Below are positions 1-64,000 of a DNA stretch of 64,000 nt, piece after piece. A model generated the notes under the pieces. That model worked only from the letters and a program-made list of their open reading frames with translations. It searched no databases and had not been told where the DNA came from. The translations under genes and the position numbers were made by a program. The DNA is taken from the NCBI GenBank assembly GCA_003153505.1, contig PLZA01000020.1, positions 62,001 through 126,000 of the forward strand, read 5' to 3'. The stretch comes from Candidatus Dormiibacterota bacterium (GTDB taxonomy: Bacteria > Chloroflexota > Dormibacteria > Aeolococcales > Aeolococcaceae). The first letter of the stretch is position 1; each line of letters starts with the position of its first letter.

Positions 1-108
1 AGCAGCGGAACTCTGGCCCATCGATCTCAGTCTAGTGGGCGGCTGAGAGTGCGCTGAGAAGAACCCGGTTGCGATCATCTTGTGGCGGAGCCGTCGCGAG
101 TCGACTCA

Positions 109-114
109 TATACT
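109..114 (+). promoter_or_regulatory. Candidate -10 box (TATACT) for the two-component operon
   Basis: TATACT lies 7 bases before the ATG at 122, with no Shine-Dalgarno sequence in between. This spacing puts transcription start at or next to the A of the ATG, so the mRNA would be leaderless. No convincing -35 hexamer is seen. Bases 1-108 hold no recognisable gene. Confidence 0.45.
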
Positions 115-121
115 CGAAGCA

Positions 122-826
122 ATGAGTGGGCCGACTCGCATCCTCGTCGTCGACGACGAGCAGAGCATCACCGACTTCATCGCGCTCGGTTTGCGCCATG
201 AGGGTTTCGAGGTCCGCACCGCCCCCGACGGCCACGTGGCGCTGCGAGTCGTCGATGAGTTCAAGCCACACCTGGTCGTGCTCGACCTGATGATGCCTCG
301 TGTCGACGGATGGCAGCTCTGCCGCGCGCTGTCGGGTGACCGATCGCGCGGGATCATCATCCTGAGCGCACGCGACGAGACGAGCGATCGCATCCAGGGC
401 CTCGAGCTCGGCGCCGACGACTATCTCGTCAAGCCCTTCGATTTCGCTGAGCTGCTCGCCCGCATCCGCGCGGTGCTTCGCCGCCGCAACCCGGATCTGA
501 CGCGCGTGATCCACGCCGGGGACCTGAGCATTGACACGGCGACCCGTGAAGTCCGCGCCGGGAAACGCACCGTCGACCTCTCGGTTCGGGAATACGATCT
601 GCTCCTCTATCTCGCGAGCAACGTGGACCAGGTCCTGCCGCGCCAGCGCATCCTCGACGAAGTGTGGGGCTACAACTTCTTCGGCGACGAGAACAACATC
701 GAGGTCTACATCCGCTACCTGCGCACCAAGCTCGGCGACAGCGCGCACGAGCGGATTCAGACGGTTCGCGGCGTCGGCTACCGGCTGCGCAGCACGATCA
801 GTGGGAACGACGCCGCGGCGCGGTAG
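122..826 (+). CDS. OmpR/PhoB-family DNA-binding response regulator
   Basis: Cytoplasmic transcription factor of 234 aa. An N-terminal receiver domain (about residues 5-118) has the acidic pocket Asp11-Asp12, phospho-acceptor Asp55 in LVVLDLMMP and the switch Lys in YLVKPFD. A winged-helix C-terminal domain (about 130-230) carries the family signature near VRGVGYRLR. An in-frame ATG at 80 exists, but the product from 122 starts right at the receiver fold and has a TATACT box 7 bases upstream, so 122 is preferred. It ends 3 bases before the histidine kinase, its probable partner. Target genes cannot be told from sequence. Confidence 0.95.
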   Translation: MSGPTRILVVDDEQSITDFIALGLRHEGFEVRTAPDGHVALRVVDEFKPHLVVLDLMMPRVDGWQLCRALSGDRSRGIIILSARDETSDRIQGLELGADDYLVKPFDFAELLARIRAVLRRRNPDLTRVIHAGDLSIDTATREVRAGKRTVDLSVREYDLLLYLASNVDQVLPRQRILDEVWGYNFFGDENNIEVYIRYLRTKLGDSAHERIQTVRGVGYRLRSTISGNDAAAR

Positions 827-829
827 GAC

Positions 830-2332
830 GTGCGTCGCATCGGACACGCTCTCGCATCGCTGCGCTGGCGGCTGACACTCACCTTCATCGCGCTGCTCCT
901 GCCGCTGCTCGTTCTGCTGGCCGGCTACCAGTACTTCACGCTGCGGGCGAGTTTGATCAGCAATCGCGTCGGTGAGTTGCAGGGCGACTTCAACTCATCA
1001 AAGCGCCTGATCGCAGCCAGGGAAAAGCAGTTGGGCGCCACGACGACGGGGACCCTGCGCCTGTGTGCCACGCATCCCGCGCTGGTCGGAGCCGCGGTGG
1101 CCAGCGCCGTGTCGACGGTCACCGGTCAGACGGTGCAGGTGGTCGTCTACGACAGCAGTCTCACCCAGGAAGCGATCATGCCCGTGGGCGCGAGCCCGCC
1201 AACCCTCGATGCAGCGGTGCTGCAGGGGGTGCTGGACCGAGGCACGCGGTCGGGCGCGCAGCAGATCGCCACCAGCAGCGGCGACCAGCTCGTTGTCGGC
1301 TTTCCGGTCGTCGCCGGAACGGGCGCGTGTGGCGTCGTCCAGCTCTCGGTGTCGATGGCGCCGATCACCAGTGTCCTGCACGACGAGATTCTGCTGATCA
1401 CGGCCGGCGGCCTCGTCATCCTGCTGCTCGCGCTGGTGCTCGGCGTCCTGCTCACCGGGCGCACGCTCCGCCCGATGCGCCGTCTGACCGCCACCGCCGA
1501 GCAGCTGGCGGCGGGTGACCTCACCGCGCGAAGCCGGCTGAGTCCGAGCAATGACGAGGTGGGTCAGCTTGCGAGCAGCTTCGACCACATGGCCGATCGC
1601 ATCCAGGAAGCCTTTGCTGCACAACAGGATTCCGAGGCGCAGGTCCGGCGTTTCATCGCCGATGCGTCCCACGAGCTGCGCACCCCGCTGACCGCGCTCA
1701 AGGGCTACATCGACGTGTTGCGCCGGGGGGCGGGCCGTGAGCCAGCGGCGCTCGACGCCGCGCTCGAGGCGATGAGCACCGAGTCAGAGCGCATGCGCGT
1801 GCTGGTGCTCGATCTCCTGACCCTGGCCCGCCTCGACGCACGACGCGAGTCGCATAGGGAGGACTTCGACCTCAACGCCACAGTGAACGGACTGCTCGAC
1901 GAAGGTGTGCCGGGTATGCCCGCTGCACTGGAGCGCACCTTCACCCCGATGCCGCTCATCGTGCGCGCCGACCGAAGCGCGGTGAGCACCGTCGTGCGCA
2001 ACCTGCTCGTCAACGCGTGCAAGTACGCGCACGGCGCCGCCCAGCATTGGAGCACCGCCGCCGACGGTGGCTGGGCGAAGCTCGAGGTGCGCGATGAGGG
2101 CCCGGGCATCGCGGCTGCCGACCTCCCGCACGTGTTCGAGCGCTTCTACCGGGGCGAGAAGACACGGGCGCGAGAGGAGGGAGGCAGCGGGCTGGGACTC
2201 AGCATCGTTCAGGGACTCGCGCGCGCGCAGGGGGGCGATGTCGCGATCCGAAGCAGCGAGGGTGCGGGAACGCTCGTCAGCGTGTGGCTCCCCCTCGCGC
2301 CCGTCCCGGCGCCGCCGCCACCTACAGGTTGA
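830..2332 (+). CDS. Sensor histidine kinase (HAMP, HisKA, HATPase_c)
   Basis: Membrane sensor kinase of 500 aa, GTG start, partner of the upstream regulator. Order seen: transmembrane helix at about 15-37, extracytoplasmic sensor region of about 145 residues, second helix at about 186-210, HAMP linker, dimerisation/phosphoacceptor domain with His281 in ASHELRTPL, then the ATPase domain with N box (NLLVNACKYAH), G1 (DEGPGI) and G2 (GSGLGLSIV). The sensor region has no family I recognise, so the signal is unknown. Its last 11 bases overlap the 3' end of the convergent ccdA-like gene. Confidence 0.95.
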   Translation: MRRIGHALASLRWRLTLTFIALLLPLLVLLAGYQYFTLRASLISNRVGELQGDFNSSKRLIAAREKQLGATTTGTLRLCATHPALVGAAVASAVSTVTGQTVQVVVYDSSLTQEAIMPVGASPPTLDAAVLQGVLDRGTRSGAQQIATSSGDQLVVGFPVVAGTGACGVVQLSVSMAPITSVLHDEILLITAGGLVILLLALVLGVLLTGRTLRPMRRLTATAEQLAAGDLTARSRLSPSNDEVGQLASSFDHMADRIQEAFAAQQDSEAQVRRFIADASHELRTPLTALKGYIDVLRRGAGREPAALDAALEAMSTESERMRVLVLDLLTLARLDARRESHREDFDLNATVNGLLDEGVPGMPAALERTFTPMPLIVRADRSAVSTVVRNLLVNACKYAHGAAQHWSTAADGGWAKLEVRDEGPGIAAADLPHVFERFYRGEKTRAREEGGSGLGLSIVQGLARAQGGDVAIRSSEGAGTLVSVWLPLAPVPAPPPPTG

Positions 2333-3065
2333 ACGGCGACTGAAACGAGAGCCCGCTCAGCACGGTCAACTGCCCGGTGGCCATCAGGAGTCCGAACCCG
2401 AAAAGGATCACGCCGGCGACGATGCTGATCACGCGAAGGTGGCGGTTGATGCTCCGCAGCACGCCCTGGAGCCGGTCGGCCAGGAGGGCGACGAGCAGGA
2501 AGGGGATCGCCAGCCCGAGGCAGTACAGCACCATGAATGGAAGGCCGCCGAACTCGCGATTCTGGGCAAGCGTGAGAATGGCGCCGAGCTGGGGCCCGAG
2601 GCAGGGAAGCCAGCCGGCGGCAAAGGTCAGCCCGAGGAGCAGGCCTCCCGCCGCGCCGCTCGAGACCCGGAGGTGGAACCGCCGCTCGCGCTCCAGCCAG
2701 CCGAAGCGCAGCACCCCCATGGTCTGGAGCGCGAGCACCATGATGATCGCGCCGGCGACCCGGTTGACGAGATCGAGGTTGCGCTGAAAGACCGTGATCG
2801 CGAGCACCCCCTCGAGCAGGTAGTACTCGGCGATGAACACCACGCTGAAGCCGACGACAAACGCGATGCCCGTCGTCATCGCGGAACTGCGGGCCGAGGT
2901 CGTCACCGTTGCTCCCGACGCCCCGGCGAGCGCCGGCTGACCCGCGCGCCCACTCAGGTAGGCCGCGTAGGCGGGCATGAGCGGGAACACGCATGGCGAC
3001 AGGAACGACACCAGGCCGGCGAGAAACGCAAGCGGAATCGACGGACCCGCTGACACCCCAATCAC
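2322..3065 (-). CDS. ccdA: CcdA-family thiol-disulfide transmembrane protein
   Basis: Polytopic membrane protein of 247 aa. CcdA proteins carry electrons from cytoplasmic thioredoxin across the membrane to extracytoplasmic thiol proteins (cytochrome c maturation, disulfide reduction). The two redox Cys are present: FLSPCVFPLMPAY near the N terminus and GWLPCLGPQLG in the middle, in the usual six-helix layout. GTG start; a TACGCT box ends 6 bases upstream, suggesting a leaderless message. The Asp-box protein lies 24 bases upstream on the same strand, and a thioredoxin-NHL protein is encoded 2.5 kb away, so a shared envelope redox role is plausible. Exact partner unknown. Confidence 0.9.
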   Translation of the reverse strand: MIGVSAGPSIPLAFLAGLVSFLSPCVFPLMPAYAAYLSGRAGQPALAGASGATVTTSARSSAMTTGIAFVVGFSVVFIAEYYLLEGVLAITVFQRNLDLVNRVAGAIIMVLALQTMGVLRFGWLERERRFHLRVSSGAAGGLLLGLTFAAGWLPCLGPQLGAILTLAQNREFGGLPFMVLYCLGLAIPFLLVALLADRLQGVLRSINRHLRVISIVAGVILFGFGLLMATGQLTVLSGLSFQSPFNL

Positions 3066-3071
3066 CGCGCT

Positions 3072-3077
3072 AGCGTA
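3072..3077 (-). promoter_or_regulatory. Candidate -10 box (TACGCT) for the CcdA-like gene
   Basis: On the minus strand TACGCT lies 6 bases before the GTG at 3065, with no ribosome-binding sequence between. This matches the spacing of the other leaderless-type starts in the window. No -35 is evident. Confidence 0.35.
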
Positions 3078-3089
3078 GGGCGGCGACTG

Positions 3090-4460
3090 CTAGGGCGGCC
3101 CTTCGACGTAGTAGCGCTGCCGCCACCTGATGTAGACGTAGAGCGCCAGGAGGACGAAGAAGACCTCATAGACGAGCGGGGTCGGCCAGTGGAACGCGGC
3201 CTGCGCGAACCGCTGAATACCGCTCGCCGGGGGTGACGTCGCGGCGGGCTTGGCCGCCTGCGGCACGGGTGTGGCCGTGGGTATCGGGGTGGGGACCGAC
3301 GAGGGCACCGGCGCCCCCAAAGCCTCGGGAACGAGTGTCGGCGGCGCGGGGGCCGTGGTGTCGCTCTCGACGTAGACCTGGCTGCCGCCCGTCGGCGGGT
3401 TCAACGCAACCACGACCTCCGGCGGCGTCGTGTTGGCGATGGCGATGGCGTCGACATTGCGGCTCGAGGTCGGGAGCCCGGTGTCCGTCTTGTGGTACGT
3501 GAGACCGCCATCGATGGACCGATAGAGGTCGCCGCCTGTGCTCCCGCCCGCGTCCGCTCCGGCGTAGGCGAGGTTGGGATCGAGCGGCCCGAATTCCGCG
3601 ACGGTCAGCGTCAGCCCCGGCGCCGCGCCGGTTGCGGCGGTCCAGGTAAGGCCTCCATCGCCGCTTCGGAAGCTCCCGTCCGAGGTCGCGACGATGAGCG
3701 GCCGCTTGGGAACGGCGGCGTCGATCTGACCCGCAGTGATCGAGGAGACGACCGCGCTGGCCGGCAACCCGGATTGCAGCACCTCCCAAGCACCGCCGCC
3801 GCTGCTGCTGAACAGGTATCCGGAGGCGAGCGTGCCACTGATCGCCCCGTCGGCACCCGCGATCACGGTGAACTGCGGATAGTTCGCGGCAACCGCCACG
3901 GCAGCGATCGCGTACCGATCGAGGCCACCGTCGTGCCAGACGTGGCCGTTCGGGCTCAACGAGACCCCCGCATTCGTGCCGGCCGCGATACCGTCGAGGC
4001 CGAAGGCGAGCGCACGCACGTGCAAGTTGACGAGCCCGTTCGACGAGTCGGCCCAGGTGGCCCCCGCGTCGGCACTGGCATAGATGCCCTTGCCGTCGGT
4101 CCCGGCGAGTGCCTCGGCGGGGTTGCGGGCGTCGAAGCCCACCGTCCAGGCACGGACGCCGGCGAGTGCCAGGGTCCAGGTGGCGCCCGTGTCGTGGGAG
4201 ACGTAGACTCCGGCATCGGTGCCCGCGAGGATGGTGCTGGGCAGCGAGGGCTCGACCGCGAGGCTCCAGATCCTTCCGGAGCCCAGGCCGGACATCACCC
4301 CAGCCGTCGAGAACCCGGGCGAAGCTGCCGAGACGGGGCGGCTGAGCGCCCCCCATCCGAGCAGCGCCGAAAGGGCGAGCACGATGACGCCGAGCGACCG
4401 CCTGCGCCGGCGTCCGGGCAGGGTGGCGGACGGAGAGAAGGGGGTGGGGTGAATGCTCAC
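3090..4460 (-). CDS. Membrane-anchored Asp-box (BNR/sialidase-like) beta-propeller protein
   Basis: Predicted 456-aa envelope protein. After a basic stretch comes a hydrophobic signal/anchor segment (about residues 22-46), then a propeller with Asp-box repeats (SHDTGATW, SADAGATW, SGDGGLTW, SIDGGLTY), a Pro/Thr/Ala-rich linker, and a C-terminal helix followed by RWRQRYY, which should anchor it with an outside propeller. The frame stays open to 4610, but the longer form would overlap the divergent DnaJ gene; GTG 4460 sits just before the signal segment and is chosen. No catalytic residues were identified. A second protein of this layout is encoded at 10283. Function unknown; Asp boxes are often structural. 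Confidence 0.75.
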   Translation of the reverse strand: MSIHPTPFSPSATLPGRRRRRSLGVIVLALSALLGWGALSRPVSAASPGFSTAGVMSGLGSGRIWSLAVEPSLPSTILAGTDAGVYVSHDTGATWTLALAGVRAWTVGFDARNPAEALAGTDGKGIYASADAGATWADSSNGLVNLHVRALAFGLDGIAAGTNAGVSLSPNGHVWHDGGLDRYAIAAVAVAANYPQFTVIAGADGAISGTLASGYLFSSSGGGAWEVLQSGLPASAVVSSITAGQIDAAVPKRPLIVATSDGSFRSGDGGLTWTAATGAAPGLTLTVAEFGPLDPNLAYAGADAGGSTGGDLYRSIDGGLTYHKTDTGLPTSSRNVDAIAIANTTPPEVVVALNPPTGGSQVYVESDTTAPAPPTLVPEALGAPVPSSVPTPIPTATPVPQAAKPAATSPPASGIQRFAQAAFHWPTPLVYEVFFVLLALYVYIRWRQRYYVEGPP

Positions 4461-4587
4461 TGCAGGGCGCTTGAAGTGGGTCGATGGAGTGTGACGGCGC
4501 CGCGAGGTCTCGCGCCGCGATCCGGGGAGACGGCCACAGAATAGCGCGCGTTCCGGGTTTCGCGGTCGCCTCGGCGCGGTATCTGCG

Positions 4588-5562
4588 ATGCAGATGCCAA
4601 CGACTTTCAAGGATTACTACGCGATCCTGGGCGTGCCCCGGACGGCCACCGAGAAGGAGATCCGGACCGCCTTTCGCAAGCTTGCCCGCAAGCATCACCC
4701 GGACGTGAACCAGGGTGACAAAGCGGCCGAGGATCGATTCAAGGAGGTCAACGAGGCCAACGAGGTCCTCAGCGATCCAGAGAAGCGCAAGAAGTACGAC
4801 GAACTCGGGCCCCGCTGGCAGGAGTACGAGCAGTGGGAGCGCGCCGGCCGTCCGGGACCGAACCCGTTCGAGAGCAAGAACGATCAGTTCGGGTACCGCA
4901 CGGTCTCGCCGGACGAGTTCGAGGGCATGTTCGGAACCAACGCGCCATTCAGCGACTTCTTCCAGCAGTTCTTTGGCGGTGCGGGCACGGCGCCGCCGGA
5001 CGGTTTCAGCACCGGCCGGACCCGGCGAAGGGTTGCTCGGCGGGGCCAGGACATTGAAGGCGATGCCGAGATCAGACTCGAAGACGCCTATTCCGGCTCC
5101 GCCTTGACCGTCGACCTCAGCTCAACCGACGGTCCTCGCCGGGTCGAGGTGAGGATCCCGCCCGGGATCCACGACGGAGCCCGGGTCCGCGCCTCCGGCC
5201 AGGGTGGCGCGGGTCGAGGCGGTGGGCCGTCCGGCGACCTCTTCATCCGCGTCCACATCCGCCCGCATCCGGTCTTCACCCGCTCCGGCAGCGACCTCGG
5301 CGTTCGCGTGCCGACGCCGGTCGCGACGGCGCTCGCCGGCGGGACCGTGGCGGTGCCGACCCTTCGCGGCACGACCGCGCAGCTGTCGATTCCGCCCGGC
5401 ACGCAGAACGGTGCGCGCCTCCGGCTTCGCGGGCTCGGGATGCCCCATCTCAAGGGGGATGCCGCCGGCGATCTCCTCGCGACGGTCGACGTGCGCCTGC
5501 CGCACCCCGTTCCTGACGACCTCCTCGCCTGGGCGCGGTCCGAGCAAGAGCCCCCGGCCTGA
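4588..5562 (+). CDS. DnaJ-class co-chaperone, CbpA-like (J domain plus DnaJ C-terminal domain)
   Basis: Cytoplasmic 324-aa J-protein that would stimulate DnaK. The J domain occupies residues about 8-72, with the essential HPD at 37-39. A Gly/Phe-type linker rich in F, G and Q follows, then the two beta-barrel substrate-binding subdomains (DnaJ_C, about 150-315). There is no CXXCXGXG zinc finger, so this is the type II/CbpA form, not DnaJ itself. No dnaK or grpE is nearby. It is divergent from the Asp-box gene and ends 10 bases from the convergent thioredoxin-NHL gene. A second ATG lies two codons later. Confidence 0.9.
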   Translation: MQMPTTFKDYYAILGVPRTATEKEIRTAFRKLARKHHPDVNQGDKAAEDRFKEVNEANEVLSDPEKRKKYDELGPRWQEYEQWERAGRPGPNPFESKNDQFGYRTVSPDEFEGMFGTNAPFSDFFQQFFGGAGTAPPDGFSTGRTRRRVARRGQDIEGDAEIRLEDAYSGSALTVDLSSTDGPRRVEVRIPPGIHDGARVRASGQGGAGRGGGPSGDLFIRVHIRPHPVFTRSGSDLGVRVPTPVATALAGGTVAVPTLRGTTAQLSIPPGTQNGARLRLRGLGMPHLKGDAAGDLLATVDVRLPHPVPDDLLAWARSEQEPPA

Positions 5563-5572
5563 GGGCTCGGAT

Positions 5573-7228
5573 CTAGGAGACCGTGAGCGCGTGCTCGCGG
5601 GTGGTCCGGCGGATCGTACAGACGTCGCCTTCGCACGTTGACGCGATCACGTCCACCGTGAGGACGCCCCGGCCCCGGCTCCCGAGGCGCACCTCGATGG
5701 TGACCGGCAATGCGTCGAGCGCCCATGACCGTGGCCCCGTGCCGAGCAGCGTCTGCGGATCGGCGCTCACACTGATATGCACGGGCGGTCCCTGCTGGAC
5801 GTCGAGATCGGAGCCGCCGAGGTCGACGTCCGCAGCGAGGACCAGCGGGGCTCCGGTCACTCCCGCCAGAGCCAGTCCCTGCGACGGCGCCCCAGACTGC
5901 CCGCCGCCGATTGGGATCTCGGCAACCGCGCCCGAACGGACGTCAACGGTGACTACGCGATGGTGGTTCGTGTCCGCCACAACGAGGCGACCGTCAGGCA
6001 GCCCGTCGAGCCCGCCGGGCTCGTCCAGCGGCTCGCTGAGCAGCACCGTCCTGAGGGCGCCGTTCTCCCAGACTCGGAGGAGCGAGTTGAAGGTGTCCGC
6101 CACGCCGATCGACCCGCCCGGCATCGCCGCGACGCCCAGCGGATGCTGCAGCCGGGCGGTGTCGCGATCGCCATTCGCCGTCCCCCATTCGAAGAGGCCG
6201 GTGCCGACCAGGGTCTCCACCCGACCGTCGCGCAGCACCCGAAGCGCGGAGACCTCGGAGTCGGCAAACGCGATGGCCCCGCCGGCGAGGGCGGTGAGCC
6301 CGCTCGGCTGCGCCAGGTGCGCGCCGAGCGCAGGACCGTCGCGCAATCCTTCGGCGCGGCTCCCGGCCAGGGTGTCGACGGCGCCTCCCGGCTCAACCGC
6401 AACGATCCTGTGCAGCCCTGCTTCGGCGACCGCGATCCTCCCGTCGGCGAGGACGAGCGCGTCCCACGGGGATCGAAGGCCCGAGGCGAGCACGCTGCGG
6501 GCGCCATCCGTCAGGGAGATGGCCACCAGCTCGCCGGCCACCGTGTTGCAGACGAGCAGGCGACCCGAGTCGAAGCGCACCCCCTGCGGCTGCTGGAAGC
6601 CGCCGAATTCCTGCAGGATGGCCCCGTCCAGGTCGCAGACCAGCACCCGATCGTCGCCGGTGTCGGCGACGGCCAGCCTGCTCCCGCCATCCGACGCGAC
6701 CTTGCCTGGAAACGCGAGGGTGGTTTCGCTGCTGAGGGCGACCGGGGTGAACGCCGGGCCGACCGCGAGATCGCTCCGACCGTCGAGGAGTTGCTCGATC
6801 ACGCCGGCAAGCGCGGGACCGTTGCCCTCGCCGGAGGCCATCGCGACGACGTAGCCGTCGGGGTCGATGACCACCAAAGTCGGCCACGCGCGCACGCCGT
6901 ACTGCTGCCATGTCTCCAGCTCCGGGTCGTCCAGCACGGGATGGGTGATGCGATGGCGGGCGACCGCGCGACCAACGGCAGCGTGGTCCGACTCGTGGGG
7001 GAACTTCGGAGAGTGCACGCCGATCACCACGAGGCGCTCGCCGAACCGCTCCTCGAGCGGGCGCAGCTCCTCGATGACGCGAAGGCAGTTGATGCAGCAG
7101 AACGTCCAGAAATCGAGCACCACCACGCGTCCCCGAAGGTCACGAAGCGCGAGCGGGTGGTCGGTGTTGAGCCACCCCCCGGCACCACGGAGCTCCGGCG
7201 CGCGGACCCGCCCGACTGCGGTCGTCAT
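5573..7228 (-). CDS. Thioredoxin-like domain fused to NHL repeats
   Basis: 551-aa protein. Residues about 5-165 form a thioredoxin/AhpC-type domain with the motif FWTFCCINC (redox pair Cys45 and Cys48), the form typical of 'thioredoxin-like NHL repeat' proteins. NHL repeats making a propeller follow (about 180-470), then a beta-rich C-terminal domain with two Cys (STCEGDVC). No signal peptide is visible, so the location is uncertain. Known members are widespread and poorly characterised. The nearby CcdA-like and DUF255 thioredoxin-fold genes make a thiol-redox role likely. It starts 233 bases downstream of purA on the same strand, across the structured RNA region. Confidence 0.85.
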   Translation of the reverse strand: MTTAVGRVRAPELRGAGGWLNTDHPLALRDLRGRVVVLDFWTFCCINCLRVIEELRPLEERFGERLVVIGVHSPKFPHESDHAAVGRAVARHRITHPVLDDPELETWQQYGVRAWPTLVVIDPDGYVVAMASGEGNGPALAGVIEQLLDGRSDLAVGPAFTPVALSSETTLAFPGKVASDGGSRLAVADTGDDRVLVCDLDGAILQEFGGFQQPQGVRFDSGRLLVCNTVAGELVAISLTDGARSVLASGLRSPWDALVLADGRIAVAEAGLHRIVAVEPGGAVDTLAGSRAEGLRDGPALGAHLAQPSGLTALAGGAIAFADSEVSALRVLRDGRVETLVGTGLFEWGTANGDRDTARLQHPLGVAAMPGGSIGVADTFNSLLRVWENGALRTVLLSEPLDEPGGLDGLPDGRLVVADTNHHRVVTVDVRSGAVAEIPIGGGQSGAPSQGLALAGVTGAPLVLAADVDLGGSDLDVQQGPPVHISVSADPQTLLGTGPRSWALDALPVTIEVRLGSRGRGVLTVDVIASTCEGDVCTIRRTTREHALTVS

Positions 7229-7295
7229 GACGAGTCCATCATCTCGCGCAGGGGTGTGCGGCCGCGAACCAGGGGCGTCATTTCAAGGCCGCTGA

Positions 7296-7301
7296 TATAA
7301 T
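7296..7301 (+). promoter_or_regulatory. Extended -10 promoter (TGATATAAT) of a candidate small RNA
   Basis: A consensus TATAAT at 7296-7301 is preceded by TGA at 7293-7295, giving the extended -10 form TGNTATAAT. It is the best AT-rich -10 in the first 30 kb. No -35 is needed for an extended -10. It drives the plus strand although both flanking genes are on the minus strand. Confidence 0.55.
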
Positions 7302-7307
7302 CGCGGG

Positions 7308-7434
7308 AGAGGTGGGTTGGTGCACCGACCCAATGGCGCTCGGTTGGCGCCGCTGGATGTCGACACTCTTTTGAAACTCTCCCTATCCCTTCCTGACCGG
7401 CAGGGGGTGGCCCTCCGCCCCCTGCCACTTTTCT
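7308..7434 (+). ncRNA. Candidate structured small RNA, about 127 nt, unknown family
   Basis: Between two minus-strand genes, the plus strand holds an extended -10 box and then three hairpins in a row. Hairpin 1: GGGTTGG (7314-7320), loop TGCA, CCGACCC (7325-7331), 7 pairs including one G-U. Hairpin 2: GGCGC (7335-7339), 7-base loop, GCGCC (7347-7351). Then an unpaired pyrimidine-rich stretch and a 12-pair terminator stem with a T-rich tail. No gene follows on this strand (purA is antisense), so it looks like a stand-alone transcript rather than a leader. I could not match it to SRP RNA, 6S RNA, tmRNA or a known riboswitch. The 5' end is inferred from promoter spacing. Confidence 0.5.
7399..7433 (+). 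terminator. Rho-independent terminator of the candidate small RNA
   Basis: GGCAGGGGGTGG (7399-7410) pairs with CCGCCCCCTGCC (7415-7426) around a CCCT loop: 12 pairs with one G-U. The tail ACTTTTCT follows on the plus strand. On the minus strand the hairpin is not followed by a T tract, which favours plus-strand use, though it could also help end purA transcripts. Confidence 0.6.
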
Positions 7435-7461
7435 GAGCTTCGCGGGGCCGTCAGCCTGCCC

Positions 7462-9405
<1,944 letters not shown>

Positions 9406-9416
<11 letters not shown>

Positions 9417-10293
9417 CACCCACGGCGCACGATTGGCTCGCTACCGCGCCGCGCCGTGGTGGCCGGCGGCGTCGACCCTCGTCATCGCCGAACTGGGGCT
9501 GGGCGCGGCGCTGCTCCTCCCCATCACCTTCAGCGATCCGAACGGCGTGGATCCCTACCTGGCGCGCCTCAGCATCGCGTCGGTGCTCATCGCGGTGCCA
9601 TCGCTGCTCGTCCGGCGCCTCGCGCCGGCACGGCCGATCCTCCTGGCGCTCGCGGCGGTCGCCACCACCTACACGCTGCTCTCGGCCGGACCGCAGATCC
9701 TCTTCGACCTGCTCGGCTCCCACTCCGGGAGTTTCGACGCGCAGGTTTTCTGGGCATCGGTGGCGCAGGCTGCGGGGACACTGCTCATCGCGTTCGCCGC
9801 GGTGCGGACGGTCGCTCCGGAGTGGCGGCCGTCGGTCCGCATGCGCCATATCGGGCTCGGCGGCCTGGCGATCGGTGTGCTCGGGAGCGCCGTGCTGATC
9901 GGGCTCGGCCTCGCGCTCCCGGCAGGGCTCCTCGGCAGGGTCGCGCTGCAGCCTGTGGCGTTCGGTCGCGACTTTCCGTGGCTCGGGCCCGCCAACGCGC
10001 TCCAGGCCTTCTCGCAGGAGGTGCAATTCCGTGGCCTGCTCCTCGGCGCGCTCGAGCGCACCATGAGCCCGCGCTGGGCCAACGTCAGCCAGGCCGCGGT
10101 CTTCGCACTCGCCCACCTCGCGATCAGCTACGGGGGTCCCGAGGCGCCGTTCGTGCCGATCACCTTCCTCGTCGGCCTCGCATTCGGCTGGCTGGTGCGC
10201 CGCACCAACTCCCTGTGGCCGGCGGTGATCATCCACGCGGTCGCGGACATCGCGCTGCAGTTCGGCATCGTCCAGGGGCTCTATGGGTTCTGA
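9406..10293 (+). CDS. CPBP-family intramembrane metalloprotease (ABI/Rce1-like)
   Basis: About 295 aa, polytopic membrane protein with about eight hydrophobic segments. CPBP motifs are present: motif 1 as SQEVQFRG (Gln204-Glu205...Arg209, where most members have Glu-Glu), motif 2 FALAH, motif 3 HAVAD. The Glu-to-Gln change in motif 1 may reduce or alter proteolysis. GTG 9406, overlapping the HIT stop, is chosen because the longer frame from 9283 would run through HIT coding sequence and add a charged, non-membrane stretch. Members process prenylated or bacteriocin-type substrates or act as scaffolds; the substrate here is unknown. It overlaps the following gene by 11 bases. Confidence 0.85.
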
Positions 10294-11173
10294 TCGGCGG
10301 AGTCGACGGATCGTGCTGGCTGCCGCAGCAGCCGGCATCACGCTGGCCGCGCTCATGAGCGGGAGCGCATCGGCACGAGCAGCTGATCCGTGGTGGGGCC
10401 GGGTTGCGCTGCCCGGTGTCTCCCTCACCAACGTTTCCGCCATCGGTGACACGATCCTGGTGCGCACCGGATCGGGGAGGATTCTGCGGTCCGGCGACGG
10501 TGGCAGGACCTTCTCGGCCGCGCCGGTCGATGCGCTGTTCCCTCCGACCGCCGTCGTCGTGAGCGGGGAGCAGCGCTGGGCGATCGGCTCCACCGGGCGT
10601 GTGCTCCACGCGGCCAGCACGTCGTCCCAGGGTGCCGGAACCCTCGACCCTGGCTCACCCGATCTCGGGAGCGCCGCCACCTCGATCGCCGCGCCGGCGG
10701 CGCTGCCCGGGGTCGTGGTGGCCGTGAGCACCGACGGCACGGTGTGGCGCCGCGGCCAGGACGGCGACTGGAAGCAGGCGCTGCTGCTGCTGCCAGCGAG
10801 CATTGTCCAGGGCGTTCCGCGGGTCACGTCGGTCACCGCATTCACGCAGCCGCTCAGCCAGGCGATCTACCTCGGCACCGATGGCTATGCGGTCCTGATC
10901 AGCACCGACGGGGGCGACGACTGGATCCGCGCGGGTCCCGGACTTCCCGACTCGGTTGCCTCCCTTTCCGCGGACTCGGCTCGCCACGCCGTCTACGCGG
11001 CGACGCCGGACGGGCTCTGGGAGCACGTGCTCCAGTCGCTGCCCGCTCCACCCGCCTACCAGGACGCGGCGCTCGTCTGGCGCTGGCTCGGGATTGGCGC
11101 GATCACGCTGGTCGCGGCGGCAGCCGCGCTGCTCGGCATGACCCGCTTGGTGCCGCGCCGCCAATCCGGCTGA
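10283..11173 (+). CDS. Exported Asp-box protein with C-terminal membrane anchor
   Basis: 296 aa. The N terminus has twin Arg-type basic residues ([15 protein letters not shown]) and a signal peptide ending near ASARA. Asp-box-like repeats follow ([16 protein letters not shown]), and a hydrophobic helix close to the C terminus (about 264-285) ends in basic residues. It looks like a shorter relative of the 3090-4460 product. The ATG at 10283 overlaps the end of the CPBP gene, so HIT-CPBP-Asp-box forms one tightly coupled cassette. No enzyme motif was recognised; a structural or scaffold role outside the membrane is inferred. Confidence 0.7.
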
Positions 11174-11201
11174 GGCGCCGCGCGCGCAAGATCGCTTCGA
11201 G

Positions 11202-11207
11202 TAGCGT
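11202..11207 (+). promoter_or_regulatory. Candidate -10 box (TAGCGT) for the DUF255 gene
   Basis: TAGCGT ends 7 bases before the ATG at 11215. No ribosome-binding site is visible, so a leaderless mRNA is likely. Confidence 0.35.
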
Positions 11208-11214
11208 GGCCGCA

Positions 11215-13245
11215 ATGGCCAACCGCCTCATCACCGAGTCGAGCCCGTACCTGCTCCAGCACGCTGAGAACCCTGTCGACTGGTATCCGTGGGGCGACGC
11301 GGCGTTTGAGCGGGCGCGCAGCGACGACCGTCCGGTCATGCTCTCGGTCGGCTACAGCGCGTGTCATTGGTGCCACGTGATGGCCCATGAGTCCTTCGAG
11401 AACGCCGACATCGCCTCCCTGATGAATGAGCTCTTCGTGAGCATCAAGGTGGACCGGGAGGAGCGCCCGGACGTCGACTCGGTGTACATGAGCGCTGCTC
11501 AGGCCATGGGCGTCCCGGGGGGCTGGCCGCTGACGGTCTTCCTGACGCCCATGGGACTGCCCTTCTACGCGGGCACGTATTTTCCGCCGGAGGACCGCCC
11601 GGGCTTGCGGGGGTTTCCGGCGGTGCTTCGGGCCGCGGCCACTGCGTATCACGACCAGCGCGATGAGATCGACGCCATGGGTGAGAAGGTGCGCGACGCC
11701 GTCGCGCCGCGCGAGCTCCCCGCGCCCGGCGAGGCGACCACAGCACTCCTCGACGCCGCCGCGAAGAAGCTCTCGAGCGATACCGATCGGACCCACGGCG
11801 GATTCGGTGCGGCGCCGAAGTTCCCACACCCTCAGGCGCTCGATCTGTTGCTGCGCAGGTCGCTCGCCACCGGCGACGCCGTCCTCCGCGATGCCGCCGT
11901 GCTCAGCCTCGATGCGATGGCGCGGGGCGGGATCCACGATCAGGTTGGTGGTGGCTTTCACCGGTACAGCGTCGATGCGCGCTGGTCGGTGCCGCACTTC
12001 GAGAAGATGCTCTACGACAACGCGCTCCTTGCTCCGGTGTATCTGCACGCGTACCAGTTGAGCGGTCGCGAGGACATGCTCGACGTCTGCACACGCACGC
12101 TCGACTACATCGCACGGGAGCTGCGCCTTCCCGGAGGCGCGCTTGCCGCGTCGCAGGATGCGGACAGTCCTGGTGGCGAGGGGGCATTCTTCGTCTGGAC
12201 GCCGGCGCAGCTGCGCGACGTGCTGGGTGCAGAGGACGGCGCCTTGGCCGCTCGCATCTTCGGGGTCGTGGATGGCGGCAACTTCGAGCACGGGACGACG
12301 GTGCTGTCCATGCCATACCCGCTCACGCAGATCGCCAGGTCGATGTCGATCGGCGAGCACGAGTTGCGTTCGCGACTCGAGGATATCCGCGTACGACTCC
12401 GGATCGCCCGGGCGGCGCGACCCGCACCGGATCGCGACGGCAAGGTCATCACCGCATGGAACGCGCTCGCGATCCGCGCCTTCGCCGAGGCCGGCCCCGC
12501 GCTCGATCGGCCGGACTATGTCGCGGTCGCGGCGACGTGCGCCGATTTCGTGCTCGAGCACCTGGTGCGCGACGGGGTCGTCATGCGCATCTGGAACGGG
12601 GGCGAGGGAAGGATCATCGGCTTTCTCGATGACGCCGCCAACCTCGGCGACGCGCTGCTCACGCTGTACGAGGCGACCGGCGAGCCGCGGTACTTCACAG
12701 CGGCTCTCGCGCTCTGTGAACGGATCGTCGAGCAGCATCGCGACGCTGACGCCAACTACTTCGACACCGCCGCCGACTCCGAGCCGTTGATCGTGCGCCC
12801 GCGAACCATCGATGACAACCCGGTGAGCGCCGGTCAGTCGGTCGCCGCGACGCTCTTCTGCCGAATGCACGCGTTCACCGGTGAGGAGCGCTGGCACGCC
12901 CGCGCGATGGAGATCATCGCACCGCTTGGGACCGTGGTCGCGCGAGCGCCGCTTGCCGTTGCTGGCCTGGCAGCCGCGATGGAGCTGGCGGTCGGACCGA
13001 TGCGCGAGATCGCGATCGCCGGAGATCCTGGCGACGCACGCACCCGCGCGCTCCTCGACATCGCGCAGCGGCGCTTCGACCCACTGACCGTGCTCGCCTG
13101 GGGACCGGCGGAATCAGTCCCACTCCTCGAAGGCAGGACTCCGGTCGATGGTGCCCCGGCCGCCTATGTCTGCCGCGGCTTTGTCTGCCGGGCCCCCGTA
13201 ACTTCGGTGTCCGACCTGATGGGCGAGCTCGCGGCCCGGGCTTGA
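11215..13245 (+). CDS. Thioredoxin domain-containing protein, DUF255/YyaL (SSP411-like) family
   Basis: 676 aa, the usual length. The N-terminal thioredoxin-like domain (DUF255) starts with the hallmark [19 protein letters not shown] and has the CHWC redox motif at residues 50-53. The rest is an (alpha/alpha)6-barrel resembling N-acylglucosamine epimerases ([24 protein letters not shown]-like segment, [16 protein letters not shown]). Family members are common but without proven activity. The ATG fits the conserved start; the long upstream open frame belongs to the Asp-box gene region. It nearly abuts the convergent hut operon (4 bases). Confidence 0.93.
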
Positions 13246-13249
13246 CCGG

Positions 13250-14707
13250 TCAGAACTGACCGCAGCCCGAGGGCGTCGCCATCGCTTCCAGCGGCGGCAG
13301 GAAGTCGAAGACCGGGAGCTGACGCCGGTCGTCGACCGGAAGGTAATCGCCGGTGTGCGGATCCTCGACATAGTCCAGCTGCGGCCCGCGGCTCGTGATC
13401 TCGCGCAGCGCCGCGACCAGTCGGTCGATGTGCTCGACAGTCGTGCCGATGCCGAACGATGCCCGGATCGCGCCCGGGATCGCATGATGCTCGCCACGGC
13501 GGAGGCGCTCCCGGATGGTGTGGGCGTCCGCGATGCTCACGCCGAGCAGATGGGTGATGTACGGGTGCGCGCAGAAGCAGCCGTGGCGAACCCCGATTGC
13601 ATACTCCGCGCTGAGGATCGACGCCACGAGGGCGTGATGCATGCCGTCGACGGTGAACGTGCTCACGCCGAGCCGGTCGACGTCGAGTCCATCCCAGAGG
13701 CGGAGCCGGTGCAGCTTCGGGAGATCGTCGATCTGACCGTCGAGGTACGCGAGCAGTCGCTTCTCGTGCGCTCCGATGTGCGCCATGCCAGTGCGCTCGA
13801 GGATCGTGCACGCAGCGCCAAGGGCGATCGCGCCCACGACGTTCGGGCTGCCCGCCTCATGGCGATCCGGGAGCGGCGCCCACTGGACGTCGTCGGTGGT
13901 CACGTAGCTGACGGCGCCGCCGCCGGCAAGCATCGGCTCGGCGTCGGCGAGCACCGCCGACGGCCCGATCAAAACGCCGCCGCCGAACGGCGCGTACATC
14001 TTGTGCCCCGAGAGCGCGAGGAAGTCGATGCCCATCGCCACCATGTCGATGGATCGGTGCGGCGCCAGCTGGGCGGCGTCGACCGCGAGCAGCGCTCCGT
14101 GCTCATGCGCGAGCAGTCCGATCTCGGCGATGGGAAAGACCTCCCCGGTGACGTTGCTCGCGCCCGTGATCGCGACGATCCCGATGGGGCGGTGGCGATC
14201 CTCGAGGGCGCGGCGAAGATCGGCGAACAGCTGCTCCGGCGACTCCGGCGCGTCGAGCAGGTCGACCCGGGCCAGGCGCCGCCACGGCAGCATGTTCGCG
14301 TGGTGCTCGACGATCGTGCTCAGCACCGCGTGCCCGGGTCGCAACACCAGGCAGTGGGTCAGCAGGTTGATGGCCTCGGTGGTGTTTCTGACAAAGATGA
14401 CAGCGTCTGTCGAGCGGGCGCCCGTGAACGTCGCCACCGCCGATCGCGCTGCCTCGTAGGCGCGGGTCGACACCTGGGAGGCGAATCCCGCCCCGCGATG
14501 CACGCTCGAGTACCAGGGGAGGAACTCGATCACGGCGTCCGCGACCGCCTCCATCGCCGGTGTGCTCGCCGCCATGTCGAGGTTCACGTAGCTGCGCGTC
14601 TCGCCGCCGGCCAGCTGTACCTCCAGGTCCTGGCCGACGAGGCGGGGGAGGACGACACCCGCCGCGCGGCGCCCGGGCCGGCTCCGACGGCTGGATTCGG
14701 TGAGCAT
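13250..14707 (-). CDS. Class V aminotransferase (cysteine desulfurase/selenocysteine lyase-like), last gene of the hut operon
   Basis: 485-aa fold-type I PLP enzyme. Seen: the early segment YVNLDMAASTPAM, VEHHANMLPW, the Asp of the pyridine pocket in AVDAAQLAPH, and the Schiff-base Lys (about residue 236) in ALSGHKMYAP. Near the C terminus, GVRHGCFCAHPY holds two Cys where desulfurases have the catalytic Cys loop. An extra tail of about 40 residues ends in SGCGQF. Its ATG overlaps the hutI stop by one base (TGATG), so it is translationally coupled to histidine degradation, which is not a usual place for this family. It could act on a hut product or be a desulfurase carried in the operon. Confidence 0.85.
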   Translation of the reverse strand: MLTESSRRSRPGRRAAGVVLPRLVGQDLEVQLAGGETRSYVNLDMAASTPAMEAVADAVIEFLPWYSSVHRGAGFASQVSTRAYEAARSAVATFTGARSTDAVIFVRNTTEAINLLTHCLVLRPGHAVLSTIVEHHANMLPWRRLARVDLLDAPESPEQLFADLRRALEDRHRPIGIVAITGASNVTGEVFPIAEIGLLAHEHGALLAVDAAQLAPHRSIDMVAMGIDFLALSGHKMYAPFGGGVLIGPSAVLADAEPMLAGGGAVSYVTTDDVQWAPLPDRHEAGSPNVVGAIALGAACTILERTGMAHIGAHEKRLLAYLDGQIDDLPKLHRLRLWDGLDVDRLGVSTFTVDGMHHALVASILSAEYAIGVRHGCFCAHPYITHLLGVSIADAHTIRERLRRGEHHAIPGAIRASFGIGTTVEHIDRLVAALREITSRGPQLDYVEDPHTGDYLPVDDRRQLPVFDFLPPLEAMATPSGCGQF

Positions 14708-15927
14708 CAGGCCTTCGAGGGTACTGCCACGCGGCCCTCGAGCACCACGCTGGCCACGACGTCGCCACCCAGGTGATATGCGACGTCGACCCAGGAGGGA
14801 GTGTTCAGGATCACCGCGTCGCAGCGAAGCCCGGGTCGGAGCATGCCCCGATCGGCAAGCCCGAGGGCGGCCGCCCCACCGGTCGTGGCCGCAACCAGTG
14901 CCTGAGCAGGCGTCAGGCCGCCGAGCGCGACAGCCAGAGAGATCATCAGGGGCATCGACTCGCTGTAGCAGGTTCCCGGGTTGCAGTCCGTCGCCACGGC
15001 GACGGTGCAGCCGGCGTCGAGGAGCCGCCGCCCCGGCGGCGGGGGCCCGCCGAGCACCACTGAAGCACCCGGCAGGATCACGCCAACAACCCCAGCAGCG
15101 TTCAGCGCCTCGAGGTCGGTATTCGACGCATGCTCGAGATGGTCGGCGCTGACGGCGCCGGCACGAGCCGCAAGCAGTGCTCCGCCGCTGCGCGAGCGCT
15201 GCTCCGCGTGGATCTTGGGGCGCAATCCGTGCGCTCGGGCGGCGGTGAAGAGCCGCTCGCATTCGGCCACCGTGTATGCGCCCGTGTCGCAGAAGGCATC
15301 GACGAAGGTCGCACGTTTCGCGGCTGCGGCGACGCCGCGCGTGCACACGTCGTCGATGTACTCGTCGCGAGAACCGTCCGGAACCGCATGCAGCGGCAGA
15401 TACGTCGCCACGACGTCGGGGAGGTCCACCCACCGGCCGATGCGATCCGCCGCATCGAGCTGGCGCATCTCGGCCTCGTGCTCCAGCCCGTAGCCGCTCT
15501 TGACCTCGACGGTCGTCGTGCCGCCGGCGAGCATGCGTCGCGCTCGTTCGCGGCCCGCTGACGCGAGCTCCTCCACGCTGCCCGCGGCGGTGGCACGCAC
15601 GGTCGCCCGGATGCCCCCGCCCGACGCGGCGATCTCCTCATAGGTCGCTCCCGCCGCGCGCCGTGCGTACTCGTCGCCGCGGTCGCCGAGCCAGACGATG
15701 TGCGTGTGCGCGTCGACGAATCCCGGGAGGACGGCGGCGCCACGGGCATGTACCTCGAGCGCCCCCCGCGGGACATCGGCTCGGTCCAGCCCCGACTCGG
15801 GGCCCGCATACACGATGCGGCCGTCCCGAGCGACCAGCGCGGCATCCCGCACGACGCCGGGGGCGTCGCCGACCAGCGGGTCACACGTGCACAGCGCGCC
15901 GATGCCGTGGATGACGATCGCGCTCAT
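14707..15927 (-). CDS. hutI: Imidazolonepropionase
   Basis: 406-aa amidohydrolase-superfamily enzyme for step 3 of histidine breakdown: imidazolonepropionate to N-formimino-glutamate. The N-terminal metal motif is DAHTHIVW; further conserved pieces are EVKSGYGL, the His in DHLEHAS and the metal Asp in VATDCNPGT. Length is typical. The start overlaps the hutG stop by 4 bases and the stop overlaps the next gene by one base. Confidence 0.95.
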   Translation of the reverse strand: MSAIVIHGIGALCTCDPLVGDAPGVVRDAALVARDGRIVYAGPESGLDRADVPRGALEVHARGAAVLPGFVDAHTHIVWLGDRGDEYARRAAGATYEEIAASGGGIRATVRATAAGSVEELASAGRERARRMLAGGTTTVEVKSGYGLEHEAEMRQLDAADRIGRWVDLPDVVATYLPLHAVPDGSRDEYIDDVCTRGVAAAAKRATFVDAFCDTGAYTVAECERLFTAARAHGLRPKIHAEQRSRSGGALLAARAGAVSADHLEHASNTDLEALNAAGVVGVILPGASVVLGGPPPPGRRLLDAGCTVAVATDCNPGTCYSESMPLMISLAVALGGLTPAQALVAATTGGAAALGLADRGMLRPGLRCDAVILNTPSWVDVAYHLGGDVVASVVLEGRVAVPSKA

Positions 15928-16832
15928 CCCTCGCGCCTGCTCCCCGCCCGCGACGCGATGCCACTGGAGAAGGTGAGAAACGTCGCAGCCATGAGGCGGA
16001 CGGTCATCCCGTTGATGTCGGTATTGGCATCAACCTCGCAGAGATCGGCCGCGGCCACATGGGGATCGGCACCAAGCAGATACGCGGCGCGCAGGAGCTG
16101 ATCTGGATGCATCCCGCCGGGCAGGCTCGCCGGGCAGGCGGGTGCGAACGCGCGATCGATGACGTCGATGTCGAAATCGACGTAGATGTGCTCGGCGCCC
16201 CGCCCGACGAGCAGTGAGAGGGCGGCCGCGACGACGGCGTCGATGCCATCCCGGCGAACGGCGTGCAGCGGCACGATGTGCACGCCCTGCGCGCGCGCCC
16301 AGTCTGCGTGCTCCTGCGCATTGCCCAGCGGGTGGATGCCGATCTGGGCCACACGCTCACCGGGCAGGCCGGCCTCGATCAACTCGCGCACCGGTGTGCC
16401 GTTGCGCGACCCCGAGGTCGCCGGGCGGCAGTCATGGTGGGCGTCGAGGGTCAGCAGCGACCATGCCGCCGGGACCGCGCTCATGAGCCCGCGCAGGGCC
16501 GGGCGGGTGAGCGAGTTGTCGCCACCCACGACCACAACGTGGGTCGCAGCGCGTGCCGCCGTCTCGACGGCCGCCTGGATGCGATCGTGGGCCGCAGCCG
16601 CATCCGGGTCGTGTTGGTCGCCCTGGACGTCGCCCGCGTCGCGCACATGCAGGGCGGCGACGTCGATGGAGTGCTCCGCGTCCCAGGTCGGGAAGCGCCG
16701 CAATGCATCGCGGAATGCCGGAGGTGTCGACCAGGACTCCACCGGCGTGATCGAGGCCTTCGAGATCGGAGCGCCGAGCAGCACGAGGTCGGGTGCGTCA
16801 GCTTCTTCGGCGAGCCACTCGCGCGCGTTCAT
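15924..16832 (-). CDS. hutG: Formimidoylglutamase-type arginase-family hydrolase
   Basis: 302 aa, arginase/agmatinase fold. Position between hutU and hutI indicates hydrolysis of formiminoglutamate to glutamate and formamide. Metal motifs: GGDNS at 103-107, DAHHD at 130-134 and DFDID at 219-223. The first usually reads GGDHS, the His being a Mn ligand; here Asn106 replaces it. Such replacement may be tolerated in formimidoylglutamases, but I cannot check an alignment. Overlaps of 4 bases join it to hutU upstream and hutI downstream. Confidence 0.9.
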
Positions 16833-18508
16833 GCGCCGCCGGCGGTTTCCGCGTCGAGCATGGGAACGCGGACACCGCGTTCACGGGCCGCGTCGCGCGC
16901 CAGCGGATAGCCGGCGTCCGCATGGCGCATCACGCCCGTGGACGGGTCGTTGGTGAGCACGAGCTCGCAGCGCCGGGCCGAGAGCTCGCTGCCGTCCGCG
17001 CACACTTGGGCTCCGGCGTGGATCGACAGCCCCATCCCGACACCGCCACCGTGGTGGACGGCGACCCATGTCGCACCGCTCGCGGTGTTGAGCAGCGCGT
17101 TGAGTACCGGCCAGTCGGCGATCGCGTCGCTGCCGTCGCGCATCGCCTCGGTTTCGCGCATCGGTGATGCGACCGAGCCGCTGTCGAGGTGATCCCGCCC
17201 GATGACCACCGGCGCGGACAGCTCACCGCTGCGCACCATGTCGTTGAATCGCACTCCGGCGAGGTGGCGCTCGCCGGCGCCGAGCCAGCAGATCCGCGCC
17301 GGAAGACCCTGAAATTGCACGCGCTCCTGGGCGAGGCGCAGCCAGCGGTGCAGCCCGTCGTGATCCGGGAACAGCTCGAGCATCGCCGCGTCGGTGCGTG
17401 CGATGTCGGCGGGGTCGCCGCTCAACGCCACCCAGCGGAACGGCCCGCGACCCTCGCAGAACTGGTCGCGGATGTAGGCGGGAACGAATCCCGGGTACGC
17501 AAACGCATCGGCGAAGCCGCCGGTGCGCGCCTGGTCGCGGAGCGAGTTGCCGTAGTCGAACACTTCCGATCCGCGGCGCTGATACTCGACCATCGCCTCG
17601 CAGTGGCGCGCCATCGACTCGCGCGAGCGGCGAATGTACCCCTCGGGATCGCTCGCTCGCAGCGTCGCCGCGGCCTCCAGGCTCAGCCCGGCGGGAACGT
17701 AGCCGTTGAGCGGGTCGTGGGCACTGGTCTGATCGGTGACAACGTCGATCGCCAGCGATGACTCAAGCAGCGCGGGCAGCGCCTCGGCTGCGTTGGCGCA
17801 CACCGCCACCGAGAGCGCGCGTCCTTCCTCGCGCGCCACATCGCAGCGACGCACCGCGGCGTCCAGCGTGTCGGCAACCTCGTCGACGTACCCGGTGTCC
17901 AGGCGGCGCTGGATGCGAGCGGGATCGACCTCGATGCAGAGCGCGACCCCGCCACTCATCGTGACGGCGAGCGGCTGGGCGCCCCCCATGCCGCCGAGCC
18001 CCGAGGTCACCACGAGTCGGCCGGTCAGGGTCCCGCCGAACCGCTTCCGCGCCACCGCCTCGAAGGTCTCGAACGTTCCCTGGAGGATGCCCTGGGTGCC
18101 GATGTAGATCCACGACCCCGCGGTCATCTGCCCGTACATGGTCAGCCCCAGCGCCTCGAGACGCCAGAACTCCTCCCAGGTCGCCCAGCGGGGCACGAGG
18201 AGGGAATTGGCGATCAGCACCCGTGGGGCGAGCTCGTGGGTCCTGGCAACGCCCACGGGCTTGCCCGACTGGACCAGCAGGGTCTCGTCGTCGCGCAGCG
18301 AGCGGAGCGTTGCGACGATGGCGTCGAAGCACTCCCATGAGCGCGCCGCGCGACCCGTGCCGCCGTAGACGACCAGCGAGTCAGGGTCCTCGGCCACCGC
18401 CGGGTCGAGGTTGTTCATGAGGCAGCGAAGCGGCGCCTCGGTCTGCCAGCTGCCGCACGTCAGCGCGGTGCCGTGGGGCGCGCGGACCGGGCGGGCGCCG
18501 GCGGTCAT
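16829..18508 (-). CDS. hutU: Urocanate hydratase
   Basis: 559-aa cytoplasmic enzyme that converts urocanate to imidazolonepropionate with tightly bound NAD+ as electrophile. Recognised from the near-terminal [28 protein letters not shown] type sequence, the NAD-binding glycine run [12 protein letters not shown], and [17 protein letters not shown], which includes the active-site Cys region. Length matches the family (about 555). It overlaps hutH and hutG by 4 bases each. Confidence 0.97.
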
Positions 18509-20031
18509 AGGAGGGTCACCCCGGCGGCGGCCAGTGCGGCCCGCCAGGCGGCATCGCGCACCCAGGTCTCGGCCGCCTCGAGATCACCGCTGAGAATGCG
18601 GTCGGCCGCGAGCGAGGGCGTCTCCCGGCGCAGGCTGGCGATGACCGCGCCGGTCGCCGGACCCGGCCGCAGCGGATGGCGCATCTCGATCGCCTGGGAC
18701 GCGCTCAACACCTCGATGGCGAGCACGGCGCGGAGCAGCGGCACCGAACGCCGGGTGCGCAGCGCCGCCTCGTATCCCATCGAGACGTGGTCCTCCTGAC
18801 CGGCGCTGGTCGCTGCGCTCTGCACCGCGAAGGGCGTGGCTGCGTGACGGAGCGCTGCGACCATGGCCGCCGCCGTGTACTGGGTGATCATCAGACCGCT
18901 GTTCAGTCCCGGCTCGGGGCTCAGGAATGCGGGCAGACCTCGCGAGCGCGCGGGGTCGAGCAGCCGGTCGACGCGGCGCTCGCTGATCGCGGCCACATCC
19001 GCGCATACCGACGCCAGCATGTCGGCGGCGTACGCGAGCGCCTGGCCGTGGAAGTTGCCTGCGCTCACAACCGTCTCCCCGAGGACTACCGGGTTGTCGA
19101 CAACACTGGCCAATTCGTGGTCGATGGTCTGGCGGCAGAAGGCGACCACGTCGCGTGCGGCGCCGTGCACCTGGGGCGCGCAGCGCAGCGAGTAGGCATC
19201 CTGGACCGCATGGCGCGAGGGTCGGTGCGACGCGACGATCGGGCTGCCGGCGAGCAGCGCACGCAGGTTGGCGGCCGAGGCGGCCTGTCCAGGGGCGGGA
19301 CGGAGGGCGACCACCCGCTCGTCGTACGCCACGGTGGTGCCGAGCAACGCCTCGACACTCAAGGCGCAGGCAAGGTCGGCGAGGCGGAGCAGGTCCTCGA
19401 TGTCATGCACCGCCAGCGCGAGCAGGCTGGTCATCGCATCGGTGCCGTTGATGAGCGCGAGGCCCTCCTTCGGCTCGACGTCGACCGGGACCAGGCCGTG
19501 GTCGCGCAGCGCCGCTCCGCCCTCGACTCGAACGCCACCCGCGCCGGCCGCCCAGCCCAGCCCGAGCAGCACCGTGGCAATCGAGGCGAGCGGCGCGAGA
19601 TCACCCGACGCGCCGAGGGAGCCGTGCTCCGGCACCCAGGGAATGATTCCCGCATCGAGCAACCCGAGCAGCGCTTCGACCAGCTCGACGCGCACGCCGG
19701 AGAGCCCGGCGGCGAGGGTGCGCGCGCGGAGCAGGATCATCCCGCGAACCACCTCGTCGTCCAGGCGGGGTCCGGAGCCCGCGGCGTGGCTGAGGACGAC
19801 CGACCGCTGCAGCAGCGCTCGGTCGGCCGGATCGACGGCGAGGTCCGCCAGCGCACCGAAGCCGGTCGTGACCCCATAGACCACCGCGCCCTCGCGATCG
19901 AGGCGGTCGACGACCTCGCGCGCCGGGAGCATCCGCGCCCGCACCCCGGGATCGAGGGCCACGGCCTCGTGCCCCCGGGCCGCGCGCACCACGGCGTCGA
20001 TGGTGAGCGAGCCGCCGTCGACTGTGATCAT
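18505..20031 (-). CDS. hutH: Histidine ammonia-lyase
   Basis: 508-aa enzyme that opens the hut pathway by deaminating L-histidine to urocanate. The autocatalytic MIO cofactor motif Ala-Ser-Gly is at residues 141-143 in [13 protein letters not shown]. Also seen are the Tyr-loop region [17 protein letters not shown] and [15 protein letters not shown]. It is the first gene of the operon. On the minus strand a TAGGCT box ends 9 bases before the ATG, consistent with a leaderless or nearly leaderless start. No HutC or HutP regulator gene is in the window. Confidence 0.97.
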
Positions 20032-20118
20032 TCGGCGAGCAGCCTACTCGACCACGGAGGCGTCCTTCGCGAATCGTGGCCCGCGAACCCTTGGCGCGCG
20101 CACGTACGTTATGTCTCT
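20032..20118. promoter_or_regulatory. Divergent control region between hutH and the TadE-cluster leader gene
   Basis: This 87-base gap separates two divergent operons. It holds an inverted repeat TTCGCG (20066-20071) and CGCGAA (20082-20087) with a 10-base spacer, and an ACGTACGT palindrome at 20102-20109. Candidate -10 boxes are TAGGCT (minus strand, 20041-20046) for hutH and TACGTT (20105-20110) for the plus-strand gene. Regulator binding is inference. Confidence 0.35.
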
Positions 20119-21282
20119 GTGGAATCGCTGCCGGCGCCCCCGCTGCCGCCTTCGACCGATGCGTGGCCACCACCACCGCCCGCGCCTCCGGCGTGGCCCC
20201 AGGCGGCCGGCTACCCCCCTCGGGGCTGGCCGGTGGTGCTGCTCGCCATCAGCTGCGTTCTCGTTGCCGCGGCCGGGGTCACGGTGGGCGCCGCTACCGG
20301 CACCTCGTCGTCGTCATCAACCGCGGCCCGGCTCGCGGCGGCCGGCCGGTATGCCAGTGCCGTCGCCATCGACGAGGCGATCGCGGCGCGAGGCGGACCC
20401 CTCTACGCGCTGACCACGGGAGCCTCGGGCGCCGCCGAAACGGCCGCCGAGGAGACGGTCCTGGGGTGGGCCGGCGCGCTCGGCAGGAGGGGAAACGTGG
20501 ATGAGGCGGTCTCGCTGTACCGGTCGGTGAACGACCCGTCGCTGCGGGGGCAGGCCCTTGAAGCGCTGGCGACGCTGCTGCTCAAGACGGCGACAGCGAA
20601 CGCGCTCGTGGCGCAGTACCCGAGCGCGATCCAGCGGCTCGCCGAGATCAGCACCCTGGCGCCAGCCACCCGTGCCGGCCTCCAGGCTGCGCGCGAGCTT
20701 CCTGTCGATCAGGCCGGCGAGGCGGGCGTGCTGATCACCTCCGGCCGCGCCGCCGACGCGGTCGTGCTCCTGGACGCCGTGCTCAAGGAGAGCTCGACCC
20801 TGGCGTCAGCAACCGCGATCAGCCTGCTCCCGACGGCGCTGCTGGATGCGGGAGAGCAGGCGCTCGCGAACGGGTCCTACCACGAGGCTCTCACCGCCCT
20901 TGACCGCCTTTCGACGAGCTTTCCGAGGACCCCCGAGGCTGCGCAGGCGGCGGCGATGCTCGGCGCTCCTCAGATCGTGTCGGGCACCCTCGTGACGCAC
21001 GCCGGCGCCGCCGTCTCCGGACGGGTCCGCCTCAGCTCCAACTACAAGGCCGAGCCCGGCGGCATGTACCAGACGAGCGCGCCTTTCTACTACGCCACTG
21101 CTGACGCTGCGGGTGACTTCACCTTCAGCAGCGTGCCGATCGGCGGACCGTACGTGCTCGAGGTCTTCTCGGCGGGGAACTGGACGACGCTCATCAACCC
21201 CAGCACGAATCAGCCGGCCAACCCCGTGGCGGTGTCGGCACTCATTCCCGTGAACCTCACGTTTGTGGTGCTTCCCTCGTAG
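20119..21282 (+). CDS. Proline-rich membrane protein with helical repeats and a carboxypeptidase-regulatory-like C-terminal domain
   Basis: 387 aa, GTG start after a TACGTT box. The N terminus is a Pro-rich cytoplasmic stretch (about 45 residues), then a transmembrane helix (about 43-63), a Ser-rich linker, an Ala-rich helical region resembling TPR repeats (about 75-280), and a beta-rich domain (about 285-387; SGTLVTHAGAAVSGRVRL, FTFSSVPIGGPYVLEVF) like CarboxypepD_reg folds. The open frame extends upstream, but that part is antisense to hutH. It precedes three TadE/TadG-like genes by 31 bases. No direct family assignment; an assembly or anchoring role for that cluster is inferred. Confidence 0.7.
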   Translation: MESLPAPPLPPSTDAWPPPPPAPPAWPQAAGYPPRGWPVVLLAISCVLVAAAGVTVGAATGTSSSSSTAARLAAAGRYASAVAIDEAIAARGGPLYALTTGASGAAETAAEETVLGWAGALGRRGNVDEAVSLYRSVNDPSLRGQALEALATLLLKTATANALVAQYPSAIQRLAEISTLAPATRAGLQAARELPVDQAGEAGVLITSGRAADAVVLLDAVLKESSTLASATAISLLPTALLDAGEQALANGSYHEALTALDRLSTSFPRTPEAAQAAAMLGAPQIVSGTLVTHAGAAVSGRVRLSSNYKAEPGGMYQTSAPFYYATADAAGDFTFSSVPIGGPYVLEVFSAGNWTTLINPSTNQPANPVAVSALIPVNLTFVVLPS

Positions 21283-21313
21283 CGACTGCCCGCACGGCTA
21301 CGATAGCCAGGCG

Positions 21314-21940
21314 ATGGGAGGGGAATTCAAGGGAGCGGTGCGTCCTCGACGCATGCCGCACGCTCGAGGGGGCCAGGCGCTCATCGAGTTCGCCGTGGTG
21401 CTGCCGCTCTTCCTGTTGTGTCTGATCGGGGCGCTTGACGCCGGACTGTGGGCGGTGCAGACGTCGGCCGAGGTGTCGGCAGTCGAGCAGGGGGCGATGA
21501 TCGCGTCGTCGGCAGGATCGAGCCCCACCTCCCAGACGGCCCCTGATGCGCGCGCGGTCACAGCCGCGATCTCCGGCCGGCTGCGCACCGCGCTGTTCGG
21601 CACCAACGTGGAAAGCTGGTGCGCACCCGATGCGGGCGGGGGTTGTGCACCAGACGCCGCTCAGCGTTGCCCGTCCACGCCAGTCGAGGTGCAGAACGCC
21701 GACGGCCCGCGAGTCGTCGTGGTCTGCGTCAGCGAGGCCGACCCGCCCGCGTGCACCCCGCCCCCGCGGGGACGCGTTGCACCCTTCCCGCCCGGGTGCG
21801 AGGACTCTCCGCTCATCACCGTGCGCGTGGTCGGCTTTGTCGCGTCGTTCGTGCCGCCCGGCTTCGGGCCCGGTGCGGGAGCGTTCGAGCTCCCCACCAA
21901 CATCTCGGCCACGACTCACACGCTCCGATTCGCGCCGTGA
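21314..21940 (+). CDS. TadE-like pseudopilin-type membrane protein 1
   Basis: 208 aa. The TadE signature is clear: RGGQALIEFAVVLPLFLLC, i.e. a positively charged start, conserved Glu and one hydrophobic helix (about 26-48). The remainder is outside the membrane and has Cys-rich and Pro-rich stretches that may form disulfides. ATG 21314 is chosen over the in-frame start at 21263 because the latter overlaps the preceding gene. A TACGAT box ends 9 bases upstream. Its last bases form GTGA with the next gene. Confidence 0.82.
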   Translation: MGGEFKGAVRPRRMPHARGGQALIEFAVVLPLFLLCLIGALDAGLWAVQTSAEVSAVEQGAMIASSAGSSPTSQTAPDARAVTAAISGRLRTALFGTNVESWCAPDAGGGCAPDAAQRCPSTPVEVQNADGPRVVVVCVSEADPPACTPPPRGRVAPFPPGCEDSPLITVRVVGFVASFVPPGFGPGAGAFELPTNISATTHTLRFAP

Positions 21941-22569
21941 GGCGCAGCAGACGGCCGGGTGACGATGCTCAGGCCGTCCTCGAGACTGCGCTGGTCATTC
22001 CGATCCTGCTCTTCCTCATCTGTAACTTCATCGCCGTGATGGTGCAGGTCACTGTTCAGGAGCAGCTCAATGCGGCCACCGCGCTCGCTGCGCAGTCACG
22101 GTTCCAGGCTCCGGACAATGCCATCGACCCGCCGGGAATGGAGTGCTGTGGCACGGGGCATGGGGCACTGGTGACGGCCGGCCTGCCGACCGGGTGCCGG
22201 TACGCGGCAGCGAGCTTCTACGGAACCATGACCACGTACACGGGCTTGCTGCACTGGCAGCTGGCGACACTCTGCACGTCGGGTGGCGGCAGCGGGAACG
22301 CCGGCAATCCGCCGGCGCAGCCGGTGGCGTATGCGGGTTCGCCGTCGAGCGCAGACGTCTCGTGCGACATCGGTTCCATCACAGCAGGCGGTGGCGTCGT
22401 TCCCGGGTACACCGACCGGGCGCTCAACCCACCTTCGGGCCTCGACGTGGTGGAGTGCAGTGCGTCCGCATCGCTCGACTTCGCCAACACGCCACTGGCA
22501 TGGGGAGTCTTCTGGACGCCGACGTTGCACGCGCGGGCGGAGGCACTCCCGCCTCCTTTCCGGCAGTGA
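21937..22569 (+). CDS. TadE-like pseudopilin-type membrane protein 2
   Basis: 210 aa. GTG start inside the GTGA overlap with the gene before. The N terminus DDAQAVLETALVIPILL shows the TadE pattern with conserved Glu and a single helix. The exported part is rich in Gly, Ser, Thr and Cys (at least six Cys, including a CC pair). The stop overlaps the next GTG by GTGA again. Translationally coupled minor pilin-like subunit; polymerisation partner unknown. Confidence 0.8.
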   Translation: MRRSRRPGDDAQAVLETALVIPILLFLICNFIAVMVQVTVQEQLNAATALAAQSRFQAPDNAIDPPGMECCGTGHGALVTAGLPTGCRYAAASFYGTMTTYTGLLHWQLATLCTSGGGSGNAGNPPAQPVAYAGSPSSADVSCDIGSITAGGGVVPGYTDRALNPPSGLDVVECSASASLDFANTPLAWGVFWTPTLHARAEALPPPFRQ

Positions 22570-23177
22570 CGTTCCTGCCACCTCGAGCGGCATTGTCCCG
22601 CCATCAGCGCGGGCAGACGCTCGTCGTCTTTGCGCTCGGATTCGCCTTATTCCTGTTCAGTCTCACCTGCCTGGTCGCGGACGCCGCCGCGATCTACGTA
22701 TGGTCTGGCCGCGTCCAAACCGCGGCGCAGCTCGGCGCCCAATCAGGGTCGGATGCGGTGGATCCCCGATACCTGTACAACGCGACCGCCGCCTGCCCCG
22801 CGGGTACCGCAGGCACGTGCCCAGTGCCGATCGTCGACGTCAGCGCACAGGATCGCGAGGGCGCGCTGTACGCGTTTCAGCGTGCATGCATCGAGGCTGC
22901 CGACCAGTCAGCGCAGGTTCCTGTTGACGCTGGCAACCCGCTCGTGTTGAAGACACCCGACGACCCGCAGATGCCTGACGGCACCTGGTGTGCCAGCGAC
23001 GGGTGCCATGTGCACGCGGAGATATCGAAGGTGGTGCAGCTGCCGATTCCCTTTCCAGGATTTCCGAGCACGGTCACGGTGCGTGGCACCGGCGACGCAG
23101 CGCCGGTCGTTGGCACCGACGTCGCGACGTCCACGTGCACGCCGATCGCGTGGGTGCCGGCGCCACCGCCGCGATGA
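22566..23177 (+). CDS. TadG-like Flp-pilus-assembly-type membrane protein
   Basis: 203 aa. The N terminus HQRGQTLVVFALGFALFLF is the TadG/TadE-like segment (RGQ followed by one helix), then the 'VADAAAIYVWSGRVQTAAQ' type stretch, an amphipathic helix typical of TadG-like proteins, and a beta-rich Cys-containing exported region. Third member of a coupled trio that has no tadA ATPase, tadB/C platform or flp pilin beside it. The start is the GTG of a GTGA overlap. Confidence 0.8.
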   Translation: MTFLPPRAALSRHQRGQTLVVFALGFALFLFSLTCLVADAAAIYVWSGRVQTAAQLGAQSGSDAVDPRYLYNATAACPAGTAGTCPVPIVDVSAQDREGALYAFQRACIEAADQSAQVPVDAGNPLVLKTPDDPQMPDGTWCASDGCHVHAEISKVVQLPIPFPGFPSTVTVRGTGDAAPVVGTDVATSTCTPIAWVPAPPPR

Positions 23178-23200
23178 GCGGCTCGACGTTGCCCCGCCGC

Positions 23201-23206
23201 TAAGCT
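23201..23206 (+). promoter_or_regulatory. Candidate -10 box (TAAGCT) for the tandem hotdog gene
   Basis: TAAGCT ends 7 bases before the ATG at 23214 and there is no Shine-Dalgarno sequence. It fits the leaderless pattern seen elsewhere in the window. Confidence 0.4.
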
Positions 23207-23213
23207 CGGCTCG

Positions 23214-24257
23214 ATGCTGGTTCGTGAGCCCGCCCTGTGGCGTGATGTGCCGGTTCGCGGCGAGATCCTCGACGCGTCAGCCCGCGAGCTCAGTGGCCTC
23301 GCCGCCTTGCGACTGGTTCGCGGACACCCGCCGATGGGACGGCTGACTGGACTCACGTTCGATGGTGCCGATACGGGCACCGCTGCCTTCAGCATGCCGG
23401 TGTCGCCCTGGTTCGAGTGGTCGCACGGCGGTGTTCCCGGTGGGGTGCTCGCGCTGGCGGCTGACGCGGCACTCGGCTGCGCGGTGCAGTCGTTGCTCCC
23501 GGCTCGCACCCAGTACACGACGGCGGAGATGTCGCTGACGTACGTGCGCCCGACGCGCATCGGTTCGAGGATCACGGTGCACGGACGCGCGATCCACTCC
23601 GGGCGAACCCTGGGGCTCTCGACGGGCGAGGTGATCGATGACGAGGGAAGGCTCGTCGCGTACTCCACGTCACGGATGCGCGTTTTCGGCGACTCGGCAG
23701 CGGGCGCACCGTCGCGGGGCGGGACAGCCGCGCCGCCGGCGGCGTCTCACGGGTCGCGGGGCGCTGACGAGGGGCCGGACCCGTATCTCCGGCCGGTGTC
23801 CGGCGAACGCATCGCCCCGGGCGAATTCCTCGCTCGCAGCGGGGTCGAGATCATCCACGCACAGCTTCGAGGCGAACTCCCGCTTCCACCGATACATCAC
23901 CTGCTCGGTATCACGCCGACCGAGGCCACCCTCGGCGCCGCGTCCTGTGCCATGCCACTCAGCGGATGGCTTGCGACGCCGTTCGGATGGCCGCAGGGCG
24001 GCTTCATCGTCCTGCTCGCCGACCTCGCACTGGCGCTCGCGACGCAGACGACTCTCGCCAAGGGTGAGGGCATGGCGTCGGTCGACATCAAGGTCAACTT
24101 CCTCCGGCCCGTCGCCGGCGACGGCAGCACTCTCGAGGCGCGAGCCAAGGTGGTGCACCGAGGGCGCAGCCTCACCGTCGGGACCGCCGAGGTGATCGGC
24201 GCGGACGGGCGGCCCGTGGCGCTGGCCACGGGCTCGACCGCCCTGTTCGGCCCCTGA
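23214..24257 (+). CDS. Tandem hotdog-fold (PaaI/acyl-CoA thioesterase-like) protein
   Basis: 347 aa with two hotdog domains in one chain: about residues 35-155 and 215-345. Both show the PaaI layout with a 'HGG/QGG' helix start (WSHGGVPGGVLALAADAALG and WPQGGFIVLLADLALALATQ) and a strand like 'VDIKVNFLRPVAGDG'. An Ala/Gly-rich linker joins them. Hotdog thioesterases work as dimers, so this may be a covalent pseudo-dimer. It would hydrolyse acyl-CoA thioesters; substrate unknown. It converges on the S53 peptidase gene with only 2 bases between. Confidence 0.85.
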   Translation: MLVREPALWRDVPVRGEILDASARELSGLAALRLVRGHPPMGRLTGLTFDGADTGTAAFSMPVSPWFEWSHGGVPGGVLALAADAALGCAVQSLLPARTQYTTAEMSLTYVRPTRIGSRITVHGRAIHSGRTLGLSTGEVIDDEGRLVAYSTSRMRVFGDSAAGAPSRGGTAAPPAASHGSRGADEGPDPYLRPVSGERIAPGEFLARSGVEIIHAQLRGELPLPPIHHLLGITPTEATLGAASCAMPLSGWLATPFGWPQGGFIVLLADLALALATQTTLAKGEGMASVDIKVNFLRPVAGDGSTLEARAKVVHRGRSLTVGTAEVIGADGRPVALATGSTALFGP

Positions 24258-24259
24258 CG

Positions 24260-25948
24260 TCAGGCGATCTCTCGCTCGCCACGCTCGATGCGTGGCCGGC
24301 GGGCCTCCGGCCCGGGCAGGTGGACGCCGAGGTCGCGAGCGATCTGCTTGCCGTCGGGGCTGCCCCATCCGCTCGCCAGGTCCCAGCCGCGCCCGGCGCG
24401 GTATGGGCCGCCCGTGTCGCCGGCGGTGATGTCGTTGAAGCCGCGCCCACGCCGGGAGTACAGGACCGGATGGGGGAGCCCGATCCGGTGTCCCAGCTGG
24501 GACGAGACCAGCGTCCAGAGCGCCGTGTACATGGGGGCGACGGCGCTCGTGCCCCCGGTCGATCTGAGGCGGCGGAGCGCGACGACGTTCCAGCCGGTCA
24601 ACGGGTCGGCGTTGCCGGCGCCGTCGGGAAGCCCCCGGCCGAGCGCACCGCCGTCGGCCGAACGTGGACGGATGCCGAGCGCGGCCTGATACGCGGGCAC
24701 TGGGAACACGCCGCTGACACCGCTTCCGGCTGCGCCTGCGCCTCGCGCCAGCTCGTTCCACACGGTTTCGGTGCGGATGCGTCCGCGCGCCGCAAGCAAC
24801 GTCGTCCCCCCGCACGCCCAGGCGTGCGGGCTCGACGCCGGGAACTCGGGGTGCTGGTAGCCGTCGACCTCGTCGTTGGTCGACCCGGCGTCGCCGGCAG
24901 CGGCGCTGAACGTCACGCCGTGGAGCGCGCCCGTAGCGAACGCCGCATCCAGCCCGCGCATTCCCTGTCGCGACCAGTGATCTTCAGGTGCGCCCCAGCT
25001 GATCGACACTGCAGCCGGGTGGCGGACGGCGTCACTGGCGGCGGTCGCCGCCGCATCAATGAAGCCACGCTCGCTGTTGGGCGCGTTGTAGCTGACGATG
25101 GTGAGGTGCGCCTTGGGCGCCATTGCGGCGACCATCCCCCCAATCACCTGATAGTCGAGCGCGACCTCGACGTCCGCACCGTTCGGGTCGGCGGTCGGGG
25201 TAGCACCGTCCAGCCAGACGTTGGTGATGTCCGGCGCTGGCAAACCAAGCCTCGCGAACGAGGCCGCGAGGTCGAACGGGTGCACGACCCCGCCGAGCTC
25301 GATCATCGCGGCCACCAGCTCGACGCCCTCGCCAAGGTTGGGGAGACGGGGAAAGTCATAGAGCGCGGCAAGCTGCGGTGGGTCGTAGGCGAGCATCGCG
25401 GAGCGCCCGTCATCGAGTCCGCGAACGTGCGACCGTGCGAGCGGCCGATCGTCGAGGCCGTAGGCGCCCTCAAGGATGCGGTCGAGGTGCGCGGGGATCC
25501 GAACGGGCCCGCTGTGCCCGCGGTATTCGACGCTTCGGCCGTCGGGCAGCTGCCAGCCGAATCGCTCCAGCTCGACGTCGAAGGCGCGCCCGAGCTGCTC
25601 GGCGGTCCCACGCAGCATCACCCGCCGGGTCGCCGCGTCCTCACCGGTGACCTGGAGGCCGGCCGCGGTCGCCCAGCGCACGACGCGGTCCCTGTCGTCG
25701 GTGTCGAACCCGTGACGCGCGGTCAACTGGTGGATGTCGAGATGGCGTGCGTTCGGGTCCGGAAGCGACTGGAGCCACGCAAGGCTCTGCGCGGTTGTCG
25801 GACCACCCATGCGCTCGCGCAGCAGGAGCGTGACACCCGCATCGACGTGCATCTCCGCTTCGCTGAGCTTGCGCAGACGGCGGTGGCCGGAACGGGTGCC
25901 TCCGGCGGGGTGGTAGGCGCTGCCGCGCAGTGGAACCGAGTCGGGCAT
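24260..25948 (-). CDS. S53-family serine-carboxyl peptidase (sedolisin/kumamolisin-like) with pro-domain
   Basis: 562 aa. A pro-kumamolisin activation domain (about 1-165; VPLRGSAYHP, AEQLGRAFDVELERF) precedes the subtilisin-like catalytic domain. Catalytic residues are visible: Glu and Asp in DVEVALD (E-x3-D), the oxyanion Asp region AAAGDAG, the Ser in GGTSAVAP, and the C-terminal calcium site (FNDITAGDTG, GWDLASGWGSPDG). Such enzymes are acid-active endopeptidases, usually secreted, but no signal peptide is seen. ATG 25948 has a strong purine-rich ribosome site just upstream; the earlier in-frame start is less likely. Confidence 0.92.
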   Translation of the reverse strand: MPDSVPLRGSAYHPAGGTRSGHRRLRKLSEAEMHVDAGVTLLLRERMGGPTTAQSLAWLQSLPDPNARHLDIHQLTARHGFDTDDRDRVVRWATAAGLQVTGEDAATRRVMLRGTAEQLGRAFDVELERFGWQLPDGRSVEYRGHSGPVRIPAHLDRILEGAYGLDDRPLARSHVRGLDDGRSAMLAYDPPQLAALYDFPRLPNLGEGVELVAAMIELGGVVHPFDLAASFARLGLPAPDITNVWLDGATPTADPNGADVEVALDYQVIGGMVAAMAPKAHLTIVSYNAPNSERGFIDAAATAASDAVRHPAAVSISWGAPEDHWSRQGMRGLDAAFATGALHGVTFSAAAGDAGSTNDEVDGYQHPEFPASSPHAWACGGTTLLAARGRIRTETVWNELARGAGAAGSGVSGVFPVPAYQAALGIRPRSADGGALGRGLPDGAGNADPLTGWNVVALRRLRSTGGTSAVAPMYTALWTLVSSQLGHRIGLPHPVLYSRRGRGFNDITAGDTGGPYRAGRGWDLASGWGSPDGKQIARDLGVHLPGPEARRPRIERGEREIA

Positions 25949-26079
25949 GGTGGCCCCCCTCTCGAGGACATCGGGCGGGCACCGCCATGGCGACGGCACT
26001 GCATCCCGACGTGGAGCCGCCCATCATCGAACCAGGTTCCGGACAACCCCGGGACGAACCCCGCGCCGGCAAGACGGGT

Positions 26080-28035
26080 TCAGGCGGGAGAGCGCGTCCG
26101 CCCGATCGCGTCGATGGCGCTGCGGTTCTCGAGCGATGAGAGGTCGCCGGGATCCGTGCCCAGGTAGACGGAGCGGACGACCCGGCGGAGGACCTTCGCG
26201 TTTCGCGTTTTAGGCAGTTCCGACACGATCTCGACGACGTGCGGCGCCAGCGCCTTGCCGAGATCCTCGGCGACGCGGTGAGCGAGCGCCACGCGCAACT
26301 CGGGTGAGTCGGTGACGCCGGGCCTGAGCACCACGAACACCACCAGCGCCTCGCCCTTGAGCGCGTCGGGGACGCCGATCGCCGCCGCCTCCGCGACCGC
26401 CGGATGCGCGACCAGCGCGGACTCCACCTCCGCCGGCCCGAGGCGTTTGCCCGCCACCTTGATGGTGTCGTCGCTGCGTCCGCGGACGTACCAGAGGCCG
26501 TCCGCGTCCACCTCGACCCAGTCGCCGTGGACCCACACGTCGGGCCATCGCGACCAGTAGGTATCGAGGTAGCGCTCGCGGTCGCGCCAGAATCCGCGGG
26601 TCATCCCCGGCCAGGGTGCGCGGATCACCAACTCTCCGACCCGCCCGCGAATGCTCTCGCCGTGCTCGTCGACCACGTCAGCCGCAATGCCGGGGCAGGG
26701 TCCGGCGAATGCGCAGGGTTGCAGCGGCGTGAGCATGTTGCCGGCGAGGATGCCGCCGGAGATCTCCGTGCCGCCCGAATAGTTGATCACCGGGAGCTTG
26801 CCGCCCCCGATCTTCTGCTGGTACCAGAGCCAGGGATCGGTGTTCCAGGGCTCTCCGGTGGAGCCGAGCACGCGCAGCGAGGAGAGATCGTGAGCGGCCA
26901 CGGGCTCGTCGCCGTGACGCATCAGCGCTCGAATCACCGTCGGTGCGATGCCCAGCACGGTGACGCGATGCCGTTCCACGACAGACCAGAGACGATCCGG
27001 TCCCGGGTGGTCGGGGACACCGTCGAACAGCACCAGGGTTGCGCCGATGCTCAACGCGCCGCAGATGGCCCAGGGCCCCATCATCCAGCCGATGTCGGTG
27101 AACCAGAGGAGGCGATCGTGCTCGCCGATGTCGAAGCAGTGCGCCATGTCCTGCATCGCCTTCACGGGGAACCCGCCGTGCACGTGCACCGTGCCCTTCG
27201 GCCGGCCCGTTGTGCCACTGGTGTAGATGATCATGAACGTCGAATCGGCGTCGGTGTCCGCCACCGGGGGGCCGGCGTTCCAGCCATCGGGCATGGCGCG
27301 GAACAGCACGTCGCGACCCGGCTGCATGGGAATGGTCGCGTCGCCGAGCTGCGCCACCACCAGGATGTGCTCGAGCGAGGGCAGCTGGGCAGCGGCATCG
27401 TCCGCGACGGCCTTCATGGGGACGACACCGCCACGCCGCGTGAATCCGTCAACAACCACCAGAACCTTGGCGTCGCAGTCGAGGAGCCGGGAGACGATCG
27501 CGCCCGCGCCGTAGCCGCTGAAGAGTGGCACCACGACCGCTCCCAGCCACGCGCAGGCGAGGAAGAGCGAGACGGTCTCGGGAATCATCGGCAGGCACAG
27601 GCCGACGCTGTCTCCCGCCGTGACGCCGAGATCTGCGAGCGTTCGCGCCGCGTACGCGGTCTGACGTTCGAGGTCGGCATAGCTCCACTCGCGCGTACCG
27701 CCGCCGTCACCCTCCCAGACCACCGCTGCGCGCGCGGGCACGCGCCGCGCCCAGCGCGTCACCGCGTTGTGCGCAAGGTTGAGCCTGCCACCGCGCCAGA
27801 ACTGCGTCCACGGCACGCCGAGCGACGTGTCCATGGCGACATCGAAGCGGCGCGTCCACTCGACGCCGATGTCATCGACCATCGCCGTCCAGAAGCGCTG
27901 CGGGTCGTCATGCGCCAGCCGAGCGACGCCGTCGAGGTCAACGGCACCGATGCCGTCGATGAAGTGCCTGAGGCGCGAAGCGCCGGCCTGCTCAGGCGTC
28001 GGCATCCACGCGAAGCGCGAATCGCTGGTGCTCAT
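26080..28035 (-). CDS. Acyl-CoA synthetase, acetyl/acetoacetyl-CoA synthetase-like (AMP-forming)
   Basis: 651 aa ANL-superfamily enzyme that activates a short-chain acid with ATP to acyl-AMP, then CoA ester. Motifs: A3 loop YTSGTTGRPKGTVH near residue 270, WFTDIGWMMG, GSTGEPWN, YSGGTEI (A5), WVHGDWVEVDADG (A7), RSDDTIKVAGKRLGPAE (A8), and the acylatable Lys in PKTRNAKVLRR near the C terminus. The ACAS_N domain at the start supports the acetyl/acetoacetyl subgroup. It lies 23 bases downstream of the aldo/keto reductase gene on the same strand. Exact acid unknown. Confidence 0.92.
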   Translation of the reverse strand: MSTSDSRFAWMPTPEQAGASRLRHFIDGIGAVDLDGVARLAHDDPQRFWTAMVDDIGVEWTRRFDVAMDTSLGVPWTQFWRGGRLNLAHNAVTRWARRVPARAAVVWEGDGGGTREWSYADLERQTAYAARTLADLGVTAGDSVGLCLPMIPETVSLFLACAWLGAVVVPLFSGYGAGAIVSRLLDCDAKVLVVVDGFTRRGGVVPMKAVADDAAAQLPSLEHILVVAQLGDATIPMQPGRDVLFRAMPDGWNAGPPVADTDADSTFMIIYTSGTTGRPKGTVHVHGGFPVKAMQDMAHCFDIGEHDRLLWFTDIGWMMGPWAICGALSIGATLVLFDGVPDHPGPDRLWSVVERHRVTVLGIAPTVIRALMRHGDEPVAAHDLSSLRVLGSTGEPWNTDPWLWYQQKIGGGKLPVINYSGGTEISGGILAGNMLTPLQPCAFAGPCPGIAADVVDEHGESIRGRVGELVIRAPWPGMTRGFWRDRERYLDTYWSRWPDVWVHGDWVEVDADGLWYVRGRSDDTIKVAGKRLGPAEVESALVAHPAVAEAAAIGVPDALKGEALVVFVVLRPGVTDSPELRVALAHRVAEDLGKALAPHVVEIVSELPKTRNAKVLRRVVRSVYLGTDPGDLSSLENRSAIDAIGRTRSPA

Positions 28036-28058
28036 CCTGCGCTGACCATAGCGCGTGG

Positions 28059-29045
28059 TCAGCGGTCGATCGCCGCCATGTCCCAGTGCCGGTCCCCGCG
28101 CACGTTCTCGGGGCTGGCCGCAGCCTCCAGCAGAGCGATGTCGGCTGGGTCGAGCACGATGCCGGCAGCCTTGGCGTTCTCCTCGAGTCGGTCGGGCCGC
28201 TTGGTGCCGGGGATCGGGACGATGTCATGCCCGCGCTGGAGCAGCCAGGCGAGCGCGAGTTGCGCCGCGGTCACGCCCTTTTCGGCGGCGATGTCGCCGA
28301 TGCGAGCCGTGATGGCGAGGTTGGCATCCAGGTTGCCCTCGGCAAAGCGAGGGAATCGTGCTCGGCGGACGTCGCCTGAGGCCAGCGTGCCGGCGCTGAT
28401 TGCTCCGGTCAGGATGCCGCGGCCCAGCGGGCTGAACGCGACGAATCCGACGCCCAACTCACGCACCGCCGGCAGCACAGTCTCCTCGGCATCGCGCGAG
28501 AACAGCGAGTACTCCGATTGCACCGCCGTCAATGGGTGAACCGCGTTGGCGCGCCGGATCGTTGCCGGCCCCACCTCGCACAGCCCGAGGAAGCGGACCT
28601 TGCCGGCGTCGACGAGCTGCGCCATCGCTCCGACGGTCTCCTCGATCGGCACTGAGCGATCGAGACGGTGCTGGTAGTAGAGGTCGATGACGTCGATGTC
28701 GAGACGCTGGAGCGATGCGTCGCAGGCTCGGTGCACGTACTCGGGGCGGCCGTTGATGCCCTGCGATCCGTCGGCCAGGCGCTCGATGCCGAACTTGGTC
28801 GCGACGATGAACTGATCACGGCGTCCGGTCAGGGCTTTCCCGATCAACTGCTCGTTGGTGAACGGCCCGTACATGTCGGCCGTGTCGAGCATGGTCACGC
28901 CGAGCTCCGCGGCACGGTCGATGGTCGCGATCGCCTCACACTCGTCGCGCTCCTCGGCAGTGCCGTAGAAGTCCGACATGCCCATGCAACCGAGCCCGAG
29001 CGCGGAGACCTCCAACCCCTGGGTCCCCAGCTTGCGATGCTCCAC
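28059..29045 (-). CDS. Aldo/keto reductase
   Basis: 328 aa, NADPH-dependent (alpha/beta)8-barrel oxidoreductase. Seen: [13 protein letters not shown], catalytic Asp and Tyr in [19 protein letters not shown], the Lys in VATKFG, the His of [10 protein letters not shown], and the C-terminal nucleotide motif [13 protein letters not shown]. It most resembles the AKR13/YajO-type group. The frame opens at 29072, but GTG 29045 is chosen because AGGAGG ends 8 bases upstream. It is followed by the acyl-CoA synthetase gene and preceded by the MFS gene with a 60-base gap. Confidence 0.92.
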
Positions 29046-29105
29046 GTCACGTACCTCCTGATCGGCGATCACCGATGTCGGGAAGGATGCGCGAAGGCGC
29101 TTCGC

Positions 29106-30368
29106 CTACGCCACCTGAGCGATCGGCGGGATCGAGCTGCGAGCGGCGCGGCGGGTGTCGGCCCACCCGTAGATGGTCGCGGCGCCGCCGATGAGCCCCG
29201 CGACCAGGAACGCCAGCTCGGTGCCGCCGACCTCGGCCAGCCACCCTGCGAGCAGTCCGCCGAGCGGCGCGGTGCCGAAGAACACGTATCCATAGATGCC
29301 CAGCACCCGTCCGCGCATCTGGTCGGTGACCGCGAGCTGCAAGGTCGCGTTGGCCTGCGACGAGTAGAGGGTGAACGCGATGCCGGTCACGACCAGCGCG
29401 AGTCCCGCCGCCCACGCGACGGCGAGTGGCGCCAGTGCGATCTCCGACACCGAGAACAATGCCGCGCCGATGACCATCGTGTGCCGGCTCGCGCGTCCGA
29501 GGGATGCGGAGAACAGCGCCCCGATGAGCGCTCCAAAGCCGAAGAGCGCGGAGAGGATGCCGAAGATCTCCGGTCCGCTGTTGAGGGTTCGCGAGGCCAG
29601 AACCGGGAGCAGCACGTTGAAGTTGATGCTGACCGTCGCAATCACGAGCATCATCACCAGCACCGAACGGATCACCGGCTTGCGCCACGCGAACCGCAGA
29701 CCCTCGAGCGAACCACGCAGGAGGTTCTGGTGGCGCTGATCCTTGCGAACGGGGAACAGATCCTGGACGCGCATCAACCAGAGCGCGGCGAGCACGGCCA
29801 GGTAGCTGAGCGCATTGATAAGGAAGCAGATGCCGACGCCCGCAACCGCGATGAGGCCGCCCGCGATGGCCGGACCGACGATGCGCGACGCGTTGAAGAG
29901 GCTGGAGTTGAGCGCGACCGCATTGGGCAGCTCGTCGCGTCCGACCATCTGGATCGTGAACGCCTGACGCACCGGGGTGTCGAGCACCGTGATCATGCCG
30001 GTGATGCCCGCGATGACGTACACCTCCCAGACGGTCGCGTGGCCCGTGAGCGTGAGCCCCGCGAGCAGTGCCGCGGTGACCATGAACGCCGCCTGGGTGC
30101 CGAGCAGCACCTTGCGCTGATCGACCCGGTCGGCGATGGCGCCGCCGAACAGCCCGAACAACCCGTAGGGGCCGAACTGGCATACGGCGAGGATGCCGAC
30201 TGCGAGCGGCGAATGCGTGTTCTGCACGACGAACCACGCCTGCGCGACGCCCTGCATCCAGGTGCCGCTGATGGAGACCACCTGTCCGAAGAAGTACAGC
30301 CGGTAGTTGTAGTGCCGGCGCAGGCTCATGAAGGTCCGCGCGGTGGCGTTGCCGATGCCGAGGCTCAT
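29106..30368 (-). CDS. MFS transporter (Bcr/EntS-like multidrug or siderophore exporter type)
   Basis: 420 aa, about 12 transmembrane helices. N terminus RRHYNYRLYFFGQVVSISGTWMQGVAQAW is typical of MFS_3/EntS-like exporters, with the loop 2-3 signature GAIADRVDQRKVLL. The ATG at 30368 sits in an ATGA overlap with the marR stop, so the regulator and the pump are co-translated; the much longer open frame upstream is a shadow of marR. The pairing suggests a ligand-inducible efflux system repressed by the MarR protein. Confidence 0.93.
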   Translation of the reverse strand: MSLGIGNATARTFMSLRRHYNYRLYFFGQVVSISGTWMQGVAQAWFVVQNTHSPLAVGILAVCQFGPYGLFGLFGGAIADRVDQRKVLLGTQAAFMVTAALLAGLTLTGHATVWEVYVIAGITGMITVLDTPVRQAFTIQMVGRDELPNAVALNSSLFNASRIVGPAIAGGLIAVAGVGICFLINALSYLAVLAALWLMRVQDLFPVRKDQRHQNLLRGSLEGLRFAWRKPVIRSVLVMMLVIATVSINFNVLLPVLASRTLNSGPEIFGILSALFGFGALIGALFSASLGRASRHTMVIGAALFSVSEIALAPLAVAWAAGLALVVTGIAFTLYSSQANATLQLAVTDQMRGRVLGIYGYVFFGTAPLGGLLAGWLAEVGGTELAFLVAGLIGGAATIYGWADTRRAARSSIPPIAQVA

Positions 30369-30805
30369 TCCGACTGTGCCAGCAGCGCCTCGAGGGGCGC
30401 GATCGCGGCGGCGACGGTGGCACGGTCCGTATCGGTGAGCCTGCCGAGCCGGGCCGACAGCCATGCCGTGCGCTTGGAGCGGATGGCCTTGAGCACGCGC
30501 TGGCCCTCCGGCGTGACCTCGAGGTCCACTCTGCGCCGGTCTCGCTCCGCCTGCCGGCGGGACACCAGCCCGGACGCCTCGAGACGATCGATGTGACTGC
30601 ACACCGACGGCATCGACGTGCCCTCGCGCGTTGCGAGCTCGGCGACCCCGATCCCGGGAGTGCCCTCGATGAGGCCGAGGAGCGAGAGCTGACCGGGTGA
30701 TACGCCTGAGGTGTGCACCTCGCGGCGCAGGTAGCGGTTCAGGTGGAGGAGCACCGGTCGCAGCCGGTTGGCGATGTCGACTGGTGTGCTGGCTGCTGCG
30801 GTCAT
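30365..30805 (-). CDS. MarR-family transcriptional regulator
   Basis: 146 aa, winged helix-turn-helix dimer. The DNA-binding part is GIGVAELATREGTSMPSVCSHIDRLEASGLV, followed by the wing RRQAERDRRRVDLEVTPEGQ. It is first in an operon with the MFS exporter. Its promoter (TTGCCA, 17 bases, TATAAT) has an imperfect palindrome inside the spacer, the expected place for autorepression. The -10 ends 8 bases before the ATG, so the mRNA should be leaderless or have a leader of about 1-3 bases. Confidence 0.95.
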   Translation of the reverse strand: MTAAASTPVDIANRLRPVLLHLNRYLRREVHTSGVSPGQLSLLGLIEGTPGIGVAELATREGTSMPSVCSHIDRLEASGLVSRRQAERDRRRVDLEVTPEGQRVLKAIRSKRTAWLSARLGRLTDTDRATVAAAIAPLEALLAQSE

Positions 30806-30813
30806 CTGAATTG

Positions 30814-30842
30814 ATTATATAGCCTAACTAATTTCCTGGCAA
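30814..30842 (-). promoter_or_regulatory. marR promoter with overlapping candidate MarR operator
   Basis: On the minus strand: -35 TTGCCA (30842-30837), 17-base spacer, -10 TATAAT (30819-30814), then the ATG at 30805. The 17-mer at 30815-30831, TTATATAGCCTAACTAA on the plus strand, is an imperfect palindrome: arms TTATATAG and CTAACTAA match at 6 of 8 positions around a central C. It covers the spacer and -10, so a bound MarR dimer would block RNA polymerase. This is the most complete promoter in the window. Confidence 0.65.
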
Positions 30843-30929
30843 CCCCTTTGGCGCTGCTTCCGGGAACCGATCGATCGCTCCGCGCGTCTCCGTCTCCGCA
30901 CGATGTGAACCCGCTTGGAGGACCCTGAG

Positions 30930-32006
30930 ATGCGCAAGTTCCTGTTCGCCGGCATGGGTGTTGCCGCCGCGGTCGTCGCCCAGGCGGGGCAGGTCTTCGC
31001 ATGCGGCGGACTGGTCGCGCCCGACGGAGACGTCCGGCTCGCGAAGGCGACGACGTTCATCGCCTGGTCGGGGGGTGTCGAGCATTACGTCACGAGCTTC
31101 GCCTACACCGGAGCCGTGACCGATGTCGGGTGGATCGTTCCCCTCCCCGCAGTCCCGACCTCGATCAAGGAGGCGGGTGCGTGGACGCTGCAGCGACTCG
31201 AGCGTGAATTCACGCCGATCTTCCCCGGATTCGCGTTGGCGACGGACGCTCGGACCGTTGGCGCTCCGGCGGTCGTGATCGAGCAGGTGCAGATCGAGGC
31301 ACTTGACGTCACCGTCATCAAGGGCAGCGGCCAGGCAGTCATCGACTGGTGCACCCACAACGGATTTCTCGTTTCGCCGGAGATCGAGAACCACCTGCTC
31401 CGCTACGCGTCGTCCAGCCCCGTGTTCATGGCCGCGAAATACAACACGTCGCTGGCTTTGCAACGCCATCAGCAGGCAGGCGATGGCGTGCCCCTGCTGA
31501 TCACCATGCCCACGCCACACCTCTGGGTCCCGCTCGAGATTCTCGCGGCCGCGGGAGCCCCGGTCAACGCGGACCTCTTTCTGCTCACCGACCAGCCGCT
31601 GCGCACCGCGAACGGCCTTCGCGTCACCTCGGCACTGACCGACGGGACCACCCTGGACAGCGCACCGGGGTTCACGGTGGCGGGCGCCGAGCCGATGAAT
31701 GCGAGCCTGCATCACGACCTCTCCATCGACCGGAACATGTCATGGGTGCCGGCTCACGGGTACTTGACGTATCTCACCCTCAACGCGCCCGGCGCACGGG
31801 TCACGTACGACCTCGGCGTGGGGACCGACAACGTCATCCGGCTCACGTCGTTCGGCGCGTCCGTTGCCGGTCTCCCCACCGGTGCGATCCCAACGCGGTC
31901 CGATCCTTCCGACCTGCTCTTCCCAGCGCTGCTCATCGCCGGCACCATGGTCCTCGTGATCCCGATGATGGTATGGCAGCTTCGGCCGCGACGGGTCAGA
32001 GGTTGA
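30930..32006 (+). CDS. DUF2330 domain-containing exported membrane protein
   Basis: 358 aa. A signal peptide (about 1-24, ending AGQVFA) is followed by CGGLVAPDG, the usual start of DUF2330 proteins, then FIAWSGGVEHYVTSFAYTG and DVGWIVPLPAVP. A C-terminal helix (about 331-351) ends in WQLRPRRVRG, giving a type I membrane topology. ATG 30930 has GGAGG 8 bases upstream. Family function is not known. The gene converges on and overlaps the S9 peptidase gene by 11 bases. Confidence 0.85.
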   Translation: MRKFLFAGMGVAAAVVAQAGQVFACGGLVAPDGDVRLAKATTFIAWSGGVEHYVTSFAYTGAVTDVGWIVPLPAVPTSIKEAGAWTLQRLEREFTPIFPGFALATDARTVGAPAVVIEQVQIEALDVTVIKGSGQAVIDWCTHNGFLVSPEIENHLLRYASSSPVFMAAKYNTSLALQRHQQAGDGVPLLITMPTPHLWVPLEILAAAGAPVNADLFLLTDQPLRTANGLRVTSALTDGTTLDSAPGFTVAGAEPMNASLHHDLSIDRNMSWVPAHGYLTYLTLNAPGARVTYDLGVGTDNVIRLTSFGASVAGLPTGAIPTRSDPSDLLFPALLIAGTMVLVIPMMVWQLRPRRVRG

Positions 32007-33918
32007 TGATGTCGACCGGCTCGATGCGCTCCGCGAGAGTCATGCCGGTCACGGTCGCGAAGAAGTAGAGCTCCGCCTCGAGCGTCCGCGCGATGTTCGC
32101 CGCGTCGCGGAATCCGTGCTGTTCTCCGGGGTATCCGATATACGCGCATGGGACCCCCGCCGTCTCGAGGGCGGCGAACATCATCTCGGCCTGGTTGGCG
32201 GGGACCACCAGATCATCGAGGCCCTGCAACAGCAGCACCGCTCCGCGCACCCGATCGATGAAGTGGACCGGTGATCGGTCGTACATGCCGCGGCCCTTCG
32301 GCAGCGGCGCGTCGTAATGCGACTCGAACTTGTGCCCCGACTGCGCCATGAGGACCTCGAGGTCGGCGATGCCGAAGAGGCTCGCGCCTGCCTGAAAGAC
32401 ATCGTGGAAGGTCATAGCGCAGAGCACCACGTATCCCCCGGCGCTCCCGCCGTGGATGAACAGACGGTCGGGATCCACCGCCCCGGTATCAACGAGATGC
32501 TTCGCGCCGGCAACGCAATCGCCGACATCGACGAGACCCCATTGTTCGTTGAGCCGGTCCCGGTATGCGCGCCCGTACCCCGTGCTTCCACCGTAATCGA
32601 CGTCCAGGTACGCGAAGCCGCGGCTGGTCCAGAACTGCACGGAGGGATCGAGCGAGAAGCTCGCCGAGGATGTCGGTCCACCATGTGCGCGCAGCAGCAA
32701 GGGCGGTCGGCGCGCCGCATCGTTCTCGACGGCGTCATTGCGCGGTGCGTAGTACCAGGCGTGCGCAATCGCGCCGCCGTATCCCGGAAAGGTCAGGTGC
32801 CGCGGTCTCGAGAGCACCGATTCCTCGATGGCCGTGGCTTCACTCTCGAGTCGCACGGTGAGGTGAACGCATGTGGCGACGTTGTAGCGCACGACACCGG
32901 CGGGTGTGCCGGGACCTCCGGCGTCGAAGAGGACGTCGTTGCCACGCGCGCTCACGTACAGGCCGAAATCCGTGAAGGGAAGATCGAGGCCGGTGAGCTC
33001 GCCGGACGCGTGGCGGGCGAAGCACTCCCATGCGCCGTCTCGGCACGCCCAGAGCACGATCAGACCTTCGTCACAGAACGCGTAGGTGGAGAGCCCGAAG
33101 GCCCATTGCGCCGCGCCACATTCCGCCTGCATCGGCGCGAGGGCCTCGGCCTGCTCGCCGTCCCATCGGTACAGGTTCCACCAGCCGGTCCTGTCCGATG
33201 TGAAATGCGCCACCGATTGCGGTGACCAAGATGGCTGGAAGATCGACTCCGCCGGGCCGCCGGCGATGAGCCGTGGGTCGCGAGGCACACCCGACTCATC
33301 GAAGGTGACGATCCAGAGCTCGCAACCATCCCAGGGCATGTTGGGGTGATTCCAGGTGAGCCACAGCACGCTCTCGCCGTCCGGGCTGACGCGTGGCGTC
33401 GAGTAGAAATCGTTGCCGGAAACCAGGGTGACTGCTTCGCCACCCGCAAGCGGCACCGCGCGAATATCGTTCACCACCGATGCGCCGCGATGATCCTCGA
33501 CGATGCAGATGAGCCGCTCTCGTGCTGTGTCGACCTCGAAATCGGCGTAGCGGAGTCCGGGGTCGGCGGGCGTCAATGGCTGCGGAGCCGCGCCTGGCAC
33601 CAGCGAATGAATCCGCCCATCGGCGGCGTTGGAGAAATACACCACTCCGCCATGGGCGAGCATCGCACCGCCGCCGTACTCGTGCACCCAGGAGCGGGCG
33701 GAGTACGGCGCGTCGATCAGGTCGCTGATGACGCCATCGTGCTCGCGCACGATGACGCAGCGGCCGCCCTCCAGCGGACGGCCCTCGATCCAGTAGGCAT
33801 CGCCGTCGCTGAGCTGTACGTCGAGGAGCCGCGTCCGGCTTGCCGCCGCCCGCCGGGCTGTGATCGGCGATGGCCAGACGGCTGACGGAGCCCTGTTCTC
33901 CCTGACACGCAGCGTCAT
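31996..33918 (-). CDS. S9-family prolyl oligopeptidase-type peptidase
   Basis: 640 aa cytoplasmic serine peptidase. The N-terminal part (about 1-380) is a beta-propeller with TolB-like repeats; the C-terminal alpha/beta-hydrolase domain has the nucleophile elbow HGGSAGGY, Asp in LQGLDDLVVP and His in GEQHGF. It would cleave short peptides, matching the peptide importer nearby. ATG 33918 lies in an ATGA overlap with the upstream PIG-L gene; the open frame beyond it is a shadow. Confidence 0.93.
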   Translation of the reverse strand: MTLRVRENRAPSAVWPSPITARRAAASRTRLLDVQLSDGDAYWIEGRPLEGGRCVIVREHDGVISDLIDAPYSARSWVHEYGGGAMLAHGGVVYFSNAADGRIHSLVPGAAPQPLTPADPGLRYADFEVDTARERLICIVEDHRGASVVNDIRAVPLAGGEAVTLVSGNDFYSTPRVSPDGESVLWLTWNHPNMPWDGCELWIVTFDESGVPRDPRLIAGGPAESIFQPSWSPQSVAHFTSDRTGWWNLYRWDGEQAEALAPMQAECGAAQWAFGLSTYAFCDEGLIVLWACRDGAWECFARHASGELTGLDLPFTDFGLYVSARGNDVLFDAGGPGTPAGVVRYNVATCVHLTVRLESEATAIEESVLSRPRHLTFPGYGGAIAHAWYYAPRNDAVENDAARRPPLLLRAHGGPTSSASFSLDPSVQFWTSRGFAYLDVDYGGSTGYGRAYRDRLNEQWGLVDVGDCVAGAKHLVDTGAVDPDRLFIHGGSAGGYVVLCAMTFHDVFQAGASLFGIADLEVLMAQSGHKFESHYDAPLPKGRGMYDRSPVHFIDRVRGAVLLLQGLDDLVVPANQAEMMFAALETAGVPCAYIGYPGEQHGFRDAANIARTLEAELYFFATVTGMTLAERIEPVDIINL

Positions 33919-34643
33919 GCGGTGGGAACGACGACGAACTGCTCCGCGAGGCGTCCTGCCTCCAGCCCGTTCATCTTTGCGGTGGCTTCGAGCCACCCGC
34001 GCACACGCTGCTCGAGCGCGTCCCAGTCGCTGTACTGGCTGCGATGGCAGCGCAGCGCGGCGAGCTTGCGGTCCGCGGTGTCGGTGACATCGACGACCCG
34101 GACATCCAAACCCGCACCGGGCGCGGCGCTCATCCAGACCTCGGCCACCGAGTAGGGCTCGAGCCCTTCGACATCCAGCAGCTCGCGGTGAGCGAACGGA
34201 TTCCTGGCGTCAGGGTACACCGCGCATAGGGTTGCCTCGCCGGCGGCAAGATGATCGGGATGGCTCGCGAAGATGCGCGTGAAGTTGCGCACCGGCGATT
34301 GCGTGATCACCCGCTGCGGCTGCTGCTTGCGGATCACGCGCGAAATGTCGCGTCGCAGTTCGATGCTCGCGGTGAGGCGTCCGTCCGGGTATCCCAGGAA
34401 CGTGAGGTCGGCGACGCCGACCTCGGCGGCGGCCGCGGTCTGCTCGATTCGCCGCATACCGGCCATCTGCTCGCGCGTGATCGTCCGATCGGAGCCGCCC
34501 GCGTCGCCGTCGGTGATGATGCAGTAGGTGACCTTCACGCCTGCGTCGGTCCACTTTGCCGTGGTGCCCGCATTGCCGAAGTCGCAGTCATCGGGATGGG
34601 CGACGACCACCAGGACGCGTTCGATTCCGTCGATCTCTGACAC
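33915..34643 (-). CDS. PIG-L/LmbE-family zinc deacetylase
   Basis: 242 aa. The metal motif AHPDDCDFG (residues about 15-23) and the second ligand region SHPDHLAAGEA are intact, so it should be an active N-deacetylase of sugar conjugates. The family includes MshB (mycothiol synthesis), Mca (mycothiol conjugate amidase) and BshB; this one cannot be placed without an alignment. GTG start, with TACCAT ending 6 bases upstream. It is co-translated with the S9 peptidase. An MshC-like ligase lies 13 kb away, making a thiol-related role possible but unproven. Confidence 0.9.
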   Translation of the reverse strand: MSEIDGIERVLVVVAHPDDCDFGNAGTTAKWTDAGVKVTYCIITDGDAGGSDRTITREQMAGMRRIEQTAAAAEVGVADLTFLGYPDGRLTASIELRRDISRVIRKQQPQRVITQSPVRNFTRIFASHPDHLAAGEATLCAVYPDARNPFAHRELLDVEGLEPYSVAEVWMSAAPGAGLDVRVVDVTDTADRKLAALRCHRSQYSDWDALEQRVRGWLEATAKMNGLEAGRLAEQFVVVPTA

Positions 34644-34649
34644 GCCACG

Positions 34650-34655
34650 ATGGTA
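34650..34655 (-). promoter_or_regulatory. Candidate -10 box (TACCAT) for the PIG-L gene
   Basis: On the minus strand TACCAT ends 6 bases before the GTG at 34643, with no ribosome-binding site between. Leaderless-type arrangement. Confidence 0.4.
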
Positions 34656-34702
34656 GCCAAAGCGGACGCCGGAGCCCCTTCGACGCGTGCGACACTCGGT
34701 GC

Positions 34703-35206
34703 ATGCGTCCCGATCAGCCCAGGCATCCGGACCTGGGGCGGCTTGCCGAACTCCTCGGTGAATGGCAAGGCGAAGGCGAGGGCCGCTGGCTGGAGGGCGA
34801 GTCCTTCCGCTATCGGGAGTGGGTCAGCTTCGGCCACAACGGGAAGCCCTTCGTCTCCTACGCGCAGCGAACCGCCGCTCGAGATGATGGACGCCCGATG
34901 CACGCCGAGGCGGGCTACTGGCGGGCACTCCCTGATGGCGCCGTCGAGGTGGCGATGACCCATCCGATCGGCGTCGTCGAGATCGAGACCGGGCGTTGGG
35001 AGGGCAATCGCCTGAGCCTGCGCACCACGAGTGTGGACTGCTCGCCGACCGCCAAGACGGTCACGGGGCTCCGGCGGGATTTGGAGATCGACGGCGACGT
35101 GCTCAGGTACACATTGCAGATGGCGACCGACGGCGGTGACCCCCGGCCGCACCTCACCGCCGAACTCCACCGCACACCCTCGGGCCCCGAGAACACGGAG
35201 GGCTGA
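34703..35206 (+). CDS. Nitrobindin/FABP-like heme-binding beta-barrel protein
   Basis: 167 aa. The motif LLGEWQGEGEGRW matches the GXWXGXGXG signature of nitrobindins (THAP4 C-terminal-like 10-stranded barrels). The strand FRYREWVSFGHNGKPFVSYAQRT and the segment EAGYWRALPDGAVEVAMTHP are also typical; a His near THPIG could be the heme ligand region, although the proximal His must be confirmed by alignment. Known members bind ferric heme and isomerise peroxynitrite. ATG 34703 is chosen; the earlier open frame overlaps the PIG-L gene. It is followed after 2 bases by the MpaB-like gene. Confidence 0.85.
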   Translation: MRPDQPRHPDLGRLAELLGEWQGEGEGRWLEGESFRYREWVSFGHNGKPFVSYAQRTAARDDGRPMHAEAGYWRALPDGAVEVAMTHPIGVVEIETGRWEGNRLSLRTTSVDCSPTAKTVTGLRRDLEIDGDVLRYTLQMATDGGDPRPHLTAELHRTPSGPENTEG

Positions 35207-35208
35207 CC

Positions 35209-36150
35209 GTGCTCGGGATCCCGGACCCACGATCGCTGCACCGCCTCCTCCGGCGGCCCTCGTCGTCGGCGTCCCGCCCGTTTCCGTTGCGCGACCCCAG
35301 GCCGGACCCGGGGCTCTTCGGCCCGGACTCGGTGACCTGGGTCGTCATGCGCGAGCCGCGGCTGCTGCTGGCGGCCGGCAGGGCGCTGCTCCTGCAGGCG
35401 GCGCACCCGCTGGTGGCCCAGGGCGCGATCGAGCACAGCACGTACAGGACCGATCCGTACGGTCGCCTGGAGCGGACGGTCCGCTGGGTGACGATCGTCT
35501 GCTTCGGCACAACCGACGAGGCGGAGCGAGTCTCCGGCCGCGTGAGCGGACTCCACCGCCCCGTCTCGGGCACCTTGCCGGAGGCCAACGCCACCCCGAG
35601 GGTCCCGCCCGGGACCCCGTACACCGCGAGCGACCCGGCGCTGCTGCGCTGGGTCCACGCGTCGTTCGTGGACACCATGCTGGTGGCACACGACTCGCTC
35701 ATCGGCGGCCTGAGCAGTGCGGAGCGCGACGCATTCGTTCGCGAATGGGACGCTGTGGCGAAGCTCATGGGGCTGCCCCGGCGCCAGTGCTGGCCGGATC
35801 ATGCGGCGTTGCGCCGGTATGTCGACCACGAGGTGCGGCGAGGGCCGGCGCTGCCCGGCGCAGGATCGCGGGAGGTTGCCGAAACGGTCCTGCACCCGCC
35901 GGTCCGATCCCGCCTGCTCCGGCCGGGCACCGACGCGCTCGCCTTCATCGCAGCCGGGCTCCTGCCCTCCGAGCTGCGCCGGGGCTACGGGCTCACCTGG
36001 ACGCCGGCTCATGTTGCTGCGTTCAGCGCACTCACTCGCTCGCTGCGGCTCGCAACCCCCGCGCTGCCTCGCCGGCTCCGGATCTCGCCCGTGTACGACC
36101 TTGCGCTGGCTCGATCGGAAGGACGCTGGCCAGAATCGCGCGCAGCGTGA
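35209..36150 (+). CDS. MpaB-like oxygenase family protein (DUF2236)
   Basis: 313 aa, GTG start 2 bases after the previous stop. DUF2236 features: GPDSVTWVVMREPRLLLAAGRALLLQAAHPLVAQGAIEHS with the conserved His residues, VRWVTIVCFGT, and LRWVHASFVDTMLVAHDSLIGG. This family includes latex-clearing-protein-like b-type heme oxygenases and MpaB; the His residues are the expected heme ligands. Next to a nitrobindin-like protein, so both may be heme proteins. Substrate unknown. Its stop overlaps the start of the next gene (GTGA). Confidence 0.88.
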   Translation: MLGIPDPRSLHRLLRRPSSSASRPFPLRDPRPDPGLFGPDSVTWVVMREPRLLLAAGRALLLQAAHPLVAQGAIEHSTYRTDPYGRLERTVRWVTIVCFGTTDEAERVSGRVSGLHRPVSGTLPEANATPRVPPGTPYTASDPALLRWVHASFVDTMLVAHDSLIGGLSSAERDAFVREWDAVAKLMGLPRRQCWPDHAALRRYVDHEVRRGPALPGAGSREVAETVLHPPVRSRLLRPGTDALAFIAAGLLPSELRRGYGLTWTPAHVAAFSALTRSLRLATPALPRRLRISPVYDLALARSEGRWPESRAA

Positions 36151-37997
36151 ACGTGGGAAGGTCACGCACGCGGACCACCTCCGTGGCCGCGCTGCTCCTC
36201 AGCGGGGCGGTGCTGCTCGCGGCCTGCGGCAACAGCTCAACTGTCGTGACGCATGTGACCAAGACGTCGGCGACGTTCGCCGAGCAACCGAACGCCGTTC
36301 CCAATTACATCTTCCCCCTCGCACCAGGCCAGTTCTACAGCGCCGCCAACGTCTTCCAATTCCAGTACCTGATGTACCGGCCGCTCTACTCGTTTGGCAG
36401 CGATGGACAGGTGAGATTGAACGACAGCCTGAGCCTCGCCGAGGAGCCCGTCTACTCGAACGCTGGAAAGTCGGTGACCATCACTCTCAAGGGTTGGAAG
36501 TGGTCTGACGGAGTCCCGATCACCGCTCGCGACATCCAGTTCTGGCAGAACCTGGTCATGGCCAACAAGACGTACTGGCCGGCATACGTGCCGGGGGAGT
36601 ACCCGGACAACGTCCTCACCGTGTCGGTGAGCGCCGCCAACCCCCTCCAGATCACCTTCAATCTCGATCAGGCATACGGTTCCTACTTCTTCACCTACAA
36701 CGAGCTCAGCCAGATCACGCCGCTCCCCCAGCACATCTGGGACCGGGAATCGGCAACCGGACCGGTCGGAAACTACGACGAGAATCCGGCAGGGGCCCAC
36801 GCGGTGTATGCCTTCCTCGATTCGCAGTCGCGAAACGTCGCCACCTACAACGCCAATCCCCTCTGGAAGGTGGTATCCGGACCCTGGATGCTGAAGTCGA
36901 TGGACCGCGCGGGCAACCTGAAGATGGTGCCGAACCCGGACTACGGGGGACCCGTCAAACCGACGTTGCGAGAGTTCGACGAAGTGCCCTTCAGCCAGGA
37001 GACCGAGGAGTTCAACCGGCTCAGGGCCGCCGGTTCTGTCGCTGCCACCAGCGTGGACGTCGGCTACTTACCCGCCGACGAGGCTTCGCTGAAAGCATCC
37101 GTCGAGGGCGTGTACAACCTGCGGCCCTGGCGCACGTGGTCGATCAACTACGTGGCCGTGAACTTCACCAATCCCGTGAGCGGACCGATCTTCGCCCGGC
37201 CCTACTTTCGGCAGGCGATGCAGGACCTGGTCGACCAGCACGTGCTCATCGCGAAGGACTTCCTCGGCTACGCGTCCCCCACCTACGGCCCGGTGCCGGT
37301 GACGCCGTCCTCGCAGTTCGTGAACGCCGACGAGCAGTCCAATCCATATCCCTTCAGCACGGCCTCCGCGCAACACCTGTTGCAGGCCAACGGCTGGACC
37401 GTGAACCCGGGCGGCGTGAGCACCTGCTCGAAGCCCGGCACGGGCGCGGGGGCATGCGGCGCGGGCGTCAAACAGGGTCAGCAGGCGTCCTTCAGCCTGG
37501 AGTACGTGAGTGGCTCCCCGCGCGTGACTGCCGAGATGAACCAGTTGGCAGCCGACTTCGCGCTCGCCGGGATCCAGCTCAAGCTGACCCAGGCCTCCTA
37601 CGATCAGGTCCTCGGCTCGGCGTCGCCGTGCTCACCCGGCACGGCATGCGGATGGGAACTCGCGTACTGGGACAGCCCGTGGATCTATTCCCCTGACTAC
37701 TACCCCACCGGCGACCAGCTCTGGGCGTGCACCGGCGCCGGGACCAGCCCTGTGTACGCGGGCTCGAACGTCGGCGGCTACTGCGACAGCCAGGCCGAGG
37801 CGGACATCGCGGCCACCGAGTCGAGTGACTCGATCCAGGCGATGAGCGCCTACGAGTCGTACGTCGCTCGCAGCCTTCCGGTGCTCTGGGTTCCCGTACC
37901 CGACTACGCGCTCGCGGAGGTCAACAAGGCGCTGCAGGGGACTGGCCCGCTCGACCCGTTGCTGGAGATCTACCCGGAAAACTGGCGCTGGTCGTAA
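36147..37997 (+). CDS. ABC transporter substrate-binding lipoprotein, family 5 (peptide/opine type), copy 1
   Basis: 616 aa. GTG start in a GTGA overlap; a second GTG follows two codons on. Signal peptide with lipobox LLAAC (Cys27). Family 5 features include YRPLYSF, the segment LKGWKWSDGVPITARDIQFW and paired lobes ending in NWRW. It would bind peptides or similar solutes outside the membrane and deliver them to the permease encoded further on. It differs strongly from copy 2 (38128), so the two likely have different specificities. No terminator of convincing strength follows it. Confidence 0.9.
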   Translation: MNVGRSRTRTTSVAALLLSGAVLLAACGNSSTVVTHVTKTSATFAEQPNAVPNYIFPLAPGQFYSAANVFQFQYLMYRPLYSFGSDGQVRLNDSLSLAEEPVYSNAGKSVTITLKGWKWSDGVPITARDIQFWQNLVMANKTYWPAYVPGEYPDNVLTVSVSAANPLQITFNLDQAYGSYFFTYNELSQITPLPQHIWDRESATGPVGNYDENPAGAHAVYAFLDSQSRNVATYNANPLWKVVSGPWMLKSMDRAGNLKMVPNPDYGGPVKPTLREFDEVPFSQETEEFNRLRAAGSVAATSVDVGYLPADEASLKASVEGVYNLRPWRTWSINYVAVNFTNPVSGPIFARPYFRQAMQDLVDQHVLIAKDFLGYASPTYGPVPVTPSSQFVNADEQSNPYPFSTASAQHLLQANGWTVNPGGVSTCSKPGTGAGACGAGVKQGQQASFSLEYVSGSPRVTAEMNQLAADFALAGIQLKLTQASYDQVLGSASPCSPGTACGWELAYWDSPWIYSPDYYPTGDQLWACTGAGTSPVYAGSNVGGYCDSQAEADIAATESSDSIQAMSAYESYVARSLPVLWVPVPDYALAEVNKALQGTGPLDPLLEIYPENWRWS

Positions 37998-38127
37998 GCA
38001 AAAGATCACCCCTGAGGGGGAGGCAACTCTTCGTACAAGGCGAATATGATTCGAACGTGCCAGCCCCTACCCGGGCCTCAGGCGCGTTCATGGCTGCCCG
38101 AGGAGCAGGGGCCACAAGGAGGTTTTG

Positions 38128-40041
38128 ATGACTCTGGGAAGCGTATTGGCTCGAGGCATGGGCAGATCGCCCCGCGGCCTCACAAAGCGGATCGGCTTCG
38201 TCGGCGTCGCCGCCGTGGCGGTCGTCGCCTGCGGGAGCACGAGCTCCTCACCCACCGCCTCCGGCTCGGGGCCCGCCGACCTCTTCAACCCGACGAACTT
38301 CAATACCTCGACTGTCTCCTGGTTGAGTGCGAACCAGAACGCGTCGGGGACACCGGTCATGGGCGGCACGTTGAAGATCGAGGGAAGCACCGACCTGTCG
38401 GCGGCCGCGGATCCCCAGGCCGAGTACGAGACGATCGCATTCGGGCTCGAGCGCACCTACACGCGCCAGCTGGTCTCGTATGCCGCCTCCAGCGACTTCA
38501 ACAAGGCGGTCACGCTGGTTCCTGATGCGGCCGCGATGCCCAACGTCAGCTCCGACAGCCTCACCTACACGTTCAAGCTGAATTCCGGCCTCATGTGGAA
38601 CACCGTGCCCCCGCGGCCGGTGACGTCCGAGGACTTCGCGCGTGGCATCCTGCGCAACTGCGATCCGACGCTTGCGCCGAACGGCAACCCCGCGTACTAC
38701 TCCTCGACGATCGCTGGCTTCAAGGCCTGGTGCACGGCCTTCGAGGGTCAGGACCCGTCGGAGAGCCCGGCAGCGCGCGCGGCAACCATCAACGCCGGCA
38801 TGACCAGCGTCTCGGGCATCAAGACCCCGGACGCCAACACCATCGTGTTCACGCTCACGCAGCCGGCAACCGACTTCACCAGCATCCTGGCGCTCCCGTT
38901 CGCGTCGGCAGCACCGGTGGAGTACCTCAAGTACACGCCGCTCGCTCCCGGCAACACCATCTACTCGGACGGCCCGTACGCCATCACCACGTACAACGTC
39001 GGCCACGAGATCGTGCTCACCCGGAACGCCGCGTGGACGCCGGCCTCTGACACGATCCGGCACCAGTACGTGAACGAGATCGACGTCAAGCTCGACCTCG
39101 CCGGCTCTGCGGCCGCAACCGAGGTCCAGCAGGACATGGCGGCGGGCACCGCCGACCTCTCGTGGAATACCGATGTTCCCCCGGCGGACGTCCAGGGCCT
39201 CGAGACTCCGAGCTGGAACGCGGGTCTCGGAACGTTCCCGGCTCCAGGCACGACCAACCCGTACCTCGTCTTCAACGTCCAGAGCCCGAACAACAGTGGG
39301 GCGCTGGGCAACGTCAAGGTCCGGCAGGCACTCGAGTACGCGGTTGACAAGGTTGCACTCGGGAAGATCTACGGGGGCGCGAGCCTCAACCAGCCGCTCA
39401 ACCAAGTGATCGGACCAGGCGCTGAAGGCTATGTGCAGTTCAACGACTACCCGACGAAGAACAACCAGGGCGACCCCGGCAAGTGCAAGTCGCTGCTGGC
39501 TGCGGCGGGGTTCCCGAACGGCATCACGCTCAAGGACTACTACCGCAACAGCGGTAACCACCCGGCCGTCTTCCAGGAAATCCAGTCGGACTTCCAGAAG
39601 TGCGGCGTGACGGTGGTCGGCACCCCGATCGCGACCGGCTACTACGGCTCCTCGGGCATCGGCGTGACCTCGCCCGACGGCCTCAAGGCCGGCCACTGGG
39701 ACATCACCGAGCCCGGCTGGGTTCCTGACTGGTTTGGACCCACCAACGGCCGTGCGACCCTCCCGGACATCTTCGGAGCGGCGAACTTCCCGGGCAGCAA
39801 CTGGGGCGGTTTCAACGATCCGGCGGTCGAAGCGCTGATCACCCAGGCGGAATCCGCGACCTCGATCTCCGCGGCGGCGAGCCTCTGGCATCAGGCCGAC
39901 CAGCAGGTGATGAAGGACGCCCCCTTCGTCCCCTTCCAGACCCAGCTCACCCCGCTCTTCCACTCGACGAAGGTCCACAACGCCATCTACCAGCCCTTCA
40001 GCGAGGGCTACGACTACACCCAGATCTGGCTCTCGTCGTAG
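38128..40041 (+). CDS. ABC transporter substrate-binding lipoprotein, family 5, copy 2
   Basis: 637 aa. Excellent ribosome site AAGGAGG (38116-38122) 5 bases before the ATG. Signal peptide and lipobox VVAC (Cys35), then a Ser-rich linker. Family 5 features: LTYTFKLNSGLMWNTVPPRPVTSEDFARG, LTQPATDF, NPYLVFNVQSPN, VRQALEYAVDK. The better Shine-Dalgarno and the strong hairpin after the gene suggest it is the most highly expressed component. A TATGAT (38045-38050) may be its own -10 box, though no good -35 is seen. Confidence 0.92.
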   Translation: MTLGSVLARGMGRSPRGLTKRIGFVGVAAVAVVACGSTSSSPTASGSGPADLFNPTNFNTSTVSWLSANQNASGTPVMGGTLKIEGSTDLSAAADPQAEYETIAFGLERTYTRQLVSYAASSDFNKAVTLVPDAAAMPNVSSDSLTYTFKLNSGLMWNTVPPRPVTSEDFARGILRNCDPTLAPNGNPAYYSSTIAGFKAWCTAFEGQDPSESPAARAATINAGMTSVSGIKTPDANTIVFTLTQPATDFTSILALPFASAAPVEYLKYTPLAPGNTIYSDGPYAITTYNVGHEIVLTRNAAWTPASDTIRHQYVNEIDVKLDLAGSAAATEVQQDMAAGTADLSWNTDVPPADVQGLETPSWNAGLGTFPAPGTTNPYLVFNVQSPNNSGALGNVKVRQALEYAVDKVALGKIYGGASLNQPLNQVIGPGAEGYVQFNDYPTKNNQGDPGKCKSLLAAAGFPNGITLKDYYRNSGNHPAVFQEIQSDFQKCGVTVVGTPIATGYYGSSGIGVTSPDGLKAGHWDITEPGWVPDWFGPTNGRATLPDIFGAANFPGSNWGGFNDPAVEALITQAESATSISAAASLWHQADQQVMKDAPFVPFQTQLTPLFHSTKVHNAIYQPFSEGYDYTQIWLSS

Positions 40042-40067
40042 GCGTCGACGAGTAGAGACGTTTTAGG

Positions 40068-40097
40068 AGATGCCCGCCGCGTATGCGGCGGGCATCT
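40068..40097 (+). terminator. Strong hairpin between binding protein and transporter genes
   Basis: AGATGCCCGCCGC (40068-40080), loop GTAT, GCGGCGGGCATCT (40085-40097): 13 perfect pairs, followed by TCATTCATT. It lies between the second binding-protein gene and the ATPase gene. Such a hairpin can stop part of the transcripts and protect the upstream mRNA, giving more binding protein than transporter. Confidence 0.75.
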
Positions 40098-40121
40098 TCA
40101 TTCATTACCATCAGGCCGCAG

Positions 40122-41210
40122 ATGACACTGCTAGCTGTTGACAACCTGACGGTCTCCTTTCCCACCGCCGATGGGACGGTCCAGGCGGTTCGCGGGCTCT
40201 CCTTCTCGGTCGAGGCCGGGAAGACCCTTGGGGTGGTGGGCGAGTCCGGCTCAGGCAAGAGCGTGAGTGCGCTCACGATGCTCGGGCTCAACCCCGGCGC
40301 GGACATCACCGGCTCCGCCGTCTTCAACGGCAAGGAGCTGCTCACGATGAACCAGCAGCAGCTTCGGCAGATCCGTGGGGCCGATATCGCGATGATCTTC
40401 CAGGATCCGCTGTCGAGCCTCCACCCCCACTTCCGGGTCGGATGGCAGATCGCCGAGGCGATCCGGGCGCACACCTCGGTGAACAAGCGCGATGCCAAGA
40501 CCCAGGCGGTGGAGTTGCTCCGTCTCGTGAACATCCCCCAGCCGGAGCGCCGCGTCGAGGCGTATCCCCATGAGATGTCGGGAGGGATGCGCCAGCGCGT
40601 GATGATCGCGATGGCGCTCGCCTTGAAGCCCAAGCTGCTCATCGCCGACGAGCCGACCACCGCACTGGACGCGACGGTGCAGGCGCAGCTGATGGAACTC
40701 CTCGTTCAGATGCAGAACGAGGTGGGGATGGCGATGATCATCATCACGCACGACCTCGGCGTCATCGCCTCGGTCGCCGACGAGGTGCTCGTGATGTACG
40801 CCGGCCGAGCGTCCGAGCGCGCCGATGCGCGCACGACGTTCTTCTCGCCGCACCACCCCTACACCCGAGGACTGCTCGGGTCGGTTCCTTCGGCCACGGG
40901 TGTGGTCGGGAGCCGGCTCACGCCGATCATCGGCTCGCCCCCCAGCCTCATCAGCGTCCCCACCGGGTGCGGCTTCCATCCCCGCTGTCCCTTCGCGATG
41001 GAGATGTGCATCGACGACCAGCCCGACCTGGTGGAGATCCCGGCGGGGGGACACCATGTCTCAGCCTGCTGGCTCCCGCCCGAGATGACCGGCGTCGGCG
41101 TCGCCATGGACACGGCGCGTCAGCGCTACGCGAGCGCGCATCGAGGCGTGCGGTCGTCGAAGCTCCCGGGCGTCGTCGCCGCCGTCGAAGGAGCCACGGT
41201 CTATGCCTGA
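40122..41210 (+). CDS. Peptide/opine ABC transporter ATP-binding protein, DppD type
   Basis: 362 aa. Walker A GESGSGKS (about 38-45), Q-loop MIFQDPLSSLHPHF, signature MSGGMRQRVMIAMAL, Walker B LLIADEPTTALD, His switch IITHDLG. The C-terminal oligopeptide-transporter extension holds a Cys cluster (CGFHPRCPFAMEMC), as in family members with an Fe-S or metal site. ATG 40122 begins the conserved domain; the frame open from 40083 runs through the terminator. It overlaps the DppF-type gene by 8 bases. Confidence 0.94.
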   Translation: MTLLAVDNLTVSFPTADGTVQAVRGLSFSVEAGKTLGVVGESGSGKSVSALTMLGLNPGADITGSAVFNGKELLTMNQQQLRQIRGADIAMIFQDPLSSLHPHFRVGWQIAEAIRAHTSVNKRDAKTQAVELLRLVNIPQPERRVEAYPHEMSGGMRQRVMIAMALALKPKLLIADEPTTALDATVQAQLMELLVQMQNEVGMAMIIITHDLGVIASVADEVLVMYAGRASERADARTTFFSPHHPYTRGLLGSVPSATGVVGSRLTPIIGSPPSLISVPTGCGFHPRCPFAMEMCIDDQPDLVEIPAGGHHVSACWLPPEMTGVGVAMDTARQRYASAHRGVRSSKLPGVVAAVEGATVYA

Positions 41211-42285
41211 CACGGCGGTGGACGGAGACGTCCTCCTCAACGCCGACGAGATCGTCAAGCACTTCCCGATCAAGGAAGGGATCTTCTTCAAGCACCAGGT
41301 GGGCAGCGTCAAAGCTGTCGACGGGGTCAGCCTCAAGGTGCGTCGCGGGGAGACCCTCGGTCTCGTCGGCGAGACCGGATGCGGAAAGTCGACCCTGGCG
41401 CGCTGCATCACGCGGCTCTTTCCGCTGACCTCAGGGCATCTGACCTTCGACGGAGCAGATCTGAGCAAGCTGTCGAGGTCGCAGATGCGGCCCTACCGCC
41501 GCGGTATGCAGATGATCTTCCAGGACCCCTACGGGTCGCTCAACTCCCGCCGTCGCGTCGGGTCGATCATCGGCGACCCGCTCGCCATCCACAACATCGC
41601 CAGCGGCGATGAGCGCAAGAAACGTGTGCAGGGGCTGATGGAGGTCGTCGGACTCAACCCGGAGCACTACAACCGGTTTCCCGCCGAGTTCTCTGGAGGC
41701 CAGCGCCAGCGCATCGGCGTCGCCCGAGCCCTCGCGCTGCACCCAAAGCTCATCGTCTGCGACGAGCCCGTATCTGCGCTCGACGTCTCGATCCAGGCGC
41801 AGATCATCAACCTCCTCGAGGACCTGCAGGGGGAGTTCGGGCTCACCTACGTGTTCATCGCCCACGACCTTGCCGTGGTCCAGCACGTCAGCGATCGCGT
41901 TGCCGTGATGTATCTGGGGAAGATCGTGGAGGTGGCAGATGTCAAGGATCTCTACAGCACCCCGCGCCACCCGTACACCAACGCGCTGCTGTCCGCATCG
42001 GTCGTGGCCGATCCGGACAAGGCACGCGTCCGCGACCGGATCATCCTCACGGGGGACGTTCCCTCGCCGATCAACCCCCCGTCGGGATGCCGATTCCACA
42101 CGCGCTGCCCCAAGGCGCAGGCCATCTGCTCGACCGAGGAGCCGTTGTTGCAGACCGCCGCGGGTGACCCGGCGGGCCATATGACGGCCTGCCACTTCCC
42201 CGTGGCCGAGGGGGAGAAGCTCGCCAGTGGGAAGGCAACCATCCTGCATGCGGTTGAGGGATTTCTAGCGGAGGCGCCGTCATGA
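41203..42285 (+). CDS. Peptide/opine ABC transporter ATP-binding protein, DppF type
   Basis: 360 aa. Walker A GETGCGKST, Q-loop MIFQDPYGSLNSRRRV, signature FSGGQRQRIGVARAL, Walker B LIVCDEPVSALD, His switch FIAHDLAVV, and the C-terminal CRFHTRCPKAQAIC segment. With the DppD-type protein it forms the ATPase heterodimer. Overlaps its neighbours by 8 and 4 bases. Confidence 0.94.
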   Translation: MPDTAVDGDVLLNADEIVKHFPIKEGIFFKHQVGSVKAVDGVSLKVRRGETLGLVGETGCGKSTLARCITRLFPLTSGHLTFDGADLSKLSRSQMRPYRRGMQMIFQDPYGSLNSRRRVGSIIGDPLAIHNIASGDERKKRVQGLMEVVGLNPEHYNRFPAEFSGGQRQRIGVARALALHPKLIVCDEPVSALDVSIQAQIINLLEDLQGEFGLTYVFIAHDLAVVQHVSDRVAVMYLGKIVEVADVKDLYSTPRHPYTNALLSASVVADPDKARVRDRIILTGDVPSPINPPSGCRFHTRCPKAQAICSTEEPLLQTAAGDPAGHMTACHFPVAEGEKLASGKATILHAVEGFLAEAPS

Positions 42286-43259
42286 GCCTGTCCACTGTCG
42301 ACGCCGCGGCGACCGCGGTTCCGCCTGAAGAGCCGGCGGTCAAGGGAATCGAGGGGCGCACGCCGCTGCAGCTCGTCGTGCAACGCCTTCGCACGGATCG
42401 AGTGGCGATCATCTCGGTCGTGGTGATCGTGCTCATCATCGCGCTCGCAATCGGCGCACCGCTGATCGCCGCGATCACCGGGCACGGTCCAACCGACACC
42501 AACGTCGACAACGGCACCGACGCCAACGGCCAGCCGCTTCCGCCGGGGAGTGCCGGGTACCTGCTGGGGACGGACAACCTGGGCCGCGACATCCTGGTGC
42601 GCATCGCGTACGGCGCGCGAGTGTCGCTGATCGTCGGCGTCGTCGCGACCGCCATCGCTACGATCGTCGGGGTCGTCGTCGGGCTCTTCGCCGGGTATTA
42701 CGGCGGATGGCTCGACAGCATCCTCGCCAGGATCATGGACGTCGTGCTCTCGTTTCCCTACGTGCTCTTCGCGATCGTCCTGGTGTCCGTCTTCGGGTCC
42801 AGCCTGCCCTTGACGATCTTGGTGATCGCCTTCTTCTCATTCGCCGCCATCGGCAGGATCGTGCGCGGGCAGGCGTTATCCCAACGCGAGAAGGAGTACG
42901 TGGAGGCTGCGCACTCGCTGGGTGCGGGGAACATGCGAATCATGTTCGTCGACATCCTTCCCAACCTCGTGGCTCCGGTCATCGTGCTCGCCACGCTGCT
43001 CATTCCCACGGCGATCATCTTCGAGGCCACGCTCTCCTTCCTCGGTCTCGGCATCGCACTGCCCACACCCTCATGGGGCAACATGCTCTCGGACGCGGAA
43101 GGCGTCGGCTTCCAGGCGTGGTGGTTCTACATCTTCCCGATGATCTTTCTGCTCTTGACGACGCTCGCGTTCAACCTGCTCGGTGACGCGGTGCGTGATG
43201 CCCTCGACCCCCGAACAGAGCGCATCTTCGCCGCGCGCAGAAAGAAGAAGCCGGCGTGA
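42282..43259 (+). CDS. Peptide/opine ABC transporter permease, DppC type
   Basis: 325 aa. An N-terminal OppC_N region with one helix (about 42-65) is followed by the periplasmic segment with LLGTDNLGRDILVRIAYGARVSL, then five more helices and the EAA loop EAAHSLGAGNMRIMFVDILPN that contacts the ATPases. The ATG overlaps the previous stop by 4 bases, and the next GTG overlaps its stop. Confidence 0.93.
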   Translation: MSLSTVDAAATAVPPEEPAVKGIEGRTPLQLVVQRLRTDRVAIISVVVIVLIIALAIGAPLIAAITGHGPTDTNVDNGTDANGQPLPPGSAGYLLGTDNLGRDILVRIAYGARVSLIVGVVATAIATIVGVVVGLFAGYYGGWLDSILARIMDVVLSFPYVLFAIVLVSVFGSSLPLTILVIAFFSFAAIGRIVRGQALSQREKEYVEAAHSLGAGNMRIMFVDILPNLVAPVIVLATLLIPTAIIFEATLSFLGLGIALPTPSWGNMLSDAEGVGFQAWWFYIFPMIFLLLTTLAFNLLGDAVRDALDPRTERIFAARRKKKPA

Positions 43260-44233
43260 CCCGCTTCCTGATCCGGCGCATCATCCTGGGCCTCGTCACG
43301 CTCTGGGTCATCATCACCCTCGTCTTCATCCTCTACTACGCGCGACCAGGGGTCGACCCGGCGCGAGAGCTTGCTGGACGGGCGGTGACGCCGGCACTGC
43401 TTGCCAATATCAACAAGGCATACGGGTTCAACCTGCCGGTCTACGTGCAGTACTGGAACTATCTGAAGCGTCTGGTTCCAATCCCCGGACAGTTCAACCT
43501 CGGCATCTCCAACAACAACCACCTTCCTGTCACCACGATCATCGCGCAGGCCGTTCCCATCGACATCTCGCTGGCGGTCGGATCGGCGGTCATCTGGATG
43601 GTCCTTGGCATCAGCGTCGGCGTCCTCGCGGCGCGACGGCCGCGCAGCCTGTGGGATCGCGGCGCCACCGTGTTCGTGCTCACCGGGGTTTCGATGCCGA
43701 CGTTCATCCTCGGCCTGCTGCTCCTCTACGTCCTCTACTACCTCCTGACCATCCACGGCATCGCAATCTTCCCCAAACCCGGGAGCTACACGCCGATCAC
43801 GACGAACCCACTGGAGTGGGCGCACGACCTGATACTGCCGTGGATCACGCTTGCCCTGATCACCGCTGCGACGTACTCGAGGCTGACCCGAAGTTCACTC
43901 CTCGAGGTGCTTGGCGAGGACTACATCAGGACCGCTCGCGCCAAGGGACTGAGCGAGCGGCGCGTCGTCTATCGCCACGCGCTGCGCAGCTCGTTGACTC
44001 CGATCGTCACGCAGTTCGGCATCGACCTGGCCACCGTGCTCGGCGGGGCGATCATCACCGAGTCCATCTTCGGGTTACCGGGCCTCGGACTCGCCGTCGT
44101 CCAGGCGATCGAGGTGCAGAACCTCCCCGTCGTGATTGGTATCGTGCTGGTCGCATCCTTCTTCGTCGTGGCGGCGAACATCGTCGTCGACGCTCTCTAT
44201 GCGGTGCTCGATCCGCGGGTTCGGGTGAGTTAA
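43256..44233 (+). CDS. Peptide/opine ABC transporter permease, DppB type
   Basis: 325 aa, GTG start overlapping the DppC stop by 4 bases. N terminus FLIRRIILGLVTLWVIITLVFIL is typical; the EAA loop reads YIRTARAKGLSERRVVYRHALRSSL. Gene order binding-binding-D-F-C-B is reversed from the common B-C-D-F order. The lipase gene follows after 11 bases. Confidence 0.93.
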   Translation: MTRFLIRRIILGLVTLWVIITLVFILYYARPGVDPARELAGRAVTPALLANINKAYGFNLPVYVQYWNYLKRLVPIPGQFNLGISNNNHLPVTTIIAQAVPIDISLAVGSAVIWMVLGISVGVLAARRPRSLWDRGATVFVLTGVSMPTFILGLLLLYVLYYLLTIHGIAIFPKPGSYTPITTNPLEWAHDLILPWITLALITAATYSRLTRSSLLEVLGEDYIRTARAKGLSERRVVYRHALRSSLTPIVTQFGIDLATVLGGAIITESIFGLPGLGLAVVQAIEVQNLPVVIGIVLVASFFVVAANIVVDALYAVLDPRVRVS

Positions 44234-44244
44234 CCGCGGGAGCG

Positions 44245-45120
44245 GTGACCGGCGCGCCCGAGGTTCGGGCCGAAGAAGACACCTTCACCGGCGTTCGCGG
44301 GCTCCGGATTCACGCGCGAACCTGGCTGCCCGAGGGCCCACCCAGCGGCGTCGTGGTGATCGCGCATGGATTCGCTGAGCACACCGGCAGATACGCGGCG
44401 GTGGCCGCGAGGCTCGTCGCCGACGGCATCGCCGTCCGTGCGGCCGACCACCGCGGCCACGGGCTCAGCGAGGGCAAGCGCACCAGCCTGGTGAGCTTCG
44501 ACGACTACGTGGCCGACCTGACGACCGTCATCGCCCAGTCCCGCGCGCGCTGGCCGTCAAGGCGCGTGGTGCTCCTCGGGCACAGCATGGGTGGATTGAT
44601 CGCTCTCGACCTCGCCATCCGGCCCGGCGGCCCGCTCGACGGCCTGGTGCTGTCGGCGCCCGCTGCGTGTCCCCGCGACGTGTCGAAGCTGACGCTGGCC
44701 GTCGGCCGTGCGCTGTCGCGCGTCGCCCCGAACGCCGGTGTGCTCCGCCTCCCCCTCAACCGCATCAGTCGCGACCCGGCGGTCCTTGACGCATACAACA
44801 ACGACCCGCTCGTCTTTCGCACACCGATCCGCGCGCGCCTCGGGGCGGAGATGCTCGGCGCGATGGAGCGCGTCGAAGCCGGACTTCCCACGCTGCGCAC
44901 GCCCCTCCTCGTGATGCAGGGGACGGCCGACGCCCTCGTCGATCCGGGATGCGGACCGCACGTCTACGACCGCGCCGGATCGGCGGACAAGACGCTGAAG
45001 ATGTACGCCGGTCTCTGGCACGAGATCTTCAACGAACCCGAACGTGATCATGTGCTCGCCGACCTGGCCGCCTGGCTGCGGTCGCGGTTCACCAATCCGG
45101 TGCGGGAACTCGAGGTCTAG
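44245..45120 (+). CDS. Alpha/beta hydrolase, monoacylglycerol lipase-like
   Basis: 291 aa. Serine hydrolase with oxyanion HGFAEHTGRY, nucleophile elbow GHSMGG, Asp in MQGTADALVDP and His in LWHEIFNEPERD, the pattern of lysophospholipase/monoglyceride lipases (Hydrolase_4). The start is uncertain: GTG 44245 is the first in-frame start after the permease stop; the upstream frame overlaps dppB. No signal peptide. It would release fatty acids from monoglycerides, in line with the acyl-CoA genes elsewhere. Confidence 0.88.
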   Translation: MTGAPEVRAEEDTFTGVRGLRIHARTWLPEGPPSGVVVIAHGFAEHTGRYAAVAARLVADGIAVRAADHRGHGLSEGKRTSLVSFDDYVADLTTVIAQSRARWPSRRVVLLGHSMGGLIALDLAIRPGGPLDGLVLSAPAACPRDVSKLTLAVGRALSRVAPNAGVLRLPLNRISRDPAVLDAYNNDPLVFRTPIRARLGAEMLGAMERVEAGLPTLRTPLLVMQGTADALVDPGCGPHVYDRAGSADKTLKMYAGLWHEIFNEPERDHVLADLAAWLRSRFTNPVRELEV

Positions 45121-45132
45121 AGTTCACCAGCG

Positions 45133-45936
45133 ATGCGTGAGGTGTGGTCGGTCAAGCCCGGGTCGAAGTTCGACATCGCCGGCGTCGACTCTGGGGACAC
45201 GAGCGCCCTGAAGGGCGGCCGCCGAGCCGCCACGGCCGCCCTCGCCGGTGATGTGCCGGCGCTCGTCGAATTGCAGACACGTCTCTGGGCGGAGAGCCGG
45301 CGCTCGCTGTTGCTCGTGCTCCAGGGCACCGACGCGTCCGGAAAGGACGGCACCATCGCCCATGTTTTCAGCGGGGTCAATCCGCAGGGCACGCGGGTCA
45401 CGTCCTTCAAACCGCCGACCCTGGAAGAGCTCGCGCACGACTTCCTCTGGCGCGTGCACCGCGCGATGCCGCGCGCTGGAGAGATCGGCATCTTCAACCG
45501 CTCCCACTACGAAGATGTGCTGGTTGCGCGCGTGCGCAAGCTCGTGCCGAAGCAGGTGTGGAAGAAGCGCTACGGCGACATCAACGCCTTCGAGTCGCTG
45601 CTCACCCAGGGTGGCACGACGATCATCAAATGCTGCCTGCTGATCTCCAAGGATGAACAGCGCCGGCGCTTCGAAGAACGCCTCAAAGACCCCCAGAAAC
45701 GCTGGAAGTTTCAGCGTGGCGACATCGAGGATCGCGCCCTCTGGAAGGACTACCAGGCCGCGTACTCAGAGGCGATCGAGCGCACGTCCACGCGAGAGGC
45801 GCCCTGGTACGTGATCCCTGCAGATCACAAGTGGTACCGCAATTGGGCGGTGAGCCGCCTGCTCATCGAGACGCTCGCCGAGATGGATCCGAAATATCCG
45901 GATCCGCCAGACCTTGCCGGGATCACGATCACCTGA
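45133..45936 (+). CDS. Polyphosphate kinase 2 family protein
   Basis: 267 aa, P-loop enzyme that transfers phosphate between inorganic polyphosphate and nucleotides. Walker A GTDASGKDGT at residues 65-74, lid and Walker B region IGIFNRSHYEDVLV, KKRYGDINAFE, and RWKFQRGDIEDRALWKDYQ are typical. Whether it uses AMP, ADP or both (class I-III) cannot be read off with certainty. TAGAGT ends 9 bases upstream of the ATG. It converges on a GNAT gene. Confidence 0.93.
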   Translation: MREVWSVKPGSKFDIAGVDSGDTSALKGGRRAATAALAGDVPALVELQTRLWAESRRSLLLVLQGTDASGKDGTIAHVFSGVNPQGTRVTSFKPPTLEELAHDFLWRVHRAMPRAGEIGIFNRSHYEDVLVARVRKLVPKQVWKKRYGDINAFESLLTQGGTTIIKCCLLISKDEQRRRFEERLKDPQKRWKFQRGDIEDRALWKDYQAAYSEAIERTSTREAPWYVIPADHKWYRNWAVSRLLIETLAEMDPKYPDPPDLAGITIT

Positions 45937-45945
45937 CGCACGGCG

Positions 45946-46506
45946 TCAGACGGGGCGTTCGCTGATCCACACCATCATGCGGCCGGTCTTTGCCCGCGTG
46001 TCGAGAGCTTCCGGGACCACTCGCTCGAGCCGGAATCCCAGCCGTCGCGCGACACTCGCGCTCGCGATATTGCCTGCGTCGCAATGGATTTCGACGCTGC
46101 GAATGCCGGGAATCGCGAGTCCGGCATTGGCGAGGAGGCGCGCCGCCTCGGTGGCGATGCCCCGCCGGTGGTGTCCGGAGTGCACCCAGTAGCCAATCTC
46201 CAGCGCGGCCGGTCCCACCCGCGGCATCAACCCGCATCCGCCGACGAACTGTCCTGTGTCGCGCAATGTGATCGCGCAATTCGCGGCCGCGTCCCCGCCA
46301 AAGTGCTCGATGGCGGGCTCGAGAAAGCCCTTGACCGAGGCGTTGGTCGGGGCTGATTGCGCCCACGGCATCCAGTCCTGAAGACTGTCCAGGCTCGCGG
46401 CGATCGCGTCCTTCACGTGGCCGCTGTCCGCGGGCCGATAGCGTCGCAATGTCACCGTCGCGCCGCGCAACGCTTCAGGAGGATGGAAGTCCATATGCGG
46501 ACCCAT
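45946..46506 (-). CDS. GNAT-family acetyltransferase, RimJ/RimL-like
   Basis: About 186 aa. Acetyl-CoA-binding pattern: FVGGCGLM, YWVHSGHHRRGIATEAARLLANAG (the R/Q-x-x-G-x-G/A loop), SVEIHCDAGNIASASVARRLGF. Such proteins acetylate N-terminal amines of ribosomal or other proteins, or small molecules. The frame is open to 46563 across the tRNA, so a start after the tRNA is chosen; ATG 46494 is an alternative. It lies 20 bases downstream of tRNA-Asp and may be transcribed with it. Confidence 0.85.
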   Translation of the reverse strand: MGPHMDFHPPEALRGATVTLRRYRPADSGHVKDAIAASLDSLQDWMPWAQSAPTNASVKGFLEPAIEHFGGDAAANCAITLRDTGQFVGGCGLMPRVGPAALEIGYWVHSGHHRRGIATEAARLLANAGLAIPGIRSVEIHCDAGNIASASVARRLGFRLERVVPEALDTRAKTGRMMVWISERPV

Positions 46507-46529
46507 TCTCGCGTGCCGCGGTCGAGTGG

Positions 46530-46605
46530 CGACCCCGATCGGATTTGAACCGACGATCTCCACCTTGACAGGGTGGCGTGTTAGACCAGGCTACACCACG
46601 GGGCC
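46530..46605 (-). tRNA. tRNA-Asp (GTC)
   Basis: On the minus strand a full cloverleaf folds: acceptor GGCCCCG/CGGGGTC with one G-U pair, D stem GTGT/ACAC, anticodon stem CCACC/GGTGG with loop CTGTCAA (anticodon GTC), 5-base variable loop, T stem GTCGG/CCGAT with loop TTCAAAT, discriminator G. CCA follows at 46529-46527, so the 3' end appears to be encoded. TATGAT at 46623-46618 is a likely -10. Confidence 0.96.
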
Positions 46606-46683
46606 GCGAAGCACCCGATCATAGCAACCGGGCTCACAGCGAACCGGACCAACGTGCACGACTGTGCTCCAGGCGGACCGGAG

Positions 46684-46689
46684 TACGGT
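46684..46689 (+). promoter_or_regulatory. Candidate -10 box (TACGGT) for the Nudix gene
   Basis: TACGGT ends 6 bases before the ATG at 46696; no Shine-Dalgarno sequence lies between. Leaderless-type start. Confidence 0.4.
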
Positions 46690-46695
46690 GCAGTC

Positions 46696-47172
46696 ATGCC
46701 CCGCAGGCCCATGCGCCCCAACGAGATTTCGTCGGGGGGTGTGGTGGTGCGGCGTTCTCCGGACGGCTACGAGGTCTGCCTGGTCTGCGACGGCCGGTAC
46801 TGGGGATTCCCCAAGGGTCACGTCGAAGCGGGCGAGACGCCCGAGTCGGCCGCGCTGCGCGAGATCTCCGAGGAGACGGGTATCCCTGTCGAATCACTGG
46901 TGCTCCGCGTCCCGCTGCCGCCGTCCGACTACGTTTTCCGGAGGCCCAACCACGGCCCCCTGGTGTTCAAGCGGGTCTATCACTTCATCGTGGAGGCGCC
47001 CGAGGGTGTGGCGCTGCACCCGGATGCCGCCGAGATCGCCGAGGCCGCATGGGTCAGCTTCGACGATGCGAGCACGAAACTCAGCTTCAAGGACAGCATC
47101 GCGGTCCTCCAGGCTGCCGGCGACGTCCTCGCGCACGAGCCGCCTCGAGGAACGTCATCGAGCGCGCCGTAG
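46696..47172 (+). CDS. Nudix hydrolase
   Basis: 158 aa. The complete Nudix box G-x5-E-x7-REISEETGI is at residues 41-63, with the ELPKG-like lead GFPKGHVEAGE. N-terminal SSGGVVVRR and the pattern resemble Ap4A/diadenosine polyphosphate hydrolase-type or MutT-type members. ATG 46696 is chosen for its promoter spacing and for starting just before the fold; ATG 46711 is possible. It ends 11 bases before the MshC/CysRS-like gene, which has its own -10 box within the Nudix 3' end. Confidence 0.92.
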   Translation: MPRRPMRPNEISSGGVVVRRSPDGYEVCLVCDGRYWGFPKGHVEAGETPESAALREISEETGIPVESLVLRVPLPPSDYVFRRPNHGPLVFKRVYHFIVEAPEGVALHPDAAEIAEAAWVSFDDASTKLSFKDSIAVLQAAGDVLAHEPPRGTSSSAP

Positions 47173-47175
47173 AAT
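47170..47175 (+). promoter_or_regulatory. Candidate -10 box (TAGAAT) for the MshC/CysRS-like gene
   Basis: TAGAAT overlaps the Nudix stop codon and ends 8 bases before the ATG at 47184. It is close to consensus, with no ribosome site between, so a leaderless message from inside the Nudix gene end is likely. Confidence 0.45.
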
Positions 47176-47183
47176 CGGGCGGC

Positions 47184-48383
47184 ATGCAACTGTTCGACAC
47201 CGCCCGCCAGGAGGTGGTGCCCTTCGAGCCGCGGGGTGGACGGGTCGGCATCTACGTGTGCGGCATCACGCCGTACGACTCGGCGCACCTCGGTCACGCC
47301 TTCGTCTACCACGTGTTCGACGTGCTCCATCGCCGCTTCCGCGACGCCGGGCTCGGCGTCCGCAGCGTGCGCAACGTCACCGATGTCGACGACGACATCC
47401 TGCGCGTCGCGCGCGAGCGCGGTGTCGATTTCCGAGCGCTGGCCACCGAGCAGATCCGCATGTTCGACCACGACATGGCGGAGATCGGGCTCCTCCCCGT
47501 TGATGCGGCGCCGCGGGCGACCGAGCACGTGGAGGAGATGGTGGGCTGGATCGTCCGGCTCGTCGACGACGCTTACGCGTACGCCGTCGGCGGCTGGGTC
47601 TTCTTCGACTCCGGCATGTACCCGGACTACGGACGGCTGAGCCGTCTCGACCACCCGACCATGATCGAGCTCAGCCGCGAGCGTGGAGCCAACCCTGACG
47701 ACCCCCGGAAACGTCATCCCCTGGACTTCGTGCTCTGGCAGGCGTCCGCCCCCGGCGAGCCGAGCTGGCCCAGCCCGTGGGGTCAGGGCCGGCCCGGCTG
47801 GCACATCGAATGCACGGTCATGTCGACCGGAGCGCTCGGTCATCCCATCGACATCCACGGTGGTGGCGACGACCTGATCTTCCCCCACCACGAATCCGAG
47901 ATCGCCCAGGCCGAGGCCGCCGGCGTCGCGCCTTACGTCAGGCACTGGTCGCACGTGGCGATGGTCAACCACGAGGGCGAGAAGATGAGCAAGTCACTCG
48001 GTAATCTCGTCTTCGTCCGCGATCTGGTCCGGCGCGTGCCGGGCGCCGCCGTCCGTCTGCTCCTCGCGTCCCATCACTACCGCACATCCTGGACGTACGA
48101 CGACCACGAGGTCGACGCGGCCGCGGCTCGCCACCGCCGCTATGTGGCGGCGATGCAGGGTGGCGGCACGCTCAGCCATGAGGCTGCCCACGCGCACGAA
48201 CAGCGATTCTTCGAGCGTCTCGACGATGACCTCGACACGCCGGGCGCACTCGACGAGCTCGACGCCATCGCCGCCGAGCTCTCGAGTGGCAGCACCGGCG
48301 TCGCACCGGGCACCGAGGGTCAGCAGTTGCTCGGCAGGCTGCTGGGCGTTCTCGGGGCGGAGACCGAGGCTGTGCCGGCTTGA
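47184..48383 (+). CDS. Class I cysteine ligase of the MshC/cysteinyl-tRNA synthetase family, lacking an anticodon domain
   Basis: 399 aa. HUP catalytic core with HLGH (residues 35-38) as HIGH motif, KMSKS at 267-271, and zinc ligands Cys26 (YVCGITPYD), Cys in WHIECTVMS and His in FPHHESE, so it activates cysteine. Two readings compete. [29 protein letters not shown] and the short C terminus without an anticodon-binding domain resemble MshC, which joins Cys to GlcN-inositol in mycothiol synthesis. [12 protein letters not shown] and EKMSKSLGN resemble CysRS. If no other CysRS gene exists in the genome, it must charge tRNA-Cys. The ATG follows a TAGAAT box. Confidence 0.85.
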
Positions 48384-48387
48384 GCGG

Positions 48388-49083
48388 TCAGCGGCCCCAG
48401 GGCGCGCGGTCGCCGCGGGCGCGGAAACGGAGCACTGCTCCGGAGATGTTCTCCTCGAGGAAGCGGTAGAACAGCTGCCGCTGCGACACGTCGATGGCGG
48501 CCTCGACCTCCTGGCCCTCGCGACGGCGCGCGATCCACGGGGGAACGCCGTCGGCGACCATCTCGGTGCCGACGCGGACGTGCACCAGCGAGTCGTTGTC
48601 CTCGCTCACGTGCACGGTCACCTTGAGGATCAGGCCGGTGTGCTCGACGATCCGCCAGCTCCGTTCCCAGCGAGCCTTGCGAGCCGGGTCGTGAGCCAGA
48701 CGGACGGATTCGTCGACGATGACGCTCTCACCGCTCCGGGCCGTGCGGCCCAGGAGGCGGCGGATGCTCTGATCGAGATCACGAGCGATCCAGTTGACGA
48801 GCGACGGGGCGCGATCGTTGAGGTCGGGGAATCCGTTGGGGTCCTTGGCCAGCTCGCCGATTGCCTGCACGGTCCCGGCATGGCGGCGGCAGTAGCTGAT
48901 GCCCGCGAAACTCACGCTGTGGGCCACGCAGAACGCCGCATGGCACTGGCGCCCGCGGCGGTCCCGATAGGCGCAGAGCTGCGCGCTGGTGCTCGTGCAG
49001 CCTCGGAGGGAGCAGTGCAGCGCAGTGCCCACGACAACGCCGTTGCCGGTGTTCTGCGGGCTCGGTTGGAACAAGGTGGTCAT
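48388..49083 (-). CDS. Uncharacterised protein with an N-terminal Cys/His zinc-binding-like module
   Basis: 231 aa, no family recognised. Residues 23-68 hold six Cys (24, 29, 37, 47, 52, 65) and four His (23, 48, 55, 68). The spacing C-x4-C-x7-C-x9-C-x4-C-x2-H-x9-C-x2-H would suit two zinc sites in a cross-brace or treble-clef arrangement, like AN1 or B-box fingers. Residues 80-231 look like a mixed alpha/beta domain with many charged residues (WERSWRIVEH, VHVRVGTEMV, RQLFYRFLEEN). GGAG lies 8 bases before the ATG. It is convergent with the ligase gene and downstream of DAHP synthase. Function cannot be assigned. Confidence 0.7.
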   Translation of the reverse strand: MTTLFQPSPQNTGNGVVVGTALHCSLRGCTSTSAQLCAYRDRRGRQCHAAFCVAHSVSFAGISYCRRHAGTVQAIGELAKDPNGFPDLNDRAPSLVNWIARDLDQSIRRLLGRTARSGESVIVDESVRLAHDPARKARWERSWRIVEHTGLILKVTVHVSEDNDSLVHVRVGTEMVADGVPPWIARRREGQEVEAAIDVSQRQLFYRFLEENISGAVLRFRARGDRAPWGR

Positions 49084-49107
49084 CGGCGGAACTCCACGGG
49101 GACGATC

Positions 49108-50160
49108 CTACCCCGGGGTTGCCGCCCGCATCGGTGACGGAGCTGTTGCGACCTGTCGATCCAGTGCGACGGCCAGGCGGCGCAGTGATCCCATCAGCTC
49201 GGCGAACGCGGCCGGCGTCAGGGACTGCGCACCGTCACTCAGCGCGTTCTCGGGATCGGGATGCACCTCGATCATGAGGCCGTCGGCGCCCGCGGCGAGG
49301 GCGGCGCGCGCCATCGGCGGCACCAGCGGACGGTGGCCCGTGGCGTGGGAGGGGTCGACGATCACCGGCAGGTGCGACAGCGACTTGACGACCGGAACGG
49401 CGCTCAGGTCGAGCGTGTTGCGGGTGGCCGCCTCGAAGGTGCGGATACCGCGCTCGCAGAGGACCACGTTCGGGTTGCCGTGCGCCACGACGTACTCGGC
49501 GGCGAGCAGCCACTCCTCGATCGTATTGCTGAGGCCGCGCTTCAGCAATACCGGCCGGCGCGCCCCCCCGACCGCCTCGAGCAGCGCGAAGTTCTGTGCG
49601 TTGCGGGTCCCGACCTGGAGCATGTCGGCGAACTCCGACACGAGCTCGACGTCTGCCGGGGTGAGCACCTCGGTGACCACCGGCAAGCCGGTCACCTCGC
49701 GTGCTTCGGCGAGGTGGCGCAGCCCGTCGAGGCCGAGACCTCGAAACGAGTACGGCGATGAGCGAGGCTTGAACGCGCCGCCGCGGAACATGGTCGCGCC
49801 GGCGTCGGCGACGTCGCGGGCCGTCGCGAGCACCTGCTCGCGGCTCTCGACTGCGCAGGGACCGGCGATGACCACGAACGACCCGTCACCGACGTTCACG
49901 CCCGACACATCGACCACCGTGGGTTCAGGATGCCACTCACGGGTGACCTGCTTGTACGGCTTGCTCACCGGAATCGCGTCGACGACGCCCGGAAGGTCGC
50001 AGATCGCGTCGCGAATCGACCCCGGATTGCTGCCCAGGACGCCGATCGCCAGGCGGTCTGCGCCGGGGAGCTCGATCGGCTCGAAACCGCGCTCGCGCAC
50101 GTGCTTGATGACGTTGGCGACCTGGGCGGGAGTCGCCTGCACGTTCATGAGGACCAGCAT
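49108..50160 (-). CDS. aroF: 3-deoxy-7-phosphoheptulonate (DAHP) synthase, type I-beta
   Basis: 350 aa. First step of the shikimate pathway: phosphoenolpyruvate plus erythrose 4-phosphate. The N-terminal ferredoxin-like regulatory domain (about 1-70; [18 protein letters not shown]) marks the AroA-beta subgroup seen in Thermotoga. The barrel has [57 protein letters not shown] and [15 protein letters not shown], covering the PEP and metal sites. TAGGAT ends 6 bases before the ATG. Confidence 0.96.
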
Positions 50161-50166
50161 CGCCTG

Positions 50167-50172
50167 ATCCTA
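50167..50172 (-). promoter_or_regulatory. Candidate -10 box (TAGGAT) for DAHP synthase
   Basis: On the minus strand TAGGAT ends 6 bases before the ATG at 50160. No Shine-Dalgarno sequence; no -35 at proper spacing. Leaderless-type start. Confidence 0.4.
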
Positions 50173-50185
50173 CGAGAAGCAGGGG

Positions 50186-50770
50186 TCAAGTCCACGTCCA
50201 GCTGTTCAGGATCTCCTGCAACCCCGTCGCGTCCTGCGCGAAGTCGGCCTGCGCGGTGGTGAGCACGATCGTGTAGCTGTTGCCGGCCTGGTTGAGCACC
50301 ATCTCCTCGGTCTCCTGGCCGGCGCCGGCCGTGGGGGTGACCACAAACGTCATCACGACGCCGGAGACGGCGCCGACGTTGACCGGCTCTGCCTGGCTCA
50401 CGCCGGTCGCGCCCGGCGGGACGTTGCTCGTCAGGTACTGGCCCAACTGGTCGTCGGCGACGGGCTGCGGCGTGGTTCTCGCGACGACGACGCCATGGTC
50501 CGGAGCGGCAAGCAGCATGAGGACCGGGCCGCTGCCGTTCAGCGCGGCGATCGCGCTTTGATTGGTCGTCTGGTTCTGCCAGCCGGCGGGAATGTCGGTG
50601 CGAAATCCGGCAGCGGCGAATGGTTGTGCCGACGCAGTCGGCGCCGGTGCCGACGACGTGCTCGAGCTCGGGGTCACCGTCGTCCTCGGGGCCCCGCACG
50701 CCGTGATCGTCAGGGTCGCGATGCATGCGGTTGCCGCCAGGGCGCGCGCGCAGGGGGATGGCAGATGCAC
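50186..50770 (-). CDS. Predicted lipoprotein, unknown function
   Basis: 194 aa from GTG 50770. A signal peptide ends in the lipobox TITAC (Cys25), followed by a Ser/Thr/Pro linker and an alpha/beta domain (about 55-194) with FRTDIPAGWQNQTT and LNQAGNSYTIVLTT. This resembles small LpqN/PsbP-like lipoproteins in which 'ips-GW' begins the domain, but the match is weak. The longer frame to 50839 would overlap the divergent GNAT gene and put charged residues before the signal. Anchored outside the membrane; role unknown. Confidence 0.7.
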   Translation of the reverse strand: MHLPSPCARALAATACIATLTITACGAPRTTVTPSSSTSSAPAPTASAQPFAAAGFRTDIPAGWQNQTTNQSAIAALNGSGPVLMLLAAPDHGVVVARTTPQPVADDQLGQYLTSNVPPGATGVSQAEPVNVGAVSGVVMTFVVTPTAGAGQETEEMVLNQAGNSYTIVLTTAQADFAQDATGLQEILNSWTWT

Positions 50771-50832
50771 GGTACCGAGGATAGCCGAGCGATCCCGCCT
50801 GAGCCGGTGCCGATGCGAGGACAATCCCACGC

Positions 50833-51657
50833 ATGGCAACGCGCTCCGCCCTTCGTGTCACGCGCCTGGCGCCGGTACATGCCGGGCAACTCACCGCCCT
50901 CGTCGACCGTGAGCCCGTGACCAATGTGTATCTGCGCAGCGAGCTGCGCCTCGGCTTCGAGGCGGGCGACTGGTGGGGCGCGTTCGAGGAGGACGAGCTG
51001 ACCTCTGTTGCGCTCGGATGGTCGCTGGTGGTGCCGTACATCCCTGACCTCGAGGCCGCACCACCGCTCGCGCAGGCGCTGAGCGCGGGCGCCCAACCGC
51101 GCATGCTCGTCGGCCACAGGGCGTCGGTGATGGCGCTGCACAACGCGTTTCGCCCGCCGCGGACGGCGCGGGAGTTGCGCGATCCTCAGCCGCTGATGGT
51201 CCTCGATCGTGGCGATCTGCGCGGGACGCCGTCCGACGAGGTCCGGCTCTCGAGGCGGAGCGACCTCGACTCGCTGATCGTCGCCGCGGCGCGGATGCAT
51301 CGCGAGGAAATGGGCGTCGACCCACTCGCGGTCGACGCACCCGCGTGGCGGATGCGCATGTTGAGCCTCATCGAGCGGCACTGGAGCTGGGTCTGGATGC
51401 GCGGCCACGAGGTGCTCTTCAAAGCAGAGCTCTCCGCGTGGACACCTGAAGTCGTGCAGATCCAGGGCGTGTACACCGCACCCCCGTATCGTGGCCAGGG
51501 AGTCGCGCGCGCGGGCCTGGCCGCTGTGTGCAGCGACGTCTTCCGGGAGGTGCCGCGCTGCAGCCTCTACGTCAACCAGTACAACGTGATTGCGCAGCGG
51601 GTGTACGAGCGCCTCGGCTTCACCACGGCGGACGAGTTCGCCACAGTGATGTACTAG
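50833..51657 (+). CDS. GNAT-family acetyltransferase with N-terminal DUF4081-like domain
   Basis: 274 aa. The first half (about 1-130; VTNVYLRSELRLGFEAGDWWGAFE, LVGHRASVMAL) looks like a DUF4081-type, degenerate GNAT lobe. The second half is a full GNAT domain with VQIQGVYTAPPYRGQGVARAGLAAVC (acetyl-CoA loop R-G-Q-G-V-A) and LYVNQYNVIAQRVYERLGF. Substrate unknown. GACAAT ends 7 bases before the ATG. The SRPBCC and sigma-like genes follow closely on the same strand. Confidence 0.88.
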   Translation: MATRSALRVTRLAPVHAGQLTALVDREPVTNVYLRSELRLGFEAGDWWGAFEEDELTSVALGWSLVVPYIPDLEAAPPLAQALSAGAQPRMLVGHRASVMALHNAFRPPRTARELRDPQPLMVLDRGDLRGTPSDEVRLSRRSDLDSLIVAAARMHREEMGVDPLAVDAPAWRMRMLSLIERHWSWVWMRGHEVLFKAELSAWTPEVVQIQGVYTAPPYRGQGVARAGLAAVCSDVFREVPRCSLYVNQYNVIAQRVYERLGFTTADEFATVMY

Positions 51658-51667
51658 GCAGCAGCGC

Positions 51668-52126
51668 ATGATCCAGACACGAGCCGACGTCACCCTGCCG
51701 GTCCCTCCCGAGGAGGCGTTTGCCGTCGTCGCGGACATCGAGCACGCGGACTGGCTGCCTGCCATCCGCCGGCTGCGCCACATCGGCGGGCCGTCCAGCG
51801 GCGTCGGCGCCCGCTACGAGGTCGAGGCGGGGCTGGTCGGCCGCCATCTTCGCGGGGTGCTGGTCTGTACGGAGCTGACCCCGCCGAAGCACGTCGTTCT
51901 GACGCTCGAGGAAGGTTTGGAATTGACCCTCGAGGTCACCATTCGCAAGGTGGTCGGCGGTTGCATGGTCGTGATGTCTGCGCGGTATTCGGTGAGCGGC
52001 CGTGCCTTCGCCGGCGCGGTGGAGCTGGCGTCGCAGGGCCACGCGCGCCGCGAGACCGCCCGCGCCTGCGAGCAGCTCGCCGCGCGCTTCGGCCGCAAGG
52101 ACGATCTGGAGAGTGCTGCACGATGA
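51668..52126 (+). CDS. SRPBCC-family (START-like) protein
   Basis: 152 aa. Typical polyketide-cyclase/dehydrase-type fold: VTLPVPPEEAFAVVADIEHADWLPAIRRLRHIGG (strand-helix-helix), GARYEVEAG, GRHLRGVLVCTELTPPKHVVL. Such proteins bind hydrophobic ligands in a deep pocket. It is 10 bases after the GNAT gene, and its stop overlaps the ATG of the sigma-like gene (ATGA), so the two are translationally coupled, an odd pairing. A ligand-sensing partner role is possible but not shown. Confidence 0.85.
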   Translation: MIQTRADVTLPVPPEEAFAVVADIEHADWLPAIRRLRHIGGPSSGVGARYEVEAGLVGRHLRGVLVCTELTPPKHVVLTLEEGLELTLEVTIRKVVGGCMVVMSARYSVSGRAFAGAVELASQGHARRETARACEQLAARFGRKDDLESAAR

Positions 52127-52698
52127 CCCGGAGCGAGCTGAGCGACCGCGAGATACTGGATGCGAAGGTCCAGTCGTTGCCGCCACTCGACGAGCCCGCG
52201 ATCGCGCGGCTGCTTGCTGAGGTACGCGTTCACGGCAGAGGGCCCGCCCTCGACGAGCTGGTCGAGCATCAGCTTGCAGGGATCATCGAACTCGCCGAGG
52301 CCCGGCATGGGAAGGGCGTCGAAGTCGGCGATCTCACCCAGGAGGGGACGATCGCGGGCGTGGTCGCCGTGATCGAATATGCCGGCCAGGGAGGCCCGGC
52401 GGGCAGTCTCGAGCGGTTCGTCAGCCGGCTCGTGGCCTCGCACATGGACGACACCATCGAGCTTGCCGCGATCGAGCGCGCCGGCGATGAGGCGTTCGTC
52501 CGCGACACCGAGATCTACGAGGCCGCAGAGGTCCGGACCCGTCACGAGCTCGGCAGGAACCCCACCGTGGTCGAGCTGGCCGCGGAGCTGGGCTGGCCCG
52601 AGGAGCGCGTGTCGATCGTGGGCGCCATGCTCAACGAGGCCCGCGCTCGATACGACAGCGAGATCGTCGAGTTCCTCGACGACATCGACGAGGAATAG
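52123..52698 (+). CDS. Sigma-70-like protein with regions 2.1-2.2 and 3 but no region 4
   Basis: 191 aa. Residues 46-87 (LVEHQLAGIIELAEARHGKG, then VEVGDLTQEGTIAGVVAVIE) align by eye with sigma regions 2.1-2.2, which bind the beta' clamp helices. The part where region 2.3-2.4 normally has Trp/Tyr-rich FSTYATWWIRQAI reads GSLERFVSRLVASHMDDTIE, so the -10 melting residues are lost. Residues 136-170 (HELGRNPTVVELAAELGWPE...) match region 3. An acidic tail EFLDDIDEE ends the protein where region 4 should start. It may bind RNA polymerase without promoter recognition. ATGA overlap with the SRPBCC gene. Confidence 0.75.
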   Translation: MTRSELSDREILDAKVQSLPPLDEPAIARLLAEVRVHGRGPALDELVEHQLAGIIELAEARHGKGVEVGDLTQEGTIAGVVAVIEYAGQGGPAGSLERFVSRLVASHMDDTIELAAIERAGDEAFVRDTEIYEAAEVRTRHELGRNPTVVELAAELGWPEERVSIVGAMLNEARARYDSEIVEFLDDIDEE

Positions 52699-52736
52699 GC
52701 CGCCGGTTCTCGAGGGTGGTCATGGCCGACTCTGAC

Positions 52737-53945
52737 TCACCGGCGCAGGTCGTCGCCACGCCAGTCGAGGTCGTGCAGCCCGTCGCCGGTGCCCCGCCGG
52801 ATGGCGGACTGTCCGAAGCGCTGACGCAAGCGGTCGAGGGTGTGGTCGATCCGGTCGTTCACCGGCTGGTCGAACAGGTCCAGCTGAGGCGCTTCGGCGA
52901 GGCCGGTCACGCCCACCCCGAGCAGGCGCACCGCGTCGCCCGTCCACGCGGCGTCGAGCAGTGCCAGCGCGGCGTCGCGAACGGCCGTGTCGGTCGCCGT
53001 GGAGGACGCCAGCGTCTCCTGGCGCGTGATCGTGGTGAAGTCCGAGTAGCGGAGTTTCAGGGTGATGGTCCTGGCCGTCCACCCACCGGTGCGCAGGCGG
53101 GCGCCGACGTCGCCGGCGAGTTCGGCAATGCGCGCGCGGAGGGCCTCACGCTGGGCGACGTCACGCGCGAAGGTCTCCTCGCGAGAAACGCTTCGGGGCG
53201 CACCGGGGATGGTGACCGGCGCCGTATCGATCCCCCGGGCGCGTTCCCACAAAGACACGCCGGAGGCGCGGCCGACCCGTCGTTGCACGGTGTCGAGGGG
53301 CAGGGCGGCGAGCTGTCCGAGCGTCGAGATGCCGAGCCCGCTCAGCGCGCGTTCCGCAGCCGGCCCCAGGCCGGGCAGGCGGCGCAAGGGGAGCGGTGCC
53401 AGGAACGACGCCTCGTCGCCGGGTTCCACAACCACGAAGCCCCTGGGTTTGCGCAGATCCGACGCGATCTTGGCGACGGTCTTGCAGGTCGACACGCCGA
53501 ATGACGCGTGCAGACCGGCAGTGGCGAGGATACGGTCGCGAATCTCGCCTGCAATGTGCTCCGACGTGCCGAAAAGGCGGGTCGAGCCGGTGACCTCGAG
53601 AAAGGCCTCGTCGAGCGAGAGAGGCTCGATCAGTGGTGTGTAGTCGCGAGCGATGTCGAAGACGGTCTTCGACGCGTCCCGATAGGCCCGAAAGTCCACC
53701 GGCACCACGATCGCCCGTGGACACAAACGGAGCGCCGTGCGCAGTGGCATCGCCGAATGGACGCCGAAGGCGCGAGCCTCGTACGAGGCGGCGCTGACCA
53801 CGCCACGGTTCAGCAGCGCGGTGCCGTCACCCGCCGGCGCCCCGCCGACGATCACCGGGAGTCCGCGCAACTCCGGCCGGCGCAACTGCTCGACGGATGC
53901 ATAGAACGCGTCGAGGTCGAGATGAATGATCGCCCGGTGCGTCAC
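52737..53945 (-). CDS. dinB: DNA polymerase IV (Y family)
   Basis: 402 aa translesion polymerase. Catalytic motifs IIHLDLDAFYASVEQ (near 7-20) and SLDEAFLEVTG (near 112) hold the metal-binding acidic residues; the thumb helix-hairpin-helix is LRRLPGLGPAAERALSGLG; the little finger is at about 240-345. LDLFDQP late in the chain resembles the beta-clamp binding box (QLxLF). GTG start with GGAGGG about 8 bases upstream. No lexA-type SOS box was seen upstream. Confidence 0.95.
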   Translation of the reverse strand: MTHRAIIHLDLDAFYASVEQLRRPELRGLPVIVGGAPAGDGTALLNRGVVSAASYEARAFGVHSAMPLRTALRLCPRAIVVPVDFRAYRDASKTVFDIARDYTPLIEPLSLDEAFLEVTGSTRLFGTSEHIAGEIRDRILATAGLHASFGVSTCKTVAKIASDLRKPRGFVVVEPGDEASFLAPLPLRRLPGLGPAAERALSGLGISTLGQLAALPLDTVQRRVGRASGVSLWERARGIDTAPVTIPGAPRSVSREETFARDVAQREALRARIAELAGDVGARLRTGGWTARTITLKLRYSDFTTITRQETLASSTATDTAVRDAALALLDAAWTGDAVRLLGVGVTGLAEAPQLDLFDQPVNDRIDHTLDRLRQRFGQSAIRRGTGDGLHDLDWRGDDLRR

Positions 53946-53969
53946 GACCGCACCCTCCGGGCCGCGGCT

Positions 53970-54221
53970 TCAGCTGCCGGTGTGCTGCCTCCACTCATCG
54001 ATGTCCGCCTCACGCACGTAGCCTGCGCGAATCATCAGTTCCATGTATGGAACTGCCAGATGCGGCGCGGCGCGACGCAACACCCACGGCGGTGGATTGT
54101 CCTTGTTCTTGTTCACGCTCTGATAGAAGTAGATCTGATTCAGATCGCACAGAAGGGCAAGCCGGTGCAAGGAAATCCCCCTCTCCGCGCACCGTTCTTT
54201 GACGTACTCCTTGAACTCCAC
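53970..54221 (-). CDS. Small XRE-type helix-turn-helix protein
   Basis: 83 aa. Helical throughout: EFKEYVKERCAERGISLHRLALLCDLNQIYFYQSVNKN is an XRE-like HTH in which the recognition helix would be near NQIYFYQSV, then NPPPWVLRRAAPHLAVPYMELMIRAGYV, the usual trailing helices of Cro/CI-like proteins. It is probably a dimeric DNA-binding regulator; target unknown. GTG start. It begins 2 bases after the HAD stop, and a TATACT box (54237-54232, minus strand) within the HAD 3' end is 10 bases upstream, so it may have its own promoter. Confidence 0.8.
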   Translation of the reverse strand: MEFKEYVKERCAERGISLHRLALLCDLNQIYFYQSVNKNKDNPPPWVLRRAAPHLAVPYMELMIRAGYVREADIDEWRQHTGS

Positions 54222-54223
54222 GC

Positions 54224-54985
54224 TTAGCCCCAGTATATGCCCATGTTCCGGAGCGCACCGGGCAATTCTCGAAGCACCGCAATCACCGCGTCAGCCTCGC
54301 CGGAACCCTGCTGTCCGCCCCTGCTGAGGAGCACCGCGCGCATTCCCGCCGCGTGCGCGCCGGCGATGTCGGCAGCTTCGCTATCGCCCACCATGACCGT
54401 GCGATCGGCGGCCGTCCCCAGGTTCCGCCTTGCCGCCTCGAAGATTCGGGGCGAGGGCTTGCGCCACCCGATGGCTGCGGAGAACGTGACGGCGTCGAGG
54501 TGGGTGTCGAGCCCGAGAAACGCGAGCTGTCCATGCAGCGATTCAAGGCGATATGGCGCATTCGAGCACAGGCCCACGCGGATGCCCTTCTGGCGGAAGG
54601 CGTCGAGCACGGGCAGGGTGTCAGGGTCGACGTGCGCCCCGCGCCACCACGCCTCCTGCTCGATGCGCAACACCTCGTCGAGCAGCGCGACATCAAGTGC
54701 AACACCCGCGTCCGAATAGGCGCGGAGGGATACGGCGACGGGGTCGATCTCGTCAAGGGCGCCGCTCGCCTGGTGGTCGAGGATCTCCCGCTCGACGCGG
54801 CCCTGGACGGTGCGAACGATTTGCCGCGAAGGGACCACGAGTCCTGACGCCGCGAGGACCGCGAGAATGCGCGCCTCCGCCTCCGCGAGCGCCGTAACCG
54901 GCCGGCTGAATTCGACCAGGGTCTCGCCGTAGTCGAAGAGGACGCCATCGATCCCTCGCGTCCGCCCTTCCTCGACGCTGGTCAC
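54224..54985 (-). CDS. HAD-superfamily hydrolase
   Basis: 253 aa. Motif I DGVLFDYGETL (nucleophile Asp, second catalytic position Tyr-Gly-Glu instead of the usual D-x-D), motif II LCSNAPY, motif III Lys in GWRKPSP, motif IV VMVGDSEAADIAGAHAAGM. A helical cap is inserted between I and II. The DYGET form of motif I, where the second Asp is replaced by Gly, is known in some HAD subgroups and may change phosphatase activity. GTG start in a GTGA overlap with the RGG-tail gene. Confidence 0.88.
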   Translation of the reverse strand: MTSVEEGRTRGIDGVLFDYGETLVEFSRPVTALAEAEARILAVLAASGLVVPSRQIVRTVQGRVEREILDHQASGALDEIDPVAVSLRAYSDAGVALDVALLDEVLRIEQEAWWRGAHVDPDTLPVLDAFRQKGIRVGLCSNAPYRLESLHGQLAFLGLDTHLDAVTFSAAIGWRKPSPRIFEAARRNLGTAADRTVMVGDSEAADIAGAHAAGMRAVLLSRGGQQGSGEADAVIAVLRELPGALRNMGIYWG

Positions 54986-55395
54986 GCGGGCGCGCCACCT
55001 CCACCACCGCCGCCACCCCCACGACCGCCTCGTCCGCCGCGCCGCTTGCGGCCGCCCTGCCAGCGACGCTTCGGTCGTTTGCCGGCGGTCCGCGGTGCGG
55101 GCGACAGCGTCTCGAGGTAGGCCTCGCCGGGGTGGGGTTCGTTGGGATGACCCGCACGAGCCCCGGGCGAAGCCGCAACCCGCGCCTCGAACTCGGCAAG
55201 GACCGCTTCCAGGGGCCGCTTGTCGCTCGACGACGGCGGCGCCGCCGTCTCCGCCCATGGCTGAGACTTCGGGCTCGCCTCGGCGGCGAGGATGTCGCTG
55301 CCCGGAATCTCCGGCACCGCGTCGAGGACCGACTCGATGGCGCGAGCGATCAGCCGGTCCGCCTCGATGGGATCCTGGAGCGGCCGATCAGCCAT
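54982..55395 (-). CDS. Uncharacterised small protein with C-terminal Arg/Gly-rich (RGG-like) tail
   Basis: 137 aa. The first 40 residues are helical and acidic (DPIEADRLIARAIESVLDAV), the middle is Pro/Ala/Ser-rich, and the last 30 are basic then almost pure glycine (RPKRRWQGGRKRRGGRGG followed by nine Gly). Such RGG-type tails usually bind RNA non-specifically. ATG 55395 overlaps the Nudix stop by 8 bases, and its stop overlaps the HAD GTG, so it is translated between two phosphohydrolases. No family recognised. Confidence 0.65.
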   Translation of the reverse strand: MADRPLQDPIEADRLIARAIESVLDAVPEIPGSDILAAEASPKSQPWAETAAPPSSSDKRPLEAVLAEFEARVAASPGARAGHPNEPHPGEAYLETLSPAPRTAGKRPKRRWQGGRKRRGGRGGRGGGGGGGGGAPA

Positions 55396-55966
55396 CCGAC
55401 GGCGTGCTCCATCCGGCAAGTCCCAGACCGGCGATGGTCTTGACATCGACCTCGCCCAGGCGCACCAGGGTGGCGATGCCGTCACGGTCGAAGCGCCCCA
55501 CATCCATCCGCTCGTCGGCGTCGCGGTCGGTCGGCCCCTGGGTGAGGCCGGTGGCCACGAAGAAGTGCATCACCTCAGTCGAGTAGCCCGGCGTGAGTGG
55601 GGCGGCGGCCAGCGGAGCGATGCGCAGTGCACGCATCCCAGTCTCTTCGGCGAGCTCTCGCTCGGCCGTTCGCGCTGGATCCTCGTCCTTGTCCCGGGTC
55701 CCCGCGGGCAGCTCCCAGAGCGCGCGGCCGACGGCGTGGCGCCACTGCCGCACCAGGATCACCCGGCCCTCCCCGTCGATGGGAACGATTGCGACAGCGC
55801 CCGGGTGGGCCACCACCTCGCGCTGCGCGCGGGTCCCGTCCGCGAGGACGACGTCGTCCTCGTAGAACGTCAGCAGCCGACCCGTGTAGATGTCGCGCCG
55901 TGAGGTCCGGGTCTCACGGAGATGCTCCGTCGCGCTCGGGTCGCCGGTACCCGCCTGGGTGGTCAC
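55388..55966 (-). CDS. Nudix hydrolase, ADP-ribose pyrophosphatase-like
   Basis: 192 aa. Nudix box G-x5-E-x7-RELAEETGM at residues 89-111; LPAGT before it and the Pro about 17 residues after (APLTPGYSTEVMHFF) are features of ADP-ribose pyrophosphatases. First gene of a coupled set: Nudix, RGG-tail protein, HAD hydrolase, XRE protein. It would split ADP-ribose or related nucleotide sugars. Confidence 0.92.
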   Translation of the reverse strand: MTTQAGTGDPSATEHLRETRTSRRDIYTGRLLTFYEDDVVLADGTRAQREVVAHPGAVAIVPIDGEGRVILVRQWRHAVGRALWELPAGTRDKDEDPARTAERELAEETGMRALRIAPLAAAPLTPGYSTEVMHFFVATGLTQGPTDRDADERMDVGRFDRDGIATLVRLGEVDVKTIAGLGLAGWSTPSDG

Positions 55967-55995
55967 CCGCTGAGTGTGACGCCCCTACGAGCGCT

Positions 55996-56562
55996 TCAGG
56001 CGCAGGACCACTCGTGGGACTGGCCGTGGGCGAACATCTTCGCCGCGATATTGGCCTGCGCCGCAGGGTCCCAGATGGTGGCAGCGGTCCCGCCGTTGGC
56101 GATGAAGGTCGACATCAGGAACTGGAAGACCCCGATGTACGGCCCGCTCGGGTTGACGGAATTCCAGTGGTAGTGCGACTCGCAGTTGGCGGTCTGGAGC
56201 ATCCAGGAGACGCTGACCCCCCAGTGCTCGGCCGCAGCGGTGATATCGGCGACCACCTGGGCCTGGCTCACCGAGAGCCCGCTTGGGACGACAAACGCCG
56301 GGCGGACGACCCGGGCCCGGTGCGGCGCGACCGGCTTGGCTGCGACGACGACTTTGAAGAGCATCGCCGAGCGGACCCGAAGCATCATCGGATGGGTGGT
56401 CACGTTGGTCAGGCGGTCGATCTCGCCGACCGACGAACGCACGAGGGAGGCGGATGCCGCGGCCCCCTGGGCAGGCGTCGTGATGAGCACCGCGGTCGCC
56501 GGTCCAGCCACCAACATGAGGAAGCCGAGAACCAGTCCGCGTGCCCGCTTGGGTAAATGCAA
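55996..56562 (-). CDS. Exported lysozyme/transglycosylase-fold protein (Rpf-like)
   Basis: 188 aa. Signal peptide at 1-33. The C-terminal domain (about 95-188) has WMLQTANCESHYHWNSVN with a likely catalytic Glu128 right after Cys127, PYIGVFQFLMSTF and WDPAAQANIAAKMFAHGQSHEWSC; Cys127 and Cys187 could form the disulfide known from Rpf/transglycosylase-like folds. It would cut peptidoglycan outside the membrane. A stretch of about 190 bases upstream holds hairpins and may be a regulatory leader. Confidence 0.85.
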   Translation of the reverse strand: MHLPKRARGLVLGFLMLVAGPATAVLITTPAQGAAASASLVRSSVGEIDRLTNVTTHPMMLRVRSAMLFKVVVAAKPVAPHRARVVRPAFVVPSGLSVSQAQVVADITAAAEHWGVSVSWMLQTANCESHYHWNSVNPSGPYIGVFQFLMSTFIANGGTAATIWDPAAQANIAAKMFAHGQSHEWSCA

Positions 56563-56591
56563 GGCGGATGACTCCTATATTGGGTCGGGCT

Positions 56592-56614
56592 CCGGTCATC
56601 GCTCCCCTGACCGG
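56592..56614 (-). promoter_or_regulatory. Leader hairpin upstream of the lysozyme-fold gene
   Basis: CCGGTCA (56592-56598) and TGACCGG (56608-56614) form a perfect 7-pair stem with a 9-base loop about 30 bases before the ATG at 56562. A further small stem GTACC/GGTAC lies upstream in the same 189-base gap. I could not match the region to the c-di-AMP (ydaO) riboswitch that controls related genes in Actinobacteria. Confidence 0.35.
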
Positions 56615-56726
56615 GCTTGGAAAGCGGCTCGCCGCTGCGCTGCCCCTCTGGAGACTCTCGTCTCGACGACAGCGTGGCGACCTGGGCCGTCGGCGACCGT
56701 ACCACAACGGGTACTTGCGCCTGCAA

Positions 56727-56745
56727 CTCGCTCAAACGGAGCGAG
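56727..56745 (-). terminator. Hairpin after the CXXCH lipoprotein gene
   Basis: CTCGCTC (56727-56733), loop AAACG, GAGCGAG (56739-56745): 7 perfect pairs starting 6 bases after the stop codon at 56752 on the minus strand. There is no T tract, so termination would be weak or Rho-aided; it may protect the mRNA 3' end. Confidence 0.4.
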
Positions 56746-56751
56746 CGCTTC

Positions 56752-57468
56752 CTACCAGCCGATGGAAGCGCCGAGCGCGCAGGACGCCGGAGCCGCGTTG
56801 AGCACGACGGGCACGTTCGCGTCGAGACTGGTCCCGGCCTGCCAGATGAACTCCTCGAAGCCACCGCCCAGGATCACCCCGGCGCCATTCTCACAGACCG
56901 CGAAGCCCACCACAGCCATCCCGGCCGACACTGGCGACGAAGGTGTCAGCGTGCCCTTGACGTTGCCGTAGCCGTGGGCCATGTGGCACGGCTGGCAGGC
57001 ATAGGTGGCAGACGCGCTGATGAAGACCGGCCCGATGCTGGTCGGCCACGAGCCGACGGTCACGGTCGCGCCGACGCTGGTGGCTCCGTTGCAGGCATCC
57101 GTGCAGTCGGCGGAGACCGCGAGCGTCTCGCCCGGAGCGAGATTGACGGCCACTGAGTCGAGCGAACCGAGCGTCTTGCCGGCGCGATGGGTCACGAAAT
57201 GCACCATGACCGACGCGGCGCCGTGGTACTTCGCCTCGTTCTTGAGGCGGGCGACCGGAAACGCCGCCAGGTCGAAGGTGCCGACGCCGACGCCGAGGAC
57301 ACCAACCGCCATCGTGTCCGGTGGAAGCGGAGTCGGCGACGCGGTGGGTGTCGGCGCCGGCGTACGCGATGGGGCCGCGGGTGTGGTCGTCGGGGCCCCG
57401 GAGCACGCCGAAAGCAGAAGCATCGACGCCACGGCCAGCCACAGGCGTGGAGAACTGAGCGGAGCCAT
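56752..57468 (-). CDS. Predicted lipoprotein with a CXXCH motif, unknown function
   Basis: 238 aa. Signal peptide and lipobox LLSAC (Cys22), then a Thr/Pro/Ala linker of about 40 residues and a beta-rich domain. Two Cys pairs are present: CTDAC and ACQPCHMAHGYG; the second has the CXXCH form of c-type heme attachment, although nothing else resembles a cytochrome, and a metal site or disulfide is equally possible. ATG 57468 is chosen because AGGA lies 8 bases upstream; 57477 is an alternative. No family recognised. Confidence 0.7.
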   Translation of the reverse strand: MAPLSSPRLWLAVASMLLLSACSGAPTTTPAAPSRTPAPTPTASPTPLPPDTMAVGVLGVGVGTFDLAAFPVARLKNEAKYHGAASVMVHFVTHRAGKTLGSLDSVAVNLAPGETLAVSADCTDACNGATSVGATVTVGSWPTSIGPVFISASATYACQPCHMAHGYGNVKGTLTPSSPVSAGMAVVGFAVCENGAGVILGGGFEEFIWQAGTSLDANVPVVLNAAPASCALGASIGW

Positions 57469-57515
57469 CGTCACCATCCTAGGGTCAGTTTCCATTGCAA
57501 TCGGCGCGTGACAGA

Positions 57516-57533
57516 ATTGACATGTACGTCAAT
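57516..57533 (+). promoter_or_regulatory. Palindromic operator candidate at the acyl-CoA dehydrogenase start
   Basis: ATTGAC-ATGTAC-GTCAAT: perfect 6-base inverted arms around a 6-base centre. It resembles the TTGAC...GTCAA operators of TetR/MerR-type repressors that control fatty-acid or branched-chain degradation genes. It lies 9 bases before the ATG at 57543, where it would block transcription. No such regulator gene is in the window. Confidence 0.55.
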
Positions 57534-57542
57534 CGCTCAGCC

Positions 57543-58700
57543 ATGGAGGCTTCGCCCGTGCCTTTCTCGGCTGAGCACGACGCCCTCCGCGAGACCGTGC
57601 GCGATTTCGTCGCCCGGGAGCTGCGTCCGCATGCCGATGAGTGGGAGGCTGCCGAGGGATTCCCGGACAGCGTCTTCACCCGAATGGGCGAGCTCGGCCT
57701 GCTCGGATTGCGATACCCGGAGCGATACGGTGGCCAGGGCGGAGACTACTTCAGCGCGATCGTCCTCGCCGAGGAGATGGCCCGCTGCGGATCGGGCGGT
57801 GTGGGCATGGCCATCAGCGTCCACACCGAGATGGCCACCCCCCCCATCCTCAGGTGGGGAACCGAGGATCAGAAGCAGCGGTATCTGGTACCCGCGATCC
57901 GGGGCGAGAAGATCGCGGCGCTCGGCATCACCGAGCCCGATGCCGGCAGCGACGTCGCCAACATCCGCACGCGGGCGGAGCGGGTCGACGGGCACTGGCG
58001 AATCAACGGCAGCAAGCTCTACATCACCAACGGGGTGCGCTGCGACTTCATCCTGTTGGTCGCGCGCACCGGCTCGCAGGAGGACGGCGCTCACGGGATC
58101 ACGCTCTTCCTCGTCGACAAGAAGCTTCCCGGTTTCAGTGTCTCGAGGAAGTTGAAGAAGCTGGGGATGCATTCGAGTGACACCGCTGAGCTGTCGTTCA
58201 ACGACGTCGAAGTCGGGGACGATGCGGTGCTCGGCGAGGTCGGGCAGGGCTTCTACAACCTCATGTGGGAGCTCCAGGGCGAGCGTCTGATCGGCTCGGC
58301 AGGCTCGATCGCTGCCGCCGAGGTCGCGTTCGAGGAGACCCTGAAGTGGTGTAAGGAGCGCGAGGCGTTCGGCCGTCCGATCGGAAAGTTCCAGGTGAAC
58401 CGCCACAAGCTCGTCGACCTGTACACCGAGATCACCGTCGCCAAGAACTTCGTCTACAGCATCGCCGAGCGCTGGGACCGTGACGAATATCCGGTGACCG
58501 AGATCTCGATGGCCAAGCTCCTGGTCGGTCGCGTGACCACACAGGTCGCGGATACGTGCCTCCAACTCCACGGGGGCATGGGCTACATGGCCGAGAGCGG
58601 GATCTCTCGATACTTCCGCGACTCGCGACTCATCCGAATCGGCGGCGGGACGGACGAGGTGATGAAGGAGATCATCGCCAAGACCGCGCTCGGGCTCTAG
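57543..58700 (+). CDS. Acyl-CoA dehydrogenase
   Basis: 385 aa flavoenzyme; forms the 2,3-double bond of acyl-CoA and passes electrons to ETF. Conserved pieces: ALGITEPDAGSDVANIRT, LYITNGVRCDFILLVART, REAFGRPIGKFQVNRHKL, LQLHGGMGYMAESGISRYFRDSRL and the C-terminal IGGGTDEVMKEIIAK. The catalytic base is often a Glu in the C-terminal domain; an alignment is needed to place it. An ATG at 57522 lies inside the palindromic operator, so 57543 is taken as the start. Chain length preference is unknown. Confidence 0.94.
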   Translation: MEASPVPFSAEHDALRETVRDFVARELRPHADEWEAAEGFPDSVFTRMGELGLLGLRYPERYGGQGGDYFSAIVLAEEMARCGSGGVGMAISVHTEMATPPILRWGTEDQKQRYLVPAIRGEKIAALGITEPDAGSDVANIRTRAERVDGHWRINGSKLYITNGVRCDFILLVARTGSQEDGAHGITLFLVDKKLPGFSVSRKLKKLGMHSSDTAELSFNDVEVGDDAVLGEVGQGFYNLMWELQGERLIGSAGSIAAAEVAFEETLKWCKEREAFGRPIGKFQVNRHKLVDLYTEITVAKNFVYSIAERWDRDEYPVTEISMAKLLVGRVTTQVADTCLQLHGGMGYMAESGISRYFRDSRLIRIGGGTDEVMKEIIAKTALGL

Positions 58701-58727
58701 CGGCTCAGGGGTTCCGCATTCCAGTCG

Positions 58728-59648
58728 CTAGTCGTTGGCCAACGCCGCGAAGACTGGTCCCAGCTGCTCGACGGTGTCGATCGATGGCGGCCAGGGAATC
58801 ACTTCCACTCGCGTGACGCCCACCGCTGAGAAGCGGCCGATCGTTTCGGTGATCTGATCGATCGAGCCCGTTATCGCCACGCCGAACCCGGTCGCCTCAG
58901 CCGACCTCGCATCACCCGGCTCGACGAACGCGCCGACTGACCGACCGATGGTCGTCGGGTCGCGGCCGATGCCCTCGCAGATCCGATCCAGCTCGCCGGT
59001 CATGGTCGCGAAGGCTTCAGGCAAGCTGCTCGACGTTGCGTATGCACTCCAGATGTCGGCATGCGTGGCTGCCGCCGTCATCGTGCGCGTCGAGTGTCCG
59101 CCCATCATCAGTGGGATTCGCCCCGGTCGAGGTCCACGCGGACGCACGTCAGCGTTCTTGACATGATGGAACTCGCCGTCGAAGGTCGAGCTCGACGCAC
59201 CGCGCAGCAACGGCACGATGATCTCCAACGCCTCGAGGTAGCGCGTCACCGGCTTGTCGACCGGATACCCGAAGGACTCGGCGCCACCCCCGTGGCCGGC
59301 ACCCAATCCGAGCACGAAGCGTCCCTCCGAAATCTCGTCGAGCGCCTCAGCGGCCCGGACGATCATCCCCGGCCTGTGCTGGAGCGCCGACATCACCCAG
59401 GTTCCGACACGAACCTTCGACGTGCTGGCCGCAACCGCGCCGGTCATGGCGAGGCAATCCCACCAGCCTCGGGGACCGGGCCACTCGTCAACCCGCCACA
59501 GAATCTCGTCCGCCAACCAGACCGTGTCGGCGCCAAGTTCCTCACCACGGCGAGCCCACGTGCTGATGTCCGCCCACGTCGGCTTGCCGCCGTCGTCGGG
59601 CCGCTCGTGCATCGGCAGCACCAACCCGAGGTCGACGCCCTTATCCAT
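58728..59648 (-). CDS. LLM-class F420-dependent oxidoreductase
   Basis: 306 aa, luciferase-like (alpha/beta)8 barrel. Seen: ADTVWLADEILWRVDEW, VRVGTWVMSALQHRPGMIVRAAEALDEISEGRFVLGLGAGHGGGAE, IPLMMGGHSTRTM and GSIDQITETI. The subgroup usually uses cofactor F420, though FMN cannot be excluded. Substrate unknown. Its start overlaps the end of the membrane-protein gene by 8 bases, so the pair is co-translated. Confidence 0.9.
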   Translation of the reverse strand: MDKGVDLGLVLPMHERPDDGGKPTWADISTWARRGEELGADTVWLADEILWRVDEWPGPRGWWDCLAMTGAVAASTSKVRVGTWVMSALQHRPGMIVRAAEALDEISEGRFVLGLGAGHGGGAESFGYPVDKPVTRYLEALEIIVPLLRGASSSTFDGEFHHVKNADVRPRGPRPGRIPLMMGGHSTRTMTAAATHADIWSAYATSSSLPEAFATMTGELDRICEGIGRDPTTIGRSVGAFVEPGDARSAEATGFGVAITGSIDQITETIGRFSAVGVTRVEVIPWPPSIDTVEQLGPVFAALAND

Positions 59649-60897
59649 CGCTCACACTTGCCACTCCGTGTTGTGGTGATCTCCACAGATCGGCGAAGAC
59701 CATCGCGACCACTGCGGCGATCAACACCGAGGACATGATGCCCTCGGCGATGAGCCAATCGGTCGAGAGCGACTCACTCACCTTCGAGAGCAACGCGTCG
59801 GCGGTGAGCAGCACCGGCACCAGGATGCGCCAGTTGAGCGCGCTGCCCGGCCGTGCCAGCCACCAGACGACTCCGAAGATGTACGGCTCCACCAGGTAGT
59901 AGTCAAAGACTGTCTTGGCAACCATCGGGAAGCAGGCAGAGGTCACGGTGAGGAGGCCGAAAAGTCCGGCCGGCGTGAACGCCACGGTGACGTGCCTCCG
60001 GAGCGTGATCGCCGTGAGCACGGTCGCCACGACCGCAGCGATTGCGACGTCACCATATTGGGCGACACCGGCCCACCCTGTGTGACGCGCAACGAGCCAG
60101 AAGGAGCCACCCCCTATGGGCAGGGTGCCGCGGTAGGTGAGCAACGAGTGGGTCACCGCCGGCCCATCGGCAAACAGCAAGGGCGCTACGCCGGCCGCCA
60201 CCGTGACCACGCAGGCGGTGATTGTCGCCGCGGAACGGCCTACCGATCGTCGTGCAAGGGGCACCACGGCCAAGGGGATCAAGGCGAACGCTGCGATCGT
60301 CCGCGTGAGGACCGCAGCGCCGACGGCGACGCCGGCAGCTGCCGATCGGCCGCGGAGCGCCCAGGCGGCTCCCAGCAGGACGAAGCAGAGTTCGATGGGT
60401 TGCTCGATGTGCCCGTAGTCGATAACGCCGATCCAGAGTGCCGGAGCAAGGAGGACGGTGCATGCGGTGGCCAGCCGCCGCTCGACCACACCGCGACCCA
60501 GGCCGACCAGGCGAACGACCTGCCATCCGAGCAGCATGATGAACAGGGACACCACGGCTCCCGCGAGGGCTGACCGGGCGCCGATGTTGCCTGCCCATCC
60601 CAACGCGTTGGCGAGGGCCACCGCGGGGATGAGCGGGACCAGGCCGAGCGGGCCGTTTGCGTTCGGAGAGACATCGTGCCCGTACGCGCTGTAGATGAGC
60701 AGCGGATGACCGCCGACGACGGTCTCGGCAGACGGCCAGAAGTAGAGATCCAGGTCCGTCGGTCTGATCTTGAACACCAGAGAGGCAAGGACCCATGCGG
60801 CGGTGTACAGCACAACCAGGGTCGCGATGGCGGCTCGCCTGCCGCGGGGGATCGCTACGTGACGGATACGCGCGGAGCCTAGCCGATCACGACCCAC
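59641..60897 (-). CDS. Polytopic membrane protein, glycosyltransferase-87/PMT-like
   Basis: About 418 aa with about ten hydrophobic helices. The first loop has FKIRPTDLDLYFWPSAETVVGGHPLLIYS, which resembles the early periplasmic Asp loop of GT-C membrane mannosyltransferases (DUF2029/GT87); assignment is tentative. The frame is open to 61335, but the sequence before about 60900 is antisense to the AIM24-like gene region and not membrane-like; GTG 60897 is the best visible start. Coupled to the LLM oxidoreductase gene. Confidence 0.65.
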   Translation of the reverse strand: MGRDRLGSARIRHVAIPRGRRAAIATLVVLYTAAWVLASLVFKIRPTDLDLYFWPSAETVVGGHPLLIYSAYGHDVSPNANGPLGLVPLIPAVALANALGWAGNIGARSALAGAVVSLFIMLLGWQVVRLVGLGRGVVERRLATACTVLLAPALWIGVIDYGHIEQPIELCFVLLGAAWALRGRSAAAGVAVGAAVLTRTIAAFALIPLAVVPLARRSVGRSAATITACVVTVAAGVAPLLFADGPAVTHSLLTYRGTLPIGGGSFWLVARHTGWAGVAQYGDVAIAAVVATVLTAITLRRHVTVAFTPAGLFGLLTVTSACFPMVAKTVFDYYLVEPYIFGVVWWLARPGSALNWRILVPVLLTADALLSKVSESLSTDWLIAEGIMSSVLIAAVVAMVFADLWRSPQHGVASVSDG

Positions 60898-61017
60898 GCG
60901 GCGAACACCGCACGGGGCAACCGGGTGTTCCGCCGGACTACTGCATCCACGGTGCTTCCAACCCCACTCCGCCTCGATAGACTCAGCGCGACACCGACAG
61001 CTCGGAGGACAAACCTG

Positions 61018-61776
61018 ATGCAGGACCGGATCATCGGCACCACCATGCCCGTTCTCGAGATCACGCTCGACCCGGGCGAGGCAATCTTCTCCGAGTCCGG
61101 AGAGCTCTCCTGGATGACCCAGTCGATCGTCATGCAGACCTCGACCCAGATGGGCGGCGGCGGAGGCGTCGGTGGCGTCTTCAAGCGCGCGCTCGGGGGC
61201 AGCTCGATCTTCATGAGCGAGTACTCGGCGCAGGGCGCGCCCGGCATGGTTGCCTTCGCGGCCCGCCTTCCCGGCATGATCTTCCCGCTGGAGGTCGCGC
61301 CACAACCGGGGATGGGGTTCCTCGGCCACCGGCACTCATTCGTGTGCGGCGTTCACGGTGTGCAGCTCTCGGTCGGATTCCAGCAATCGCTCGGGGCCGG
61401 ATTGTTCGGCGGTGACGGCTTCCGGCTCGAGAAGATCAGCGGCCAGGGCAAGGCGTGGTGCGAGCTCAGCGGCGAGGTCCTCACCTACGATCTGAAGCCC
61501 GGCGAGAGCCTGCGCGTCCATCCAGCCCACGTCGGCCTGTTCCAGGACACCGTGCAGTTCACCATCACGACCGTCAAGGGCATCAAGAACAAGATCTTCG
61601 GTGGCGACGGGATCTTCCTCGCGCTGCTCACGGGACCGGGTCGCGTCTGGCTCCAGTCGCTCCCCCTGCAGAAGCTCGCGCAATCGCTGTCGGAGTTCTC
61701 GCCGGGTCAGGCGGTCGAAGCGGGCGCGGCGGGTGCGGTCACCGGTGGCGTCATGCGGGGGATTTTCGGGGGCTGA
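61018..61776 (+). CDS. AIM24/TIGR00266-family protein
   Basis: 252 aa. Beta-helix/double-barrel family of unknown role: MPVLEITLDPGEAIFSESGELSWMT, a Gly-rich stretch GGGGGVGGVFKRALGGSS, LGHRHSFVCG, and the C-terminal FGGDGIFLALLTGPGRVWLQSLPLQKLA with a trailing helix and Gly-rich end. GGAGG lies 9 bases before the ATG. Its last 26 bases overlap the 3' end of convergent pyrE. Confidence 0.9.
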   Translation: MQDRIIGTTMPVLEITLDPGEAIFSESGELSWMTQSIVMQTSTQMGGGGGVGGVFKRALGGSSIFMSEYSAQGAPGMVAFAARLPGMIFPLEVAPQPGMGFLGHRHSFVCGVHGVQLSVGFQQSLGAGLFGGDGFRLEKISGQGKAWCELSGEVLTYDLKPGESLRVHPAHVGLFQDTVQFTITTVKGIKNKIFGGDGIFLALLTGPGRVWLQSLPLQKLAQSLSEFSPGQAVEAGAAGAVTGGVMRGIFGG

Positions 61777-62326
61777 ACTCGCTGCGCTGAAACAGCGCAT
61801 GCAGCGGGATGCCCGCAGCCTCGAGGGCTTCGCGTCCGCCCTCTTCGCGGTCGACCACGCACAGCGCGCCGGCGATCGTCGCTCCGGTGGCGACCACCGC
61901 CTCCTGCGCCTGCAGGAACGTTCCGCCGGTCGTCATGGTGTCGTCGACGAGCAGCACTCGCATCCCTGGTTGAAGGTTCGGCCCTTCGATCGCCCGCGCC
62001 GTGCCATGCGCCTTGACCTCCTTGCGCACGATGAATGCGGTGATCGGGTGATCGGTGTCGCCGCTCAGTGCCGCCGTCGCCGCGGCCATCGGATCCGCGC
62101 CGAGGGTGAGGCCGCCGACCGCGTCGATGGCCTGCTCGCGGCAGTACTCGAGGGTGAATCGCGCGACCAGATACAGCCCCCGTCCGTCGAGGGTCACCTG
62201 CTTGCCGTCGACGTAGTAGTCGCTCGTCCGACCGCTGGTGAGCGTGAACGTGCCATACGTGAACGCCCGCACCGCGACCAGCTCGCGCAGCTCGTCACGC
62301 AGGTCCGTCTCTGTCACGGTGGTCAT
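61751..62326 (-). CDS. pyrE: Orotate phosphoribosyltransferase
   Basis: 191 aa pyrimidine enzyme: orotate plus PRPP to OMP. The PRPP loop VLLVDDTMTTGGTFLQA is clear, as are SGRTSDYYVDGKQVTLD near the start and the catalytic-loop type segment IVRKEVKAHGTAR. GTG/ATG start overlaps the gcvPB stop by 4 bases, so it is co-translated with glycine cleavage genes, not with other pyr genes. Confidence 0.95.
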   Translation of the reverse strand: MTTVTETDLRDELRELVAVRAFTYGTFTLTSGRTSDYYVDGKQVTLDGRGLYLVARFTLEYCREQAIDAVGGLTLGADPMAAATAALSGDTDHPITAFIVRKEVKAHGTARAIEGPNLQPGMRVLLVDDTMTTGGTFLQAQEAVVATGATIAGALCVVDREEGGREALEAAGIPLHALFQRSEFSPRKSPA

Positions 62327-63813
62327 GGCGTCCAGCGCAGGATGGGATGGCGCGCCGCGCGCACCTCGTCGACACGACTCACCGGTGTCTCGTGCGGTGC
62401 GTTCTGGACAAAGGCCAGGTCGCGTTCCGCCTCATCGACGATGGCCGCGCAGATGCCGGCAAGTTCGTCGAGGCTCTGCTTCGACTCCGTCTCCGTGGGC
62501 TCGAACATCAGGGCTTCCGGCACGGTCAGCGGGAAGTACACGGTCGGCGCGTAGACGCCGTAGTCGAGGAGCCGCTTGGCGACATCCATCGCGCGCAACC
62601 CATCGACACGTCCACCCTTGGTGCTGGCAACGAACTCGTGCATACAGGGCGTCTCGACAGCCATGGCGAACAGACCGGCGAGCTGCGACTGCAGGTAGCG
62701 TGCGTTGAGCACGGCGTCGCGGGCGACCCACGGGAGATGATCGCCATATGCGCGGATGTATGCGTATGCCCGTACCAGCATGCCGAAGTTGCCGTAGTAC
62801 GACCGCACTTTGCCGACACTCTTGGGTCGTTGGTGGTCGAGGAAGAAACGGTCGCCGTCGCGCTCGACAGTCGGTGTCGGCAGGAAATCGATGAGGCGCT
62901 CACCCACGCCCACCGGACCTGCCCCCGGGCCGCCACCGCCGTGCGGGGTCGAGAACGTCTTGTGGAGGTTGAGGTGGACGACATCGAACCCCATGTCGCC
63001 GGGACGCGCCATCCCGACCAGCGCGTTGAGGTTGGCGCCGTCGTAGTACACGAGCGCACCGGCGTCGTGCGCGAGCCGGGCGATCTCCACGATGTCCTGC
63101 TCGAACACACCGAGCGTGTTCGGATTGGTGAGCATCACCGCGGCGACGGTGGCGTCGAGATGACTCGAGAAGTCCTCGACGTCGACCGTGCCGTCGTGAT
63201 TGCTCTTCACGGTCACGACGTCGAGGCCGCAGGCCGCTGCGGACGCTGGGTTGGTACCGTGCGCGGAGTCGGGGATGAGCACGCGCGTGCGAGCGGTGTC
63301 TCCGCGATCGGCGTGGTAGGCCTGGATCATTCGCAGTCCGGTCCACTCGCCGTGCGCGCCCGCCGCAGGCTGCAACGACATGCGCGCCATGCCGGTGATC
63401 GATGCGAGCAGGCGATCGAGCTCCCACATCAGCTGCAGCGCGCCCTGCGTGTCCTCCTCGTCCTGATACGGATGCAACTGCGCGAATCCGTCAAGCCAGG
63501 CGAGCTGCTCGTCAACCGCCGGGTTGTACTTCATCGTGCACGAGCCGAGCGGGTACATCCCCTCGTGGAGGTTGTGATTGCGCCGGGCGAGACGTCCGAA
63601 GTGACGCGCCAGGACGGCCTCCGGCACGGCCGGCACGGTCGGAGGTGTGCTGCGCAACAGTGACGCGGGAATCGAGGTGGCGCCATGGGTCGATGGAACG
63701 CCGGCGGCCGTGACCGCCGGTCCGCTCGAATAGTTGGCGCTCAGCTCGAAGACGAGCGGTTCATCGACCGCCCAGCCGGCCTCGCGGGTCGCGCCTGGAA
63801 TCGATTCGTTCAT
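62323..63813 (-). CDS. gcvPB: Glycine dehydrogenase (decarboxylating) subunit 2
   Basis: 496 aa P-protein subunit of the glycine cleavage system; a PLP enzyme that decarboxylates glycine and passes aminomethyl to lipoyl-GcvH. Typical pieces: GMYPLGSCTMKYNPAVDE, LQPAAGAHGEWTGLRMIQAYH, DSAHGTNPASAA and the PLP Lys in NLHKTFSTPHGGGGPGAG. The two-gene form (gcvPA plus gcvPB) is used. The ATG overlaps the gcvPA stop by 4 bases. Confidence 0.97.
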   Translation of the reverse strand: MNESIPGATREAGWAVDEPLVFELSANYSSGPAVTAAGVPSTHGATSIPASLLRSTPPTVPAVPEAVLARHFGRLARRNHNLHEGMYPLGSCTMKYNPAVDEQLAWLDGFAQLHPYQDEEDTQGALQLMWELDRLLASITGMARMSLQPAAGAHGEWTGLRMIQAYHADRGDTARTRVLIPDSAHGTNPASAAACGLDVVTVKSNHDGTVDVEDFSSHLDATVAAVMLTNPNTLGVFEQDIVEIARLAHDAGALVYYDGANLNALVGMARPGDMGFDVVHLNLHKTFSTPHGGGGPGAGPVGVGERLIDFLPTPTVERDGDRFFLDHQRPKSVGKVRSYYGNFGMLVRAYAYIRAYGDHLPWVARDAVLNARYLQSQLAGLFAMAVETPCMHEFVASTKGGRVDGLRAMDVAKRLLDYGVYAPTVYFPLTVPEALMFEPTETESKQSLDELAGICAAIVDEAERDLAFVQNAPHETPVSRVDEVRAARHPILRWTP

Positions 63814-64000
63814 GCGTGCGCCAGCGCGACGTGGCGCTCCGACGCGACGATGTCGGCAGCCGCCGCTGCGTAGCGGTCGATCGCCTGTGGCGTCGTCAGC
63901 TCGGTGCAGCAGACCAGCAGTTCGCCGTCTCGCTGCGGGTCGATGCGGCCGAGCGGCAGCCCCGCGACGATGCCCCGCTCGCGGAGTGCCTTCGCGAACG
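63810..64000 (-). CDS. gcvPA: Glycine dehydrogenase (decarboxylating) subunit 1, C-terminal fragment (cut by window end)
   Basis: Only the last 62 or so residues are in the window. The minus-strand reading FAKALRERGIVAGLPLGRID...ELLVCCTELTTPQAIDRYAAAAADI matches the GcvPA C terminus (GVCCTELTT-type motif), and position directly before gcvPB supports it. The stop overlaps the gcvPB ATG (ATGA). The gene continues beyond base 64000. Confidence 0.92.
   Translation of the reverse strand, partial: FAKALRERGIVAGLPLGRIDPQRDGELLVCCTELTTPQAIDRYAAAAADIVASERHVALAHA

Follow-up and report, generated by a model that had tools for sequence, protein, structure and literature searches.

The predicted RNA beside purA in the window (the whole 64,000-nucleotide stretch of DNA that was analysed) is not a singleton, but one member, here called type A, of a multicopy family whose RNAs share a CU-rich 3' module followed by an intrinsic terminator. 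For predicted type A itself, a free-standing, lineage-specific and undescribed regulatory RNA is the best reading and is supported by the comparison with its relatives, since the orthologs keep promoter and terminator, no Rfam family matches, the SRP RNA is encoded elsewhere and the relatives have no gene behind it on its own strand. Multicopy sibling small RNAs (sRNAs) are already known as a kind; as a family, those described here appear to be new. The restriction to one bacterial family, the multicopy nature, the conservation and the retained but distinct promoters of types A and B are read directly from the genome sequences.

The first-pass annotation of this DNA had proposed a plus-strand element with its own extended -10 between two minus-strand genes, and this arrangement was confirmed: TGATATAAT stands at 7293-7301, the thioredoxin-NHL gene and purA flank the element on the minus strand (see the table), and a -10 hexamer occurs at the same place in all type A orthologs, against 1.1 expected from shuffles. 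A promoter search of the region returned no -35/-10 pair, so that type A would rely on an extended -10 promoter. The annotation had also argued that no same-strand gene follows and that the element is thus no obvious leader. This holds well beyond the window: a cis-acting leader or riboswitch would be expected to keep a downstream gene on its own strand, and at 11/11 type A loci the downstream gene lies on the opposite one. A 13-codon ORF seen by eye within the RNA (ATG at 7333) was rejected, being absent from the orthologs. In the Rfam search that had been suggested, no family reached the cut-off at the type A locus, and the only permissive match was sraL, on the opposite strand, with E = 5; that the annotation could not match the element to SRP RNA, 6S RNA, tmRNA or a known riboswitch is in line with this result. 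SRP RNA, without a match at the locus, was found in this genome at C46, and 6S RNA was detected neither at the locus nor elsewhere in the genome. The Rfam models of FopS, LhrC, cuckoo and other sRNAs likewise gave no match at the cut-off. The sole Rfam match within the window is a tRNA gene at 46530-46605 on the minus strand.

Table. Positions of the type A features in the window and of related features at other loci (named by locus).
Feature	Position	Strand	Remarks
Thioredoxin-NHL gene	5573-7228	-	flanks type A RNA
Extended -10 promoter element TGATATAAT, type A	7293-7301	+	-10-like hexamer retained in 11/11 orthologs
Helix arm GGGAGAG, pairing with CUCUCCC at 7377-7383	7305-7311	+	7 pairs; from the fold; not in the first-pass annotation
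Predicted type A sRNA, about 125 nt	7308-7434	+	start inferred from -10, end from terminator
5' hairpin 1	7313-7320/7325-7332	+	8 pairs in the fold, loop UGCA; moderately conserved
5' hairpin 2, GC-rich	7335-7340/7346-7351	+	poorly conserved beyond genus
CU-rich module GAAACTCTCCCTATCCCTTCCTGA, proposed seed	7373-7396	+	near-invariant in 11 genomes; common to types B, C and D
Intrinsic terminator	7399-7434	+	12-pair stem 7399-7410/7415-7426, T-rich tail ACTTTTCT; from fold and terminator search
purA	7462-8748	-	flanks type A RNA
Phased TTTACA-like repeats before type B -10	L055 1300-1500; also L097, L100		
Type D near-duplicate pair	L249, L253 near 1500		GAAACCCAATCCCTTCC, then a larger GC hairpin; two contigs of this genome
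Lipoprotein start region	L096 about 9820-9850; L258 1500-1520		divergent from type C copy

The fold predicted for 7300-7440 reaches -63.3 kcal/mol (z -2.99; 1 of 200 shuffles was equally good) and contains both the two compact hairpins (7313-7332 with the UGCA loop and the GC hairpin at 7335-7351) and the 12-pair terminator with its T-rich tail (stem at 7399-7426) that had been noticed at first reading; the 12-pair stem was also among the 2 terminator-like sites that a terminator search returned for the region, where 0.4 were expected. To collect orthologs, 61 related genomes were searched at the DNA level, and a covariance model (R2) built on the 3' part was applied. In 11 genomes, which represent five genera of a single Ca. 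Dormibacterota family (f1), these searches found one strong type A ortholog apiece; this distribution, together with the negative Rfam search, agrees with the earlier suggestion of an undescribed RNA specific to one lineage. The 5' neighbour is the thioredoxin-NHL gene in 9 of the 10 other genomes and a DnaJ-like gene in G015, and the 3' neighbour is purA or a LamG-like gene, on the opposite strand throughout. Conservation of the stems, on which the first-pass annotation had made its proposal depend, was found for the terminator, invariant across the 11 orthologs, and to a moderate degree for hairpin 1 (92% of cells paired, with changes on one side only and none on both), and was poor beyond the genus for hairpin 2 (71%). 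The covariation test proposed with it met no informative variation in the type A stems: the terminator does not vary and the 5' hairpins show no excess.

What stays near-constant across the type A orthologs is GAAACUCUYCCUAUCCCUUCCUGA with the terminator, while the 5' half drifts. The functional conserved part of type A is probably this CU-rich stretch with the terminator, not the 5' hairpins, since hairpin 2 is so often unpaired and hairpin 1 has no double-sided change; the weight that had been placed on the compact hairpins thus shifts to the 3' module. The 7-pair helix that the fold adds to them would mask part of the module in this species alone and is missing in most type A orthologs. The 5' parts of the RNAs fold slightly better than shuffled sequence (mean z about -1).

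Weak secondary R2 matches in many genomes corresponded to a second RNA with the same core, and the module that the RNAs share reads GAAACYC, 3-7 nt, CCCUUCCUGA and then an intrinsic terminator. The 10-mer CCCTTCCTGA occurs 20 times in this genome against 5 times in a reversed control; 8 of the 20 belong to a strict GAAACYC, 3-7 nt, CCCTTCCTGA pattern with an intrinsic terminator directly after it, a combination found 0 times in the reversed control. In all, this genome carries 8-10 copies of module plus terminator, and the number reaches up to about ten per genome. Among the 110 genomes of the class, a gapped pattern gave 36 matches in 17 genomes and one reversed-control match; family f1 accounts for 35 of the matches, in 16 genomes, and the lone match outside it (G078) lies inside a coding gene and was rejected. 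Neither model R2 nor the patterns found anything credible beyond family f1. A scan of the genomes of 84,980 species gave the same picture: 26 of 27 Dormibacterota motif matches have a strong terminator directly downstream (the 27th is interrupted by Ns), against 0 of 50 matches from other organisms; three of the 27 are labelled only Chloroflexi or bacterium, and their contigs place them in the same set of metagenome-assembled genomes. The family has in common with sibling sRNAs several loci per genome with a conserved, predicted unpaired module and a terminator, and in types A and B the conserved -10 points to a promoter of its own for each RNA.

Type B, present in seven genera, adjoins a PMT-like gene; in this genus its other neighbour is nadA. 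Its -10 is found in 14/14 loci (2.0 expected), and its terminator stem is 100% paired, with 3 pairs changed on both sides and a covariation above that of all 500 shuffles. Upstream, TTTACA-like repeats stand 21 bp apart in 14/14 loci, with a third 10 bp further upstream in 11/14 (45 such hexamers in total against 7.9 expected) and a weaker fourth, seen by eye, between the others. Phased direct repeats are typical of OmpR/PhoB-type regulators, and the array looks like a response-regulator box of this type. The type C copies are scattered: this genome holds six and G003 four, and four more, which lack an exact GAAAC, occur in G002, G004 and G005. They have the stem GAGRCCCCUGGC..GCCGGGGGUCUC, whose high covariation score, equalled or exceeded by 19 of 500 shuffles, comes without an excess of double-sided changes. 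Their -10 is present in 4/15 against 1.6 expected, so that no clear promoter emerges. The blocks upstream of two type C copies (L041/L087, L043/L089) resemble each other (ATGTTCG..TC.AACAAGAACGATCAC...CCGCAACATCGCGCA) and may represent a common operator. One type C copy lies close to a ParB gene.

These copies bear on two other explanations. The first, that the module is a repeated DNA element, mobile or a protein-binding palindrome, with no function as RNA, could draw on the scattering of type C, on its copy near the ParB gene and on the near-duplicate type D; we consider it most improbable, given that types A and B retain positions across genera as well as promoters, that type B stems change in compensation, that the unpaired letters are more conserved than their flanks and that the copies are consistently oriented towards T-rich tails. 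The second is quite unlikely in our view, and would make the module a 3'-end element for processing, stability or enhanced termination, types A and B being merely short transcripts that end with it. It would suit the lack of evident type C promoters and the copies located shortly behind a stop codon. At L040/L086 the distance from a 68-codon ORF is 19 nt, at L219 the stop is about 20 nt away, and on an IMG/VR phage contig (L265 9327-9345) AACCCATTCCCTTCCTGA and a hairpin come directly after a stop codon, within a structural operon to judge from its structural-looking genes. Most type C copies, however, have no adjoining same-strand stop, types A and B keep promoters with no gene in the transcript, and about 8-10 copies per genome are far below the number of genes that need terminators. 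The matches on viral contigs other than L265 lie inside genes and are implausible.

The mechanism to which we give moderate credence is that of sibling sRNAs with a common CU-rich seed, expressed from different promoters and tuning mRNAs by base pairing. Each RNA would combine a variable 5' part, the conserved CU-rich module and an intrinsic terminator; the module would act as the shared seed, and by pairing with purine-rich sites that resemble AGGAAGGG in the regions where translation starts it would lower the translation or stability of several mRNAs. Type A would be driven by an extended -10, probably through the housekeeping sigma factor, and type B through direct repeats of the kind bound by OmpR/PhoB-type response regulators, and the different promoters would let different signals reach one set of targets. 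In predicted folds the module is more open than the RNA around it (0.50-0.69 unpaired against 0.42-0.49 for the whole RNA), and the pairing of the type B/C motif is more favourable in start regions than inside genes (-1.61, against -0.53 for shuffles, sd 0.41). This preference does not extend to strong duplexes, whose share in start regions falls below the shuffled mean. Neither the type A motif nor the 12-nt core prefers start regions more than its shuffles do. Few of the 10-mer matches outside the sRNAs lie opposite a start region, and GGAGG, rather than GGAAGG, predominates among the ribosome-binding sites of this genome. The strongest individual candidate is found in G003 (L096/L258), where the start region of a lipoprotein gene is complementary to both module boxes (-26.7 kcal/mol) and could be a target or a decayed copy of the module.

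This weak target signal would also suit a module that is recognised by an RNA-binding protein, the RNAs serving as decoys or platforms as CsrB does for CsrA and pairing being secondary. The two boxes, GAAAC and CCCUUCCUGA, both near-invariant and separated by a variable 3-7 nt, and single-stranded letters that are invariant across genera, fit such a site; each RNA carries one module rather than many, however, and conservation of this sort is equally found in the seeds of sibling sRNAs, FopS among them, and we regard this explanation as doubtful. A slightly more doubtful reading would see in the family a Dormibacterota-specific RNA hub, in which some ten transcripts in each genome, whose 5' parts and promoters are unrelated, end in one near-invariant two-box 3' module (GAAAC...CCCUUCCUGA plus terminator) that a dedicated RNA-binding protein or 3'-end machinery recognises, and into which phages and mobile regions would tap with copies of their own.

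If the RNAs are sibling sRNAs, they have several counterparts. The CcsR or cuckoo RNAs of Alphaproteobacteria are multicopy and carry a CU-rich, anti-Shine-Dalgarno-like motif, CUUUCCUCCC, in hairpin loops; the Dormibacterota RNAs resemble them in copy number and in the nature of the motif, and differ in its letters and in having a linear module. The csRNAs of streptococci form a set of sibling sRNAs in which hairpins enclose a conserved unpaired region, and they are controlled by a response regulator, as type B may be; all of them are under one regulator, whereas the type A and type B promoters differ. They belong to the CiaRH regulon, which serves here as a comparison system (PMC3091779). 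LhrC1-5 of Listeria monocytogenes are likewise multicopy and under response-regulator control, with CU-rich UCCC motifs and a single-stranded stretch between two stem-loops; their motif occurs three times, also in loops, in contrast to the one linear module found here (PMC4132741). FopS, a family of paralogous sRNAs in Bacteroides thetaiotaomicron, has the same seed-carrying sibling architecture (PMC11697453), in another phylum and with another seed, which lies at the 5' end, whereas the proposed Dormibacterota seed adjoins the terminator; the Rfam model of FopS has no match here.

A literature search joining Dormibacterota with small RNA found no paper, nor did the literature searched yield any description of a regulatory RNA from Ca. 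Dormibacterota, a phylum of uncultivated soil bacteria. Used as a 24-nt probe or as bait in pulldowns, the near-invariant module would offer a handle on post-transcriptional control in this phylum, and the family would add an independent case of CU-rich sibling sRNAs beyond the well-studied phyla. A similar intergenic block, CACCTCACTCCCTTCCTGA, lacking a clear terminator, is present in genus g11, where it is conserved in two genomes (G016 and G021; L215 and L232, near 1500).
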